A stretch of DNA of 64,000 nt from Gilvimarinus agarilyticus (GTDB lineage Bacteria; Pseudomonadota; Gammaproteobacteria; Pseudomonadales; Cellvibrionaceae). The notes beneath the pieces are model-generated. The model was not told the origin of the DNA, did no database searches, and saw only the letters and a list, made by a program, of their open reading frames with translations. Where the stretch lies: assembly GCF_000832015.1 (NCBI RefSeq), contig NZ_JXCJ01000001.1, positions 2,790,631-2,854,630 on the forward strand, in the 5' to 3' direction. A program made the position numbers and the translations under genes. Below are positions 1 to 64,000 of this stretch, piece after piece. Numbering within the stretch: the first letter of the stretch is position 1; each line of letters opens with the position of its first letter.

Positions 1-3
1 CCG

Positions 4-1170
4 CTATGGCATTTCATCAATCTCTGAACCCTCTTTTTCAGGGGGCATTAGATCTTCTTTAACGATGTGCATCCACATCAGGGTGTTGCAAGACACATAA
101 ATCGACGAGTAGGTACCCACAACCACACCCACGATCAATGCCAGAGCGAAGCCGCTGATCAACTCTCCACCGAACACAAACAGCATAACCAGCACGAGCA
201 ACGTGGTTAACGAGGTAATAAAAGTACGCTCCAGTGTTTGAGTGAGCGAGGCATTGATCACATCGGCCGAGCTACCTTTGCGCATTTTACGGAAGTTTTC
301 CCGAATTCGGTCAAACACCACAATGGTATCGTTAAGTGAGTAACCGATAACCGCCAGCACCGCTGCAAGTACGGTCAAATCAAAATCGATTTGAAACAGG
401 GCAAAAAAGCCCAGCACAATGATGACGTCGTGAGCTAGCGCCAGAACCGCACCCACCGAAAACTTAAACTGAAAGCGTGCCGCTACATAGAGCATCACCA
501 CCGCCAGCGCTACCAACATACCCAAACCACCCTCATCGCGAAGCTCGGCACCGATTTGTGGGCCTACATACTCGCTGCGGCGCAACTCCACCTGACTACC
601 GGTTTTAGCCTCGAGCACATCCAGTAATTCGCTGGTATAGGCGGTGTCTAAAGAGTTTTCGGTAAGTACCACGACCTGAGCAGCCTCAGACCGCGCCTCA
701 TGGCTCCCAAAATAGACACCCGGCAGCAACTCATCGGTCACATCCGACTCACTCAAACCACTAAAGGTTAACGACTGCGAGTAATTACCGCGATCGCGAG
801 GAGCGTGATCGACAGACACAAGCTCTGCGGCTGGGTATAGCTGAGCCAGACGGCGACTTAAGGCTTGCTCGCCACCGTCAGACATTGCTCCCTGTGTGCG
901 GATTAACACCTCAGTGTCAGAGCCAAATAAGACCGCGACCGGATTTACCAGCCCTTCCTCATTTAAAATACCGCGAATCTGCGGAATGTCAGCCGGCTCA
1001 GAAAACCTGACCTCAACCTGCGCCCCACCGGTAAAGTCCAAGCCAAATTTTAGCCCGTTAACGGCCAGCGCCGCGATCGCCACCACCAGCAAGATCACGG
1101 ACAAAGCCGTGGCTGGGATGCGAGCGCCCATGAAATTAAATATTTTTTTACCTGATTGTTCGCTAGACAT
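4..1170 (-). CDS. secF: SecF, protein-export membrane protein
   Basis: Inner-membrane partner of SecD. Together they use the proton motive force to draw preproteins through SecYEG on the periplasmic side. The sequence shows a first membrane segment at about residues 18-40, the GLDFTGG motif right after it, and a C-terminal half with about five membrane segments containing VIGYSLNDTIVVFDRIREN. The ATG at 1170 is chosen because GGGG lies just upstream; an ATG at 1191 would overlap secD by 10 bases and is possible. At 388 aa it is longer than the roughly 320 aa usual for SecF: between the IRTQG strand and the YVGPQIGAEL motif there are some 75 extra residues in the first periplasmic domain. Follows secD directly, so it is surely cotranscribed. 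Confidence 0.96.
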   Translation of the reverse strand: MSSEQSGKKIFNFMGARIPATALSVILLVVAIAALAVNGLKFGLDFTGGAQVEVRFSEPADIPQIRGILNEEGLVNPVAVLFGSDTEVLIRTQGAMSDGGEQALSRRLAQLYPAAELVSVDHAPRDRGNYSQSLTFSGLSESDVTDELLPGVYFGSHEARSEAAQVVVLTENSLDTAYTSELLDVLEAKTGSQVELRRSEYVGPQIGAELRDEGGLGMLVALAVVMLYVAARFQFKFSVGAVLALAHDVIIVLGFFALFQIDFDLTVLAAVLAVIGYSLNDTIVVFDRIRENFRKMRKGSSADVINASLTQTLERTFITSLTTLLVLVMLFVFGGELISGFALALIVGVVVGTYSSIYVSCNTLMWMHIVKEDLMPPEKEGSEIDEMP

Positions 1171-1181
1171 CGCTGACCCCA

Positions 1182-3038
1182 TTAGATCCAAAGCTTCTTG
1201 AGATTTTTACGACGGCCGTAAACCAGATTGACCAGCGCACGTGTACCCATGATGGCTGTAAACATGGACGTTAAAATACCGATAGACAGGGTCACGGCAA
1301 AACCTTTAACCGGGCCCGAACCGATGGCGTAGAGAATCACCGCCACGATCAGGGTGGTAATGTTGGCGTCTAAAATTGTGGTAAAGGCGCGATCGTAACC
1401 GGCCGAAATAGCCGTATGGGGACTGGCCCCGGCCTTTAACTCCTCCCTTATTCGGGCAAAGATCAGCACATTGGCGTCCACCGCCATACCCACGGTTAAC
1501 ACGATACCGGCGATACCCGGCAAGGTAAGGGTCGCCCCCAAAATTGACATAACGGCGACCAGCACCAATACGTTAACCGCCAACGCGATATTGGCGAAAA
1601 TACCAAACACGCGGTAGTAAACGATCATAAACAGCAGCACCAGCGCCATGCCCCACTGCACCGACTGCACACCTAGTTCGATGTTTTCGGCGCCGAGCGA
1701 CGGCCCAATAGTGCGCTCTTCCACAAAGTACATAGGCGCGGCCAACGCGCCCGAGCGCAGCATCAACGCCAGCTCTGAGGCTTCGCCCGGAGCGTTCAAG
1801 CCGGTAATCCGGAACTGCACGCCCAGCGCACTTTGGATGGTGGCCAAGCTGATAACCTTGCTCTCGGTGTACTGCTCCGGCACTTCAATCTGCTCACCCA
1901 CTGCGTTGGTCTCGGTATTCATGCGGGTTTTATATTCGATAAACAACACCGCCATACGACGCCCAACATTGGATCGAGTGGCGTGGTTCATTTTATTACC
2001 GCCCAGACTATCGAGGGTAATATTCACCTGCGGCATATTGGTGTCGGGGTCGAGCGTGGTGGTGGCGTTAGCCACATGGTCACCGGTTAGAATCACTTTG
2101 CGCTCAAGCCAGGCGGGATACCCTTGATAATCAAACTGCTCTTTAGCGGCAACCAGCGCATCGGGTGCCGCCTCCAGGCGAAACTCCAGATTGGCGGTTT
2201 TACCGATTACACGTTTGGCCTCGGCGGTGTCCTGCACGCCCGGTAATTGCACAATAATGCGGTTGCGCCCCTGACTTTGCACAATCGGCTCGGACACACC
2301 CAGCTCATTCACCCGCTTGCGCAAGGTGGTTAAGTTTTGGTTAAGAGCGTACTGCTCGATCTCGCGCACCGCCGCCTCGCTGAGCGTTGCATGAAACAAC
2401 AGCTCGTCAGAGTCGCCGGGAACATCGCTGTTAAACAGCATTTGCGGAAATTCACTGCGCAGCTCGCTAATGGCTTGATCACGCAATTCTGTCTCGCGAA
2501 ACTTGGCGACAATGGTAGTGCCTTCGAGATCAACCGAGTTGTAACGCACCCGCGCGTCACGCAGTTGATCTTTCATCTCGTCGGCACTGGTCTCCTGGCG
2601 CTTTTCAATGGCTGAGTCGGTGTCGACCTCCAGCAAAAAGTGCACCCCACCGCGCAAATCCAGGCCCAGCTTCATGGGAGCGCCGCCCATCGAGACCAAC
2701 CAATCCGGGGTGGTAGGCGCCTGATTAAGGGCCACCACGTAATCATTGCCCAGCGCATCGGCGATCACGCTTTTGCCGTGCAGTTGGGCCTCGCCATCAT
2801 TAAAGCGCAGCTGCGCGGATGAACCGTCTTGCTCGGCATCAAAATACTCGATACCGGCATTCTCCAGGGCTTTTTCCGCCTTGTTCAACACAGCGCTGTC
2901 GACGCTCATGCCACTGGAGGAGCCCGAGATTTGCACGGCATCGTCAGGCGGGTAAAGGTTCGGCGCGGCGTAGATAAAACCTAAAACGGCCACTGAGATA
3001 ATCAGCAGGTACTTCCAGAGGGGGTAGCGGTTTAACAT
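1182..3038 (-). CDS. secD: SecD, protein-export membrane protein
   Basis: Large subunit of the SecDF export motor in the inner membrane. The 618 residues match the family length. One N-terminal membrane segment (about residues 10-26) is followed by a large periplasmic region holding KLGLDLRGGVHF, and the C-terminal half has the membrane block with GMAVDANVLIFARIREE. The start ATG at 3038 gives the usual MLNRYPLWKY N-terminus; the ribosome-binding site is weak. It is the first gene of a secD-secF unit. Normally yajC precedes it, but only 191 bases separate it from tgt, so yajC is absent here. A promoter at 3187-3214 and a possible short upstream reading frame (3043-3099) lie in that gap. Confidence 0.97.
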   Translation of the reverse strand: MLNRYPLWKYLLIISVAVLGFIYAAPNLYPPDDAVQISGSSSGMSVDSAVLNKAEKALENAGIEYFDAEQDGSSAQLRFNDGEAQLHGKSVIADALGNDYVVALNQAPTTPDWLVSMGGAPMKLGLDLRGGVHFLLEVDTDSAIEKRQETSADEMKDQLRDARVRYNSVDLEGTTIVAKFRETELRDQAISELRSEFPQMLFNSDVPGDSDELLFHATLSEAAVREIEQYALNQNLTTLRKRVNELGVSEPIVQSQGRNRIIVQLPGVQDTAEAKRVIGKTANLEFRLEAAPDALVAAKEQFDYQGYPAWLERKVILTGDHVANATTTLDPDTNMPQVNITLDSLGGNKMNHATRSNVGRRMAVLFIEYKTRMNTETNAVGEQIEVPEQYTESKVISLATIQSALGVQFRITGLNAPGEASELALMLRSGALAAPMYFVEERTIGPSLGAENIELGVQSVQWGMALVLLFMIVYYRVFGIFANIALAVNVLVLVAVMSILGATLTLPGIAGIVLTVGMAVDANVLIFARIREELKAGASPHTAISAGYDRAFTTILDANITTLIVAVILYAIGSGPVKGFAVTLSIGILTSMFTAIMGTRALVNLVYGRRKNLKKLWI

Positions 3039-3042
3039 ACGA

Positions 3043-3099
3043 TCATCCGAAACAGGGCGCTGATTCGCCCCAGAGGCGGGTATCAGGCGTGTTATACAT
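3043..3099 (-). CDS. possible 18-codon leader ORF upstream of secD
   Basis: A short frame, MYNTPDTRLWGESAPCFG, starts at an ATG at 3099 preceded by GGGA, and its TGA ends four bases before the secD ATG. It lies wholly inside the secD leader and overlaps a hairpin (3060-3086: outer CTGAT/ATCAG and inner CGCC/GGCG pairs). It is not hydrophobic and has no signal sequence, so it does not look like SecM or VemP. It could be a translated leader that couples translation into secD, or chance. Confidence 0.22.
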   Translation of the reverse strand: MYNTPDTRLWGESAPCFG

Positions 3100-3186
3100 T
3101 TATGTCCCGTGCCTATATGGGACCGAATCCAGACATCTCAAGTGTCCACGCCGATATAAGGCGGCAAAAGGCTAATATGGGGGCGG

Positions 3187-3214
3187 ATTATACCGAAACT
3201 GAAGGTAACAACAA
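3187..3214 (-). promoter_or_regulatory. predicted sigma70 promoter for secDF
   Basis: On the minus strand TTGTTG (3209-3214) and a perfect TATAAT (3187-3192) are separated by 16 bases. Transcription would start near 3180 and give a leader of about 140 bases before the secD ATG. It sits in the tgt-secD gap, so secDF need not depend on queA-tgt transcription. Confidence 0.55.
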
Positions 3215-3229
3215 TGCGCACCGCCGCCC

Positions 3230-5483
<2,254 letters not shown>

Positions 5484-5588
5484 AAACTGGAGAAATCAGA
5501 GTGTTAGAAGGCCGGCAAGGTTAGCCCAAAATGACATAACTTGCCAGTCGCGCCCAAAGCCGATGCTGATAAATATTTACGACAGTGG

Positions 5589-5616
5589 TTGACGAGATCA
5601 AACTCGCTGCTATAAT
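5589..5616 (+). promoter_or_regulatory. strong sigma70 promoter of tRNA-Leu(CAA)
   Basis: TTGACG (5589-5594) and TATAAT (5611-5616) with 16 bases between them. The tRNA begins 13 bases after the -10 box, as expected for a stable-RNA promoter with a short leader. Confidence 0.8.
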
Positions 5617-5628
5617 CACGCCCACTTT

Positions 5629-5715
5629 GCCAGAGTGGTGAAATTGGTAGACACAGGGGATTCAAAATCCCCCGCCCTTAAAAGCGTGCCGGTTCGAGTC
5701 CGGCCTCTGGTACCA
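5629..5715 (+). tRNA. tRNA-Leu (anticodon CAA)
   Basis: Class II tRNA of 87 bases with encoded CCA. The acceptor arm GCCAGAG pairs with CTCTGGT (one G-U pair). The anticodon stem is GGGGA/TCCCC around the loop TTCAAAA, which gives anticodon CAA and reads UUG. A long variable arm precedes the GGTTCGAGTCC T-arm. Confidence 0.97.
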
Positions 5716-5756
5716 TCTTGCAAGACCACACCGATTGAAACCTTCGGTGCGACAAA

Positions 5757-5783
5757 AGCGCAGCTCACCACTGCGCTTTTTTT
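5757..5783 (+). terminator. rho-independent terminator after tRNA-Leu
   Basis: AGCGCAG (5757-5763) and CTGCGCT (5771-5777) form a 7-bp stem with a 7-base loop, followed by a run of T. It ends the tRNA transcript 40 bases past the CCA. Confidence 0.85.
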
Positions 5784-5901
5784 ATGCCTGCTGCTTGCCG
5801 ATTAGGGCCGCCCGACTCTGCCGCTAAAACCCAACCCCGCACCTCATTCAGCCAGCCCGTGCCACCCTTGCTACCGTGTGAGCGGCTTCTATTTATACAC
5901 A

Positions 5902-5919
5902 ACGATTTCTTTAAATCGT
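5902..5919. promoter_or_regulatory. inverted repeat upstream of egtB, possible operator
   Basis: ACGATTT-CTTT-AAATCGT, a perfect 7-bp inverted repeat 43 bases before the egtB ATG. A weak promoter, TTTAAA (5910-5915) and TATGCT (5933-5938), overlaps it. A repressor bound here would block the egt promoter. The factor is unknown. Confidence 0.4.
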
Positions 5920-5962
5920 CGTAAACCTACCCTATGCTGATAATTCAGCAAAGGAGTAAACT

Positions 5963-7252
5963 ATGTTGAGTGAACCACTTGCCGCGACCGACCCGGAGCT
6001 TCAACACTGCTATAGCAATGTTCGTCAGCGAACCCTAGAACTCATCAAGGGGTTTAGTGTCGAGGACATGATGCTCCAATCAATGCCCGACGCTAGCCCC
6101 ACGAAATGGCATTTAGCCCACACTAGCTGGTTCTTTGAAACCTTTATTTTAAAGCCCCACGCCGTTAATTATCGGGTATTTAACGATAGCTACGAGTACT
6201 TATTTAACAGCTATTACGATAGCGTTGGCGAGCGTCACCCTAGGCCTAACCGCGGCCTGTTGTCGCGCCCAAGCCTAGACGACATACTGGCCTACCGCCA
6301 CCATGTCGACACCGCCATGCAAGCGTTATTGTCGCGTCCGTCAGCAGGGGCTGTCGCCGACATCGCGGTTATTGGCCTGCACCACGAGATGCAACATCAG
6401 GAGCTTATGCTCACCGACATTAAGCACGCCTTGGCGCAAAACCCTGTGGCCATGAGCTGCCCGGCGCTTAACCCTCGCGACACGTTACTGCAAGAAACTC
6501 ACAACCCTCCAGCGCAGAACGCGCCCCACTACCTCCCTCCTTTCACAACCTTTGCCGAGGGCATTTATAAAATAGGCGCGCAGAGTGCGGGGTTTAGTTA
6601 CGATTGTGAGCGTCCTTCGCACCGTGTTTTTTGCGAAGCCTTTGCTTTGGCTAACCGCCCTGTTAACAACGCCGAATGGCTTGGGTTTGTGCGCGATGGT
6701 GGCTATCGGGATCCGAGCTTATGGCTGTCAGACGGCTGGAGCCGCTGTCAGGCCGAACGCTGGCACGCTCCGCTTTACTGGCAGGAACACAATGGCTCAT
6801 GGTATGAGCTACGACTGGATGGCTATCACCCTCTTGAGTTGAATGCGCCTGTCTGTCACATCAGCTATTACGAAGCGGATGCCTTCGCCCGTTGGTCCGG
6901 TTGCCGCCTCCCTACCGAGTTTGAACTGGAGGTGGCCAGCAGTGATAGCACGATAGAAGGCAACTTTGCGGACTCTGGCCACTGGCACCCACGGCCTAGT
7001 GACGACTCAAAAACATTGCAGCAATTATATGGCGACGTTTGGGAATGGAGCAGTAGCAGCTATAGCCCCTACCCCGGCTTTAACCCCGAGCAAGGCGCAC
7101 TTGGCGAGTACAACGGCAAATTCATGGCAAACCAGTATGTACTGCGCGGCGGCTCTTGCGCCACCGCCCTGGCACAAATGCGCCCCAGCTATCGCAACTT
7201 TTTTTACCCTCATCAACGCTGGCAGTTTAGTGGCCTGCGTTTAGCGCAATAA
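5963..7252 (+). CDS. egtB: ergothioneine biosynthesis sulfoxide synthase EgtB
   Basis: Iron-dependent enzyme that joins a cysteine-type thiol to the imidazole ring of trimethylhistidine (hercynine) in ergothioneine synthesis. The 429 aa protein has an N-terminal DinB-like domain with KWHLAH (about residues 48-53) and HHEMQHQE (140-147), giving the His-x3-His iron ligands, and a C-terminal FGE-sulfatase/C-type-lectin-like domain with GDVWEWSSSSYSPYPGF and VLRGGSCAT. The start has a strong AAAGGAG site six bases upstream. egtD follows after 25 bases. From sequence alone I cannot say whether the thiol donor is cysteine or gamma-glutamylcysteine; no egtA, egtC or egtE lies in this window. Confidence 0.93.
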   Translation: MLSEPLAATDPELQHCYSNVRQRTLELIKGFSVEDMMLQSMPDASPTKWHLAHTSWFFETFILKPHAVNYRVFNDSYEYLFNSYYDSVGERHPRPNRGLLSRPSLDDILAYRHHVDTAMQALLSRPSAGAVADIAVIGLHHEMQHQELMLTDIKHALAQNPVAMSCPALNPRDTLLQETHNPPAQNAPHYLPPFTTFAEGIYKIGAQSAGFSYDCERPSHRVFCEAFALANRPVNNAEWLGFVRDGGYRDPSLWLSDGWSRCQAERWHAPLYWQEHNGSWYELRLDGYHPLELNAPVCHISYYEADAFARWSGCRLPTEFELEVASSDSTIEGNFADSGHWHPRPSDDSKTLQQLYGDVWEWSSSSYSPYPGFNPEQGALGEYNGKFMANQYVLRGGSCATALAQMRPSYRNFFYPHQRWQFSGLRLAQ

Positions 7253-7277
7253 TTCGTCAAAAAACACGGAGCTCGTT

Positions 7278-8291
7278 ATGACCATCGCACTCGCGCCGCA
7301 AGACACTCCCAGCCAAGACGCTCAGCACGCCACTGCTGAAGGGTCCTTTTTACACGATGTAATAGCGGGGCTGGCACTACAACCTAAAGAGCTGGCACCC
7401 AAGTATTTTTACGACGAGCGCGGCTCACAGCTATTCGACAACATTTGCGCACTCGATGAGTATTACCCCTACCACGTCGAACTTGAGCTGCTGCCAAGCG
7501 TTGCCGCCGATCTAAGCCGCTTTTTTCACACCGAACTCAGCGCTAAGGAGTCAGAGCTCGGAATCATTGAATTTGGCGCGGGCTCACTGCGAAAAATCAC
7601 CCCTCTGCTAGACAACATTGATTGTGTCAGCCACTTAACCGCTATCGATATCAGCAAAGAACATTTACTGAATTCCTGCAACGAGCTACGTCGACAATAT
7701 TCGGGCTTAAAGGTCACCGCTCAAGCACAAGACTTTACTCAACCACTTAACCTGGAAGATCCTGGCAGCACCCGCCTGGGCTTTTTTCCTGGCTCTACTA
7801 TTGGCAATTTACATCGCAAGCAGGCACTGGATTTTTTACGCAATGCCGGGCAAACATTAGGCGCGGGCGGCTATTTGCTCATCGGTGTCGACACGAAAAA
7901 ACCCGAGTATCTTTTGCATCAGGCGTACAACGACGACCGCGGTGTGACTGCGCAGTTTAATAAAAACATTCTCACTCGTATCAATCGCGAATTAGGGGGT
8001 GATTTCGATTTAATGCATTTTGCCCATCACGCCTTCTACAACCACGACTATGGCCGCATTGAAATGCATTTGCGTAGCCTGCGCGCCCAGCGGGTGCATA
8101 TCGCCGACCGGGAGTTTTACTTTGCCAAAGGCGAAAGCATCCATACCGAGAATTCTTATAAGTATCACCCGTCAGAGTTTGCCGATCTCGCGCGCCAAGC
8201 CCATTGGCAGACACGCCGGTTGTGGTTAGCGCCCGATGACTTGTTTGCCATAAGCCTTTTGCAATTTAATCCCGCTGTCGACGCTAGATGA
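7278..8291 (+). CDS. egtD: L-histidine N-alpha-methyltransferase EgtD
   Basis: Methylates histidine three times with SAM to give hercynine, the substrate of EgtB. The 337 residues fit the family. The N-terminus has LQPKELAPKYFYDERGSQLFDNIC, which contains the conserved tyrosine and histidine-binding strand; the SAM-binding loop is EFGAGSLRKI (about residues 96-105); GFFPGSTIGN and the C-terminal EIHTENSYKY-like segment (SIHTENSYKYH) are also typical. The stop overlaps the start of the next gene in an ATGA, so the downstream PhzF-like protein is translated in step with EgtD. Confidence 0.94.
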   Translation: MTIALAPQDTPSQDAQHATAEGSFLHDVIAGLALQPKELAPKYFYDERGSQLFDNICALDEYYPYHVELELLPSVAADLSRFFHTELSAKESELGIIEFGAGSLRKITPLLDNIDCVSHLTAIDISKEHLLNSCNELRRQYSGLKVTAQAQDFTQPLNLEDPGSTRLGFFPGSTIGNLHRKQALDFLRNAGQTLGAGGYLLIGVDTKKPEYLLHQAYNDDRGVTAQFNKNILTRINRELGGDFDLMHFAHHAFYNHDYGRIEMHLRSLRAQRVHIADREFYFAKGESIHTENSYKYHPSEFADLARQAHWQTRRLWLAPDDLFAISLLQFNPAVDAR

Positions 8292-9088
8292 TCATTGATA
8301 GTTTTTGTGGTGTCGGCGCCCGAGGCAACCGGCACCACATTATTCACCTTAAAAGTACGCCTGACAGCAACGGCTCGACAGCCCGCAATGCCGTTATCAG
8401 CAAAGCGCGCACGACATCATTAATTTCGGCTACAGAAAACACCGTGCTGCTCTGGCAAGAACAGCAAAAATGGTGTGTACGTTTTTTTGATGGCGGCCAG
8501 CCGGTGCAGCGCTGTGGCTCTGGCTCCATTGCGGTGGCCGCTTATCTCTATAAAGCGGTTTACCAGCGCGCCTTTAAGCTACCAATTGAAACGGCTTTGG
8601 GCACCATTACCGTGGGCCATGACCGTTACGGGGCCTATTACGTCGATCGCCCCTGCACCGTCACGGGCTTTGACGGTCGAGCCCGTTGGGTGCGACTGTG
8701 CCAAACCCCGGTTTTAAAAGCGGTACGCATGGGCGGGCGACAGGATTACACCCTTTTATTGTTGCCAGACAGACAAGCGCTGGAAACTCTTAAACCTCCC
8801 GGTCAAGCATTGGCGCTATACAGCGGCCGCTCAGTAATTGCGCTTTGCCCCACGCAAAAGCACTGGCTGCTGCGTTACTTTGCCCCGCAGTACGGCGTGG
8901 CCGAGGATGCCGCTACCGGTTCGGCGTGTGTTCAGGCCAGCGCTTACCTCGCCCAAACCACAGCAATTCGGCGTTTTGATTTTATTCAATGCTCGCAAGG
9001 CAAAGGCGTCATCCACACCAATGCCATCTCCCGCCATGTTATCGTTCGCGGCGATTATCACAGCACTGGCAACTTAACCACCGGGTAG
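8288..9088 (+). CDS. PhzF/DapF-fold family protein coupled to egtD
   Basis: A 266 aa cytoplasmic protein of the PhzF-like isomerase/epimerase superfamily (two similar halves with the diaminopimelate epimerase fold). Visible signatures are IIDSF...GN near the start, RFFDGGQPVQRCGSGSIAVAAYL in the first half (compare the family's CGHAT) and FAPQYGVAEDAATGSACVQA in the second half (family: PEDPATGSA). The N-terminal SETAF-type segment that carries the catalytic Glu of PhzF seems replaced by KARTTSLI, so the chemistry may differ. The ATG overlaps the egtD stop by four bases, which ties it to ergothioneine synthesis or use. Substrate unknown; I would not name a function. Confidence 0.75.
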   Translation: MIIDSFCGVGARGNRHHIIHLKSTPDSNGSTARNAVISKARTTSLISATENTVLLWQEQQKWCVRFFDGGQPVQRCGSGSIAVAAYLYKAVYQRAFKLPIETALGTITVGHDRYGAYYVDRPCTVTGFDGRARWVRLCQTPVLKAVRMGGRQDYTLLLLPDRQALETLKPPGQALALYSGRSVIALCPTQKHWLLRYFAPQYGVAEDAATGSACVQASAYLAQTTAIRRFDFIQCSQGKGVIHTNAISRHVIVRGDYHSTGNLTTG

Positions 9089-9133
9089 GCCCGCTCGCCA
9101 TTCACTACCGGGTAGGCCCGCTCGCCATTCACT
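9080..9133 (+). repeat. perfect 27-bp tandem duplication at the end of the PhzF-like gene
   Basis: Two exact back-to-back copies of a 27-base unit (9080-9106 and 9107-9133), followed by ACCG, the first four bases of a third. The first copy contains the last codons and the TAG stop of the PhzF-like gene; the second is noncoding. It looks like a recent slippage duplication. Confidence 0.9.
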
Positions 9134-9192
9134 ACCGCCCTGACAGTCTCGAGGTGTTATAATCGCCCAAATTTCAACACGAGAGTGTCGCA

Positions 9193-10113
9193 ATGTCAGC
9201 CCAGCGCGAAGTTCAGGCCGTGATGTTTGCCGACGTATCCGGCAGCTCAAGGCTCTACAAGGAGCACGGCAATACCCAGGCGAAAAGCTTTATCGATGAG
9301 ACCCTGGTCGTCACTCGACGTATTATCGAGCGCCACAGCGGCGTGGTGGTAAAAAATATAGGCGATGAGGTCATGGCCCGGTTCCCGGATGCCAGTAACG
9401 CCTGCGAGGCGGCACTGGCGCTGCAACGGGAATCATTTAAGCTAGAGCTTCAGGCCCTGCGCATCGGTATTGCTTACGGAGAAACGCTGCGTGATCCACA
9501 CGGTGATATTTTTGGTGATGTGGTCAACGAGGCCGCCGAAGTGTCCCACATTGCCCGCGCCCGCCAGATTGTTATTACTCATGCCGTTATAAAGCAGTTA
9601 AGCGACGCCATGGCGGATCTGTGCGATGCGTTTGACCGCGTGGTACTGAAAGGCGCCCAACATATATGTACTGTTTACCGCCTGCACTGGGAGACCCCCG
9701 CCGCGCCACTAAACGCCACCGCGGTTATGGATGTGCGGGAACTGCACCGCGAACTCGACCGCCACCGGCTACATTTGCGCGGACCCGAGCAGCAAATTAG
9801 CTATACCCCTGACCAACTGCCCCTATCCTTTGGCCGTGAGAGCAGCCGCGTAAACTGGCCTATTCGCTCTACCAGAGCTTCTCGCGAGCATGGCAACATT
9901 ATGTTTCGGCGCGGTAAGTATGTACTGGTCGATCACAGCACGAACGGCACCTACATGCAAAGCGATGATCACGCTAAAGTGATTTACCTTCGCCGGGAAG
10001 AAATTCCCCTAACCGGCTGTGGCCGGATAAGCTTTGGTTTACCACTCGATGCCCCCGAGAGCTATAGTATCGAATTTTTTATTGGCGGCCACTGCAACGA
10101 GCCGAGCGAATAA
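9193..10113 (+). CDS. class III nucleotidyl cyclase domain fused to an FHA domain
   Basis: A 306 aa soluble signalling protein. Residues 6-165 form a class III adenylate/guanylate cyclase domain: metal-binding D14 in MFADVSGSS, K54 and D58 in VKNIGDEVMARF, and D105, N112 in GDIFGDVVNEAAE. The usual pattern is VNxAxR; here the position of the transition-state arginine is E116, so catalysis may be lost or altered. Residues about 205-300 form an FHA phosphothreonine-binding domain (FGRES, SREHGNI, DHSTNGTYM). Such fusions may respond to Ser/Thr phosphorylation. GAGAG lies just before the ATG. An RDD membrane protein follows 46 bases later. Confidence 0.85.
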   Translation: MSAQREVQAVMFADVSGSSRLYKEHGNTQAKSFIDETLVVTRRIIERHSGVVVKNIGDEVMARFPDASNACEAALALQRESFKLELQALRIGIAYGETLRDPHGDIFGDVVNEAAEVSHIARARQIVITHAVIKQLSDAMADLCDAFDRVVLKGAQHICTVYRLHWETPAAPLNATAVMDVRELHRELDRHRLHLRGPEQQISYTPDQLPLSFGRESSRVNWPIRSTRASREHGNIMFRRGKYVLVDHSTNGTYMQSDDHAKVIYLRREEIPLTGCGRISFGLPLDAPESYSIEFFIGGHCNEPSE

Positions 10114-10159
10114 GTTAACGACATGGCAGTGCCACCTAGAAGCACCTTCGGAGCCCTTA

Positions 10160-10651
10160 ATGCCGCAACCAACCACCCCACCTAAGCAAACCACCCCGAC
10201 GCCGATTGTCGCCAGTAGCGCCGGGCTTGTTAAACGCTTTGCCGCCGCGATTTACGATAGCTTATTAATCATGGCAATCAGCCTTGCCTACAGCGCTATC
10301 GCACTGGCTGTTAAAACTTTGTTGCTGGGTGAATCACTTGCACCCGGCGAGAAAGCCGAGATGGGCATCGTCGGCTTTATTGGCTGGATCGCCATTTGGG
10401 TCGGGTTTTATGTGTTGTTTTGGCAACGCTTTGGCCAAACGTTAGGCATGAAAGCCTGGCGACTGAAACTCACCAATGCCGATGGTAAAAAGCCCAGCGT
10501 AGCCCAGTGTTTGCTACGTTGCTTTTTGGGAGGGATATCACTGGCGTGTTTTGGCCTGGGTTACTTTTGGCTATGGCTCGATCCGGAGCGACTCACGCTT
10601 CACGATCGCCTTTCCGGTACTCGCGTATTGCAACTACCCAAAGGACATTAA
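10160..10651 (+). CDS. RDD family membrane protein
   Basis: A 163 aa inner-membrane protein with three hydrophobic segments: about residues 30-50 (LLIMAISLAYSAIALAV), 75-95 (GWIAIWVGFYVLFWQ) and 125-145 (GGISLACFGLGYFWLWL). It has the RDD-family features KRFAAAIYDSLL near the start, GQTLGMKAWRLKLTN, and a C-terminal TLHDRLSGTRV. The open frame extends upstream into the cyclase gene, but the ATG at 10160 has GGAG at the right distance. RDD proteins are of uncertain transport function. It lies in a likely two-gene unit with the cyclase/FHA gene. Confidence 0.85.
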   Translation: MPQPTTPPKQTTPTPIVASSAGLVKRFAAAIYDSLLIMAISLAYSAIALAVKTLLLGESLAPGEKAEMGIVGFIGWIAIWVGFYVLFWQRFGQTLGMKAWRLKLTNADGKKPSVAQCLLRCFLGGISLACFGLGYFWLWLDPERLTLHDRLSGTRVLQLPKGH

Positions 10652-10697
10652 CCCACCGCTGTCTTCGTTAGTGGCGCCGCAAAAGACTAAACCGCTG

Positions 10698-11756
10698 TTA
10701 CGCCGCGCGGCGTAACAGCACAACACCAAAGAGTAAGCACAAACCAATAGGCACTAAAACCGCCACCAGGGGCGGAAAGCCAAACACGATACTCGAGGGG
10801 CCAAGCAGGCTCTGCACCAAGCGAAACACAATACCGAACACCACACCGGTAAAAATTCGTTGCCCCATGGTCACTTCACGCAGCGGGCCAAAGACAAACG
10901 AAATCGCAATCAGTACCAGGCTCGCGGTAGCCAGCGGCTGCAGTAACTTTTGCCAAAATGCCAAGGTGTACTCACTACTTTGCAGGTTCTGCTCCTGCAG
11001 ATAACCAACATAGTTGTGTAGGTTGCCTATCGACTGAGCCTCGGGCGGCACCGCTACAATATCCAGCAACTCTGGGGTAAGCTCAGTGCGCCACTCCCGC
11101 TCGGGCAACCGGTTGGTCACGATCTGCTCTTGGGTAAAGTCTGTAATCAACACGGTGTTCTCATGCCACACACCGTCGCGGTACTCGACATTTTGCGTAA
11201 AACTTGCCTCTTCTAACTTGCCATCGACAAAGCGATAACGACTTACACCACGCAAATTACCACCGGGCTGAATCACATTAAACTGAATAAATTCATTCGC
11301 CTCACGGTGCCATACACCGCGCCGGGTTTGGCCTTCGTCGCTGTAGCCTAGCGCAATCGCACGGCGGCTTTCAGCCACCTGATCGGCATAGGGAATCACA
11401 TACTCACCGAGAGCAATGCCCATCAAAATAAACAGTAAAACAGGTTTTAGCACCATCCAGACGATACGACCGACGGATACCCCCGCAGCGCGCATAACCA
11501 CTAGCTCGCTGGAGCCGGCTAAATTACCCAGGCCAATCAGGCAGCCTACCAACACCGCGTAGGGTAAGTAATCGTAGGCACTGCGGGGCAGCCCCCAGAG
11601 GATATAAATTAACGCCTCAGTAAACGTATAATTTTTGTGCAAGCTGTCGAGCTGCTCTACCAATTTACCGATAAAATCCAGGCCCAACACCAACAACAGC
11701 ACCATGGCCACGGCAGTGACCACCGATCGGGCTACATAACGATTAAGCTTGGGCAC
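10698..11756 (-). CDS. lptG: LptG, LPS export permease
   Basis: One of the two inner-membrane permeases of the LptB2FG ABC transporter that extracts lipopolysaccharide and passes it to LptC. The 352 aa protein has membrane segments near both ends flanking a periplasmic jellyroll, with LPRSAYDYLPYAVLVG in the first block and the closing block FTGVVFGIVFRLVQSLLGP. The start is the GTG at 11756 (VPKLNRYVARS), which has a perfect GGGGAGG site; the frame is open to a TTG at 11777 but that adds no family sequence. It overlaps lptF by 14 bases. Confidence 0.95.
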   Translation of the reverse strand: MPKLNRYVARSVVTAVAMVLLLVLGLDFIGKLVEQLDSLHKNYTFTEALIYILWGLPRSAYDYLPYAVLVGCLIGLGNLAGSSELVVMRAAGVSVGRIVWMVLKPVLLFILMGIALGEYVIPYADQVAESRRAIALGYSDEGQTRRGVWHREANEFIQFNVIQPGGNLRGVSRYRFVDGKLEEASFTQNVEYRDGVWHENTVLITDFTQEQIVTNRLPEREWRTELTPELLDIVAVPPEAQSIGNLHNYVGYLQEQNLQSSEYTLAFWQKLLQPLATASLVLIAISFVFGPLREVTMGQRIFTGVVFGIVFRLVQSLLGPSSIVFGFPPLVAVLVPIGLCLLFGVVLLRRAA

Positions 11757-12834
11757 GCTTGCCTCCCCGCCGAGCAAAAATATTTCCAGGGCCTACAAAC
11801 ATCACCCAGGCGATTACCATAAAAATGCCATGTACAGCCCAAAGCCCTGGCAATACCGGAAATTTACCGGCTTCGATTTCGGAGCGCACCGACGTGAGCG
11901 CAGCGAGATAAAACAAATACAACACAATGGCCGGCAACATTTTTAAATAGCGCCCCTGACGGGGGTTGGTACGACTAAGTGGCACAGACATAAAAGCCAC
12001 CACCAGCACCAGTAAAGGCATGGATAACCGCCACTGCAAGGTCGCCCGTGCGGCGGCACTGTTGTCTTGTAAGAGCTGTGCGGTAGGCCGGGCATCCGCC
12101 TCTATGTTGTAAGCCGATGACACCTCGGGCTCAGGTATGTGCTGGGCCAGTTGCTCAAACTCTGTAATTTGGTAATCAGCCGAGCCGGGGCGCCCCTGAT
12201 ACCGAATACCGTTGTGCAGCTCCAGGTATCGCTGATCGTACTCATTGTTGTGGCGTTGCTTGCCTACTTCGGCAATAGCAACAGAAGTTGGTGTACCCAC
12301 CTGAGTTAAGAACAACTTGTTTAGTTGGGTGCGATTCTCACTGACCGACTCGACGTAGGTCACTACTTTACCGCCATTAAAGGGCTGAAAATGGCCGGAG
12401 CGCAAGGTGGTAAACTCACTTCGCGCGCGCTGCTCGGCAAATAATTTTTCAGTTTGAGCCGCGCCCCACGGGCTAACCCACAAGCTCATGGCACCCACAA
12501 TCAGTGCCACAATAACCGCAGGTATCGAGGTAATCAGTAACAATTTTTTCTGGCTCATCCCGCAAGCGCTTAACACCACCATTTCGCTGTCCATATACAA
12601 ACGGCCATAGGCCAGCAAAATAGCGATAAAAAAGCCCAGAGGAACAATCAACTCTAAGAAGCCCGGCAGACGATACGCCATAATGGTAAACAGAACATCC
12701 ACCGCAATCTTGCCGGAAGCCGCATCGGCGAGATACTTTACAAAGCGGCCGCTCATAATAATCAGCAGCAAGGTTGTGCTAACAGCCAACATTGTCACCA
12801 GCACCTCGCGTGACAAATAGCGATATACGATCAA
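11743..12834 (-). CDS. lptF: LptF, LPS export permease
   Basis: Partner permease of LptG in LPS extraction. 363 aa; begins MIVYRYLSREVLVTMLAV with the first membrane segment, then PGFLELIVPLGFFIAILLAYGRLYMDSEMVVLSACG, a highly typical LptF segment. The C-terminal membrane block includes LVLVVAFMSVPLSRTNPRQGR. First gene of the lptF-lptG operon, divergent from pepA across about 300 bases, the same arrangement as in E. coli and Pseudomonas. LptB and the periplasmic Lpt proteins are not in this window. Confidence 0.95.
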   Translation of the reverse strand: MIVYRYLSREVLVTMLAVSTTLLLIIMSGRFVKYLADAASGKIAVDVLFTIMAYRLPGFLELIVPLGFFIAILLAYGRLYMDSEMVVLSACGMSQKKLLLITSIPAVIVALIVGAMSLWVSPWGAAQTEKLFAEQRARSEFTTLRSGHFQPFNGGKVVTYVESVSENRTQLNKLFLTQVGTPTSVAIAEVGKQRHNNEYDQRYLELHNGIRYQGRPGSADYQITEFEQLAQHIPEPEVSSAYNIEADARPTAQLLQDNSAAARATLQWRLSMPLLVLVVAFMSVPLSRTNPRQGRYLKMLPAIVLYLFYLAALTSVRSEIEAGKFPVLPGLWAVHGIFMVIAWVMFVGPGNIFARRGGKRAQA

Positions 12835-13143
12835 AATACAACCACCCTTACTCTATGTGGGCCACTAAAAGGCCTATACCCAGTTAATCATCATCCAACC
12901 GGTCACCCAGAGGCTTGTAACGCCAAAGATTTTGGCCCCTTACCCCTTGATGACGTAAACTAGGTGAAACTTGGTGGCATTATCCCGTAACCGAGAGCAT
13001 TTGTCTCGACATACGGGTAAGCCAATCGCCTAGGCCGCCGCTGATTGCTAACCGCTTAGGCTTAGCTCGCGCCCATGGTGAGTGTAACTGAATATCTGCG
13101 ATCGCTTAACCGCTCGCAACTTAAAATCAACTAGGGGTCACAC
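12835..13143. promoter_or_regulatory. divergent lptF/pepA intergenic region
   Basis: About 309 bases with no credible gene. Promoters for lptF (leftward) and pepA (rightward) must lie here, but I see no pair of boxes good enough to call. AGGGG precedes the pepA ATG. Confidence 0.5.
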
Positions 13144-14628
13144 ATGCAGTTTCAAGCAAAGTCATTTGGTGCCGACAGCCACCGCAGCCCACTTCTTGTG
13201 GTCGGCGTATTCTCCGACACTACCTTAACACCCGCCGCCCACCTAATTGACCAAGCCGGCAAAGGCCAGCTAAAAAGCCTGCTCACCCGAGAGAAGTTTA
13301 CCGGCGCCAAGGGCAGCAGCCTAATGCTACACCACAATGTTGGCCAAACCGCCGAACGCTTGTTACTGGTAGGGCTTGGTAAAGCCGACAAATCGGGGGT
13401 GCCCCCAGAGGTAATAAGTGCCGCACTTAACGCCATCCAAAACGTTGCCAAAAGCGCCAGCTATAAAAGCCTGAGTATCGACGTTACCGGCGTCGCCGTC
13501 AGCGGCAAACCAAGCAGCTGGCTCGCCAGCCATATTGCGCAAACACTGACCACCGAGCTGTGGCAATTTGACCAACTGAAAAGCCAAAAAGCTCCCAAGC
13601 TGAACATCAATAAAATTGTCGTTAATGCCGATGGTACCAGCGCCGCCATAAAAGCAGCACTGGTTCAGGGTCAGGCAACCGGCGACGGCATGAACTATGC
13701 TCGTGAACTGGGCAACCTGCCCGGCAACGTTTGCACGCCAAGCTATCTGGCCAGTCAGGCGCGCGCATTGGGGCGCGGTCAACCTAAATTAAGCGTCAGT
13801 GTGCTGAATGAAAAACAGATGCAAGCCGAGGGAATGGGCTCTTTACTTTCCGTATCTGCCGGTAGCGACGAGCCCGCTAAGCTTATCGTTATGGAGTACC
13901 GCGGCGCGGCTAAAACCAAAGCACCAGAAGTATTGGTGGGTAAAGGTATTACCTTTGATACCGGCGGTATCAGCCTAAAGCCCGGCGCAGGCATGGATGA
14001 GATGAAATTTGATATGTGTGGTGCCGCCAGTGTGTTTGGCACCATGAAAACCCTGCTCGCGCTGCAGCCCAAAATTAATGTGGTGGCCATTGTCGCCGCG
14101 GCAGAGAACATGCCCTCCGGCGGCGCCACTAAACCTGGTGACATTGTGACCTCTATGTCGGGGCAAACCATTGAAGTACTCAATACCGATGCCGAAGGCC
14201 GTTTGGTCTTGTGCGACGCCCTCACCTACGCACAGCGGTTTAAACCCAATAGCATTGTCGATATTGCCACCCTCACGGGCGCCTGCGTAATCGCACTTGG
14301 CAGCCATGCGCACGGCCTTTACAGTAACGACCAACAGTTTGCCGATCAGTTGCTGGCGGCGGGCATAGAAGCCGGCGACCGCGCTTGGCAAATGCCTCTG
14401 TGGGATGAGTATCAAAAACAGCTCGATAGCAACTTCGCCGATATCGCCAACATCGGTGGCCGCGAGGCCGGCAGTGTAACGGCCGCCTGCTTTTTATCGC
14501 GCTTCACCAAAGGCATGCGTTGGGCCCACCTGGACATCGCCGGCACCGCGTGGAAATCAGGCGGCGCCAAGGGTGCCACCGGACGACCAGTGCCACTGTT
14601 GGTACAACACATTTTGAACAGTAAATAA
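13144..14628 (+). CDS. pepA: leucyl aminopeptidase PepA
   Basis: Cytosolic M17 metallo-aminopeptidase that trims N-terminal residues from peptides; in E. coli it also binds DNA in Xer recombination and regulates carAB. At 494 aa it has the family length. Two-metal site residues are visible: K267 and D272 in VGKGITFDTGGISLKP, the Asp in MKFDMCGAASV, and NTDAEGRL starting at residue 347, with the catalytic Arg in that last motif. AGGGG lies upstream of the ATG. It heads a plus-strand group with holC and one more gene. Confidence 0.97.
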   Translation: MQFQAKSFGADSHRSPLLVVGVFSDTTLTPAAHLIDQAGKGQLKSLLTREKFTGAKGSSLMLHHNVGQTAERLLLVGLGKADKSGVPPEVISAALNAIQNVAKSASYKSLSIDVTGVAVSGKPSSWLASHIAQTLTTELWQFDQLKSQKAPKLNINKIVVNADGTSAAIKAALVQGQATGDGMNYARELGNLPGNVCTPSYLASQARALGRGQPKLSVSVLNEKQMQAEGMGSLLSVSAGSDEPAKLIVMEYRGAAKTKAPEVLVGKGITFDTGGISLKPGAGMDEMKFDMCGAASVFGTMKTLLALQPKINVVAIVAAAENMPSGGATKPGDIVTSMSGQTIEVLNTDAEGRLVLCDALTYAQRFKPNSIVDIATLTGACVIALGSHAHGLYSNDQQFADQLLAAGIEAGDRAWQMPLWDEYQKQLDSNFADIANIGGREAGSVTAACFLSRFTKGMRWAHLDIAGTAWKSGGAKGATGRPVPLLVQHILNSK

Positions 14629-14633
14629 CCACC

Positions 14634-15074
14634 ATGACCGAAGTGGATTTTTACATCCTCAGTAGCGACGATCACGATAAGCGGCTGGCCTTTGCCAGCC
14701 GCTTATGTGAAAAGGCCATCAACAGCGGCCGCAAGGTCGTTATAGCCGCCGAAGACGACGCGCAGCAAGTGTCTATCGCACAGCGGCTTAACAGCGAGCG
14801 TCCAGAAAGTTACCTGCCCTGGCGCCTGAGCGATGCCATCGATAATGGCGAGCCCATTGTGCTTGACTGTCAGGGCGAGTGCGGCAACCATCACGATGTA
14901 CTGATTAACTTGTGCCCACAATTGCCCGGGTATTTCAGCCGTTTTACCCGAATGGCCGAGGTCGTCATTCAAACTGAGGCGGTACTCAGCCACACCCGGC
15001 AACACTGGAGTTTTTTAGGGGAGCGCGGCTACCTGATTCGTCATCACAAACTTGGGCGAGCGCACAACCTATAA
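14634..15074 (+). CDS. holC: DNA polymerase III chi subunit HolC
   Basis: Clamp-loader accessory subunit that links the replisome to single-strand binding protein through the psi subunit. 146 aa with the HolC N-terminus VDFYILSSDDHDKRLAFASRLCEKA, the central VLINLCPQLPGYFSRFTRMAEVV and a C-terminal HWSFLGERGYLIRHHKL. It starts five bases after the pepA stop, and the order pepA-holC is the usual one in gammaproteobacteria, where valS commonly follows; valS is not here. Confidence 0.93.
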   Translation: MTEVDFYILSSDDHDKRLAFASRLCEKAINSGRKVVIAAEDDAQQVSIAQRLNSERPESYLPWRLSDAIDNGEPIVLDCQGECGNHHDVLINLCPQLPGYFSRFTRMAEVVIQTEAVLSHTRQHWSFLGERGYLIRHHKLGRAHNL

Positions 15075-15085
15075 GAGTCGACACA

Positions 15086-15541
15086 ATGAGCGATGAGCGC
15101 GAGAAAACCCGCAGTGAACTATTAAATGAGCTGGAGTCTATTCAGGGCCTGCTCGATCACGACGAGATCCCCCTGTTACAGGAAGTCATCGAGCAGATAG
15201 AGCACCGGGACGAGCAGACAAGCGCTGTCGGCCAACGCGAAGAAAATTACGAGCTCGATCTGGGTGATGCGCCGGCTCACACAAGTACGACCGCCAAACC
15301 CGGCCCAGCAGCAGCGCGCGGCGAAAACCCATTTTTACCACAGCATATACGCTCGCGCCTGCGCGGCAACCGCGCGGGCGACTTTGCGACAGAGGCCAAC
15401 AATCTAAAGTACACCGAGCGCCAGCAACTCATCGATGAAGTTATTATTGATTTGCTGCCACAACTCAAGGCGACTTTGCGCACCAAGTTGTCTGCATTAA
15501 CAGACAGCGAGTTGCACGCCCTGAAGAGCCCGGAGGACTAA
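15086..15541 (+). CDS. conserved protein of unknown function downstream of holC
   Basis: A 151 aa soluble, acidic protein, 11 bases after holC and so in the same operon. The N-terminal 50 residues are charged and helical (EKTRSELLNELESIQGLLD); a low-complexity Ala/Pro/Thr stretch follows at about 60-80; then a basic segment PFLPQHIRSRLRGNRAG and a C-terminal helix RQQLIDEVIIDLLPQLKATLRTKL. Proteins of this plan are found after holC in Pseudomonas. No enzymatic motif is visible. Part of the same unit as a replication gene, which is the only hint of its role. Confidence 0.75.
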   Translation: MSDEREKTRSELLNELESIQGLLDHDEIPLLQEVIEQIEHRDEQTSAVGQREENYELDLGDAPAHTSTTAKPGPAAARGENPFLPQHIRSRLRGNRAGDFATEANNLKYTERQQLIDEVIIDLLPQLKATLRTKLSALTDSELHALKSPED

Positions 15542-15550
15542 CCGCAAAGG

Positions 15551-16774
15551 TTACTCAAATTCGCTAACGCCCTTACCTGGACGCACCAGCATAAACAGCC
15601 CGCCCGCCAATACCACAAGCACCATGTTGGCCAAAAACACACTGAGATAGCCATAGGCCTCCGCCACCCCACTGATTAACACACTACTGAGTAACGTACC
15701 GACATGGGTGGTATTGGTGTAAAGCGCCGATGCGCTACCGGCGCGACCAGGCAACATCTGCTGTACCACGGATACCCCGAGACCTGCCAAAATACCCACA
15801 AAGACCGCATTGGCCAATTGCAGCGCAAACAGCTGCCACAGCTGTGTCGCCCAGAATACCCCGGCGTACAACAGCAAGCCGAACAAGGCACTGGCCCGCA
15901 CAAGGGTAAGCGGATTCATACGTGCCGCCATGAGACCTGCTAGCAACATTACCGGCACCTCTAAGCCCGCGGCCGCCCCCATAATCCAACCGACCCAACT
16001 CGCCGAAATATCCAGATTGCGGGTTAAATGCAAAGGCAAGCTAATCAGGTAAGCATTATTAACGCACCACATCACTGAGAAGGCCAAGACACACAAACCA
16101 AGAGACCAGCGTGCGGCGCTATCCAGCTCCTGCCATAAACCAGTCTTTTGTGGTTGTGATTTCTCATGATGATCCGGCACTTTAAGTGCGGGCAATAACC
16201 TGGGGCTAATAAGGCCAACCGCCAAAAATAGCACCCCCGCAACTGTGTAAAGGCTGGTAAACCCCCAATGACTGGCAATTAAAAAACCCGCTGGCGGACC
16301 CGCCACCCAGGCAAACGCAATCTGCGCCCGGACCACGGCGTTGAATAACGCAATGCGCTCTAATGGCAAACAGGTTTCGGCGTACTCTAAGCTGTAGGCT
16401 AGGATTTGTGAGAAAGCCACCATTGCCAAGCTCAGTAAAAATACCGCCGACAAGCACGTCAGCCAATAGTGCCGTGAGAATGCAAACACGGCGCAAGCCA
16501 CAACGCCAACGATGCACAAAGCCACCACCAGCAGTCTGCGATCTTTAAGAGAGTCAGACCAGGCACCAATCACCTGATTGTAAACGATACTTCCTGTAGC
16601 GATACCGGCATAGGGAATGCCCACCCAGAAGGGGCTAACCCCCACCTCATCGGCAAAGAAAATGCTCATCGTAGGCAGCAATAACGCGCCCACCACTCCC
16701 AGCGCAAAGGTTAAAAAGTAGATACCCAGTGCCACCGGCTTAAACAGCACTGAGTTGTTCAAAGTAATGCTCAC
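15551..16774 (-). CDS. MFS transporter, sugar-efflux (SetA/SetB) type
   Basis: A 407 aa inner-membrane protein with about twelve hydrophobic segments. It resembles E. coli SetA/SetB over its whole length: ADEVGVSPFWVGIPY near the start, RAQIAFAWVAGPPAGFLIA in the middle, AAAGLEVPVMLLAGLMAARM in segment 8 and ANAVFVGILAGLGVSVVQQMLPGRAGSAS with ALYTNTTHVGT near the end. Set proteins export sugars or sugar analogues by proton antiport; the substrate here is not known. It converges with the holC unit with only nine bases between, and is monocistronic. Confidence 0.85.
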   Translation of the reverse strand: MSITLNNSVLFKPVALGIYFLTFALGVVGALLLPTMSIFFADEVGVSPFWVGIPYAGIATGSIVYNQVIGAWSDSLKDRRLLVVALCIVGVVACAVFAFSRHYWLTCLSAVFLLSLAMVAFSQILAYSLEYAETCLPLERIALFNAVVRAQIAFAWVAGPPAGFLIASHWGFTSLYTVAGVLFLAVGLISPRLLPALKVPDHHEKSQPQKTGLWQELDSAARWSLGLCVLAFSVMWCVNNAYLISLPLHLTRNLDISASWVGWIMGAAAGLEVPVMLLAGLMAARMNPLTLVRASALFGLLLYAGVFWATQLWQLFALQLANAVFVGILAGLGVSVVQQMLPGRAGSASALYTNTTHVGTLLSSVLISGVAEAYGYLSVFLANMVLVVLAGGLFMLVRPGKGVSEFE

Positions 16775-16845
16775 TCACACCTCTGATCGTTATCAGGCGA
16801 TAGGGTTTAAACCAGCAGAGTATGCCCCAACTATGCTACCCAACG

Positions 16846-16880
16846 AAAAACCCCAGCGCGAGCAAGCTCAGGCTGGGGCA
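16846..16880 (-). terminator. rho-independent terminator (leftward)
   Basis: On the minus strand GCCCCAGC...GCTGGGG (arms 16872-16878 and 16851-16857, with a second GAGC/GCTC pair inside) is followed by TTTTT (16850-16846). It would end leftward transcripts coming from the FG-GAP gene, 250 bases past its stop. The stem core is the same as that of the terminator at 18798-18830. Confidence 0.65.
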
Positions 16881-17040
16881 TCAATAGTCTTTGGCTAAGT
16901 TTACATCAGAACGACGCAACGGTTGAGTAAGAAGCGTAAAGTACACGAGGTAAGCGACCTATAACACAGCCCGCAGCCCTGAATTTGAGCCCAGCGTGCT
17001 TGCCTCACATCTATTCAATAAACATTCAAAGGACTTGAAA

Positions 17041-17103
17041 ATGAGCAAGATTCTACTGAGCAAAGCTGCGGCTCGGCTGGCCTGCAGGCACCAGCCGTCT
17101 TAG
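17041..17103 (+). pseudogene. short signal-peptide-like ORF or gene remnant
   Basis: In the 355-base gap between the transporter and the FG-GAP gene, AAAGGA precedes an ATG that opens MSKILLSKAAARLACRHQPS and stops. If one frame shift is allowed near 17085 the reading continues as QAPAVLASSAQLS and stops at 17122. The combined string looks like a Sec signal peptide (basic start, Ala/Leu core, AxA-like end) with no mature protein. Either a decayed secreted gene or chance. The rest of the gap holds only a terminator. Confidence 0.25.
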
Positions 17104-17129
17104 CGAGCTCTGCTCAACTCAGCTAAAAC

Positions 17130-18434
17130 TTATTCTGCAGTATTATTGTAATAGACATTGATGTCTTCATCATACCCACCAATAACATCGGGCTTGCCAT
17201 CACCGTCAAAATCCCCCACATCACTGGTCTGAATGTCAGTCCCGAGAATCATAGAGGTTTTGTTGGTAATTTTTCGATCGCTCGTATCAGCCCAATTCCA
17301 GCCTACCATCACTAATGAGCTTTTACCGTTTGTAAAAACCATATCGGCTGAGCCATCAAAATTAAAGTCCGTAAAAGGGCCAACCGGTCCTCGTGGAGTA
17401 TTTTCCATTTTGGTTTCCGATTTAAGATTCCACTGACCATCGTAAACCTGAGCGTAAGAATCACTGTTATCAACAAAGATAAAAGTCGCTTGCTTGGTGG
17501 AAGTTATTACATTTTCAAACGGGCCATTAGGTAAAACAGCAGTCACATCCTGGCAGCCTCTGTGTCCTGAGCTAACTGCAGCATTAAAATCGAGAGAACC
17601 GTCCCCAACCCCTGGGAAAATATACGAATATGGAACAGAAAAACTACTGTTGGTATGATAGCAAAACGCCGCATCCATTTTACTGTCACCGTTAAAATCG
17701 CCAGCCGTAACTCTACCTGAGAAAAACGCCGTAAAAATAAAGGCATTTGTTCCCTGAGACAAAGAGCCGGTTTGCTTCATACCTGGAGCACTAAAACCGC
17801 CCGCCCCATTATTTAACGCAATACTATAATAGCCTTGATTATAATACGTGACATTAGCCGGCCCCTCCCCTCCCGAACCTCCCACGCTCGACGAGGAAAC
17901 CGTGGCGAGCACAGCGATATCGACACTGCCATCACCATTAAAATCCCCAAAATCCATATCATTAATCACAGTCGACGACGAAGATCCTTTGGCACCTTCG
18001 CTCAGACCAAACGTATAAACGGCCGGACCGTTAAAGAACCATTGGTTTTTTGAAGCCATCAACACATAAACTTGATTGCCGTTATTCACCGACACCAAGT
18101 CGTCGAACCCATCATTATTTACATCAACAACCCAAACCTTTTTATAACTATATTGATCACTAATTTGATATGACGACTGCCAGGACCTGGCGCTTCCGGT
18201 ACTCTGGCGCATCTGCAGGCGTTCGTCTTCATCAATATAAATAAGATCATCTACATTACCCTGACGGAAGCGCCCGGCACCAACTGAGTTTACATCCGTA
18301 TTTTCACCATTTTTATCAACATCGCTAAAGCTAACACTGCTAGATTGGGCGTGCGATTGCGAAACATACGCAAAGGGCACAAGGCATAAAATCGCCATCA
18401 CGCAAGTGTGCTTAATATTAAATATCGTCTTCAT
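17130..18434 (-). CDS. secreted FG-GAP/VCBS repeat protein
   Basis: A 434 aa protein with an N-terminal signal peptide (MKTIFNIKHTC, hydrophobic VMAILCLVPFAYV, cleavage after AQS HAQ-type site at about residue 30). The rest is a beta-propeller of FG-GAP repeats, each with a Ca2+-binding loop: DVNNDGFDDLV, DFNGDGSVDIAVLA, DFNGDSKMDAAF, DFNFDGSADMVF and DFDGDGKPDVIGGY. Such proteins are exported and bind calcium; their ligands vary, and no enzymatic domain is attached. The ATG at 18434 is chosen over an upstream GTG (18449) because it starts the signal peptide. The gene is visibly richer in A+T than its neighbours and stands alone between two similar terminators, which suggests gain by transfer. 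Confidence 0.82.
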   Translation of the reverse strand: MKTIFNIKHTCVMAILCLVPFAYVSQSHAQSSSVSFSDVDKNGENTDVNSVGAGRFRQGNVDDLIYIDEDERLQMRQSTGSARSWQSSYQISDQYSYKKVWVVDVNNDGFDDLVSVNNGNQVYVLMASKNQWFFNGPAVYTFGLSEGAKGSSSSTVINDMDFGDFNGDGSVDIAVLATVSSSSVGGSGGEGPANVTYYNQGYYSIALNNGAGGFSAPGMKQTGSLSQGTNAFIFTAFFSGRVTAGDFNGDSKMDAAFCYHTNSSFSVPYSYIFPGVGDGSLDFNAAVSSGHRGCQDVTAVLPNGPFENVITSTKQATFIFVDNSDSYAQVYDGQWNLKSETKMENTPRGPVGPFTDFNFDGSADMVFTNGKSSLVMVGWNWADTSDRKITNKTSMILGTDIQTSDVGDFDGDGKPDVIGGYDEDINVYYNNTAE

Positions 18435-18797
18435 AATTAATAGCCCCACATCGAGTCAAAAGTCACGCATCCAAACATGACTCACCATAAGGAGAGAGCC
18501 TCGCGGTCCAACCTCCCTGTTTAGGTTGCACCAAACTTTACGCCAAGCCTGTTGTGAAAAGTCTGCAACGAACTAAACCTTAGCTGACGCAAGCGAATAT
18601 CGACATTACACGTTATTACATTGTAATCCTTAGCACATCAGATCCCCACAAGGCCTCCAAGCTCGTTGAGCTTTCGATCAAACCCTTTGATTCCATTCTT
18701 ACGCGCATGCCCAATATCAAACGGTAAAACATCATCGAAGCCATGAGCTTCAAACTATAAGAGTGTCCAAGAACATAAGAAGGCGACCTCTAAAAGT
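18435..18797. promoter_or_regulatory. upstream region of the FG-GAP gene
   Basis: About 360 bases without a supported gene, between the FG-GAP gene and the aceF terminator. The FG-GAP promoter should lie here on the minus strand, but no convincing pair of boxes is visible. A short palindromic stretch, ATTACAATGTAAT, lies near 18617-18630. Confidence 0.4.
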
Positions 18798-18830
18798 AAA
18801 AAACCCCAGCGTGATCACTCACGCTGGGGT
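18798..18830 (-). terminator. rho-independent terminator of aceE-aceF
   Basis: A perfect 10-bp stem CCCCAGCGTG/CACGCTGGGG (18804-18813 and 18820-18829) with a six-base loop. On the minus strand it is followed by six T (18803-18798), 25 bases past the aceF stop. Short T run on the other strand too, so it may be weakly bidirectional. Confidence 0.9.
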
Positions 18831-18854
18831 TTTCTTGAGCTGACTTAAACCCTG

Positions 18855-20759
18855 TTAAAGCAACAAACGACGTACGTCGGCGATTACCGCGGTTAAATAA
18901 GTAAAGAAGCGCCCGGCATCGGCACCGTTAATAGCGCGGTGATCGTAAGACAGAGCCAGCGGCAACATGTTGCGTGGGATAAACTCACTACCGTTCCAAA
19001 CAGGTTTCATTTGCGCCTTAGAGACCCCCAAAATGGCCACCTCAGGGGCGTTGACGATGGGTGTAAAGCCATTGCCACCCATGGCGCCCAAGCTTGAAAT
19101 GGTAAAACAACCGCCCTGCATATCGGCCGCGGTTAGCTTGCCATCGCGCGCTTTTTTAACAATTGCGCTAAAGTCGTCGGCCAGTTCCCACAGGCCTTTT
19201 TTGTCGACATCGCGAATCACCGGCACCATCAAACCGTTTGGCGTATCAACAGCAACACCAATGTGCACGTATTTCTTCTGCACGATATGCTCGCCGTCGT
19301 GATGCATCGAGACGTTAAAGCTTGGCTCAGCCACCAGGGCGGCCGCACAGGCTTTCAGCAAAAATGGCAGTGGCGTTAACTTACTGCCACGCTTTTCGGC
19401 CTCTGCTTTAAGCCCTTTGCGGAAGGCTTCAAGCTCGGTGATGTCGGCGTCATCCCACTGAGTAACGTGCGGAATGTTAAGCCAGTTACGCACCATGTTG
19501 TCAGCGGTAAGCTTCTTCACCTTGCTCATCTTCACGGTTTCGATCTCACCAAACTTGGCAAAATCAACCGCAGGGATAGCCGGAATACCCGAGCCGCCAC
19601 CGGCCGGGGCTTTACCCGACTGGCTCGCAGTAACAATGTTTTTCACATAATCACGGGTATCGTCTTTTGTCACACGGCCACGCGGCCCGCTGCCTTTTAC
19701 TTTTTTCAGATCAACGCCTAGCTGACGGGCTAACTTGCGCACCGCAGGGCCGGCGTATACCTCAGATGAGTTCACCACCTCGACGTTGTCGGCGGTTACC
19801 GGTGAACCGGCAGAGGTTTTAGCCGCGCTTGGTGCTGCAGCGCTGGTTTGCGGTGCGGCAGACTCGGCTTTAGGAGCAGCCGGTGCGGCCGACTCAACTT
19901 CCATCTCGCAAATGGCATCGCCCTGAGACAGTTTATCGCCATCTTTAACCAGTACCTTGGTCACTTTACCGGCGCTTGGCGCTGGAATTTCCATAGACGC
20001 TTTATCGGTTTCCAGTACGATCAGCGTATCGCCTTCACCGATTTCGTCCCCGGCACTTATAGAAATCTCGATAACCGCCGCGCCTTCGGAGCCGCCGATA
20101 TCTGGTACAGGCACGGTTTCGACGGAAGTACCACCCGCGGCAGGCGCAGGTTCTGACGCCGAATCAGACTCAGCCGGCGCTGGCGCCGACTCCTCTGCAG
20201 CGCCACCGGTCATGACGCCTAGCTTGTCACCCTGGGATACTTTATCGCCCTCTTTTAAATCGATGCTAACGATTTTGCCACTGGCCGGGGCCGGCACTTC
20301 CAAAGAGGCTTTGTCGGTTTCCAGCACAACCAGCGAGTCACCTTCGCTAACCTCATCACCAGCGGCCACACAGATCTCAATAACATCGACGTTATCAGAG
20401 CCACCGAGGTCGGGGATGGTAATGGTTTGCTCAGCCGAACCCGTCGCGGCCTTAGGTGCAGGCTCCGCTGCCGGCTCGCTTTTGGCGGGCGCCTCAGTTT
20501 CTTTTGCAGGGGTGTCTTCACCTTCTGCCTCAACTTCAACAATAACGTCTCCTTCCGAGACCTTATCGCCCTCTTTCACTTTTATTGCCGTTACTTTACC
20601 GGCAACGGTGCTCGGTATCTCCATCGAGGCCTTATCGGTCTCCAACACCAACAGCGAATCATCGACTGCAACGGTATCGCCAACGGCGACCGAAATTTCA
20701 ATGACATCTACATTTTCCGAGCCGCCAATATCGGGGACTTTAATCGATTCAATTGCCAC
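18855..20759 (-). CDS. aceF: pyruvate dehydrogenase E2, dihydrolipoamide acetyltransferase
   Basis: Core of the pyruvate dehydrogenase complex; moves acetyl groups from E1 to CoA through swinging lipoyl arms. The 634 aa protein has three lipoyl domains with the modified lysines in ETDKAS at K43, K150 and K253, joined by Ala/Pro/Glu linkers, then a peripheral subunit-binding domain (AGPAVRKLARQLGVDL, GSGPRGRVTKDD; about 335-375) and the catalytic domain ending SYDHRAINGADAGRFF with H607 in the DHRxxNG motif. Three lipoyl domains is the E. coli arrangement. It follows aceE by 107 bases. No lpd gene for E3 follows; it must be elsewhere. Confidence 0.97.
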   Translation of the reverse strand: MAIESIKVPDIGGSENVDVIEISVAVGDTVAVDDSLLVLETDKASMEIPSTVAGKVTAIKVKEGDKVSEGDVIVEVEAEGEDTPAKETEAPAKSEPAAEPAPKAATGSAEQTITIPDLGGSDNVDVIEICVAAGDEVSEGDSLVVLETDKASLEVPAPASGKIVSIDLKEGDKVSQGDKLGVMTGGAAEESAPAPAESDSASEPAPAAGGTSVETVPVPDIGGSEGAAVIEISISAGDEIGEGDTLIVLETDKASMEIPAPSAGKVTKVLVKDGDKLSQGDAICEMEVESAAPAAPKAESAAPQTSAAAPSAAKTSAGSPVTADNVEVVNSSEVYAGPAVRKLARQLGVDLKKVKGSGPRGRVTKDDTRDYVKNIVTASQSGKAPAGGGSGIPAIPAVDFAKFGEIETVKMSKVKKLTADNMVRNWLNIPHVTQWDDADITELEAFRKGLKAEAEKRGSKLTPLPFLLKACAAALVAEPSFNVSMHHDGEHIVQKKYVHIGVAVDTPNGLMVPVIRDVDKKGLWELADDFSAIVKKARDGKLTAADMQGGCFTISSLGAMGGNGFTPIVNAPEVAILGVSKAQMKPVWNGSEFIPRNMLPLALSYDHRAINGADAGRFFTYLTAVIADVRRLLL

Positions 20760-20866
20760 GGTAACTCCTCGCTACTTTTTTAATCCGTCCCAGCTTGTGG
20801 CTGTGACTTTCGTTATCCATTGATCTTGCAGGGCGCACCAGCGCCCCACTTGTCGCGGGTAGGCGA

Positions 20867-23518
20867 CTATACGGTCAATGGATCGGCTTTATCTGGATCA
20901 ATACCAAACTGTTTAATCGCCTTGGCTACGACGTCGGCTTTGATTTTGCCTTGATCGGCCAAAGACTTCAGTGCAGCGACCACAATAAACTGGCTGTCTA
21001 CCTCGAAGAAGTGACGCAGTTTTTGGCGTGAGTCACTGCGACCGAAACCGTCGGTACCCAGCACTTGATAATCGCCCGGGATAAACGCACGCAATTGTTC
21101 TGCGTAGTTTTTCATGTAATCGGTGGCGATGATAAACGGCCCTTCCTGAGACTCTAACACCTCAGTGACGTAGGCTTTACGCGGTGTTTCGGTCGGGTGC
21201 AACAGGTTCCAGCGAGCGGTCGCCTGACCTTCACGGGTCAGCTCGTTGACACTGGTCACACTCCAGATATCAGCCTCGACACTAAAGTCGTTGCGCAGCA
21301 TTTCGGCGGCGGCAATCACTTCGTTCAAGATTGTGCCCGAGCCCATTAACTGAACACGGTTTTTCTTCTTGCTGGTGCCTTTTTCAAGCTGATAAATACC
21401 TTTGATGATGCCCTCTTCTACGCCTTCTGGCATGTCGGGGTGAACGTAGTTCTCGTTCATCAAGGTAATGTAGTAGTAGCAGTTTTCTTTGTCCTGATAC
21501 ATGCGCTTCAGGCCATCCTGCACAACTACCGCTACTTCGTAGGAGAAGGTTGGGTCGTAGCTGCGACAGTTAGGAATAGTGTTAGCCAAAATGTGGCTGT
21601 GACCATCTTGGTGCTGCAAGCCTTCACCGTTAAGGGTCGTGCGCCCTGCTGTACCACCCAGCAAAAAGCCGCGCGCCTGCGCATCGCCCGCCAACCAGGC
21701 TAAATCGCCAATGCGCTGGAAGCCGAACATTGAGTAGTAAATATAGAACGGCAGCAACGGTTGCGCGTGGTTGCTGTACGAGGTCGCGGCCGCAACCCAG
21801 GCCGCCATGGCGCCCGCTTCGTTGATACCCTCTTCGAGGATCTGGCCTTTCTCGTCCTCTTTGTAGTACATGATCTGGCCGGCGTCTTGCGGGGTGTACT
21901 TCTGGCCAAAGGCCGAGTAGATACCCACCTGACGGAACATGCCCTCCATACCAAAAGTACGGGCTTCGTCCGGTACAATCGGCACCACTTGCTTACCAAT
22001 CTGCTTGTCTTTGAGCAGCGTATTCAACACGCGCACAAACGCCATGGTGGTCGAGATCTCACGCTCGCCGGTGCCTTTAAGCTGGGCTTTAAAGGCATCC
22101 AGGGCCGGAATCGGCAAGGCTTCAAAGTCAGACTTACGCGACGGTAAATAACCATCCAATGTGCGACGGCGCTCTTGCAGGTATTGCATCTCGGCGCTGT
22201 CATCGGCTGGACGATAGTAAGGAATCGACTCCAGATCTTTGTCGTCGATTGGAATATTAAAACGATCGCGGAAGGTTTTGAGTGCATCGATGTCGAGCTT
22301 TTTAACCTGGTGCGCGTTATTAACCGCTTCACCGGTTGGGCCCATGCCATAACCTTTAACCGTTTGCGCCAGAACCACGGTGGGCTGACCTTTGGTGTTA
22401 ACGGCGTTGTGGTAGGCGTTGTACACTTTGTGAGCGTCGTGACCGCCGCGCGCCAGGCGCAGGATCTGATCGTCGGTCATATCTTTAACCAACTCTAACA
22501 GCTCAGGGTACTTACCAAAGAAGTGCTCACGGGTGTAAGCGCCGCCGTTGGCTTTGTAGTTTTGCATCTCGCCATCAACCACTTCGTCCATGCGCTTTTG
22601 CAGCAAGCCGGTGGTGTCTTTCTCTAGCAGCTCGTCCCAGCCGCCGCCCCACAAGACTTTAACCACGTTCCAGCCGGCACCGCGGAATACGCCTTCGAGC
22701 TCTTGTACGATTTTGCCGTTACCACGTACCGGGCCATCCAAACGCTGCAAGTTACAGTTGATCACGAAAATCAGGTTGTCGAGCTGCTCACGGCCGGCCA
22801 AAGCAATGGCCCCTAAGCTTTCTGGCTCGTCACACTCCCCGTCACCCAAGAAGGCCCAAATTTTACGGTCGCCTTTCTCGATTAGCTCGCGCTGATCCAT
22901 ATAGCGCATAACTTGCGCTTGATAGATAGCACCGATTGGGCCAAGACCCATAGAAACAGTGGGAAACTGCCAGTAGTCGGGCATTAACCAAGGGTGTGGG
23001 TAAGATGACAAGCCTTTGCCGTCAACTTCACGGCGGAAGTTATCCAGCTGATCTTCTGTCAGGCGCCCTTCAACAAACGAGCGCGCGTACATGCCCGGCG
23101 AGCTGTGGCCCTGAAAGTAAACCAAATCGCCCGGCTTATCGCCGTCGTTACCACGGAAGAAGTGGTTAAAACCTACCTCGTATAGGGTTGCGGCCGAGGA
23201 GAATGAAGCGATATGACCGCCCAACTCATCATCATTTTTATTGGCGCGCACCACCATCGCAATAGCGTTCCAGCGAATAATCGAGCGGATTTTTTGCTCG
23301 ATGTAGTGATCGCCGGGGCTTTGAATTTCTTTAGAGGTAGGAATGGTGTTGCGGTAAGGGGTGGTGATAGCGGAAGGCTGATCAATGCCGTGGTCTGCTG
23401 CAGACTCGGACAAGCTCTTCAGAAGAAATGCGGCACGCTCTTTCCCCACGTGACGAACTACAGAATCGAGGGCTTCACGCCACTCCCGGGTTTCCAGAGC
23501 ATCAATATCTTCTATCAT
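20867..23518 (-). CDS. aceE: pyruvate dehydrogenase E1, homodimeric type
   Basis: Thiamine-diphosphate enzyme that decarboxylates pyruvate and loads the acetyl group onto the E2 lipoyl arm. 883 aa, the single-chain (alpha2) form of gammaproteobacteria. The ThDP/Mg motif is clear: GDGECDEPES followed about 25 residues later by INCNLQRLDGP. Other family segments are FQGHSSPGMYARSF near residue 145 and the C-terminal GTDGFGRSDSRQKLRHFFEV. GAGGAG lies before the ATG. First gene of the aceE-aceF operon; no pdhR-type regulator is adjacent. Confidence 0.97.
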   Translation of the reverse strand: MIEDIDALETREWREALDSVVRHVGKERAAFLLKSLSESAADHGIDQPSAITTPYRNTIPTSKEIQSPGDHYIEQKIRSIIRWNAIAMVVRANKNDDELGGHIASFSSAATLYEVGFNHFFRGNDGDKPGDLVYFQGHSSPGMYARSFVEGRLTEDQLDNFRREVDGKGLSSYPHPWLMPDYWQFPTVSMGLGPIGAIYQAQVMRYMDQRELIEKGDRKIWAFLGDGECDEPESLGAIALAGREQLDNLIFVINCNLQRLDGPVRGNGKIVQELEGVFRGAGWNVVKVLWGGGWDELLEKDTTGLLQKRMDEVVDGEMQNYKANGGAYTREHFFGKYPELLELVKDMTDDQILRLARGGHDAHKVYNAYHNAVNTKGQPTVVLAQTVKGYGMGPTGEAVNNAHQVKKLDIDALKTFRDRFNIPIDDKDLESIPYYRPADDSAEMQYLQERRRTLDGYLPSRKSDFEALPIPALDAFKAQLKGTGEREISTTMAFVRVLNTLLKDKQIGKQVVPIVPDEARTFGMEGMFRQVGIYSAFGQKYTPQDAGQIMYYKEDEKGQILEEGINEAGAMAAWVAAATSYSNHAQPLLPFYIYYSMFGFQRIGDLAWLAGDAQARGFLLGGTAGRTTLNGEGLQHQDGHSHILANTIPNCRSYDPTFSYEVAVVVQDGLKRMYQDKENCYYYITLMNENYVHPDMPEGVEEGIIKGIYQLEKGTSKKKNRVQLMGSGTILNEVIAAAEMLRNDFSVEADIWSVTSVNELTREGQATARWNLLHPTETPRKAYVTEVLESQEGPFIIATDYMKNYAEQLRAFIPGDYQVLGTDGFGRSDSRQKLRHFFEVDSQFIVVAALKSLADQGKIKADVVAKAIKQFGIDPDKADPLTV

Positions 23519-23797
23519 CTAATTCTCCTCAGTCATGCGCCTTTTGAGCACATTTGGACACAGCGTTAACACCAACGCAGACCGTACCTGGCAGGATAGC
23601 TACCAGTGGCCTCGCCCCATTACGTTGTCGCTATATTAGGGTTAAACGTGGCGATTACCCCAATACTGGGGCCCAAAAAATGCGCGAATTTTTACATATT
23701 TACGGGATTTTTGCTAGTCCCGCGACATGACAGCCACGACACTACCAACATCGGTATGCATTTTGCTCAGACAGGACAAATTTCAAACAGGTCCAGC
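23519..23797 (-). promoter_or_regulatory. aceE upstream region with a palindrome
   Basis: Noncoding region before aceE. It contains CCCCA-ATAC-TGGGG (23658-23671), a perfect 5-bp inverted repeat. On the minus strand the TTGGGG half could be a -35 box with TAATAT (-10) 19 bases further on, about 120 bases before the ATG. A regulator bound at the palindrome would control aceEF. It is not the PdhR consensus (ATTGGTnnnACCAAT). Promoter call is tentative. Confidence 0.35.
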
Positions 23798-23829
23798 AAA
23801 AAAACGCCCTAATATGCAGCATTTAGGGC
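23798..23829 (-). terminator. rho-independent terminator of the M16-like gene
   Basis: On the minus strand GCCCTAA (23829-23823) pairs with TTAGGGC (23812-23806) and is followed by GTTTTTTT. The first arm contains the TAA stop codon of the M16-like gene, so the terminating ribosome would cover the stem. Confidence 0.85.
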
Positions 23830-26750
23830 AGTACGGGGCCTTTTAGCGGAGTTGACCGCAGGTGTCCCCAGTACTCAGAGCGTGCCTGTTGATCCTCGCT
23901 GCTAGTATTTGACCCGTCCCCACGTTGCATTAGAACCAAGGCACCCGGCACTTGTCTGGCTAACGCTACACGGTACATGTGCGACTCAGCGGCCGTCGCT
24001 TTGTTGAGCGCCGCCGTAACGGCCTCGTTAGTAACACGACTATCCAGTAGTTCCCGCCAAAGCGCTAAACTTTGCTCTCGCCGGCCCGCGTTGTGATCAC
24101 TCGCCAGGCGCTGCTTAACAACGGTTTTGGCGACCTCCAGGTTGGTATTCGCTCTGCTATGGGCAAGCTCAGCCGCTACAAATGCTCGTAGCGCGTGCGG
24201 GGTGACCTCGGCCCCCGGGGCGTAGACTACTAGAGCAGGCCTTCCGGCTAGCACCCAATCAAACACCGTGATTTGGCCTTGATCGAGCTCTGCCTCTGCT
24301 CCGGCAGCTAATGGTTCTGACTCCGGGGCAGCCTCAGTGCCCGCAATAGGCTCAGCCAGGGGTACCACCGGCACATCAAACGCGGGCTCTGCGGCTTCCG
24401 CAAAAGCTGACTCTCGCGCCCTCGCCGCTGAATCACGCATTAACTGGGCTGCCAGCATCACTTCGGCATAATCCGCGGCCGTTGCGCCCTGCCCCTGTAG
24501 GTACAAAGCGCTGCCGTCAAGCTTGTCACTGCTAAAATTAGCGCCGGCATCGGCCTTTAAGCGGCCATATAACGAAGCGGGGGGCGCCTTGGCTTTATCG
24601 TGTAACAAATAATGCTCACTCAGCGCCGCAAGACGCTGGGCCTCCTGACGATACAGATTGCCATAAAACAACACATTGAGCGCCGCCACACGATAGTGGG
24701 AATGATTAAAGTCTTTAAGCTGTTCTAGGGTAATACCTGAGAGCGCCGCTAATCGCTCAGACCGAGTGCGGCCCGGGCGATAGTGAAGCGCGGCAACCTG
24801 CTCGCCCAGCACCCCCTCTACGGTGCTCGGACCACGACTTAACCGTTCACTTAAGATCCGTTTGGCCCGTTTGAAGCGGCGTTCGTCAAGCTCTACGTCA
24901 TCAACCAGCTGACCGATACGGGTGAGCATCAAGCCCAGCTGAGTATTGTATCCATGGACGATGATATCCACCCCCAATGCGTGGGAATCAACACTAAAAT
25001 CTACCCCCGCCAAGTGGGCGGCAAACGCTTTCTCGCTCAGCTCTTGGCGAATTAACTCGGTCATCAGCTCGGTGGCCGCCGCATGCGTCGCCGGCCCACC
25101 GGCAGCGGGAATCTCTAAGCGCAGCAATACCGAGGCGACTGGGCTGGTCACTTGGCCACGGCTAAACCAAGCGCGAAACCGGGGCCTACTAAACAACTCT
25201 ACCAACTCGTTGATGTCGGCCTTTTGCGAGCTGGGCAACATCGGCGGCTCTTTGCTGCTCAAGCGTGTCGGTAAAAAGTTGTTGGGCTCAGGAAAGTCCA
25301 ATTGGCGGCGCACTGTGACTTTAATTTCCGGCTGCATCTCACTGGCGGCGGCCACCGAGTAAGGCGTCAGCAACTCGGGGCTAAGCTGTTCTCCCGTCAC
25401 CTGCGCGGCCGACGTTAGACTAATTAGTACATTATCGCTGCGTAAAAAGTCCAAATAACGCCGTACTAAACGCTCATTAAAATCATTAAAGCGGTAGGGG
25501 CCAAAGAGCACATCGCGGGGGCGGTAATAATGCAGGGCGTGCGCCAATTGTGCCGAATCGCGTATCGCCGTCGCATCGCGGTAGCGAAAATCCAGTGCTG
25601 CGGCCCGCGCCAACTCCTGATGTCGCCAAGAGCGCAGCCCTCTAACACGGATTTGCTCGATCATATAAAACACCAACGCCACCACCTGATCCCTGGCCCG
25701 CACACCAAGCTCAGTTAGGTCTACCCGCACCTCATACAGCCCATCATAACGCGACTGCATACCCATACCGGTGTCGATAGCATCGGCCCACCCTAACGAC
25801 TGCAACAACGCCAACAAACTGCCTGGGCCCCCATCAGCAAGCAATCGCGACACCTCGGCCAATGGCTTGTCCGCATAAAGTGCCAAGGGGTTTGGCACCG
25901 GAAATAACAGCTGTAACTGAGGCTTTGAGGTATCGGCTTGAATCTGTACCTGTAGGGGAAGATCTTCAGGCTTAAACAGCGGGGGGTACTCGGTGGCCTG
26001 AGCATGATCAGCCGCGCTCGCCCCTAAGGACTCGAGTGCTTTGCTCACCAGTGCCTGTTGCTGCGCCAGCGGCATATTGGCAACCAACGCTAGACGGATT
26101 CGCTCTGGGGTATAAAAACGCTGGTAATTCTTTTTAAGCGCAGGGGCAACCGCTGGCAAAGGTGCAATACTGGCTGAGCCGCCCTGACGCCGGGCCATAG
26201 GGTGCTCGGCGTTAAACAGCGCGCTGTACACATCATCACGACGGTCAGTAAGGGTGGCCCCAAGGCCGGTGCGCATTTTGTTCGCCAATACATGCTGTGC
26301 TTGCTCGATGGCCTCTACCGAGAACTCTGCCCGGCCCACCACCTGACGCACAAACCCTGACAAGGCGCTAGACCATTCAGTCCCGGCTGTGCGCATATGG
26401 TATTCAGCGTGCTCCGGATAGATTGTGGCTACAATGGGCGAGTCGCCAGACAAGACCAAAGTCAGTAAGCGGTTGAGACCGGGTAATGCTGCAGGGTCCT
26501 GATTGCCCCCAGCTAAAACACTTAGCGTCCATTCGGCTTCAATGGCAGCAGGGTCACTCACCAACAACACCTGCACACCGTTATCGTACGCCAGCGCGCG
26601 ATACTCGCGCACATCTTCGGGGCTTTTGATGACCTCGTCGACCCGAAAGCCCTGATTCGAGGTCTCTGCCCACAAAGGCGCTGCCAGAAACGTTAGCAAC
26701 AACGCGAGCGAGGTCAACGCCCCCTTGAATCGGTTGCACACCCCGGGCAT
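23823..26750 (-). CDS. pitrilysin (M16)-like protein lacking the zinc motif, exported
   Basis: A 975 aa protein with a Sec signal peptide (MPGVCNRFKG, hydrophobic ALTSLALLLTFLAAPLWA, cleavage near residue 28), then the four-domain plan of pitrilysin-type M16 peptidases. The position of the inverted zinc site HXXEH (family GLAHFLEHM) reads GLNRLLTLVL at residues 91-100, so both His and the Glu are replaced (R94, T97, L98) and peptidase activity is not expected. An acidic Ala/Pro/Glu insert lies near residues 790-820. The ATG at 26750 overlaps the stop of the permease gene in TAATG; a longer frame to 26882 runs through that gene and is rejected. A binding or chaperone role in the periplasm is inference. 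Confidence 0.82.
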   Translation of the reverse strand: MPGVCNRFKGALTSLALLLTFLAAPLWAETSNQGFRVDEVIKSPEDVREYRALAYDNGVQVLLVSDPAAIEAEWTLSVLAGGNQDPAALPGLNRLLTLVLSGDSPIVATIYPEHAEYHMRTAGTEWSSALSGFVRQVVGRAEFSVEAIEQAQHVLANKMRTGLGATLTDRRDDVYSALFNAEHPMARRQGGSASIAPLPAVAPALKKNYQRFYTPERIRLALVANMPLAQQQALVSKALESLGASAADHAQATEYPPLFKPEDLPLQVQIQADTSKPQLQLLFPVPNPLALYADKPLAEVSRLLADGGPGSLLALLQSLGWADAIDTGMGMQSRYDGLYEVRVDLTELGVRARDQVVALVFYMIEQIRVRGLRSWRHQELARAAALDFRYRDATAIRDSAQLAHALHYYRPRDVLFGPYRFNDFNERLVRRYLDFLRSDNVLISLTSAAQVTGEQLSPELLTPYSVAAASEMQPEIKVTVRRQLDFPEPNNFLPTRLSSKEPPMLPSSQKADINELVELFSRPRFRAWFSRGQVTSPVASVLLRLEIPAAGGPATHAAATELMTELIRQELSEKAFAAHLAGVDFSVDSHALGVDIIVHGYNTQLGLMLTRIGQLVDDVELDERRFKRAKRILSERLSRGPSTVEGVLGEQVAALHYRPGRTRSERLAALSGITLEQLKDFNHSHYRVAALNVLFYGNLYRQEAQRLAALSEHYLLHDKAKAPPASLYGRLKADAGANFSSDKLDGSALYLQGQGATAADYAEVMLAAQLMRDSAARARESAFAEAAEPAFDVPVVPLAEPIAGTEAAPESEPLAAGAEAELDQGQITVFDWVLAGRPALVVYAPGAEVTPHALRAFVAAELAHSRANTNLEVAKTVVKQRLASDHNAGRREQSLALWRELLDSRVTNEAVTAALNKATAAESHMYRVALARQVPGALVLMQRGDGSNTSSEDQQARSEYWGHLRSTPLKGPVLP

Positions 26751-27847
26751 TACTGCGGCTCCGAGGTATCGGCGGCGGGTTTGACCTCTGACTCGACGGC
26801 GATGCCCATCGGCCAGGCGTACAAAATGGCTTTCACGAGCGTCGCCAATGGAATCGCGAAAAACACCCCCCAAAAGCCCCACATGCCGCCAAATACCAGT
26901 ACCGCCATAATAATGGCCACCGGGTGTAGATTTACCGCTTCAGAAAACAGCAAAGGCACAAGAATATTGCCGTCCACGCCCTGAATAATGGTGTAGATCA
27001 ACATCAAATAGAAAAACTCAGAACCCCAACCCCATTGAAAATAACCAATCATTGCCACCGGGATCGTCACCACCGCCGCGCCAATGTAGGGAATAACCAC
27101 CGATAGACCTACGGCAATCCCCATGAGGGCGGCGTAATTCAAACCGAGCAGAGCAAAGGCGATGTACGAAACGGTGCCAACAATTAAAATTTCTATGGTT
27201 TTGCCGCGCACATAATTGGCAATTTGCTGGTTCATCTCCCCCCAGATCTTGGTCATTACCGGGCGTTTTCTGGGCAAAAAGCTGGCAATCCAATCGGCAA
27301 TGAGCGAACTGTCTTTGAGAAAAAAGAACACCAGAATGGGCACCAGTACAAAGTACACCAGCACCGTCATCAAAATCGGCAAGCTACTCACCGAAAACGT
27401 CAGTACATTCTGCCCCATGCGACCAAACTCGGCGGTAATCGAGGCAATCAAATCTTCTACCTGAGCCGGCGAAACCAGATTGGGATAATTTTCCGGCAGT
27501 AACAGCAATACACTTTGCCACTCCCCAAGCATCCTGGGCACCTCGCCGAACAGCCGTGCCGACTGCTGCCAAAGCACCGGCAATAAAACCAGCAGCACCG
27601 AGGCGAGCATCAATAACAACAAGACGAAGGTAATGCTGACCGCGAGCCAGTGTGGCGCGCCCCACTCGCGCAAGCGGACGACCAACCCCTGCATTAAAAA
27701 CGCAATAATTATACTGGCGATCATGGGGGCTAACACGGCCCCCATAGTCAGGATCACCACCAGGCTGACGGCAATAATCACCACCAGCAAAACCGCCTCT
27801 TCGTCTGAGAAATAGCGGTCGATCCAACTGCGTACTATTTTCAGCAT
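26750..27847 (-). CDS. AI-2E/PerM family membrane protein
   Basis: A 365 aa inner-membrane protein with about eight hydrophobic segments, typical of the AI-2E/PerM family: SDEEAVLLVVIIAVSLVVILTMG at the start, the paired segments near 55-95, a central soluble part (LLLPENYPNLVSPAQVEDLIASI), and the C-terminal block GLSVVIPYIGAAVVTIPV and GNILVPLLFSEAVNLHPVAIIM. Members have been linked to export of AI-2 or to Na+/H+ exchange, so the substrate cannot be told. It lies between a TusA-like gene and the M16-like gene, overlapping the latter, in a minus-strand operon. Confidence 0.88.
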   Translation of the reverse strand: MLKIVRSWIDRYFSDEEAVLLVVIIAVSLVVILTMGAVLAPMIASIIIAFLMQGLVVRLREWGAPHWLAVSITFVLLLLMLASVLLVLLPVLWQQSARLFGEVPRMLGEWQSVLLLLPENYPNLVSPAQVEDLIASITAEFGRMGQNVLTFSVSSLPILMTVLVYFVLVPILVFFFLKDSSLIADWIASFLPRKRPVMTKIWGEMNQQIANYVRGKTIEILIVGTVSYIAFALLGLNYAALMGIAVGLSVVIPYIGAAVVTIPVAMIGYFQWGWGSEFFYLMLIYTIIQGVDGNILVPLLFSEAVNLHPVAIIMAVLVFGGMWGFWGVFFAIPLATLVKAILYAWPMGIAVESEVKPAADTSEPQ

Positions 27848-27872
27848 GGTTGTTTAACTCTCCGAATGAGCA

Positions 27873-28136
27873 TTACACCGCACCTCCTTTTTCAATCACG
27901 TAGAGGTATTCGTTATCGCGATCACTAAACTCAAGCATGCGATGGTTGGCAAGCGTTACATAGGCATGAAAATCTCTGACGGAGCCGGCATCGGTAGCAC
28001 GCACCTCAATACACGCCCCTACGGCCAAATCTCGCATGGCTTGCTTGGCCCGCAAAAGAGGCATGGGACAGCGCAACTCGCGGGCATCTACCAATACTCT
28101 AGTGGAGGGGGAACTGCTCGAATCAATCTTTGTCAT
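27873..28136 (-). CDS. TusA-family sulfur-carrier protein
   Basis: An 87 aa cytoplasmic protein of the TusA/SirA/YeeD family. The active cysteine is in LRCPMPLLRAKQAM, the CPxP motif, followed by the VRATDAGSVRDF segment. Family members pass persulfide sulfur to tRNA thiolation or molybdenum-cofactor enzymes; the homologue in this position in Pseudomonas affects nitrate respiration (as I recall). I took the ATG at 28136; a GTG at 28154 with GGGG upstream is also possible. It begins the minus-strand unit with the permease and the M16-like gene and is divergent from bepA. Confidence 0.85.
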   Translation of the reverse strand: MTKIDSSSSPSTRVLVDARELRCPMPLLRAKQAMRDLAVGACIEVRATDAGSVRDFHAYVTLANHRMLEFSDRDNEYLYVIEKGGAV

Positions 28137-28342
28137 ACCAGCTATCAAGCTCACATCTGCCCCGCCAGCGGCATCGCCGGAGGTGACCCGACATGCTAGT
28201 TAACATTGCCCGTGCGCACAAGTAGCACATTAAGGATTACGCTTGCAGGCGCGGCCCGCCATTAATGATACTATGCCCCAGATAAATCGACTAAACGCCG
28301 CGCAAGGCTGCGGCTTTGTGTGCCCGAAGAGACTGAGTCACT

Positions 28343-29776
28343 GTGAATAAAGCATTATCACTCGTGCTATCGCTGCTACTGGCCCTGCCCTATACCGGGC
28401 GTACCGACGAGCTGAACCTACCGGATTTTGGTGACACCTCCTCGGGGATTGTTTCCTACCAAGAGGAAAAGCGGCTCGGCCAGCTCTTTATGCGCAGCTA
28501 TCGCGCCCAGGTGCCCACCTCCGACGACCCGCTATTGATTAGCTACCTGCGCGATCTTATTGGGCAGCTGGCGCAATACAGCCAGCTCAACAACCGCAAT
28601 TTTGAGCTAATTGTGGTCGAAAACTCGACCATGAACGCCTTTGCCGCACCCGGTAACGTCATTGGCGTGCATACCGGCCTATTTACCTACTCGCAAAACG
28701 AGGCGCAGTTGGCCTCTGTGCTCACTCACGAGCTAGCCCACTTAAGCCAGCGCCACTACGCCCGCCGACTAGAGCAGCAGCGCAACATGACCATCCCGTT
28801 TTATACCGCCCTGTTGGCAAGTCTGGTGCTGGCCGCCAGTGGCAGTGACGGGGGCATGGCGGCTATGGCAGCGACTCAGGCAGCGGCCGCCGATGCCCAA
28901 CTGCGCTTTAGCCGGCAAAATGAACAAGAGGCCGATCGACTGGGTATCGATACCTTGATTGATGCAGGCTACGACCCGCACGCGGCCCCCGAAATGTTCG
29001 AGCAAATGTTGCGCGCGTCGCGCTACTCCCGCCGGCCACCCGACTTCTTACTGACTCACCCGGTTACCGAAAGCCGGGTGGCCGATGCCCGCTCACGGGC
29101 CATGCGCTACCCGCGTGACCGCATGAAGCAGGACTCTCTGGATTTTCAGCTAATGCGTGCCCGGATAAGAGTACTGCAGGCTGAAACGGCTCAGCAGGCC
29201 ATTGGTATATTTCAGTCGCAGCTGGACGGCAACAACACGACTCCCGATGCCAGCCGCTACGGCTTGGCGCTAGCCTACAGCCGAACCGGTAACGCCACAG
29301 AAGCGGCCAAAGCGCTGGCACCGCTACTTAAAAAAGACCCAAACAGGCTGGTGTATCAAGTGATGGACATTGACGTCGACTTGGCCGCTAAAGATTACGA
29401 CGCGGCACTGGATAAATTGCGCAATGGCCTGCGCCGACTACCCAACTATTACCCCTTTAACGTGCGTTACGCCGAGGCACTAATGAACTCGGGCCGCTAC
29501 CAAAGTGGCGCAGATTTTTTATCGCAGTATGTGCGTAAAGAATCCGAAGACCCTTATATGTGGTACCTGCTGGCCGAGGTGAATGGCTTGGCCGGCGACG
29601 TGCTGGGCGTGCACGAAGCGCGGGCCGAGTATTTTATTCAGGTAGGTATTTACGATCGCGCGATGGTGCAGCTGCGAAACGCGCTAAAGCTTGCGAAAAA
29701 CGACCGTCATCGATCCGCCATTTTGCAGGAGCGACTGCGCTACGTAGAGCGCTTGTTATCGGAGCTGGATTTTTAA
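28343..29776 (+). CDS. bepA: BepA, M48 metallopeptidase with TPR repeats
   Basis: Periplasmic zinc peptidase and chaperone that helps LptD and other outer-membrane proteins assemble and degrades stalled ones. The 477 aa protein has a signal peptide (MNKALSLVLSLLLALPYTG), the zinc site HELAH at residues 129-133 with the third ligand in NEQEADRLGID, and a C-terminal TPR region (about 300-470). The start is a GTG. It is read away from the TusA-like gene. The adjacent exported M16-like protein may share its periplasmic setting, which is inference. Confidence 0.93.
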   Translation: MNKALSLVLSLLLALPYTGRTDELNLPDFGDTSSGIVSYQEEKRLGQLFMRSYRAQVPTSDDPLLISYLRDLIGQLAQYSQLNNRNFELIVVENSTMNAFAAPGNVIGVHTGLFTYSQNEAQLASVLTHELAHLSQRHYARRLEQQRNMTIPFYTALLASLVLAASGSDGGMAAMAATQAAAADAQLRFSRQNEQEADRLGIDTLIDAGYDPHAAPEMFEQMLRASRYSRRPPDFLLTHPVTESRVADARSRAMRYPRDRMKQDSLDFQLMRARIRVLQAETAQQAIGIFQSQLDGNNTTPDASRYGLALAYSRTGNATEAAKALAPLLKKDPNRLVYQVMDIDVDLAAKDYDAALDKLRNGLRRLPNYYPFNVRYAEALMNSGRYQSGADFLSQYVRKESEDPYMWYLLAEVNGLAGDVLGVHEARAEYFIQVGIYDRAMVQLRNALKLAKNDRHRSAILQERLRYVERLLSELDF

Positions 29777-29814
29777 CTCGGACAACACACGACTTAAGCC
29801 GACCTGGACAAAAA

Positions 29815-30054
29815 CTAGTAATGCGGCGGGCGCTCGTCCGCCGCTCCCCCGCCCTGCTCGCGGGCATACATGCTGTCATCAAACTTTTTGACCACGGCAG
29901 CCAGCTGTGCGGCCAGTGCCTGCAACTGACGGTCTTGCCGCGCGACGATAAGGTTTAACTCATTGATCGTATCTTCCTGAAAGCTTATGCGGCTTTGCAG
30001 CTCGATTAGCTCATCCTGAGACACACCACCACTTGCAACATTACTGTGGGACAT
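29815..30054 (-). CDS. slyX: SlyX family protein
   Basis: A 79 aa coiled-coil protein: ELIELQSRISFQEDTINELNLIVARQDRQLQAL is one heptad-rich helix, and the C-terminus ends with the family's PPHY. Function in the cell is unknown; SlyX is named for its place next to slyD in E. coli. It is 33 bases after the serine hydrolase gene, and both may be cotranscribed. Confidence 0.9.
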   Translation of the reverse strand: MSHSNVASGGVSQDELIELQSRISFQEDTINELNLIVARQDRQLQALAAQLAAVVKKFDDSMYAREQGGGAADERPPHY

Positions 30055-30087
30055 CGATAACCTCTATTCCGGTAAAACCAGCAGCCA

Positions 30088-31263
30088 CTAAGGCGCCAGC
30101 GCTGCCAACTCGGCAATTAAACGTTGCGCGCGAGCATCAATTAATAAACTCTGCCCCAAACGCGCCGTAACATAGGCAAAGCCCAAACCCGACTTCGGGT
30201 CGGCAAAGCCAACACTGCCACCGGCGCCGGGATGCCCGTACCCTTCAAGGCTACCAAACAGGCAATCATCAACCGGCTGCGAGCCCATAAATCCCAAGCC
30301 AAAGCGCAGCGGCACACCCAGGACTTTATCGGGCTCGGCCTGGCGCGCACCGGTAAAGGCTGCCAGGGTTTCGGGGCTTATAGCAGCGCTTTTGCCCCCG
30401 GCTGCCAGTGCACCGTAAAACCGCGCCAAATCAAGCGCGCTGGCATGGCAATTAGCAGCAGGTATACAGGCACTGCGCCACTCGGGGGTATTGGTCGAGC
30501 TCATTAATGTCATGGGGTTGGTAAAAGCCCGATTAACCACCCCGCGTGGGTCGGCCTTCATCAACTGCCCCAACGCGGCACTGTTAGCACCGGGGCTCGC
30601 ACTTCCCGCATCGCCCAAAGGCTTTTTAAGAGGGCCCACATCGGCAAGCTCTTCCTGCTGCGGTTCAGGTACCCCAAAGCAAGCGTTTAATGAGAGCGGC
30701 TGCGCCCAGTAGCGATCAAACAAATCACTGAAGGCGCTGCCGGTCGCCTGCCGGGCCAACTCGGCTAAAATCCAGCCGTACAAAAATGGCGAGTAGCCTT
30801 GGGCACTATCGGGTGTCCACCAGGGCTCGTCGTACTCAAGCAATGACTTTACCGAGGCAGAGTCAAAAATAACCGGGTCTTTTAATTTGGGATGAAACGC
30901 GCTCATGCCACTGCGGTGGGCCAACACCTGACGTACAGTTACCCACTCTTTACCTTTACCGCTGAACTCAGGCCAATAGGCACTGACCGGCCGATCGAGG
31001 TCAATAATGTCGCGCTCGACCAAACTCATAATAACCGCGGCGGCAAGTGGTTTACCGGCCGAGAAAATATTCACCCGGGTGTCTTCACACCAGGCTTTTT
31101 TACGCGCTTTATCGCGGGTACCGGCCCAGGCACTGACCAACACTTGATCACCGCGCACCACTGCCAGTGCGGCCCCCTCCTCGGCAAAACGTGAAAAGTT
31201 ATCGGCAAACGTGGCAATTAATGGCTCCGCTTCGGGTACCCACTCGCCCTGCACTTGACTCAT
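30088..31263 (-). CDS. serine hydrolase, beta-lactamase-related (EstB/class C type)
   Basis: A 391 aa enzyme of the beta-lactamase/DD-peptidase fold, most like family VIII esterases such as EstB. The nucleophile is S68 in SAGK (S-x-x-K at 68-71); a tyrosine in SPFLYGWILAEL is the second motif; and GYGHPGAGGSVGF near residue 335 stands for the KTG box. There is no signal peptide, so it is likely cytoplasmic and an esterase rather than a beta-lactamase. The substrate is unknown. It precedes slyX and follows a cytochrome gene on the same strand. Confidence 0.88.
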   Translation of the reverse strand: MSQVQGEWVPEAEPLIATFADNFSRFAEEGAALAVVRGDQVLVSAWAGTRDKARKKAWCEDTRVNIFSAGKPLAAAVIMSLVERDIIDLDRPVSAYWPEFSGKGKEWVTVRQVLAHRSGMSAFHPKLKDPVIFDSASVKSLLEYDEPWWTPDSAQGYSPFLYGWILAELARQATGSAFSDLFDRYWAQPLSLNACFGVPEPQQEELADVGPLKKPLGDAGSASPGANSAALGQLMKADPRGVVNRAFTNPMTLMSSTNTPEWRSACIPAANCHASALDLARFYGALAAGGKSAAISPETLAAFTGARQAEPDKVLGVPLRFGLGFMGSQPVDDCLFGSLEGYGHPGAGGSVGFADPKSGLGFAYVTARLGQSLLIDARAQRLIAELAALAP

Positions 31264-31296
31264 AAGCTCTACCTTTTAGCCCTGGATGCTTAAACG

Positions 31297-31641
31297 CTAC
31301 TGGCCCTGCGCGGCAAAATAGGCCGCCAGGTGCTGCATATCGGTATCAGACAAACTCGCCACCATGGCATTCATCATAGGGTTTTCCCGACTGCCGGACT
31401 TGAACGCCCGCAGCTGCGTCACTATATAATCGTATTGCAACCCCGCCAGTGATGGGTAACTGGCCACACGGGACACGCCACCCGGCCCATGACAACTCAT
31501 ACAGACACGCGCCTTGCGTTCACCCAGTGCCACCGGGTCCCCAGCTTGCTCCTCGTGCGCCTCTTCAGGCGGCTTACCACAAGCGGTTAACATCAGGCTA
31601 AAGGCCACAACTAATAAGGCATGGATAATCGGTTTTGACAT
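31297..31641 (-). CDS. lipoprotein c-type cytochrome
   Basis: A 114 aa cytochrome c with a lipoprotein signal: LLVVAFSLMLTAC with the lipidated cysteine C21. The mature part has one haem site, CMSCH (residues 47-51), and a methionine-rich loop NPMMNAM that can supply the sixth ligand. The size and the YDYIVTQLRAFKSGSR segment fit the class I c553/c5 group. It should sit on the periplasmic face of a membrane and carry single electrons; its partners are not visible here. Confidence 0.9.
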   Translation of the reverse strand: MSKPIIHALLVVAFSLMLTACGKPPEEAHEEQAGDPVALGERKARVCMSCHGPGGVSRVASYPSLAGLQYDYIVTQLRAFKSGSRENPMMNAMVASLSDTDMQHLAAYFAAQGQ

Positions 31642-31750
31642 AAACCACTCATTGGTTGGCTAACACAGAGGCGCATTCTAGCGTCTGTGCCCAGCTAGCG
31701 CACGTCGGTTATACTGAGCCGCCGATCAACCTGCTACAAAGGAGACTCCT

Positions 31751-32074
31751 GTGAGTAAAAACAGTCGACTCGTCTACTCAACCGATGGCGGCCGGGTACG
31801 CGATGAACCCAAAGCCCCGGAAGCACCTAGCGGTGACGGCATTGTCCGCATCCAGCGCTCGAGTAAAGGCCGAGGAGGTAAAACCGTCAGCGTCATCACA
31901 GGCGTCCCACTGGTCGGTGCCGAGTTAAAAGCTCTGGCGAAAAAGCTAAAGCAAGTGTGCGGTACCGGCGGCGCCATAAAGGACGGCAACATTGAAATTC
32001 AGGGTGATCACCGCGAGCTTCTCAAGGCAAGCCTCGAGAAGCTCGGCTACTCGGTAAAACTATCCGGCGGCTGA
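31751..32074 (+). CDS. yciH: YciH/SUI1 family, eIF1-like translation factor
   Basis: A 107 aa protein homologous to eukaryotic eIF1 (SUI1 fold). The C-terminal half has the family motifs SSKGRGGKTVSVITGV, LKALAKKLKQVCGTGGAIKDGNIEIQGDH and a final LGYSVKLSGG. In bacteria such proteins influence start-site fidelity but are not essential. The start is GTG, with AAGGAG six bases upstream, giving MSKNSRLVYST. It is transcribed away from the cytochrome gene. Confidence 0.93.
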   Translation: MSKNSRLVYSTDGGRVRDEPKAPEAPSGDGIVRIQRSSKGRGGKTVSVITGVPLVGAELKALAKKLKQVCGTGGAIKDGNIEIQGDHRELLKASLEKLGYSVKLSGG

Positions 32075-32160
32075 GGTATAGCCGTCACCGCTGGCGTAGT
32101 TATTGCTTCAGGCCTGTTAACGCTTATCAGCTGACAATTTCCTGACGGTGAGGCAAACCC

Positions 32161-32697
32161 GTGGACAGTACCATCACATACCAAATTATCGACACCTCCT
32201 TCAAAGTGGCCATAGGAGGCGTTATCGCTCTGGCCAGCGCCTGGTGGTGGGGGCGACGACAAACCGTTATTGGCCCGCGTAGCCTGCGTGAGCAAAAGCG
32301 ACTTGACGTATTTGAGGATATCTCGGCCTTTGTGGGCGAGGTGACTCACATGTTCAGCAAGTACGCCTCACTGGCGGCCGAATCAGTCGAGTTTGGCGAG
32401 CGTTGGCCCGCTGAACGCAAGCAAGAGCTCACCCGCATCACCGAAGAGTTAGTAGAATCGTTCAGTAAGATGTCGGCCGCCGAGGCCAAACTGCTGATTT
32501 TGGGCGAAAAAAACCTGGAACGCAGCCTTAAAATTTACGCGGGGCAAATCGTCGCGTTTCGGCGTCAGGTATACGGCGGGCGTAAAGACATCACCACTGA
32601 CCAAATCAATGCGCTAAAACAAGGGGTGCTGCAGGCGCGCGAGAGCTTTTACGATATGTTGAGCCGCAAATACGACCAAACGTTAGCGGGTAATTAA
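32161..32697 (+). CDS. unknown membrane-anchored helical protein
   Basis: A 178 aa protein that I do not recognise. It starts at a GTG with TGAGG upstream. Residues about 12-32 (FKVAIGGVIALASAWWWG) form one membrane segment, followed by a basic stretch RRQTVIGPRSLREQKRL, so the bulk is predicted in the cytoplasm. The rest is highly charged and helical, including RWPAERKQELTRITEELVESFSKMSAAEAKLLILG. It follows the YciH gene and ends at a strong terminator. No enzymatic motif is visible. Confidence 0.7.
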   Translation: MDSTITYQIIDTSFKVAIGGVIALASAWWWGRRQTVIGPRSLREQKRLDVFEDISAFVGEVTHMFSKYASLAAESVEFGERWPAERKQELTRITEELVESFSKMSAAEAKLLILGEKNLERSLKIYAGQIVAFRRQVYGGRKDITTDQINALKQGVLQARESFYDMLSRKYDQTLAGN

Positions 32698-32708
32698 CGC
32701 TGCAAGCA

Positions 32709-32746
32709 GACATAAAAAAACCGCCGAAAGGCGGTTTTTTTATGTC
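32709..32746. terminator. bidirectional rho-independent terminator
   Basis: A perfect 17-bp inverted repeat (32709-32725 and 32730-32746) around a GAAA tetraloop; its core is CCGCC-GAAA-GGCGG flanked by A7 on the left and T7 on the right. It serves both the plus-strand unknown gene and the minus-strand accA. Confidence 0.93.
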
Positions 32747-32767
32747 TTAAGGCGAGAGGCGAGCCGT

Positions 32768-33715
32768 TTAGTTGCCGTAACTCATTAATCGCTCGTAACG
32801 CTTTTCTAACAACTCTTCGGTTGGGATCGCGTTAAGTTGATCCAGCTGCTCGCTTAAACGCTGACGCAGAGTATCGGCCATTGCATCGATATTGCGGTGC
32901 GCACCACCCAGCGGCTCCGGGATGGTTTCATCGACGATACCCAGCTCTTCCAATACCGATGAGGTAACACCCATCGCTTCGGCCGCTAACGGGGCTTTAT
33001 CGACGGTTTTCCAGATAATATTGGCACAGCCTTCGGGCGAAATCACAAAATAGGTCGCGTATTGCAGCATATTCAGGTGATCGCCCACGCCGATAGCCAA
33101 TGCACCACCGGACGACCCTTCACCGATAACGGTACAGATAATGGGGGTTTTTAAACGCGACATCACCGCCAGATTTTGCGCAATAGCTTCACTAATGCCC
33201 CGCTCTTCTGAGTCGATGCCCGGGTAGGCCCCGGGAGTGTCAATAAGGGTTAAAATAGGCAATTTGAAGCGCTCGGCCATTTCCATTAAGCGCAGCGCTT
33301 TGCGATAACCCTCAGGCTTAGGCATACCAAAGTTACGCTGCACTTTCTCGCTAACACCGCGGCCTTTTTCTTCACCGATCACCATTACCGGCTGGCCGTT
33401 TAAGCGGGCAACACCACCAATAATGGCGCCGTCGTCACCAAAGTGACGGTCACCGTGCAACTCATCCCAATCGGTAAAAATACGCTTGATATAATCTGAG
33501 GTATAGGGGCGCTGAGGGTGGCGCGCGACCTGCACCACCTGCCAGGAGGACAAGTTGGAGTAAATGCTCTCGGTCAGCTTGGTGCTCTTCTCTTTGAGCT
33601 TACTGATCTCTTCGTTGATGTTGAGGTCGTTGTCATTGCCGACGAGCTGCAGCTCCTCGATCTTTCCTTCGAGGACGGCAATAGGCTGCTCAAAATCCAA
33701 ATAGTTCAGGTTCAT
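32768..33715 (-). CDS. accA: acetyl-CoA carboxylase carboxyltransferase alpha subunit
   Basis: Catalyses, with AccD, transfer of the carboxyl group from biotin to acetyl-CoA, the first committed step of fatty acid synthesis. The 315 aa chain starts [12 protein letters not shown] at the ATG at 33715; five further codons are open upstream (33730) but do not fit the family. Typical segments are [38 protein letters not shown] and [15 protein letters not shown]. Monocistronic, ending at the terminator at 32709-32746. dnaE, which often neighbours it, is not here. Confidence 0.97.
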
Positions 33716-33764
33716 AATCACTGTAAACATAGAGCGAGGCCCCGGCCGAACCCGAGCACCCGCG

Positions 33765-33792
33765 AAATTAATTGGGGTTACCAGACTGTCAA
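33765..33792 (-). promoter_or_regulatory. predicted promoter of accA
   Basis: On the minus strand a consensus TTGACA (33787-33792) is followed after 16 bases by TAATTT (33765-33770). Transcription would start about 40 bases before the accA ATG. The -10 box is poor. Confidence 0.4.
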
Positions 33793-34034
33793 AAACGCCT
33801 TAAGCCAGACGCATCAAGCTACAAGTCAATATTAGTGGCGCCAATACAGCTAAACGCCCGACTATTATTTATTGTAGCGCTTAATTCGCCGCACAAGTCG
33901 TTTTAACACCCTGCTAGGTGCTGCATAAGATACGCGAAACTGCCCCGCTCGTCGACCTTTACCCTGCTTTACCCGCGCTAAGGCCCGTAAGCCACCGCTC
34001 CCTCTTTGCTACAGGCTGAACGAAGGCGCTTGCA
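33793..34034. other. noncoding stretch between accA and the TfoX-domain gene
   Basis: About 240 bases. I see no RNA gene or convincing frame; an open frame across 33959-34213 on the minus strand overlaps the TfoX gene in another frame and has no homologue that I recognise. Confidence 0.4.
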
Positions 34035-34358
34035 TCAATACTTGGCACGCAAGGCCGCCGAATACGCCCAGCGTGCCCATTGCACGGCCTCTTCCGGGTC
34101 ATCAAATATCGCCTCAGGCGCCCGTCGATAAGACAAACGAACTGCGCGACGCCCCTTTTGATAGATAAAGGGCTCACAGTCCAGCTCATCAAACCAGCGC
34201 GCCGTTTGCTCATCCGCCTTTAAATAAAGCGTATCGTCCGCCACCAGCGCAAACATTAACCCCTCGTGATAAACGCCAAAGCCGCCGAACATTCGTTGAG
34301 TGGTAATCACCCCAAAAGGGGCAAACACCTCGTGCAAAAACTCTACAAATTCGCTCAT
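34035..34358 (-). CDS. TfoX N-terminal domain protein
   Basis: A 107 aa protein that is only the N-terminal domain of TfoX/Sxy: MFGGFGVYHEGLMFALVADDTLYLKADE is the core motif, and RRAVRLSYRRAPEAIFDDPEEAVQWARWA is the helical end. Full-length TfoX activates competence genes with CRP; single-domain versions are common and of unclear role. A small lipoprotein gene precedes it by five bases on the same strand. comEC lies 10 kb away, with no direct link. Confidence 0.85.
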   Translation of the reverse strand: MSEFVEFLHEVFAPFGVITTQRMFGGFGVYHEGLMFALVADDTLYLKADEQTARWFDELDCEPFIYQKGRRAVRLSYRRAPEAIFDDPEEAVQWARWAYSAALRAKY

Positions 34359-34363
34359 TTTAA

Positions 34364-34567
34364 TTATTGCACTTGCTCTAGTTGCTTACGGCGTGCCTCA
34401 TCGGCCTTGTTCAACTCATCTTCTACGCCCTTTGCGCGTTGTAACGCCTCCACCTGGCTATCTGTATAGGCTTCAAATGCTCCTTTCTCACCCTTAGCAT
34501 TCAGGTTATCCTGTTGCCCGCAGGCACTTAACACGAATAAGCAACTTACTATCATCCACACCTTCAT
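34364..34567 (-). CDS. small lipoprotein
   Basis: A 67 aa peptide with a lipoprotein signal: MKVWMIVSCLFVLSAC with the lipidated cysteine at residue 16. The remaining 50 residues are polar and helical (ALQRAKGVEDELNKADEARRKQLEQ). GGAG lies at the right distance from the ATG at 34567; an upstream start at 34612 in the same frame is rejected. It stops five bases before the TfoX-domain gene starts, so they are cotranscribed. Function unknown. Confidence 0.75.
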   Translation of the reverse strand: MKVWMIVSCLFVLSACGQQDNLNAKGEKGAFEAYTDSQVEALQRAKGVEDELNKADEARRKQLEQVQ

Positions 34568-34849
34568 GGCACGGCTCCTTTTTTGGGCATTAAACACCCC
34601 AACAGTACACAAATCTTAAACGATCAACAGCCCCTATACACCAAAGCCGGTAATTTACTTCACGGCTTAAGTACGCCACGCCAGGGGCCTGGCCTTCTAT
34701 CGCGGTAGATGCTTTATCCGTAACACCGAACCCTGTAATCTTACTCCTGAATATCGCCTTAATAGGTTTTCTGCCAGCACTGGCCGCTAATTTTAGCGTA
34801 TAGGCACCCAATAAAAACATCACCCTCCACTACTCAGGTTGCAAAATTT

Positions 34850-35215
34850 ATGAGCTATATGGCCCTCAAGCACAGCCACTTAATGTTTGTCGTACTCTCG
34901 ATTGGATTATTCTCACTGCGCTTTTTTGCCCGAGAGGCTGGCGCCCGCTTTGCGCAAGCTAAATTTTTTAAAATTGCTCCCCACATCATCGACACCTGCC
35001 TTCTGCTAAGTGGTTTTACCCTGATGTTTACCGTGGGTTACGCGCTCTGGCCCATCAACTGGCTCAGCGTTAAATTGCTCCTCGTCATCGCTTATATCAT
35101 CACCGGGGTGATTGCCATGAAATCCCTTAGCAAAGCAAAGCGACGGGCCGCAGGTGCGTTGGCCTTTGTGTGGATTTTGGGAATTTTGCATTTGGCGATG
35201 AGCAAGAGTTTTTAA
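34850..35215 (+). CDS. SirB2 family membrane protein
   Basis: A 121 aa inner-membrane protein with four hydrophobic segments: about residues 10-26, 45-63, 72-90 and 100-117. It has the SirB2 features LKHSHLMFVVLSIGLFSLRF, IAPHIIDTCLLLSGFTL and WLSVKLLLVIAYIITGVIAMK. SirB was named as an upregulator of invasion gene expression in Salmonella, but the biochemical role is unknown. It stands alone on the plus strand, with a weak ribosome-binding site. Confidence 0.85.
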   Translation: MSYMALKHSHLMFVVLSIGLFSLRFFAREAGARFAQAKFFKIAPHIIDTCLLLSGFTLMFTVGYALWPINWLSVKLLLVIAYIITGVIAMKSLSKAKRRAAGALAFVWILGILHLAMSKSF

Positions 35216-35418
35216 TCGCTCCGGCATGAGATTAAAACGATAAAAGGGCTGGTGACCGGTCTGACAAGTGTTCAGAAAGCACATTTGGCAGACTTGCTGG
35301 CCCGCAGGGCTGAGCACAGGGAATGTGCGAACCCATTGAAACGGGAACCGGTTCAATTCTGACCTATCTACGAAGGACTAAAGTTGCAGAGAAAGGAATA
35401 GCGAATCGAAGGAATAAA

Positions 35419-35507
35419 TGGTGCCCGGAGCCGGAATTGAACCGGCACGATCAATTAAGATCGGCAGATTTTAAGTCTGCTGTGTCTACCAATTCCACCA
35501 CCCGGGC
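35419..35507 (-). tRNA. tRNA-Leu (anticodon TAA)
   Basis: Class II tRNA of 89 bases on the minus strand with encoded CCA. The acceptor arm GCCCGGG pairs with TCCGGGC, and the anticodon stem GCAGA/TCTGC encloses CTTAAAA, giving TAA, which reads UUA and UUG. It is the leuZ equivalent, last in the gacA-uvrC-pgsA-tRNA order. Confidence 0.97.
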
Positions 35508-35598
35508 ATATCGGGAGATAATTTTTATAGTAGAGACTGGCGCCCTACTCGATGCTCTTTGAGCATCTTTCTCTTCTCCACTCCCTACAGAAAGAGAA

Positions 35599-35672
35599 TG
35601 GAGGCGCGACCCGGAGTCGAACCGGGCTAGCTGGATTTGCAATCCAGAGCATAACCGCTTTGCTATCGCGCC
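35599..35672 (-). tRNA. tRNA-Cys (anticodon GCA)
   Basis: A 74-base tRNA on the minus strand. Acceptor arm GGCGCGA/TCGCGCC with U before CCA, the tRNA-Cys discriminator; the anticodon loop TTGCAAA gives GCA. It lies between pgsA and tRNA-Leu. In E. coli tRNA-Gly (glyW) precedes it; here the 112 bases before it hold no tRNA. Confidence 0.97.
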
Positions 35673-35686
35673 GTTTTGAGGCCGGC

Positions 35687-35692
35687 ATTCTA
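35687..35692 (-). promoter_or_regulatory. possible -10 box of the tRNA-Cys/tRNA-Leu unit
   Basis: TAGAAT on the minus strand, 14 bases before the tRNA-Cys 5' end, with a T-rich but non-consensus -35 region. It could drive the two tRNAs independently of pgsA. Confidence 0.4.
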
Positions 35693-35784
35693 GCGTAAAA
35701 AATCAGAAAAACCTACCTCTATTTACCCTTTTAATCGGGTTTTAATTCTGTAAACGTTTGATATCTATACAGTTAGCGCGGTTT

Positions 35785-36342
35785 TTACTCGTCGTTGGTA
35801 CTTGTACCAGCCATCAGGAATGGCCAGGCCGCCTTTAGATACAGAATCATCGACCACAAAGTTAGCGCCGCTGCCGCCACTACAGTAACGTAACCAACCC
35901 ACAACAACTGGGGGATATTGGCCAGTAAAACGATGATCGCCACCATTTGCAGGGTGGTTTTTACCTTGCCAATGTAAGACACGGCGACGCTGGCACGCTG
36001 CCCCAGCTCGGCCATCCACTCACGCAGGGCTGAAATGACAATCTCACGCCCTACAATGACACAGGCGCACACGGCAAACCAGGCTACCGGATGTAAAGTA
36101 AGCAGCAGCACCAGAGCAATGACAACCATTAATTTATCGGCTACCGGGTCTAAAAAGGCGCCCAATTTTGTGCTTTGGTTGTACTTGCGCGCCACGTAGC
36201 CGTCGGCCCAATCGGTAATGGCCGCCAAACTAAAGATAATCGCCGCCGAGATGTGGGCCCATTGAAACGGCAGAAAAAAGACCAAAACGAATAAGGGGAT
36301 AAGCCCGATGCGGATAAGCGTGAGTTGGTTGGCTAATGTCAT
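35785..36342 (-). CDS. pgsA: phosphatidylglycerophosphate synthase PgsA
   Basis: Integral membrane enzyme that joins CDP-diacylglycerol and glycerol 3-phosphate, the entry to phosphatidylglycerol and cardiolipin. The 185 aa protein shows the complete CDP-alcohol phosphotransferase motif: D44, D47, G48, A51, R52, G61, D65 and D69 in [10 protein letters not shown]...[10 protein letters not shown]. About four or five membrane segments are visible. It follows uvrC by about 145 bases and precedes tRNA-Cys, the conserved order. Confidence 0.96.
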
Positions 36343-36488
36343 AAGCGACTTCTTTTACAGCGTTGGCATCTGGGATGGAGCGGCCGACTGGCGCCCCGCG
36401 TCATGCCATGATAATACACTACCTGCGCCAACGCTGTAAGCGACTCACGTACTTTTTAACGAGTGCACCCGCCATCAGCTACAACGGT

Positions 36489-38333
36489 CTAATCAGGGTG
36501 AAAATATCCGTAAATATCTTCAGCCAACTTGCGGCTGACGCCATTTACCCGGGCTAAATCGTCGACACTGGCCCGTTGGATATCCTGTAACCCACCAAAG
36601 TGGCGCAGTAACTCTCTACGGCGCGAAGGGCCAACGCCTGGCACGTCTTCCAGCGTAGAGGTTTTGCGCTTTTTATCGCGACGATTTTTATGGCCGGTAA
36701 TCGCAAAGCGATGCGCCTCATCGCGAATTTGCTGAATGATGTGGAGCGCCGGCGAGTCGCTGCCCAACACAATCTCTTGCCCTGTACCACTGTGGTATAA
36801 GGTTTCAAAGCCGGGTTTACGGGTTGTGCCTTTGGCCACACCAATGAGCAAAACATTATTGACACCCAGCTCGGCCATCACTTTTTCAGCGATCCCCAAC
36901 TGGCCTTTACCCCCGTCGATAAATAAAATATCCGGCAACTTGCCTTCGCCTTTCTGCAAGCGGGTATAGCGCCGTGTCAGCGCCTGTGCCATCGCCGCAT
37001 AATCATCACCGCCGGTAATGCCATCAATATTAAAGCGGCGGTAATCGGATTTAGCGGGGCCCTCTTTATCAAACACCACACACGAAGCCACTGTTAGCTC
37101 CCCACTGGAATGACTAATATCAAAGCACTCCATTCGCGCGGGCATTTCATCCAATCCCAATACATCCTGTAGCGCCAACAGACGGTCGGTAACCGACTTG
37201 CGCGAGTTGACACGGGCGACAATGTTCTGCTCGGCGGCCTGATGAGCCATATCGACCCAACGGGCGCGATGAGTCCGCACCTTATGGGTAATTTGTACCC
37301 GAGCACCGCGCGATTCGGCCAGAGCATCAATCAGCAACTCCGTGTCCGGCAACTCGCACTGAGTGACGATGGCCGCCGGGATATCGCGAGTCCCGCCAAG
37401 GTAAAACTGTGGCAAAAACTCACTGAGGATCTCCGCTTCGCCTTCAGCGAGACCGAGTTTTGGATAGTAACTACGGCTTCCTAAAATACGTCCCTGGCGA
37501 ATAAACAGCACATGCACACAGGCGGTGGCGCTTTGCAGCGCAACGGCGATGATATCCATGTCAGCGCTGCCCTCCTCGACCGATTGCTGCGACTGCACGG
37601 TACGCAAAGCGCTTATCTGATCGCGCAACTCAGCGGCGCGCTCGTACTCCTGAGCTTGAGCCGCGTGCTCCATATCGTCGGCCAGCTCGCTCATTAACTG
37701 GTCATTTTTACCGAGCAAAAACATACGCGTATGGTGCACGTCGCGGGCGTAGTCTTCCGGACTGATTAAATCGACACAGGGGCCGGTACAGCGATCAATT
37801 TGATATTGCAGGCAAGGCCGAGAGCGATTTTTAAAGACACTGTCTTCGCATTGGCGTACTTTAAAAGTCTTTTGCAAAAAACTCAGACTGTCTTTCACCG
37901 CCCCCACATTGGGGTAAGGCCCGTAATAGTCGCCGCGCTTCTTCTTGGCTCCGCGATGTACGCTTATACGGGGGTAAGGTTCACCCGATGACATAAACAC
38001 ATAGGGGTAGGACTTATCATCACGCAACAAAATATTATAGGGAGGGCGATTAGCCTTGATCAGATTTTGCTCAAGAATCAAAGCTTCCGTTTCGCTGCCG
38101 GTCACCGTCACCTCGACCCGGGCAATACGCGACACCAAAGCGGCGGTTTTGAGCGATAGCCCACTGGCGCGAAAATAACTTGAAAGCCTGGCCTTAAGGT
38201 TTTTAGCTTTGCCAACGTACAAAATATCGCCGGCGCTGTTAAACATCTGATATACGCCGGGCGCGCGGGTTTGATTCGCCAAAAAACGTTTGGCGTCAAA
38301 GGATTCGGGGGATTCTTGGGGAGTCTCAACCAT
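36489..38333 (-). CDS. uvrC: excinuclease ABC subunit C
   Basis: Makes both cuts around bulky DNA lesions in nucleotide excision repair after UvrA/UvrB loading. The 614 aa protein has the N-terminal GIY-YIG nuclease (GVYQMFNSAGDILYVGKAK, about residues 26-45), the UVR motif (EYERAAELRDQISALR, near 210), the RNase H-like half with CFDISHSSGE and LFIDGGKGQLG, and helix-hairpin-helix motifs at the end (VPGVGPSRRRELLRHFG, VNGVSRKLAEDIY). It lies next to the gacA response regulator gene as in E. coli (uvrY-uvrC). mfd, which couples repair to transcription, is at the other end of the window. Confidence 0.97.
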   Translation of the reverse strand: MVETPQESPESFDAKRFLANQTRAPGVYQMFNSAGDILYVGKAKNLKARLSSYFRASGLSLKTAALVSRIARVEVTVTGSETEALILEQNLIKANRPPYNILLRDDKSYPYVFMSSGEPYPRISVHRGAKKKRGDYYGPYPNVGAVKDSLSFLQKTFKVRQCEDSVFKNRSRPCLQYQIDRCTGPCVDLISPEDYARDVHHTRMFLLGKNDQLMSELADDMEHAAQAQEYERAAELRDQISALRTVQSQQSVEEGSADMDIIAVALQSATACVHVLFIRQGRILGSRSYYPKLGLAEGEAEILSEFLPQFYLGGTRDIPAAIVTQCELPDTELLIDALAESRGARVQITHKVRTHRARWVDMAHQAAEQNIVARVNSRKSVTDRLLALQDVLGLDEMPARMECFDISHSSGELTVASCVVFDKEGPAKSDYRRFNIDGITGGDDYAAMAQALTRRYTRLQKGEGKLPDILFIDGGKGQLGIAEKVMAELGVNNVLLIGVAKGTTRKPGFETLYHSGTGQEIVLGSDSPALHIIQQIRDEAHRFAITGHKNRRDKKRKTSTLEDVPGVGPSRRRELLRHFGGLQDIQRASVDDLARVNGVSRKLAEDIYGYFHPD

Positions 38334-38384
38334 GCGCGCTAGTATAGCGTTGCGTGCACCCGCCGCAAATAGGTTTGGCTAACG

Positions 38385-39035
38385 CTATACCACCGCTTCC
38401 GGGTCTAACAAATTGTACTTTACCGCCATTAAAGCCAGTTCGACATCCGAGTGGATACACAGCTTATCAAAAATGCGATAGCGGTAAGTATTCACCGTTT
38501 TAGGGCTAACCGAGAAAGTCGTGGCAATATCTTGTGCTCGCTGGCCACCGGCAATCATCATGGCCGTTTCCAGCTCGCGCTGGCTCAGCCGCTCAAACGG
38601 TGAGCCGTCCTGGTCGCCAGTAGCGTTGCGCAGCGCCAACTGCTGGGCAATACCGCTACTCATATACTGCCTACCGCGCACAACGGTATCCACGGCGGTG
38701 GTAATGTCGGTAAAGCCTGCACCCTTGGTTACGTAGCCCACCGCGCCGGCCTGTAGCAGTCGCGCTGGATAGAGCGTGTCGTCACAGGCGGTGACCGCAA
38801 TAATTTTAACTAAGGGATTGGCCGCGAGCATTTTACGTGTTGCTTCTAGCCCGCCCATACCAGGCATTTTTACATCCATCAGGACAACGTCAGGCTTGAA
38901 TTTGCGCGCCATACTGATGGCTTCTTCACCACTTTTAGCGTCGCCCACCACTTTATAGCCTGGCACATCATCCAACATGCGGACGATACCCATGCGTACT
39001 AGGTCGTGGTCGTCTACCACTAAAATACTGGTCAC
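38385..39035 (-). CDS. gacA: GacA/UvrY response regulator
   Basis: Response regulator of the GacS/GacA (BarA/UvrY) system, which activates small RNAs that sequester CsrA/RsmA. 216 aa: receiver domain with [10 protein letters not shown] and the phosphoacceptor D54 in VLMDVKMPG, followed by a LuxR-type helix-turn-helix ([34 protein letters not shown]-like segment). The start is a GTG with AAGGGGGG upstream; a hairpin at 39045-39061 touches that site. The uvrC-pgsA order downstream confirms the assignment. The sensor kinase is not in the window. Confidence 0.94.
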
Positions 39036-39044
39036 TTTACCCCC

Positions 39045-39061
39045 CTTGATGTGTCATCAAG
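39045..39061 (-). promoter_or_regulatory. hairpin overlapping the gacA ribosome-binding site
   Basis: CTTGATG-ACA-CATCAAG on the minus strand, a perfect 7-bp stem with a three-base loop. Its second arm ends with the AAG of the AAGGGGGG ribosome-binding site, 10 bases before the gacA GTG. If formed in the mRNA it would hinder ribosome access. It could also be a DNA operator. Confidence 0.45.
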
Positions 39062-39190
39062 TTCCAGCCACAAGGCCGTTTTTTTGTTTTAATGTCGGGC
39101 GAAATGATCTTTTCTATCCGTATAAAGAATCTTTCGGCTTATCGCCATAGTAGCAGAATTATTCTTATTTGCGATAGCAACACTTGTGGC

Positions 39191-39805
39191 TTAGGCCAAA
39201 ACCCGACGGTAGGTCAGATTGATACGTGCCTCGCCAAGCCCAGCCACCTTGGGTAGCTGGTGCTGCCAGTAGCGCTGAAGCTGCCCTGCCATCACCAGTA
39301 GGTCCCCATCTTGTAACGTCATACGTACTTGTCGTCGGCTTTTTATATGACGAAAAACAAATACCCGATCGGCGCCCAAGCTAAGGGAGGCAATCGTAGG
39401 CTCAGGCCCCAGCTCTGGTTCGTTATCACTGTGCCACGCGACGCTGTCGCGGCCGGTGCGGTACAAATTGGCCAGCACACTGTTAAATGCAGTGCCAACC
39501 ACCGTCGATAAATCATCGCGTAAGCCTTGCAGGGCCGGCGTCCAGGGCCGCGGAGTGAAATAGGCGCCAGAGTAACTGTAACGGCTACTGGGGTCGCCAT
39601 ACCAGGCATTAAGCCTGGGGATGGGCACACGCTTACCGTACATTTGCAGGTGGGTTTGTTCCCATTTTAGCGAGGATTGTAAGTCCGCGAAAAGACTGGC
39701 TCGACGAGCAACTGACAGCCACTGCGGGTATAAAACGGCAGTGCCGTCTTCGTCGATGAGAGTTTGCGGCTCTTTACTGGCAAATAAATCCGGTTGCTGC
39801 GACAT
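39191..39805 (-). CDS. alkB: AlkB-type 2-oxoglutarate/Fe(II) dioxygenase
   Basis: Repairs alkylated bases such as 1-methyladenine and 3-methylcytosine by oxidative demethylation. The 204 aa protein is closer to the ALKBH2/3-like subgroup than to E. coli AlkB: substrate-binding VPIPRLNAWYGDPSSRYSYSG, iron ligands H125 and D127 in WHSDNE, H182 in WQHQLPK, and the 2-oxoglutarate-binding R194 and R200 in RINLTYR. It starts 21 bases after murB's stop and is probably in the same unit. In Pseudomonas rne lies near murB; here alkB occupies that place. Confidence 0.92.
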   Translation of the reverse strand: MSQQPDLFASKEPQTLIDEDGTAVLYPQWLSVARRASLFADLQSSLKWEQTHLQMYGKRVPIPRLNAWYGDPSSRYSYSGAYFTPRPWTPALQGLRDDLSTVVGTAFNSVLANLYRTGRDSVAWHSDNEPELGPEPTIASLSLGADRVFVFRHIKSRRQVRMTLQDGDLLVMAGQLQRYWQHQLPKVAGLGEARINLTYRRVLA

Positions 39806-39826
39806 AAGAAGCGGCCATAGATTGAT

Positions 39827-40870
39827 TTACGCTGGGTACACCCGAGGCTCTAACTCAAGTGTGACGCCATATTGACTAAAAACTGACCGGGTAATCTCAT
39901 CCGCCAGCGCTAGCACACTGGCACCACTACCCCGCCCCGGATTGGTAATAACCAGCGCTTGCTCTGAGTGGACCGCCACATCCCCGGCGCGATAACCACG
40001 CCAGCCGGCGCGATCAATCAGCCACCCTGCCGCCAGCTTAACCCGCCCATCTGCTTGCGGGTAGCTGACTATATCGGGGTAGCGCTGCTGCAGCGCGGCA
40101 AAGGTCGCGGCATCGACCAAAGGGTTTTTAAAAAAACTGCCCGCATTGGGCGTAGTGGCCGGGTCTGGCAGTTTTTCTTGTCGCACCGCAATTACGGCGT
40201 CGGCTATTTGTTGCGCGCTAAAGTGAGCCTCGGCCGGTGCGCCACCATCGGGTTCTAGTTGCAACTGCTGGCGTAAACTGGGGTAATCCAGCACAGGGCG
40301 CACCGCGCGATCGAGCTTAAACGTGACCGAGGTAATAATATAGCGGTCGCGCGCGCTGTGCTTGAACACGCTGTCGCGGTAAGCAAAGTTACAGCTCTCG
40401 GCAGTAAAGGTGACGGGTAAACCCGAGCGAATATCCACGGCGCTCAGCTCGCTTAAACGCTGCTGCAACTCCACGCCATAGGCACCAATATTTTGTATCG
40501 GTGCGGCACCCACCGAGCCGGGAATTAACGATAAATTCTCTAACCCATAGCAACCAATCATTAAACAGTGCTGTACAAACTCGTGCCAGTTTTCTCCGGC
40601 GGCGGCGCGCACCCACACCGATTGCGCATCTTCAGCGACGGGCTCAATACCCCGCAACTTAATATGCATAACCAATCCAGGGTAATTATCGGCCAAGACA
40701 ATATTGCTGCCACCGCCCAGCGGTAATACCGGCAATTGACGCTCGCGGGCAAAGGCCAGCGCCTCAAGAACCTCATCGTGGGTAGTAACGGCCACATAAA
40801 ACTGCGCCCGTGCAGCGATGGCCAACGTATTAAATCGCTGCAAATCAAATTCAGGTAAAAATAACGCCAC
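39827..40870 (-). CDS. murB: UDP-N-acetylenolpyruvoylglucosamine reductase MurB
   Basis: FAD enzyme that reduces UDP-GlcNAc-enolpyruvate to UDP-MurNAc, the second step of peptidoglycan precursor synthesis. At 347 aa it is a type I MurB. Seen are the FAD-binding LPLGGGSNIVL, the segment ENLSLIPGSVGAAPIQNIGAYGVE, the substrate-binding YRDSVFK, and the active serine in NAGSFFKNP. It follows the phosphatase gene with one base between them. Confidence 0.97.
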   Translation of the reverse strand: MALFLPEFDLQRFNTLAIAARAQFYVAVTTHDEVLEALAFARERQLPVLPLGGGSNIVLADNYPGLVMHIKLRGIEPVAEDAQSVWVRAAAGENWHEFVQHCLMIGCYGLENLSLIPGSVGAAPIQNIGAYGVELQQRLSELSAVDIRSGLPVTFTAESCNFAYRDSVFKHSARDRYIITSVTFKLDRAVRPVLDYPSLRQQLQLEPDGGAPAEAHFSAQQIADAVIAVRQEKLPDPATTPNAGSFFKNPLVDAATFAALQQRYPDIVSYPQADGRVKLAAGWLIDRAGWRGYRAGDVAVHSEQALVITNPGRGSGASVLALADEITRSVFSQYGVTLELEPRVYPA

Positions 40871-40871
40871 G

Positions 40872-41357
40872 TTACCCTCGAGCCAAGTGGCGCTGATTAA
40901 TGTCGGCGAGCAAACCCGTAGCGGCTTGCTCTACCAGATCCAGTACGTAGGCAAACCCTTCCGCTCCGCCATAATAGGGATCAGGCACTTCGCTTTCCGG
41001 TGCACCCTCAGCAAAGTCCAAGTATAGGCAGCAACGGCCCGGGTAATCTTTAGGGCAAAGGCTCAGCAAGTCATTGAGATTAGCGCTGTCCATCGCCAGC
41101 ACGTAATCAAACTCAAAAAAATCTTTTTTCGTCACCTGGCGTGCCCGCAAAGCATTAATATCGATACCGCGTTCGGCGGCCGCCGCTATGGCGCGGGCAT
41201 CGGGCGCTTTACCCACGTGCCACCCGGCGGTACCGGCCGAATCTGTTTGCACGCGGCCCTCAAGCCCAGCATTTTTTAAATGCGCTTTAAATAAACCCTC
41301 GGCGGTCGGGGAGCGGCAAATATTGCCCAAACAGACGAACAGCACCTTTACCGTCAT
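40872..41357 (-). CDS. low-molecular-weight protein tyrosine phosphatase
   Basis: A 161 aa cytoplasmic phosphatase. The P-loop CLGNICRS has nucleophile C9 and R15, and the catalytic general acid is in VPDPYYGG near residue 125. The start overlaps kdsB by four bases, and murB follows with one base between, so the three are made together. Bacterial enzymes of this type dephosphorylate tyrosine kinases of polysaccharide export or cell-wall enzymes. The target here is not shown by sequence; the location between LPS and peptidoglycan genes is suggestive only. Confidence 0.94.
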
Positions 41358-42124
41358 TGGTTTTGCTCCAGTAAAAGCTGTCGCACTCTGGCGAGATCTG
41401 CCTCGGTATCGACACCGCCGGGCACCTGACAGCAGGCTTCGTCGACGTGAATTTGTTCGCCGTAGGCCATAACGCGCAACTGCTCGAGAGACTCGGTTTG
41501 CTCAAGTTGCGCGGGGGGCCAGGTTACAAACCGTTCCAGCAAAGACACCCGATAGGCGTAAATACCAATATGACGCCGGGCAGGAAAACCTTCTGGCACC
41601 GGCTGCTCGGACAACACTTCGGTGTTGTCTCGCGGCCACGGAATGGGCGCGCGCGAGAAGTACAAAGCGAGATTGTTTTGATCGTACACCACCTTCACCG
41701 CATTGGGGTCGCGAAACTCGCGATAGCTGCTTAGCGGCTCGCACAAAGTAGCCACACTGGCCGCGCGGTTTTGCGCTAAGTTAGCAGCGACCTGGTTAAT
41801 CACCTGCGGTGGAATCAGCGGCTCGTCGCCTTGCACATTGACGATAATATCGTCGCCCTTCATTTGCTCGAGCAACGCGACTTCTTGCAGCCGATCTGTA
41901 CCCGAGACGTGATCCGTACGGGTTAAGCAGGCCTCACCGTTAAAGCCATGCACCAGATCCAGGATACGCGGGTCATCAGTAGCCACGATCACCCGGCTGG
42001 CGTCACTCTCACAGGCGCGGCGATAAACGTGCTCGATCATCGGCCGACCATTGATATCGGCTAAGGGTTTACCCGGCAAGCGGGTCGATGCGTAGCGGGC
42101 GGGAATAACTACCGTGAAGCTCAT
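41354..42124 (-). CDS. kdsB: 3-deoxy-manno-octulosonate cytidylyltransferase KdsB
   Basis: Activates Kdo with CTP to CMP-Kdo for attachment to lipid A. The 256 aa enzyme shows [20 protein letters not shown] with the nucleotide-binding loop, [11 protein letters not shown] with the metal-binding Asp, and [11 protein letters not shown]. It follows lpxK, which makes the acceptor lipid IVA. The usual small ycaR gene between lpxK and kdsB is missing; the gap is only 76 bases. Confidence 0.97.
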
Positions 42125-42200
42125 GAACTTACTCGCAAAGAATTTTAATGTTTAACTTACACGCCTAAAACACGACCGCCAACGTAAAAGCCTGTGCGGG

Positions 42201-43220
42201 TTATTCGTAGGGAAACAGCGTATCCAACTCGTGCTCAAACTTAGGCCAAAAACGCTTTTCCAATACCGCATCAACCTCCAGCGCAAGCCACTCGGGCTCG
42301 GCAAAGCTCTGACATTTAACCGCATCTTTACTGGTCATGACCACGGGTAAGCTCTGACGAAACTGAAAGTTATCGCGCGTAAACGTATGATGATCGCGAT
42401 AAATATGACATTCAGACACTAAGCCTAGCTTGCTCAATGTAGCAAAAAAACGATCGGGATTACCTATGCCGGCCACGGCGTGAACGTGACTCCCTTGCGA
42501 TAGGTGCTCCAGGGGCAACCGGCTTAAATCTTTTACCCGAAACCAATGCTTGGGTTCTAGGCGCATATTATAGTAGTGGCGCGGAAAGGTGGTGTCGCCC
42601 TCTAGCGAGGTTTGATTGACCACCACAAAATCAACACTGAGCAAGCGTGCCCGAGGCTCGCGCAACGGCCCTACCGGCAGGCAATGACCGTTGCCAAAGC
42701 CACGTTCCGCATCGATTACCGCGATTTCTAACGTGCGCCCTAAACGATAGTGCTGCAGCCCATCATCGCTTAACAATACATCGCATCCAGCACTTTTTAA
42801 GATACGTGCGGCAGCAACGCGGTCGGCATCGATACAGACGGCACAGCCGGTAGCTCGCCAGATGCTGAGTGGTTCATCCCCCGCTTCGCGAGCGCTGGAT
42901 GACTCAGAGACGACATAGGGATACTGAGGCGCGGCAGAACCATAACCACGACTAATCACCCCGACTTTTAAACCCCGTGCCTGTAAGCGATTTACCAGCG
43001 CAATGATCAACGGCGTTTTACCCGTACCGCCGACACTGATGTTACCCACCACTATAACAGGCACGCCTACATTTACCTGACGCCAAAGCACAATAAAGGC
43101 GCGACGCAGGTAAGCCACTACGCGAAATAAACCTTCAAGCGGCAATAAAGCATATACCCAGCGTTTGTTGCCATACCAGGCCGAGGTCCATTTAGCATCG
43201 CGATCAGCGCTTTGCCCCAT
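42201..43220 (-). CDS. lpxK: tetraacyldisaccharide 4'-kinase LpxK
   Basis: Inner-membrane-associated kinase that phosphorylates the lipid A disaccharide to lipid IVA. 339 aa. The P-loop is GNISVGGTGKTPL (residues 59-71), followed by GVISRGYGS and the later DGLQHYRL. In Pseudomonas the same neighbours occur (ExbB/ExbD-type pair, lpxK, kdsB); in E. coli msbA precedes lpxK. The LpxK start is six bases after the ExbD-type gene's stop. Confidence 0.96.
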   Translation of the reverse strand: MGQSADRDAKWTSAWYGNKRWVYALLPLEGLFRVVAYLRRAFIVLWRQVNVGVPVIVVGNISVGGTGKTPLIIALVNRLQARGLKVGVISRGYGSAAPQYPYVVSESSSAREAGDEPLSIWRATGCAVCIDADRVAAARILKSAGCDVLLSDDGLQHYRLGRTLEIAVIDAERGFGNGHCLPVGPLREPRARLLSVDFVVVNQTSLEGDTTFPRHYYNMRLEPKHWFRVKDLSRLPLEHLSQGSHVHAVAGIGNPDRFFATLSKLGLVSECHIYRDHHTFTRDNFQFRQSLPVVMTSKDAVKCQSFAEPEWLALEVDAVLEKRFWPKFEHELDTLFPYE

Positions 43221-43226
43221 GGTTAA

Positions 43227-43646
43227 CTACTCAGCCTCCGGGTGGCGCGTGGTGATACTCATGTTAGCAAAACCCAGCTGCCCGGCACTGTCCATTGCCC
43301 GCACCACATACTGATGAGGCGCATTAGCATCGGCGGTAATAATCAGCGCACGCGACGTATCACCCGCGCCAACCTCATTCAGCGCCGAGCGCAGTGTCGC
43401 GGCTTTATTATTGACGAGGCTCTGTCCGTTGACCGCGTATTCTCCGGCGGCGTTAATAATGATTTCCAACGGGTCATCGGCATTGCTGGCCGCTTCTCCA
43501 ACGGCCTCAGGTAAATCAATTTCTAAATGCGTTTCTTTGGTAAAAGTAGTAGAAACCATAAAAAAGATCAGCAGCAAAAACACCACGTCAATCAGTGGCG
43601 TTAAGTTAATGCTGTCTTCTTCGCGGGCTTGACGACGAAATTGCAC
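43227..43646 (-). CDS. exbD: ExbD/TolR family protein
   Basis: A 139 aa inner-membrane protein with one N-terminal membrane segment (LTPLIDVVFLLLIFFMVSTTF), including the conserved Asp of the proton path (D20 in LIDVVFLLLIFF), and a periplasmic domain. It works with the ExbB-type protein upstream as a proton-driven motor. There is no tonB, tolA or motB nearby, so the driven partner is unknown. It starts 13 bases after exbB. Confidence 0.9.
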   Translation of the reverse strand: MQFRRQAREEDSINLTPLIDVVFLLLIFFMVSTTFTKETHLEIDLPEAVGEAASNADDPLEIIINAAGEYAVNGQSLVNNKAATLRSALNEVGAGDTSRALIITADANAPHQYVVRAMDSAGQLGFANMSITTRHPEAE

Positions 43647-43659
43647 AGGCAGCCTCCGC

Positions 43660-44289
43660 TTACTTCTTTACTTTCACATCGACCCGACGATCGCTGTGCA
43701 AGGCATCGACCAACTTAATGGCCTCTTCTTCCATGGTAACCACGAGCGAATCGATACGACGTTGAAAGAAGCGGTGAAAAATCATTGCCGGAATAGCGAC
43801 ACACAAACCGGCCGCCGTGGTGATCAGTGCCTGCGAAATACCACCGGCCAACACTCCGGCATTGCCGGTGCCTTTAATCATAATGGCGTTAAACACTTCA
43901 ATCATGCCAAAGACCGTGCCCAACAACCCCAGTAGCGGTGTGATGGCAGCAATGGTACCCAACACGCCAATAAAGCGCTCCATCTCGTGAATGACCTTGT
44001 TCGCGGCCTCCTGAATACTGTCTTTCATGACTTCGCGGCCATGCTTTGAGTTACTCAAACCCGCTGACAAAATCTCGCCCAGTGGTGAGGATTGTTTTAG
44101 TTCTTTTAATTTGGCCGCGTCCAGCTGGTTATTTTTAATCCAACCCCAAACCTGAGCCAACAAATGCCGCGGCGCAATTTTAGCCGGATTGAGACTCCAA
44201 TAACGCTCAGCACTGATGGCCAATACAGCAATAGAACAAAGTACAAGCGGCAACATTAACCAGCCACCGGCAGCAATCACTTCAAACAC
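43660..44289 (-). CDS. exbB: ExbB/TolQ/MotA family protein
   Basis: A 209 aa proton-channel component with three membrane segments (about 8-25, 110-135 and 150-175). The conserved MotA/TolQ/ExbB segments are FIGVLGTIAAITPLLGLLGTVFGMIEVF and GGISQALITTAAGLCVAIPAMIFHRFF. The frame is open further upstream to 44370, but the family N-terminus is (V/M)FEVIAAGGWLMLPL, so I place the start at the GTG at 44289, with GGAAA upstream. Pairs with the ExbD-type protein. Confidence 0.9.
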   Translation of the reverse strand: MFEVIAAGGWLMLPLVLCSIAVLAISAERYWSLNPAKIAPRHLLAQVWGWIKNNQLDAAKLKELKQSSPLGEILSAGLSNSKHGREVMKDSIQEAANKVIHEMERFIGVLGTIAAITPLLGLLGTVFGMIEVFNAIMIKGTGNAGVLAGGISQALITTAAGLCVAIPAMIFHRFFQRRIDSLVVTMEEEAIKLVDALHSDRRVDVKVKK

Positions 44290-44460
44290 AGGAGGTTTCC
44301 TCTTTATATGAACCCTTGGCGGGGCTACTTTTTGGGTGCCTACGCTGATTATGCCTAGGTTGTGGCACAATTTTAGTGGCTATTAAAAACGCTGTACACT
44401 ACCACAGTTGCGCGCGTTAGGGTTAGCCGGCTTAGCGCTTATGTGACCTGTTGCCAAGGC

Positions 44461-46809
44461 TTATGGGTCACGCCAGGGTCGCCTCTGCTCGCGCCGCAAA
44501 CGCTGCGCTTGCAAATTACCCGACGCGTCGCTCGTAAAGCTAACCGCGCCGTCGTAGGCGGTGTTAAATATGTCCGAACCCACCTCGCGGTAGCGCTGCA
44601 ACACTTTTTCATGAGGGTGTCCATGACGATTATTAAAGCCGGCACTGAACACGACCGCACGTGGCGTAAGCGCGGCCACAAACTCGGCACTCGATGAGCT
44701 TTTACTGCCGTGGTGCGGCGCTATCAATACATCTAAGTGCGTTACTCCTATCGCCGCTAAATTCTCGATAAGCGCAGGCTCCATCGGCTGCTCTAGGTCA
44801 CCCGGTAATAGCAACGTTTGATTGCGGTACCTTAAGAGCACAACACACGAGGCACTATTACCTTCTGAGCCTCTCTGGCCCGGCAGGCTTATCTGATTTA
44901 CCTCTAGCTCACCCCAACGCCAGGATTGCGCGCGTGCACCAGTGTCATCGGGCGTGTGGCAGGAGCGCTGCTGAGGCCAACCATCACGAGCAATCGTTGA
45001 TACAGGCTCGCCCAAATAGACCCGCGAGCTTGGCAGTAGCGATAACAGCCCAGCGGCACCGCCGGCATGATCCGCATGGGCGTGGGATACCACTAAAGCA
45101 TCTATGCGCTTCACACTCTGCGACTGTAGCCATGGCGCGATGATATCGGCTCCGGCATCAAAACTGTCGCTGTAGTGGGGGCCGGTGTCGTACACCAACG
45201 TCTGCTCGGCGGCCCTCACCACCACAGCCAGGCCCTGCCCCACATCCATCACCGTTACCGCTAATTCGGGTGGCTGGGGCCTGGGGAGCAGCAATGCCAT
45301 CAGCAAACAGGCGACACTAACACTACGCAAACCGAGCGCTTGGGGCAGCAACAAACCAAGGGCACTGAGAGCGACCAACCCGAGCGTCAGTGGCTGCGGC
45401 GACCAGGCGACACTGACTGGCCAGCCGTAATCTGCCTGCGCGCGAGCGAACCACTGCAGCCACCACCAGAGCCCGTCTAACGCTCGATCTGCCAGCCATA
45501 GTAAACCGCCCGCCAGCGAGGTATTAACCCAGCTGACAAGCGCAGCGGCAAAAATCAACGGTACAGCCAATAAACTTATCAGTGGGATCGCCACCACATT
45601 AGCCAGGGGAGACACCAGAGAAACCTGCCCAAAAAACACCCCTAAAGGCAACAATAGGGCAATAAAGACAACCAGCTGCGGTAGCCATACCCCCTGCCAT
45701 CGGCTGACCGGTGCCAGAGCGCCGTCGTACACCAAGATCAAGGCCGCTACCGCTAAAAAGGAGAGCCAAAAGCCCGCATCGCGCAGGCTTAGCGGGTCGA
45801 GTGTGCAAACCACCAGGGCCGCCACCATTAATATCACACCGCCACCGCAATGCCTGGCGCTCAAGCGGCTCACGTACAGCATCAACAACATCGCCAGCGC
45901 CCGCTGGGTAGGCAGGCTGAACCCGGCCAGAGCACTGTAGCTCCAGGCGCAAAAAGCGGCGCAGGCAAAACCCAATAGATGTGCTCGCAAAGGAATCACA
46001 GCCGCCAATAATTTACCCAGCCCAAGCCCTAGCAAGTAACCCAGCGCCGCTGCCAGGCCGATATGCAGCCCGGAGATCGCAATTAAGTGGCTAGTACCGG
46101 TCACTTGCAATAACCGGCGCTGAGCTTCGGATAAACTGCTCCGTTCGCCCAACAGTAGTGCCGAGATCAAGGCATGGTTAACGGGGTTTTCGTGCTCCAA
46201 CCACGCGACAAGCGCGGCGCCGGCACCGCGAGACTGCCCTTGGGCGACGAGCCTATTGTTTTTGTCCTGCCGAACATACCCCACGGCCCCGACGCCGCGG
46301 CGCAACTGCCACAATTTGTAATCAAAACCGCTGGGGTTAACAAAGCTGCGCGGGCGCTTTAGCCGCACGGTAAAGGCCACTGTATCGCCCGCGCCGAGGC
46401 TATAGGCCCAACCCGGCGGCCGGTACCAACTAATTTGTATTTTTTGAGGTAACGGCGAGCGCGCCTCAACCACAGGGGCTGGCTCCAGCAGCAGTCGCAC
46501 CCGCCCGTCAAAGTGCTGAGGTGGCGTAGTGATTACCCCTTGCAGCGCAATATCTTCTCCCTCAAGAGAGGCGGGCAGCTGATTGTCGACCAAGACATGT
46601 AGCGTGTAGCTGCCCCAAGTGATCCCCACTGCAAACAGCGCAAACAACGCCCATACTGCGAGCCACTTGCGCCTACTGCGCCGATGCAACACCAGCCACC
46701 CAACCCATAAGCTCACAGCAACACCCATCACGGCGCCCATAGGAAGTAAGGCAGGTAAAAAACCTGGCAGCGTTATACCGGTAATTAACGCAAGAAGTGA
46801 GCGGTACAT
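44461..46809 (-). CDS. comEC: ComEC/Rec2 DNA-uptake channel protein
   Basis: Inner-membrane protein for transport of transforming single-stranded DNA into the cytoplasm. The 782 aa protein has an N-terminal membrane segment and soluble OB-like domain, a competence core with about ten membrane segments (GTSHLIAISGLHIGLAAALGY is the classic motif), and a C-terminal metallo-beta-lactamase-like domain with SHAHADHAGG and APHHGSKSSSSAEF. Length fits full-size ComEC. It is transcribed away from the DUF2062 gene and stands alone on its strand; exbB starts 170 bases downstream. Confidence 0.95.
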   Translation of the reverse strand: MYRSLLALITGITLPGFLPALLPMGAVMGVAVSLWVGWLVLHRRSRRKWLAVWALFALFAVGITWGSYTLHVLVDNQLPASLEGEDIALQGVITTPPQHFDGRVRLLLEPAPVVEARSPLPQKIQISWYRPPGWAYSLGAGDTVAFTVRLKRPRSFVNPSGFDYKLWQLRRGVGAVGYVRQDKNNRLVAQGQSRGAGAALVAWLEHENPVNHALISALLLGERSSLSEAQRRLLQVTGTSHLIAISGLHIGLAAALGYLLGLGLGKLLAAVIPLRAHLLGFACAAFCAWSYSALAGFSLPTQRALAMLLMLYVSRLSARHCGGGVILMVAALVVCTLDPLSLRDAGFWLSFLAVAALILVYDGALAPVSRWQGVWLPQLVVFIALLLPLGVFFGQVSLVSPLANVVAIPLISLLAVPLIFAAALVSWVNTSLAGGLLWLADRALDGLWWWLQWFARAQADYGWPVSVAWSPQPLTLGLVALSALGLLLPQALGLRSVSVACLLMALLLPRPQPPELAVTVMDVGQGLAVVVRAAEQTLVYDTGPHYSDSFDAGADIIAPWLQSQSVKRIDALVVSHAHADHAGGAAGLLSLLPSSRVYLGEPVSTIARDGWPQQRSCHTPDDTGARAQSWRWGELEVNQISLPGQRGSEGNSASCVVLLRYRNQTLLLPGDLEQPMEPALIENLAAIGVTHLDVLIAPHHGSKSSSSAEFVAALTPRAVVFSAGFNNRHGHPHEKVLQRYREVGSDIFNTAYDGAVSFTSDASGNLQAQRLRREQRRPWRDP

Positions 46810-46975
46810 ATCGTCCCTGTGTGGCAGTTCATCCTTGATTTATCTTATGCTTATCTGCCAGTGTAGCAGCCTGTAAAACTCAAAGAGCGACTTAAGCCCC
46901 CTTAGACGTGGTTAAGTCGGGCTTTTGTGGGCATAATATGCCCTCTTTCTTAGCAGTCGTAGTGTGACTATCCAG

Positions 46976-47503
46976 ATGGCGCGTAAGATAATCAGACGTT
47001 TTTTACCCGACGCCACCACGGTAAAGGACAAGCCAGCTCTACAGTTTTTGGGTGATCTACTGCACGACCCCAACCTGTTTCATTTAAATCGGCACTCGGT
47101 GTCGCTGGCGTTTTTCTTTGGCATTTTTCTCGCGTTTTTGCCTCTGCCCGGGCAAATGGCGCTTGCCGCCCTATGCGCACTTTGGGTTCGCTGTAATCTG
47201 CCTATTACGATGACGCTGGTGTGGATTACTAACCCCTTAACCATCTCGCCGATATTTTTCGCGACTTACCAATTGGGCCGCTGGATACTGGAATCACCAA
47301 AAGTTACCGCGCCCACTGAGCTATCCTGGGCGTGGCTGGCGGAGGAGTTTGCGCTGGTCTGGAAACCATTACTGTTGGGCTCGGTACTAACAGGGTTTGT
47401 TTTTGGCGGGCTGGGTTACATCACCATGCAAATATTCTGGCGCTGGCACGTCACCCGCAGCTGGAACAAACGTCGCAAAGAACGTTTGAAACGCGCCGAA
47501 TAA
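46976..47503 (+). CDS. DUF2062 membrane protein
   Basis: A 175 aa inner-membrane protein of the DUF2062 family, with LLHDPNLFHLNRHSVSLAFFFGIFLAFLPLPGQM, the conserved VWITNPLTISPIFFATYQLG, and two or three membrane segments. The ATG at 46976 fits the family N-terminus; a GTG at 46964 is in frame. It sits between comEC and lolE, facing lolE, as in Pseudomonas. Its function is unknown; some relatives are fused to glycosyltransferases. Confidence 0.88.
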   Translation: MARKIIRRFLPDATTVKDKPALQFLGDLLHDPNLFHLNRHSVSLAFFFGIFLAFLPLPGQMALAALCALWVRCNLPITMTLVWITNPLTISPIFFATYQLGRWILESPKVTAPTELSWAWLAEEFALVWKPLLLGSVLTGFVFGGLGYITMQIFWRWHVTRSWNKRRKERLKRAE

Positions 47504-47545
47504 ACAAGAATCTCTTTTCGCTACCCGGACGTCAACTCACATACC

Positions 47546-48781
47546 TTACTCGTGCCTTAGCGCCTCAGCGGGTGGTACACGGGCCGCGCGCCAGGCAGGA
47601 TAAATACTAGCGACAAAACTCAATACCAACGCTGCACTGGCAATGTACACCAAATCACTGAATAACAATTGGGCGGGCAAATAGCTCACCGGATATACGT
47701 CCGAATGTAAGAACTGAAAACCTATTAACCGCTCGAGCCCGGCCACAGCAGCCGTAACCGAATAAGAAAAAACAACCCCGAGCAATACCCCGATAAACGT
47801 ACCGGTGATCCCGATATAGCCGCCCTGAATCAAGAAAATACCTATAATCTCGGCACTGGTCGCGCCCTGAGTGCGCAAAATAGCAATATCCCCTTCTTTA
47901 TCCACTACCACCATTATCAGGGTGGTTACCAGGTTAAAGGCTGCAATGCCAATCAGCAGTAACAAAAGTAGCGCCACCAGCTTTTTCGACATATGTATCG
48001 CTTGATACAAATTACCGTGGCTACGCGTCCAATCCCGACCATAAATGCCCGAGGGCAATGAGGCTGTAATTTCGTACATGGTGGTGGGCGCTCGAAACAA
48101 ATCTTGCAACTTCAACCGCACACCACTCACTCGCCCGGGGTACGCGGTTAAGTTAGAGGCGGCCGTTAAGTTCATAAGTGCCAAATTGTTATCAATCTCG
48201 GTGCCGGTAACCAGTATATCAATCACCTCTAGAGCCCAGATACTGGGGCTACTTCGGCCATCGCCGGCGCGGGGAATAATCAGCGAGAGTTTATCGCCTA
48301 CCCCGGCCCCAAGGCTTTCGGCTAAGGTACTGCCCACAATAACCCCGTGGGTATTATCGCTAAGCTCAGCCAGGCGGCCTTCACTAAGGTATTGATCAAC
48401 CCCCGATGCTTTGACCTCAAGCTCGGGCACCACACCAAACACACCGGCCGGCGCCACGCGTTTACCTTTTGCTAATAAGCCCTGCACGCTCACAAACGGC
48501 GCCGCAGCCAGAACTTCGGGGTGTTGCATCGCCTGCTGCATCAGTTGGCTAGGTTCGGCAATTCCCTCACGACTGTAAAGTGTGCCCTGGGGCATCACCT
48601 GCAAAATGCGCTCGCGCAACTCGCGATCAAAGCCGTTCATGATCGCCATCACTAAAATAAGCAGCGCCACCGAGATAACCAGCCCAATCACCGACATCCG
48701 GGAGATAAAGCTCACCAGATGACTGCCCTGACGCGACGTCGCGTAGCGCCGCCCCAAAGTTAACGTAAAACGATTAAACAC
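47546..48781 (-). CDS. lolE: LolE, lipoprotein-releasing permease
   Basis: Inner-membrane subunit of LolCDE, which lifts outer-membrane lipoproteins from the inner membrane to LolA. 411 aa: one N-terminal membrane segment ([30 protein letters not shown]), a periplasmic domain of about 230 residues, and three C-terminal FtsX-type segments ending [18 protein letters not shown]. Third in a lolC-lolD-lolE run, overlapping lolD by eight bases, which is why I call it LolE and not LolC. Confidence 0.93.
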
Positions 48782-49493
48782 CCGTCGGCCCCTGAGCGTT
48801 GTATTCGCTAAGCTGGCCGTCAGCCAGCGTTAAGGTGCGATCCATTTTACTGGCCAGTGTCAAATCGTGCGTCACCACCACAAAACTGGTTCCGATGCGC
48901 TGATTTAAATCCAGCATAAGCGCCTGAATGTCCGCGGCTGAATGCGCATCCAAATTACCGGTAGGCTCATCCATCAGCACACAGGCGGGCTCGGTAACCA
49001 GCGCCCGGGCAATAGCCACTCGCTGACGCTCGCCGCCTGAAAGCTCCGACGGCTTGTGACTGGTGCGCGATGCGAGACCGACTTGCGCCAGCATCTCCCG
49101 GGCCCGAGCATTTGCTGTGGCGCTATCGAGCTTGCCAATTAACAGTGGCATAGCGACATTTTCTAAGGCGGTAAACTCGGCCAACAAGTGATGAAACTGA
49201 TAGACGAACCCCAGTGAGCGGTTGCGTAATTTACCCCGGCCATCGGCACTTAAACGCGACAGCGCTTGCCCGGCAACCGTCACCTCCCCCGAGTCCGCCA
49301 AATCTAAACCGCCCAATATATTAAGCAGTGTGGACTTACCTGAGCCAGACGCACCGATAATAGCCACCCGCTCGCCCGGCATCACTTGTAACTCAATATC
49401 GCGCAGCACGCTGATCGCTTGGGGCCCCTGAGTGTAAGCCTTAGTAACAGCCTGGCATTGCAACACAGCCGCCGGGGGAGATGGGTTATTCAT
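48774..49493 (-). CDS. lolD: LolD, ATPase of the lipoprotein-release complex
   Basis: ABC ATPase of LolCDE. The 239 aa protein has the Walker [19 protein letters not shown], the Q-loop in [21 protein letters not shown], the signature [15 protein letters not shown] and Walker [12 protein letters not shown] with the catalytic Glu. The Lol motif around [13 protein letters not shown] contacts LolC/LolE. Overlaps lolC and lolE by eight bases each. Confidence 0.96.
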
Positions 49494-50724
49494 AGCGCAG
49501 GGCCTCTGCAGGTTGGATTCGAGCGGCCCGCCAAGCGGGATAAAGCGTTGCCAGTAAACTTAACAACAGCGCCAGCGAGCAGATCATGCCGACATCGGAC
49601 CATTGCAAATGTGAAGGCAGATGACTAATAAAGTAAATGTTGGCATCAAACACCTGCCGCCCGGTGAGTGACTCAAAAAAGGCGACAATGGGGCTAATGT
49701 AAAGGGCTAAGAGAATACCGCTAATAGCCCCCACCGCGGTGCCAATAACGCCAACGCCACAACCCTGCACAATAAAAATACCCATAATTTGACGGGCATT
49801 TAAGCCTAGCGTGCGCAGCACGGCGATATCAGAGCGTTTATCAGCCACCATAAGCACTAAGCTCGAAACAATATTAAAAGCGGCGACGGCAATGATGATG
49901 CTAAGTAACACCCCAATGACGACCTTTTCCATCTTAACCGCCTGAAACAAGCTGCCTTGAGTTTGGCTCCAGTCCCGCCACTGGTAATCGTCCCCCAATG
50001 TTTGACGCAGCCGGCTGGTAATGGCGCCCGCCTCATAGATATCGCTAAATTTTAATTGCAGCCCCATAGGTGCCTGAATGCGGTATAGCTTTTCAGCATC
50101 GCGTATATGAATGAGTGCCAGCTCCTGATCCACCGGCGCGTTCACCTCAAACACACCCACCACGGTAAAGCGTTTTACTCTAGGGTAGACACCTGCCGGG
50201 GTAATGGAAATTTCAGGCAGCGTTAAAGTCAGTTTATCGCCAGTGATCACCCGTAACTGCCGAGCCAAAACCGCCCCCAAAACAATGCCAAACTGGCCGG
50301 CCTGCAAATCTGCCAACTCGCCAACCAGCATATTATCAACCACCGCCGATACGCCGCCTTGTAGCTCGGGATCTACACCGGAAACCTGAACCCCCTGAAC
50401 CTGTGACTGAAAGCCCGCCAGCGCAAAACCTTCCACAAATGGTGCAGCGGCCAAAATATCGGTATTGCTTAAGAGCTGCTCCCGAAGCACTGGCCAGTTT
50501 TTCATGGAGGGCTCTTGGGTAACAAAACCGTGGGGGATGACTCGTAACAAACGCTGCTTCATTTCGCGGTCAAAGCCGTTCATCACCGACATTACGACAA
50601 TAAGCGCCATCACACCCAACGCCATTCCCAGCAGCGAAAAGCCACTGACAAACGAGATAAACTGATTGCGGCGTTTAGCACGGATATACCGTAAACCAAT
50701 GGCCAGAGGGATGATTTTTAACAT
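49486..50724 (-). CDS. lolC: LolC, lipoprotein-releasing permease
   Basis: First gene of lolCDE. LolC binds LolA on the periplasmic side and LolE takes the lipoprotein. 412 aa, with [30 protein letters not shown] at the start, [18 protein letters not shown] after the first membrane segment and three C-terminal segments ending [18 protein letters not shown]. The ATG at 50724 is the family start; six further codons upstream (50742, TTG) are open. It diverges from the PilZ gene. Confidence 0.93.
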
Positions 50725-50889
50725 CTGCGCATTTAACCCCAATGCCCTGTGGACTACAAGAGCGGCGACGAAGCATCGCCCTTAGGCAATACACGTGAGC
50801 CACGAAAACCATGCCTAGTGCTGTCAAAAGGCGGGTGTGGTATTGTTGGCTAATAACAGCTAAACCTTCTTTTGAGGTTCGGGAGTACT

Positions 50890-51459
50890 ATGGACGAACG
50901 ACGAGGTTACTTTCGCCTAACGGTAAGCTCCAACGTAGAGCTCAATGTACTAGCACGGCGGCCAGAGGCAAACGCCGACGCCTCATCGCACTTTACCGCC
51001 AGCCCTATATTACACACGATGGCCGAACTCAAACGGCTGGATTTAGATGGCAGTCAACTGCAACAACAAATCAAAGATTCCGACCGGGCTTTGGGCGACT
51101 ACTTAAGCATCCTCACCCGTAAAATCGATACACTGGCACAGTTTTGCTTAAACAGCCAAATTGCGGAGCGAAACACCAGCCAGAGCATCGAGCTTAGTGA
51201 GGGCGGAATCCAGTTTACTCACCCCACACCCTTGGCCGAACAACAGTGGCTCGCATTAATGCTGAGCTTTGACACGCCGTTAATGGCCATCGCCCTGCAC
51301 GCGCAGGTTATTCGATGTGAACCGGATCGCGGTAATGGCTGCCAGATTACGGCAGAATTTACCTATATGAATGCGGCCGAGCGACAACAAATAAGCCAGC
51401 ACATTATGCGGGCACAAATGGCCTCGGCACGGCAAAAACCACAACAACCGACACCTTAA
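50890..51459 (+). CDS. PilZ domain protein
   Basis: A 189 aa protein with a PilZ-type fold for c-di-GMP. The N-terminal RxxxR is present (RGYFR, residues 5-9), and the second motif reads ELSEGG in IELSEGGIQF, that is (D/N)xSxxG with Glu in place of the usual Asp or Asn. Between the motifs lies a helical region with DGSQLQQQIKDSDRALGDYL, so it belongs to a longer type. GGGAG precedes the ATG. A PilZ gene next to lol genes is also seen in Pseudomonas. Binding of c-di-GMP should be tested because of the altered motif. Confidence 0.8.
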   Translation: MDERRGYFRLTVSSNVELNVLARRPEANADASSHFTASPILHTMAELKRLDLDGSQLQQQIKDSDRALGDYLSILTRKIDTLAQFCLNSQIAERNTSQSIELSEGGIQFTHPTPLAEQQWLALMLSFDTPLMAIALHAQVIRCEPDRGNGCQITAEFTYMNAAERQQISQHIMRAQMASARQKPQQPTP

Positions 51460-51489
51460 ACCGACGCGGCACCCTATTTAGGACCTTCC

Positions 51490-51795
51490 ATGAAATTTGC
51501 TATCGCCACATTGCTAGTGCTCTTCGCTTTTCAGTCACATGCCGAAACGGTACGCATCCCAGTTGGGCAGCAGGAAAAATCGGGAGAGTTCATTTCTACA
51601 CCCACTACAGGCACCACCAAAGCCCACGTAAAAACCAAGTACGGCGAACCCATGACACAGCAAGGGCCGGTTGGCGAGCCACCCATTTACACCTGGACCT
51701 ACAGCGACTTTGTTGTTTACTTTGAGAGTGACCGCGTAGTGCATTCAGTGATCAAGTTTACCCCCAAGGTAACGGGCGCCGGCTCCACACCATAA
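51490..51795 (+). CDS. small exported protein of unknown function
   Basis: A 101 aa protein with a clear Sec signal peptide (MKFAIATLLVLFAFQSHAE, cleavage after SHA) and a mature part of about 82 residues. It has TKAHVKTKYGEPMTQQGPVGEPPIYTWTYSDFVVYFESDRVVHSVI, which looks like a SmpA/OmlA-like or BamE-like small beta domain: a GxP segment followed by W-Y and V-Y-F strands. That likeness is by eye. It follows the PilZ gene by 30 bases and ends at a strong terminator. No partner known. Confidence 0.7.
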   Translation: MKFAIATLLVLFAFQSHAETVRIPVGQQEKSGEFISTPTTGTTKAHVKTKYGEPMTQQGPVGEPPIYTWTYSDFVVYFESDRVVHSVIKFTPKVTGAGSTP

Positions 51796-51837
51796 AGTCG
51801 GCAGCACCTTAAAAAGGTGCCTGTGCAGCCTACCATC

Positions 51838-51870
51838 AAAAAAAGGCCACCTAACGAGGTGGCCTTTTTT
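51838..51870. terminator. bidirectional rho-independent terminator
   Basis: GGCCACCT (51845-51852) and AGGTGGCC (51857-51864) around AACG, with seven A on the left and six T on the right. It ends the small exported protein gene and, on the other strand, sthA. Confidence 0.92.
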
Positions 51871-51889
51871 ATGACAGAGATACGTGTCG

Positions 51890-53287
51890 TTACTGACGAT
51901 TGATCCGATTAGTACCGTCAAGCGCTGCCAATCGATACGCCTCAGCCATAGTGGGATAGTTGAACGTGGTGTTTAAAAAGAAACTGATATTGTTGTTCTC
52001 GCCCGGCTGACTCATGATCGCTTGCCCGATGTGAATAATCTCGGCGGCTTCGGCACCAAAACAATGTACACCCAGCAACGCACCCGTATCGACGTGAAAC
52101 AGCAACTTCAGCATCCCCACATCTTCGCCACTAATTTGCCCACGTGCGGTATTTTTAAACAGGCAGCGGCCAACCTCGTACGGAATGCGTGCCTCAGTTA
52201 GCTCGCGCTCTGTTTTACCCACCGAGCTAATCTCGGGCAAGGTATAAATGCCGGTAGGGACTTCACTCACATCATTCGCCGGCTCGCCCAAGATCACCGC
52301 TGCCAGAGCCCGCCCCTGATCGTAAGAGGCACTGGCAAGACTCGGCCAGCCAACCACATCACCTACCGCGTAAACATTCTCAACATCGGTTTGGTACTGT
52401 TCATTAACAGTAAGATTACCGCGGTGATCAGGCGCCAGATCAATGGCGTCAAGATTAAGCTGATCGGTATTACCACTGCGGCCATTACACCAGAGTAAGG
52501 CATCAGCTTTAATGCGTTTACCCGACTGCAAATAAAGTGTCACCCCGCGATCAGTCGCTTCGATCTTCTCGTAGGTCTCGCTGTGGCGAACCCGCACACC
52601 ATTATCTCGCAAGTGATAACTCAACGCGTCGGAGATCTCATCATCCAAAAACGATAACAACCTGTCGCGACTATTAATCAAATCAACCTTTACGCCCAGG
52701 CCCGAAAAGATCGATGCGTATTCACAACCGATAACGCCGGCGCCATAAATTAAGATATGGCGCGGGGTGTGTTTCATCTCCAGTATCGAGTCAGAGTCGT
52801 AAATACGCGGGTGAGTAAAGTCTACATCAGCCGGTTGATAGGGGCGTGAGCCGGTGGCAATAATAAAATGTTCGGCTCGGATGGTTTCAGTAGAGCCTTC
52901 GCTAAACTTCACTTCGACAGTATTGGCGTCCAAGAAGGAGGCGAAGCCCGAAAACACCGCCACCCGATTGCGCACGTAAAAATCGGTGTGTAACTCCACC
53001 TGCTTTGGGATAACTTGGTTTGCCGCCGCCAGCACCCGCGGGTAGGTGATACGCCAACTCTCGCCGTTTTCACGAAATAGGTTACTGGTTTTGAACTGAA
53101 TGATCTGCTTAACCGCATGCCGCAAAGACTTAGAAGGAATAGTCCCTTTATGAGCACAGTTTCCTCCAACCAAGCCCCGGCCCTCGATAACCGCTACCCT
53201 TTTGCCCGCTTTAGCCGATGCCATAGCAGCACTTTCGCCCGCCGGCCCAGAACCAATAATTACTACGTCGTATGTATATGTCGCCAC
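51890..53287 (-). CDS. sthA: soluble pyridine nucleotide transhydrogenase SthA
   Basis: FAD enzyme that passes electrons from NADPH to NAD+ and so keeps redox balance. 465 aa; the FAD-binding [18 protein letters not shown] is at the start, followed by [19 protein letters not shown]. As in known SthA there is a single Cys instead of the CxxxxC disulfide of dihydrolipoamide dehydrogenase. The NAD(P)-binding [21 protein letters not shown] and the C-terminal HIGQAIMSQ and [17 protein letters not shown] are typical. The start is the GTG at 53287 with GGGGG upstream. It follows the nqr genes with 66 bases between, and may be partly cotranscribed. Confidence 0.96.
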
Positions 53288-53353
53288 AATAAGCCCCCAC
53301 TTCCCTACTTCGCATGATGTACTCGGCAACAGTTGCCAAGTACATCCTACAGG

Positions 53354-53605
53354 TTAATCACGCGGCTTTTTGGCCGTCGCATCTACAGCTAAATCTGTCG
53401 CAGTCGTAGAGCTTACGCCGTTTTTAAGGCTTTCGCACTTTTGTTCGTCGCCACCGCACAGCTCACAACTGTAATCTTTTTCCCCCAGCGCTTTACCCAC
53501 ACCACCACAAGAGCCGGTCAAGGGCTTACGCCCGCAAATCACACCCACAGACATGCCAACCACTACGGTAAGCATTACCAATAAAACCACTAAAAATACT
53601 GCCAT
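53354..53605 (-). CDS. nqrM: NqrM, Na+-NQR maturation factor
   Basis: An 83 aa membrane protein needed to insert the intramembrane iron centre between NqrD and NqrE. It has an N-terminal membrane segment (VFLVVLLVMLTVVVGMSVGVI) and five cysteines, C24, C33, C47, C50 and C57, in CGRKPLTGSCGG and YSCELCGGDEQKC. The last part is an extended polar tail. It lies directly after apbE, the place it has in other nqr operons. Confidence 0.92.
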   Translation of the reverse strand: MAVFLVVLLVMLTVVVGMSVGVICGRKPLTGSCGGVGKALGEKDYSCELCGGDEQKCESLKNGVSSTTATDLAVDATAKKPRD

Positions 53606-53638
53606 CGTTGTACCCTCCTGTGCTGCAGCTGCTAAGCG

Positions 53639-54688
53639 CTACTGCAACAACTGTGAAAACGTAACCGATTGAGTGTCGGTAAAGCCGTCGCCTTCTTTGA
53701 CAATCATGTACACGGCGAGTTGCTCGGCGTTGGCCAGCGCCATACCCTTTTCCGGGCCCAGTACATTCAACGCCGTTGCCCAGGCATCGGCGCGGGCTGC
53801 GGTCTCAGCCACTACCGTCACCGACGCTAGGTTATGCCTAATTGGCCGACCGGTCGTGGGATCAATAGTATGCGAGTAACGCACACCGTCGACTTCAAAA
53901 TAGTTGCGGTAATCTCCCGAGGTCGCCACCGCATGATTATCGATATTGAGGGCGAGCCTGGCGCCTCCGGCCAGCACCGACGGTTGCTCGATGGCAATGC
54001 GCCAGGGCGTACTGCGCGGGCTATCACCAATCACTCGCACTTCACCCCCTATCTCGACCATAAAGTTGTGAAAGCCACGATTGACTAAAAAATCAACTAA
54101 CTGGTCGACACCATATCCCTTCGCAACGGCCGACAAATCGACACTTATATTGTTGGTGCGCCGAGCCCGGTTAACATCAAGCTGCAAAAATGTGTGGCCA
54201 GTACGCGCCAAAGCGGCCGCCAAAGCCTCATCATCCGGGACTTGCTCGGGCTGCATTTCGGGCCCAAATCCCCAAAGATTAACCAGCGGGCCTACCGTAA
54301 TATCAAACGCCCCGCGAGAGCGCTGACTGATGTCTTCACTGATGGTCAAGACTTCCATAACGGGCTCTGAGAGCTCTACCCACTCATTCACTGGGGCGCG
54401 ATTGAATTGCATCAGCTCGGAGTCATCAATGTAAGTCGACATCATCTGGTTAATCTCTACCAGTTGCTCTTCGACAGCCTCCTGCAAAGCCTCCACGTTA
54501 ATATCAAAGTCACCGGACTCCGGCCCCACCACGGTAATATGATAATGCGTGCCCATGGTGCCGCCCGAAAACTTTACGTTCGGACGCTCTGTACCACTGG
54601 GCGAGCAACCACTTATTAGCAGACACAAAAACAAAAAAGAGGCTGACAGAAATGTCAGCCTCTTTTTTATTATCATTATGTCAGGCAT
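53639..54688 (-). CDS. apbE: FAD:protein FMN transferase ApbE
   Basis: Attaches FMN by a phosphoester bond to threonine in NqrB and NqrC. 349 aa exported lipoprotein: RLTFLSASFLFLCLLISGC ends in the lipidated cysteine, then FSGGTMGTHYHITV, the active domain with SRGAFDITVGPLVNLWGFG, DLSAVAKGYGVDQL, SGDYRNYF and SHTIDPTTGRP. I chose the ATG at 54688 (MPDIMIIKKR), 13 bases past the nqrF stop; an ATG at 54676 is also possible. A terminator-like hairpin at 54633-54668 lies inside the signal-peptide codons. Ribosome-binding sequence is weak for both starts. Confidence 0.93.
   Translation of the reverse strand: MPDIMIIKKRLTFLSASFLFLCLLISGCSPSGTERPNVKFSGGTMGTHYHITVVGPESGDFDINVEALQEAVEEQLVEINQMMSTYIDDSELMQFNRAPVNEWVELSEPVMEVLTISEDISQRSRGAFDITVGPLVNLWGFGPEMQPEQVPDDEALAAALARTGHTFLQLDVNRARRTNNISVDLSAVAKGYGVDQLVDFLVNRGFHNFMVEIGGEVRVIGDSPRSTPWRIAIEQPSVLAGGARLALNIDNHAVATSGDYRNYFEVDGVRYSHTIDPTTGRPIRHNLASVTVVAETAARADAWATALNVLGPEKGMALANAEQLAVYMIVKEGDGFTDTQSVTFSQLLQ
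54633..54668 (-). terminator. terminator-like hairpin inside the apbE signal-peptide codons
   Basis: GAGGCTGACA (54639-54648) and TGTCAGCCTC (54653-54662) form a perfect 10-bp stem around a four-base loop, with six T on the minus strand right after it (and six on the plus strand too). It has every feature of a rho-independent terminator, sitting 40 bases after the nqrF stop and inside the translated start of apbE. Confidence 0.85.
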
Positions 54689-54701
54689 TGGTATGTTGCG
54701 T

Positions 54702-55922
54702 TTACCCACCAAAGTCATCCAGCATAATGTTTTCATCTTCAACGCCCAAATCATGTAGCAACTTAATAACCGCTGCGTTCATCATTGGCGGCCCACACAT
54801 GTAGAACTCACAATCCTCTGGAGCGGGGTGGTCTTTTAGGTACTCTTCATACAATACGTTATGAATAAACCCAGTCAAACCTTCCCAGTTATCTTCTGGC
54901 TGCGGGTCCGACATGGCAACGTGCCAAGTGAAGTTGTCGTTCTCCTCGGCAAGCATGTCGTATTCATCCTGGTAAAACAGCTCTTTTAGAGAACGCGCCC
55001 CGTACCAGAAAGAGATCTTACGCTTAGAGTTAAGACGCTTAAGCTGGTCAAAAATGTGCGAGCGCATTGGCGCCATACCGGCACCACCACCCACAAACAC
55101 CATCTCAGCCTCGGTATCTTTAGCAAAGAACTCACCAAAGGGGCCAAACACTGTGATTTTGTCACCCGGCTTTAAATTAAAGACATACGAGGACATGATG
55201 CCTGGCTGAATGTCTTTAGAGCCCGGAGGCGGTGTCGCAATACGGATATTAAACTTAACCAGACCACGCTCTTCCGGATAGTTCGCCATCGAGTAAGCGC
55301 GCTGCACAGGCTCGGCATTTTTGGTTTCTAAGTTAAAGAATCCAAAGCGCTCCCAGTCAGCACGGAACTGCTCTTCGATATCAAAATCAGAGAACTTAAT
55401 ATGATACGCGGGACACTCAAGCTGTACATAGCCGCCAGCGCGGAAATCTACGTTCTCCCCCTCGGGCAGCTTTAAGGTTAGCTCTTTAATAAAGGTTGCC
55501 ACATTGGGGTTCGACTCAACGGTACACTCCCACTGCTTAACACCAAATACGTCTTCCGGTACCTCTACGACCATATCCTGTTTAACCGGAGTTTGACAGG
55601 ATAAACGCCAGCCTTCTGCCGCTTGACGCTTGGTAAAATGGCTCTCTTCGGTCGGCAGCATAGAGCCACCGCCATCCGATACAACACAGGCACACTGCGC
55701 ACAAGTGCCGCCACCGCCACAGGCCGACGGCAAGAACAAGCCCGCTCCAGACAGCGTCTGCAACAGTTTGCCACCCGCAGGAACAGTGAGTTTTTTCTCG
55801 CCGTTGATATCGATGGTGACATCACCGCTCGATACCAACTTTGCACGCGCGCTCAAAATCACAACCACCAACACAAGCACGATGATCGTGAACATGGCTA
55901 CGCCAAGTATAATTTCGTTCAT
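54702..55922 (-). CDS. nqrF: Na+-NQR subunit F
   Basis: Entry point for electrons: oxidises NADH and passes electrons through FAD and a 2Fe-2S cluster. 406 aa: N-terminal membrane segment ([18 protein letters not shown]), ferredoxin-like domain with the cluster motif [12 protein letters not shown] and the fourth Cys in SCQTPV, FAD-binding [11 protein letters not shown], and NADH-binding [17 protein letters not shown] and [11 protein letters not shown]. The stop is followed 13 bases later by the apbE start. Confidence 0.97.
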
Positions 55923-55937
55923 GTGAATCCTCGCTGA

Positions 55938-56546
55938 TTACAGATCAATGCCGCCGAATGACATAAAGCCAAGCGACATTAAGCCCACGGTAATAAAAGT
56001 AATACCCAGGCCGCGAAGCCCTTCGGGCACATCACTGTACTTCATCTTTTCACGGATACCGGCCAGCGCGGTAATGGCTAACGCCCAACCCACACCAGAG
56101 CCAACACCAAATACAACACTCTCGCCAAAGTTGTAATCGCGCTCCACCATAAACAGCGAGCCACCTAAAATGGCACAGTTTACGGTAATAAGAGGCAAGA
56201 ACACGCCCAGCGCGTTGTAAAGAGCGGGCACATATTTATCCAGCACCATTTCAAGGATCTGCACCAGAGCGGCGATAACACCGATGTAAGAAATAAGCCC
56301 CAAGAAGCTTAAGTTAACATCGGGCAAGCCGGCCCAGGCCAGTGCACCATCAGCCAGTACGTAGGTGTACAACAAGTTGTTCACCGGTACAGTGATGGTT
56401 TGCACCACAATTACCGCAATACCCAAACCAAACGCCGCACCAATTTTTTTCGATACAGCCAGCAAGGTACACATACCCAGGAAGAACGCCAGGGCCATGT
56501 TGTCGATAAAAATCGACCGAACAAATAAGCTCAAATACGCTTCCAT
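55938..56546 (-). CDS. nqrE: Na+-NQR subunit E
   Basis: Integral membrane subunit that forms, with NqrD, the pseudo-symmetric core holding an iron-sulfur centre in the membrane. 202 aa with six hydrophobic segments. Conserved cysteine segments are [21 protein letters not shown] and [24 protein letters not shown]. It starts two bases after the nqrD stop. Confidence 0.97.
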
Positions 56547-56548
56547 GA

Positions 56549-57211
56549 TCAGGCCTCCTTCGCTAGCGGCTTGGTGTTAGGCGCAATTTTATAATCGGGC
56601 TGCTCTATTTGGTCTTTCTTCCACACACGGATCGCCCAGATAAACAAGCCAATCAGGAAGAACGCACTAGGCGGCAACAGCAACAAGCCGTTTGGAATGT
56701 ACCAACCGCCTTCGGTGGCAAGTGGCAACACCTGTGTACCAAACAAGCTACCGGTACCAAACAGCTCGCGAATAAACGCCAAGCCCAACAACATAGCGCT
56801 GTAGCCCAAGCCATTACCCACACCATCCAAAAAGCTTGGCAGCGGAGGGTTTTTCATGGCGAATGCTTCGGCACGGCCCATCACGATACAGTTGGTGATA
56901 ATCAAACCAACAAACACAGAGAGCTGCTTACTGATTTCAAACGCGTACGCTTTTAGCACCTGGTCAACCACAATTACCAGCGAGGCAATAATAGTCATCT
57001 GAATAATGATACGAATACTGCCCGGGGCATGATTACGTACCAAGGAAACAAACAGGTTTGAAAAGGCCACAACCGAGGTCAGTGCAATACACATAACCAC
57101 GGTAACAGCCAAGCTGCTCGTAACCGCCAGTGCCGAACAAATACCCAAAATCTGCAATGCAATCGGGTTATTGGAGAAAATCGGCGCAAATAAGAGTTCT
57201 TTGACTTTCAT
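56549..57211 (-). CDS. nqrD: Na+-NQR subunit D
   Basis: Membrane subunit paired with NqrE. 220 aa with about six membrane segments and the cysteine segments [15 protein letters not shown] and [20 protein letters not shown] that match those of NqrE in an inverted repeat topology. GGGGAGG lies over the nqrC stop and serves as its ribosome-binding site. Confidence 0.97.
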
Positions 57212-57215
57212 GATC

Positions 57216-57998
57216 TTAGGCCTCCCCGTTCTTTAGGTTGGTCAGAAAAGGCTTATAGCCATCTTCGCCCAGCCAAAAATGAACCAGATTCGCCACGCCA
57301 CGGCTGGTCAGGGTTGCACCTGACAAACCATCAACCTGGTGATCTGCATTTTGAGACTGCGGGTCAACTTTGCCTTTTACAACCGTCAGCTCAACTTCGC
57401 CGTCATTGTCGTAAACTTCTTTGCCTTCCCACTGAGCTTTCCACGATGGGTTATCCACTTCACCGCCAAGCCCCGGCGTTTCACCGTGCTCATAAAAGCC
57501 AAAGCCTTTAACGGTGTTTAAATCAGACTCCAGCGCCAAAAAGCCGTACAAGGTTGACCAAAGGCCATAGCCACGCACGGGTAACACCAACGTTTCCAGA
57601 CCTGAATCACCTTCAATTAAGTACACCACGGCGTACTCTTCACGGCGAGAGATTTTCGCGATGTCTTCATCGGGGCTCAAATCGATAGAACGAGCCGGAT
57701 CTTTACTGGCTTTACGCTGATCATAATTAGCCGGGTCAACGGCATCGGTGAACTTGCCAGACGCCAAATCAACCACTTGTGTGGTCACGCGCTCTTCAAA
57801 CAAGCTCTCGATGCTCGCTTTATCCGATTTCTCGAGCAGGCCGGCAGCAGCCAAAATATTACGCTTAAAGTCCAGCGATTTATTGACTTCCTGCACCGGG
57901 CGCAAAAGTACGGCTGCTGTGGACACTACCACCGAGCAGACAATACACAGCAACAGCGTTACCGTGATTGTTTTCTTAATGGAATCATTACTAGCCAC
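57216..57998 (-). CDS. nqrC: Na+-NQR subunit C
   Basis: Periplasmic subunit anchored by one membrane segment ([23 protein letters not shown]). 260 aa. The covalent FMN site is the threonine of SGATLT in [14 protein letters not shown], near residue 225. ApbE modifies it. The start is the GTG at 57998, with a perfect GGAGG eight bases upstream, rather than the upstream open frame (58025). Overlaps nqrB by eight bases. Confidence 0.96.
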
Positions 57999-59196
57999 GT
58001 GCCAACCTCCGCTTGATATTTGCACGAACTACGAGGTAATCAATCAGCGGGGCAAACAAGTTAGCAAACAAAATCGCCAACATCATACCTTCCGGGAAGG
58101 CTGGGTTTACCACACGAATAATAATCACCATAAAGCCAATCAAAGCACCAAACCAGTACTTACCGGTATCGGTCATAGAGGCAGAAACCGGGTCGGTCGC
58201 CATAAAGATCATGCCGAACGCAAAACCACCCACAACCATATGCCAGTACCAGGGCATTGCCATGGAGGGGTTTGAACTTGCATCCCCGGTTAAGTTAAAC
58301 AATAAACTGGTTGCAATCATACCGAGCATAACGCCGGCCACAATACGCCACGAGGCAATCCCCATTACCAGCAGCACAGCACCACCGATAAAAATAGCCA
58401 GGGTTGAGGTTTCACCGATACTGCCCTGCATAAAGCCTAAGAAGGCGTCCATCCAGCTCAATTGTGCCTCAAGCGCTTCGACGCCATTTTGCGCAACTAC
58501 AGACAGCGCGGTTGCACCGGTGTAGCCATCAACAGCGGTCCAGACGGTATCACCAGACATGCTGGCCGGGTAGGCGAAGAACAAAAATGCACGGCCTGTC
58601 AGAGCCGGATTTAAGAAGTTTTTACCTGTGCCCCCAAACACCTCTTTGCCCAGCACCACACCAAAGCTGATACCGAGTGCAGCATACAGCAGCGGCAAAT
58701 CGGGCGGACAAATCAAGGCAAACAGTACCGAGGTAACAAAGAAGCCTTCGTTAACTTCGTGACCCCGCACCATGGCAAACAGTACTTCCCAAAAGCCACC
58801 CACAATAAAGACAACAGCGTAGATAGGCAGAAAGTAAGCGGCGCCGTGAACCAGGCAGTCCCAAATGCTATTGGGGTCAAAGCCGGCAATCGATGAGATC
58901 AGCGCGATGCGCCAACCCTCGGCACCTGCCATGCCCATATCGGCCAGAATAACATTGGCGTTATGGCCGACGTTATACATACCAAAGAACATTGCGGGGA
59001 AGGTACACATCCACACAGTGATCATAATACGCTTCAGGTCGATACCGTCACGCACGTGAGATGTGGTTTTAGCCACGTCCGCCGGACGGTAAAAAATAGT
59101 ATCGACGGCTTCATACAGCGCGTACCATTTTTCGTGCTTACCACCTTTATGAAAGTTGGGCTCGATTTTATCGAGGAAATTACGCAGTGCTTTCAT
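57991..59196 (-). CDS. nqrB: Na+-NQR subunit B
   Basis: Largest membrane subunit, with the Na+ path and riboflavin and covalent FMN. 401 aa with about ten membrane segments. The FMN site is the threonine in [10 protein letters not shown], near residue 230, and the N-terminal soluble part starts [30 protein letters not shown]. The start is three bases after nqrA's stop, and GGGAGG over that stop serves as ribosome-binding site. Confidence 0.97.
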
Positions 59197-59199
59197 GTC

Positions 59200-60543
59200 T
59201 TAACCCTCCCGCTCGATCAAGGTGAGATTGTCGCGCAAGATTGGGCCGTACTCGTACTTACCCGGGCAGACAAACGTACACAGAGCCAAATCTTCTTCAT
59301 CAAGCTCAAGACAGCCAAGCTGTTGCGCCGACTCGCTATCACCCACAACCAATGCACGAAGCAACTGGGTAGGCAAGATATCAAGCGGCATTACCTTTTC
59401 ATAAGCACCAACGGGAACCATCGCACGCTCACTACCGTTGGTGCTGGTGGTAAACGCAAAACGCTTAGAGGGAGTCAGCTTAGACAGATAGATATTCAAC
59501 ACCGAGAAGAGGTTAGTACCGGCGCGCAAGTAGTGCAGCATTGGGCGATCGTCACCCTCCGGCAAAACACTAACTTGGGTGTGGTAACGGCCGAGGAACG
59601 CGTAAGGACCACGAGCGGTGCGCCCGCCGAATACCGAACCCGAAACAATGCGGTTGCCCTCGCCTTTCAACTGACCGGCGGTTAACTCTTCAAGGCTGGC
59701 GCCCACACGGGTGCGTAACAGGCGTGGTTCATTTACGCCAGGGCCTGCCAGCGCAACAACACGGCGGGTATCGATACGGCCGGTAGCGGCAAAAGCACCG
59801 AAAGCGGCAACATCCTGATAATTGATGGTCCACACGGTTTTGGTGGCACTGACGGCATCCAAATGATGAATATGGGTGCCGACATTACCGGCTGGGTGCA
59901 CACCGGCGAACTCGTTGACAGAGAATTGATCGCCGCTCGCTACCGGGATATCGGCACCCGGCGCTTTAGAGACATAGACTTTACCCTCGGTCAGGCGAGC
60001 TAACACCTTCAAACCGTTAATAAAATCATCCGCGCGCTCTTGCAGAACAACCTGCGGATCAGCTGCCAATGGATTGGTATCCATCGCCGCGACAAAAATC
60101 GCATGAGGCGCCGAGTCGATAGCCGGAACCTTGCTGTATGGGCGGGTGCGCAACGCGGTCCACAAACCGGCTTCGTTCAGTAGCTGTCGCACGGTTTCAG
60201 CGCTGGCGCTGCTAAGCTCTGCCTCGCTTAACGCGGAGAATGTCTCGGACTCATCGCCCTCAACATCAATCACAACCGACTGCAGCATCCGGCGCTCGCC
60301 GCGATGAATCGCCGCGACTGTACCAGCAGCTGGCGCGGTATAGCGCACACCTTCGGTTTTTTTATCGGTAAATAACAGCTGTCCGAGCTTAACCTTATCG
60401 CCTACGGCCACGGCCATAGTCGGCTTCATGCCGTGATAATCTGGGCCGATGACTGCCACAGAGCGGGCCTCGGGCCCATCGGCGATCGTCTGCTCGGGTG
60501 CACCGGATATAGGTAAATCCAATCCCCGACGAATCTTTATCAT
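59200..60543 (-). CDS. nqrA: Na+-NQR subunit A
   Basis: Soluble subunit bound on the cytoplasmic side of the ubiquinone-reducing part of the pump. 447 aa, starting [18 protein letters not shown]. Other typical segments are [50 protein letters not shown], and [16 protein letters not shown]. The frame is open for 89 codons upstream to 60810, but these do not match the family, and the ATG at 60543 fits. First gene of the operon nqrABCDEF-apbE-nqrM. Confidence 0.96.
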
Positions 60544-60582
60544 ACGTCTCTGCCTAATCACTCGTTGGATTAATAAGTAGCA

Positions 60583-60601
60583 CGACTCAATCGCTGAGTC
60601 G
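60583..60601. promoter_or_regulatory. inverted repeat upstream of nqrA
   Basis: CGACTCA-ATCGC-TGAGTCG, a perfect 7-bp inverted repeat 40 bases before the nqrA start. It lies in the predicted leader, so it may be an RNA hairpin or a binding site. No T run follows. Confidence 0.4.
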
Positions 60602-60809
60602 CAATGTCGCTGTGTTGACTGTGCGCCAACCACTTCTATTAGTTGAAGTTTATTGATTGTTTCAGTCCGATTTGACGCACCCGACCAGGCAGAAGCCAAC
60701 GCCGGCGCCGCATTTGAGGCAATATCGCCCAAATATGGCTTAAGCTTTAAAGCTGAAAGCGGATTTGGGCGCAAAATAACAAACCAGAACCTACTAAAAA
60801 ATCGCGGCA

Positions 60810-60838
60810 ATTATAAAGATCAGGGCTGCCAATGACCA
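60810..60838 (-). promoter_or_regulatory. predicted promoter of the nqr operon
   Basis: On the minus strand TGGTCA (60833-60838), 17 bases, then TATAAT (60810-60815). This places the transcript start about 260 bases before the nqrA ATG and gives a long untranslated leader containing the inverted repeat at 60583-60601. No other gene was found in the 467 bases between nqrA and mfd. Confidence 0.5.
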
Positions 60839-60932
60839 GTGTCGTGGCACAATTTTAGCGCATCTTTGCCTAAATCAACGGATTCTCGGCGCGCAGGCCG
60901 TGAGCGCCGCCTACAAGAGGGGTAAAAGCGGG

Positions 60933-60938
60933 TACAAT
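60933..60938 (+). promoter_or_regulatory. possible -10 box of mfd
   Basis: TACAAT, 71 bases before the mfd start, with no good -35 partner. Weakly supported. Confidence 0.35.
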
Positions 60939-61009
60939 GCCCGCCTTATATTTGCGGCCTGCACGGAGCAACCGCACCCCGACAACACTAATACGCACTA
61001 TCGACTGCT

Positions 61010-64000
61010 ATGACCTTATTTGACCCTCGCCACCCCGAAGTGACCGACCGCCCGGGCGAACGCCGCCACTGGGGGCAACTCTACGGCTCGGCGCAGGCGT
61101 TAGCGCTGGCCAGTGCTGCCAACCGCCACTCGGGGCTAACGCTCGCCATCACCAGCGATACCGCTAGCGCTCAAAGGCTGGAAGTGGAGCTGCGTTTTTT
61201 TGCCGGCGAGAAGCTCAATATTTTACATTTGGCCGACTGGGAAACACTCCCCTACGATAGCATCTCGCCCCACCAGGATATTATCTCGGAGCGGCTGCGC
61301 ACCCTTTACCACCTGCCAAACACCCACCACGGCATACTGGTAGTTCCGGTCACAAGCCTCTTGCAGCGCCTGATGCCAAAAGATTACCTGGTGCAAAACA
61401 GCCTGCTATTAAAGATAGGCGAGACTCTGGATCTTGCCACCCTGCGTGACAATCTGGTTCAGGCCGGATACCGGGTGGTAGACACCGTTTACGAGCACGG
61501 CGAATTTGCCGTGCGCGGCGCACTGATCGACATCTTCCCCATGGGCAGCGACCGCCCACTGCGGATCGATTTATTTGATGACGAAATCGACACGCTCCGC
61601 ACGTTTGACCCGGATACTCAGCTCACCCTAGACAAAATCGACAAATTAGAACTGCTGCCGGCGCGCGAATACCCCCTGGACAAAAGCGGTATCAGCCATT
61701 TTAAAAACCAGTGGCACCAGCGCTTTGATGTAGACCCGAGCGCTTGCTCCATATACCGCGATGTCAGCGACGGCATTGCCCCGCCGGGCATTGAATACTA
61801 CTTACCGTTGTTTTTTAGCCACAGCAGTACGCTATTCGACTTTTTACCAGGCAACACCATTGCCTACACTCTGGGCGATATACAAGGCGCTGCCAGCCAC
61901 TTTTTACAAGAGCTGTGGGCCCGCTACGAATCCCGAGGTGTCGACCCAACCCGGCCACTGCTGGCACCACCGGAAATCTACCTGCGCGAGGAAGAGCTGT
62001 TTGCCGGCCTCAAAGGTATGAGTCGCACCCAAATTAGCGCCGAACAACTTGAAAACAAAGCCGGCCAGCTTAACTTTAACACCCGTACACCGCCGTCGCT
62101 GCCTATCCACGCCCACGCCGAAAACCCGCTCACGAGCATCGAAGCATTTTTGCTAGAGTTTAACGGCCGGGTGCTGTTTTGCGCCGAGTCCGCTGGGCGC
62201 CGGGAGACCTTACTTGAGCTGCTCGGGCGGATTCGGGTAAAGCCGGCCACGGTCGACAGCTGGCAGACATTTGCCGACTCTGACGAACGAATCGGCATTA
62301 CCGTGGGCGGAATTGATCAGGGGCTGGTTATCGCCGATGGTGCCCTCGCCCTGATTGCCGAGTCACAGCTCTTTGGCGAACGCATTCAGCAAACCCGTCG
62401 ACGACGCCAGGGGCAAGATAACGCCGAAAATGTCGTTAAGAACCTGACCGAACTTAAAATCGGGGCGCCAGTTGTGCATATCGATCACGGCGTCGGGCGC
62501 TACCGAGGGCTAGAAACCATCAGCATTGAGGGTGACACCAGCGAATTTTTAATGCTGGAATACGCCGAAGAGGCCAAGCTGTACGTACCGGTTACCAGCT
62601 TGCACCTGATTAGCCGCTACAGTGGCGCCGATGAAGAGATGGCACCACTACACCGGCTGGGCTCTGAGGCCTGGCAAAAAGCCAAACGCAAAGCCGCTGA
62701 ACAAGTACGCGACACCGCCGCCGAACTGCTCGACATCTACGCCCGGCGCGCCGCGCGTAAGGGCTTGGCGTTTGCTGACCCCAAAGCCGACTATCTCTCG
62801 TTTGCGGCCGGCTTCCCCTTTGAAGAAACCCCCGACCAGCAGCTGGCCATCGAAGCGGTCGTCAAAGACATGCTGTCGCCCCAGCCCATGGATCGCCTGG
62901 TGTGCGGCGACGTTGGCTTTGGCAAAACCGAGGTGGCCATGCGCGCAGCGTTTGTCGCCGCCCACGCTGGCAAGCAAGTGGCCATATTGGCCCCCACCAC
63001 CCTGCTCGCCCAACAGCACTATGAGTCACTCAAAGACCGCTTTGCCAGCTGGCCGTTTGTTATTGAAGTGATGAGCCGGTTTCGCACTAACAAAGAGGTC
63101 GAGAGCGTAAAAGAACGCCTCGCCGAGGGTAAAGTCGACATCGTTGTGGGCACCCACAAATTAATTCAGCCCGACATTAAATACAAAGATATCGGGCTGT
63201 TGATCATCGACGAAGAACACCGCTTTGGTGTGCGCCAAAAAGAGCAACTGAAAAAGCTCCGCGCTGAAATTGACATCCTGACCCTAACCGCCACTCCGAT
63301 ACCGCGCACCTTAAATATGTCCATGGCCGGCATTCGCGATTTATCGATTATCGCCACACCACCCGCCCGGCGCTTATCGGTGAAAACGTTTGTTCGGCAG
63401 CACGACAATGCCACTATCAAAGAAGCTGTATTGCGCGAGATTTTGCGCGGTGGCCAGGTCTATTACCTGCACAATGAAGTAAAAAGCATCGAGCGCACCG
63501 CTCGCGCCCTGCAAGAGCTAGTCCCCGAGGCGCGCATAGGCATTGGTCACGGGCAGATGCGGGAGCGGGAGCTGGAAAAAGTCATGTCCGACTTTTACCA
63601 CAAGCGCTTTAACGTCATGGTGTGTTCAACCATTATCGAAACCGGTATCGACATCCCCAGCGCAAACACCATTATTATTCATCGGGCCGACAAATTTGGC
63701 CTGGCGCAACTGCACCAGTTGCGCGGCCGTGTAGGTCGCTCGCACCATCAGGCGTACGCCTATTTGCTGACTCCCGAGCGACGCGCCATGACGGCCGATT
63801 CGATCAAGCGTCTGGAGGCAATCTCGGCGGCGGAAGACCTGGGGGCCGGCTTTACACTGGCCACCCATGACATGGAAATTCGCGGTGCAGGTGAACTATT
63901 GGGCGATGAGCAAAGCGGTCAGATCCACACGGTTGGCTTCTCGCTTTACATGGACATGCTTGATCGCGCGGTAAAAGCCATGCGTGCCGGCAAAGAGCCC
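61010..64000 (+). CDS. mfd: transcription-repair coupling factor Mfd (cut by window end)
   Basis: DNA translocase that pushes stalled RNA polymerase off DNA and recruits UvrA. The first 997 codons are present, without the C-terminal end. Visible in order: the UvrB-like N-terminal domain (LADWETLPYDSISPHQDIISERLRTL, GEFAVRGALIDIFPMGS), the RNA polymerase-interacting domain (VVHIDHGVGRYRGLE), and the RecG-like motor with Walker A GDVGFGKTEVAMRAAF (K639), the DEEH box in LLIIDEEHRFGV, TATPIPRTLNMS, and motif VI in HQLRGRVGRSHHQAYAYLL. The ATG is at 61010; the full protein would be about 1150 aa. Confidence 0.96.
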   Translation, partial: MTLFDPRHPEVTDRPGERRHWGQLYGSAQALALASAANRHSGLTLAITSDTASAQRLEVELRFFAGEKLNILHLADWETLPYDSISPHQDIISERLRTLYHLPNTHHGILVVPVTSLLQRLMPKDYLVQNSLLLKIGETLDLATLRDNLVQAGYRVVDTVYEHGEFAVRGALIDIFPMGSDRPLRIDLFDDEIDTLRTFDPDTQLTLDKIDKLELLPAREYPLDKSGISHFKNQWHQRFDVDPSACSIYRDVSDGIAPPGIEYYLPLFFSHSSTLFDFLPGNTIAYTLGDIQGAASHFLQELWARYESRGVDPTRPLLAPPEIYLREEELFAGLKGMSRTQISAEQLENKAGQLNFNTRTPPSLPIHAHAENPLTSIEAFLLEFNGRVLFCAESAGRRETLLELLGRIRVKPATVDSWQTFADSDERIGITVGGIDQGLVIADGALALIAESQLFGERIQQTRRRRQGQDNAENVVKNLTELKIGAPVVHIDHGVGRYRGLETISIEGDTSEFLMLEYAEEAKLYVPVTSLHLISRYSGADEEMAPLHRLGSEAWQKAKRKAAEQVRDTAAELLDIYARRAARKGLAFADPKADYLSFAAGFPFEETPDQQLAIEAVVKDMLSPQPMDRLVCGDVGFGKTEVAMRAAFVAAHAGKQVAILAPTTLLAQQHYESLKDRFASWPFVIEVMSRFRTNKEVESVKERLAEGKVDIVVGTHKLIQPDIKYKDIGLLIIDEEHRFGVRQKEQLKKLRAEIDILTLTATPIPRTLNMSMAGIRDLSIIATPPARRLSVKTFVRQHDNATIKEAVLREILRGGQVYYLHNEVKSIERTARALQELVPEARIGIGHGQMRERELEKVMSDFYHKRFNVMVCSTIIETGIDIPSANTIIIHRADKFGLAQLHQLRGRVGRSHHQAYAYLLTPERRAMTADSIKRLEAISAAEDLGAGFTLATHDMEIRGAGELLGDEQSGQIHTVGFSLYMDMLDRAVKAMRAGKEP

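Follow-up and report, generated by a model that had tools for sequence, protein, structure and literature searches.

A putative intra-operon terminator within the signal-peptide codons of apbE in Gilvimarinus agarilyticus and related bacteria

We analyzed a stretch of 64,000 nucleotides of the Gilvimarinus agarilyticus genome (hereafter, the window) in which nqrF, the last gene encoding a subunit of the sodium pump, is followed by apbE. On the minus strand, the codons of the ApbE lipoprotein signal peptide hold a hairpin (perfect stem of 10 bp, loop of 4 nt) followed by a U-tract. We consider it probable, on the basis of the sequence and its comparison across relatives, that this element is a partial intra-operon terminator lodged in the signal peptide of the next gene, which would keep the production of ApbE low.

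Anatomy of the nqrF-apbE junction

An earlier note on this DNA had described a perfect 10-bp stem, a 4-base loop and a run of T after nqrF, and this is what we observe (Table 1). A spacer of 39 nt separates the nqrF stop codon from the core stem, of which 33 nt precede the A-tract. The U-tract UUUUUUGUUUUU adjoins the stem directly, and the stem reaches 16 bp when the A6/U6 flanks are counted. The hairpin has the stem of an intrinsic terminator (GC-rich, about 5-14 bp, short loop), and its d score makes it a strong terminator candidate. The hairpin region encodes KKRLTFLSASFLF within MIIKKRLTFLSASFLFLCLLISG, immediately before the lipobox Cys. In the fold of a 141-nt region, the hairpin dominates the structure (z-score of -5.4) and 0 of 200 shuffled sequences were as stable. 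A search of this region in Rfam gave no cis-regulatory family above the gathering score, and the sub-threshold matches were mostly over the hairpin. Nearly symmetric, the hairpin (54633-54668) has the form of a terminator on the plus strand as well, where we saw no gene ending at this place.

Table 1. Features of the nqrF-apbE-nqrM region (window coordinates).
Feature	Coordinates	Strand	Remarks
nqrF, last pump-subunit gene	54702..55922	-	TIGR01941 nqrF, E 1.8e-216; stop TAA 54704-54702
apbE, flavin transferase lipoprotein	53639..54688	-	PF02424, E 2.6e-93; frame open through hairpin; in-frame ATG candidates at 54688 and 54676
Signal-peptide codons MIIKKRLTFLSASFLFLCLLISG and lipobox Cys	54605..54676	-	translation; Cys codon 54607-54605
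A-tract (A6)	54663..54668	-	pairs with U-tract; codes Lys-Lys
Core terminator hairpin (candidate), 10-bp stem, 4-nt loop	54639..54662	-	-16.8 kcal/mol; Carafa-type d score 48.6
5' arm GAGGCTGACA	54662-54653	-	
Loop UUUC	54652-54649	-	
3' arm UGUCAGCCUC	54648-54639	-	
U-tract UUUUUUGUUUUU	54627..54638	-	codes part of the Phe/Leu hydrophobic core
nqrM, maturation factor gene	53354..53605	-	PF04400 NqrM, 28.5 bits (cut-off 22); 33 nt after apbE

The three genes nqrF, apbE and nqrM all lie on the minus strand with short gaps, co-directional and functionally linked, which is the setting of an intra-operon terminator, and nqrM probably shares the read-through transcript with apbE. A second gene for an ApbE-family protein is present elsewhere in the genome (L256, 393190-394032), with a frame for a 175-aa secreted-looking protein downstream; hence, the apbE studied here may not encode the only flavin transferase.

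How unusual such an element is can be judged from the window and 20 stretches of 20 kb of this genome (464 kb in total), which hold 41 strong terminators. Of these, 34 are intergenic, 4 are antisense, 1 falls within a gene, and the remaining 2 occur in the opening 150 nt of an open frame. The apbE hairpin is one of this pair, and the other resembles an ordinary terminator upstream of a gene whose start comes after it. The apbE hairpin is the only terminator convincingly located within the 5' codons of a gene in these 464 kb. When the signal peptide of the window was recoded with synonymous codons, 0 of 300 recodings reached the observed terminator score.

Conservation and recurrence in related genomes

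We gathered 201 distinct nqrF ends from related genomes, and apbE follows in 166 of them. A junction was strictly called embedded when a hairpin and T-tract lay at most 48 nt before the lipobox Cys and the apbE frame was open through the hairpin. This detector found 100 embedded terminators among the 166 junctions, 34 terminators located further upstream, and 32 junctions without a terminator, and a relaxed detector raised the embedded count to 110. With the relaxed detector, the family of G. agarilyticus has 73 embedded cases out of 83 junctions (9% expected from synonymous recoding), a named gammaproteobacterial set has 28 out of 58 (28 of the 56 testable, against 5% expected), and a sample of the class has 9 out of 25 (6% expected). 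Several family members initially scored as lacking the element have stems with a mismatch or a larger loop. A few embedded calls in GC-rich genomes (L128, L130, L215) are probably due to chance, as is to be expected from the control rate of 5-9%. Marinobacter and most Pseudomonas show no clear terminator at this junction, so low ApbE by an embedded terminator is not universal.

Synonymous recoding of the 100 strictly called cases gave p < 0.05 throughout, and in 79 of them not one of 300 recodings attained the observed score. The embedded hairpin is not a chance feature. It could in principle be an inverted repeat arising as a by-product of the amino-acid composition of the signal peptide, since its A and T tracts do come from Lys and Phe codons. 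However, the terminator is lost in about 91 to 95% of the synonymous recoding trials, and paired changes alter bases on both arms and, in places, the amino acids too. We rejected this explanation on these two grounds and regard its probability as negligible.

The stem, sought in the same codons of close relatives, is kept there through pair-preserving change. Its sequence varies among genera (CGAGGC/GCCTCG, CAGGGCC/GGCCCTG, GCGAGA/TCTCGC, GGCTAGCC/GGCTGGCC, and others). In 36 sequences, which were selected for carrying the hairpin and thus make a more biased test than prevalence and recoding, 90% of the cells pair, against 36-54% with slid partners, 12 of the 14 pairs are changed on both sides, and the covariation score reaches 0.665, whereas shuffles give 0.22 and slid controls no more than 0.19. 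The element is under selection beyond codon choice.

In all 110 embedded cases there is no Lys or Arg codon between the end of the stem and the lipobox Cys, which bears out the claim of the earlier note that apbE cannot sensibly start past the hairpin. The apbE frame, followed from 18 nt before the stem to the Cys, is without stop in 100 of 100 strict cases (partly by construction, the open frame being a condition of the call), whereas stops interrupt the other two frames in 83 and 39 cases. The lack of Lys and Arg after the stem, together with the open frame, places the start upstream and implies that the stem is truly translated. The opposite view, in which the overlap is an artefact of an open frame and apbE really starts past the terminator, could draw on the presence of some start codon after the stem in 69 of 100 cases (TTG and GTG included; only 6 have an ATG) and on five Microbulbifer-like genomes (L192, L193, L199, L200, L205) that carry a second signal-peptide-like stretch after this same stem. 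The remaining sequence is nevertheless too short for a normal signal peptide, and this, along with the missing charged residues and the open frame, led us to reject the downstream start, which we hold to be very improbable. In the Microbulbifer-like genomes themselves, the start of apbE may have moved downstream of the stem (here and below, "-like" genus names reflect a sequence match to named relatives and are unconfirmed). We also compared the strength of the apbE Shine-Dalgarno sequences, for which candidate starts are ambiguous, and saw no weaker initiation in embedded cases.

On a tree of NqrF, the embedded state occupies 19 of the 21 rows of the Cellvibrionales-type clade and appears separately in Idiomarinaceae and others. 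It requires 10 changes, of which at least 7 are forced by well-supported branches. The state clusters on the tree yet needs 7 to 10 changes, and is therefore recurrent.

Some lineages depart from this arrangement. In a Cellvibrio-like genus (L162, L170, L175, L176, L180, L181, L183), there is no apbE after nqrF and the order is nqrF-terminator-nqrM, with nqrM recognised by eye from its first residues. Since the terminator is kept where apbE is absent, its job would be to end nqr transcription and not to make a signal peptide. Two genomes of another genus (L021 and L167) have a new terminator directly after nqrF and a decayed hairpin in the signal-peptide codons, and a third genome of that genus (L059) has both elements. 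Such patterns are in keeping with selection for termination after nqrF, the overlap with apbE being present in some lineages and not in others.

Proposed partial termination and its alternatives

We propose that a partial Rho-independent terminator would end most nqrABCDEF transcripts just past nqrF. In this lineage apbE begins upstream of it, and the signal-peptide codons would themselves be the terminator, the A-tract and 5' arm coding for the positively charged n-region, and the 3' arm and U-tract for the hydrophobic core. RNA polymerase would have to read through the terminator for any ApbE to be made, and for NqrM to be made from the same transcript. Indeed, any apbE transcript that encodes the signal peptide crosses the terminator whatever its promoter, which would make both proteins dependent on read-through, with NqrM as an exception should its gene have a separate promoter. 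The maturation factors would end up well below the pump subunits: low ApbE and NqrM relative to the pump is a reasonable inference, and NqrM is probably made in small amounts, like ApbE. We likewise infer that termination takes place in vivo, that some fraction of polymerases reads through, and that the lower ApbE is a selected benefit. Terminated transcripts on which ribosomes began apbE would be non-stop mRNAs, a cost of the arrangement.

Alternatively, the overlap may be an accommodation to a compact genome. The terminator would be needed only for the 3' ends or the stability of nqr mRNA, the overlap would be tolerated as terminators with A- and U-tracts happen to read as signal peptides, and the level of ApbE would not be a selected trait. 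The persistence of the terminator where apbE is gone and the repeated switching of the embedded state on the tree favor this explanation, as does the tolerance of signal peptides to sequence change. Yet its consequence stays the same, in that apbE mRNA crosses the terminator, and most members of the family keep the upstream start although their relatives suggest that a downstream one is possible. We see the accommodation as a serious possibility, but one that we hold with less than even confidence.

The earlier note had further proposed that only transcripts on which a ribosome is translating the start of apbE would read through. In E. coli, termination is at full strength once the terminator lies more than about 27-30 nt past the upstream stop codon, and beyond 27 nt it was not repressed by a ribosome at that codon (PMC4824070). 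A terminator placed 30 bp downstream of an AUG stayed largely efficient, about 10% being lost to translation, and upstream expression fell by about half, which was attributed to non-stop mRNA (PMC4824070). Across embedded cases, the stem lies a median of 38 nt past the nqrF stop, at 27 nt or more in 74-77% of them, and the nearest ATG lies 2 to 77 nt from the stem (median of 31). Set against the E. coli data, these distances favor a plain partial terminator over a ribosome-gated switch, and the strict dependence on translation could not be upheld given the loose spacing from ATG to stem and the small effect of translation in E. coli.

In such a ribosome-gated attenuator, ribosomes translating the opening codons of apbE would block the hairpin, read-through would depend on initiation at apbE or on restart after nqrF, and ApbE output would respond to translation capacity or growth rate. 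Intrinsic terminators blocked by ribosomes are established in E. coli (PMC4824070), and some gating is possible in the window, where the two ATG lie 26 nt and, for the one at 54676, just 14 nt from the stem, close enough for an initiating ribosome to reach the 5' arm. Nonetheless, besides the variable spacing and the modest loss of efficiency described above, we noticed no conserved alternative fold, which makes such an attenuator rather unlikely in our view. Also rather unlikely is a broader proposal, in which terminators and bacterial signal peptides would share a sequence grammar (A-tract as Lys n-region, U-tract as Phe/Leu core) and would have been repeatedly fused at the nqrF-apbE junction into a translation-sensitive attenuator, coupling the supply of the flavin-insertion factor to the state of the ribosomes and of the pump operon. 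With a plain partial terminator, ribosomes entering apbE may still raise read-through modestly.

Relation to known systems and significance

Partial terminators within operons are known to set unequal expression, as in rpsU-dnaG and rplL-rpoB of E. coli. Partial terminators in archaeal operons are reported to play the same role (PMC10450193). As in these cases, the apbE element lies within an operon whose downstream genes would be needed in smaller amounts; unlike them, it sits inside the signal-peptide codons of the next gene and not between genes. Translation-controlled attenuators, of which ampC carries one, provide another comparison. The pyrBI leader is a further example (PMC4824070). The apbE hairpin could be blocked in a similar manner by a ribosome following RNA polymerase closely, but we saw no dedicated leader peptide or sensing codons, the frame being that of the functional lipoprotein gene itself. 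A further parallel is the experimental tR2 construct W48, whose terminator about 30 bp after the AUG is still efficient and would yield non-stop mRNA (PMC4824070). However, this terminator, which falls within the first 100 bp of the coding region, was engineered, while that of apbE is natural, conserved, and recurrent. A literature search, with most subscription journals outside its reach, returned no description of a terminator in the signal peptide of apbE.

Gene callers and terminator predictors that exclude coding sequence will miss elements of this type. ApbE attaches flavin to the sodium pump, and the arrangement suggests, in testable form, how an operon can keep the production of its own assembly factor low. 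It appears that one stretch of DNA has been selected as a terminator of transcription and, at the same time, as a signal for protein export, across the family and repeatedly elsewhere.
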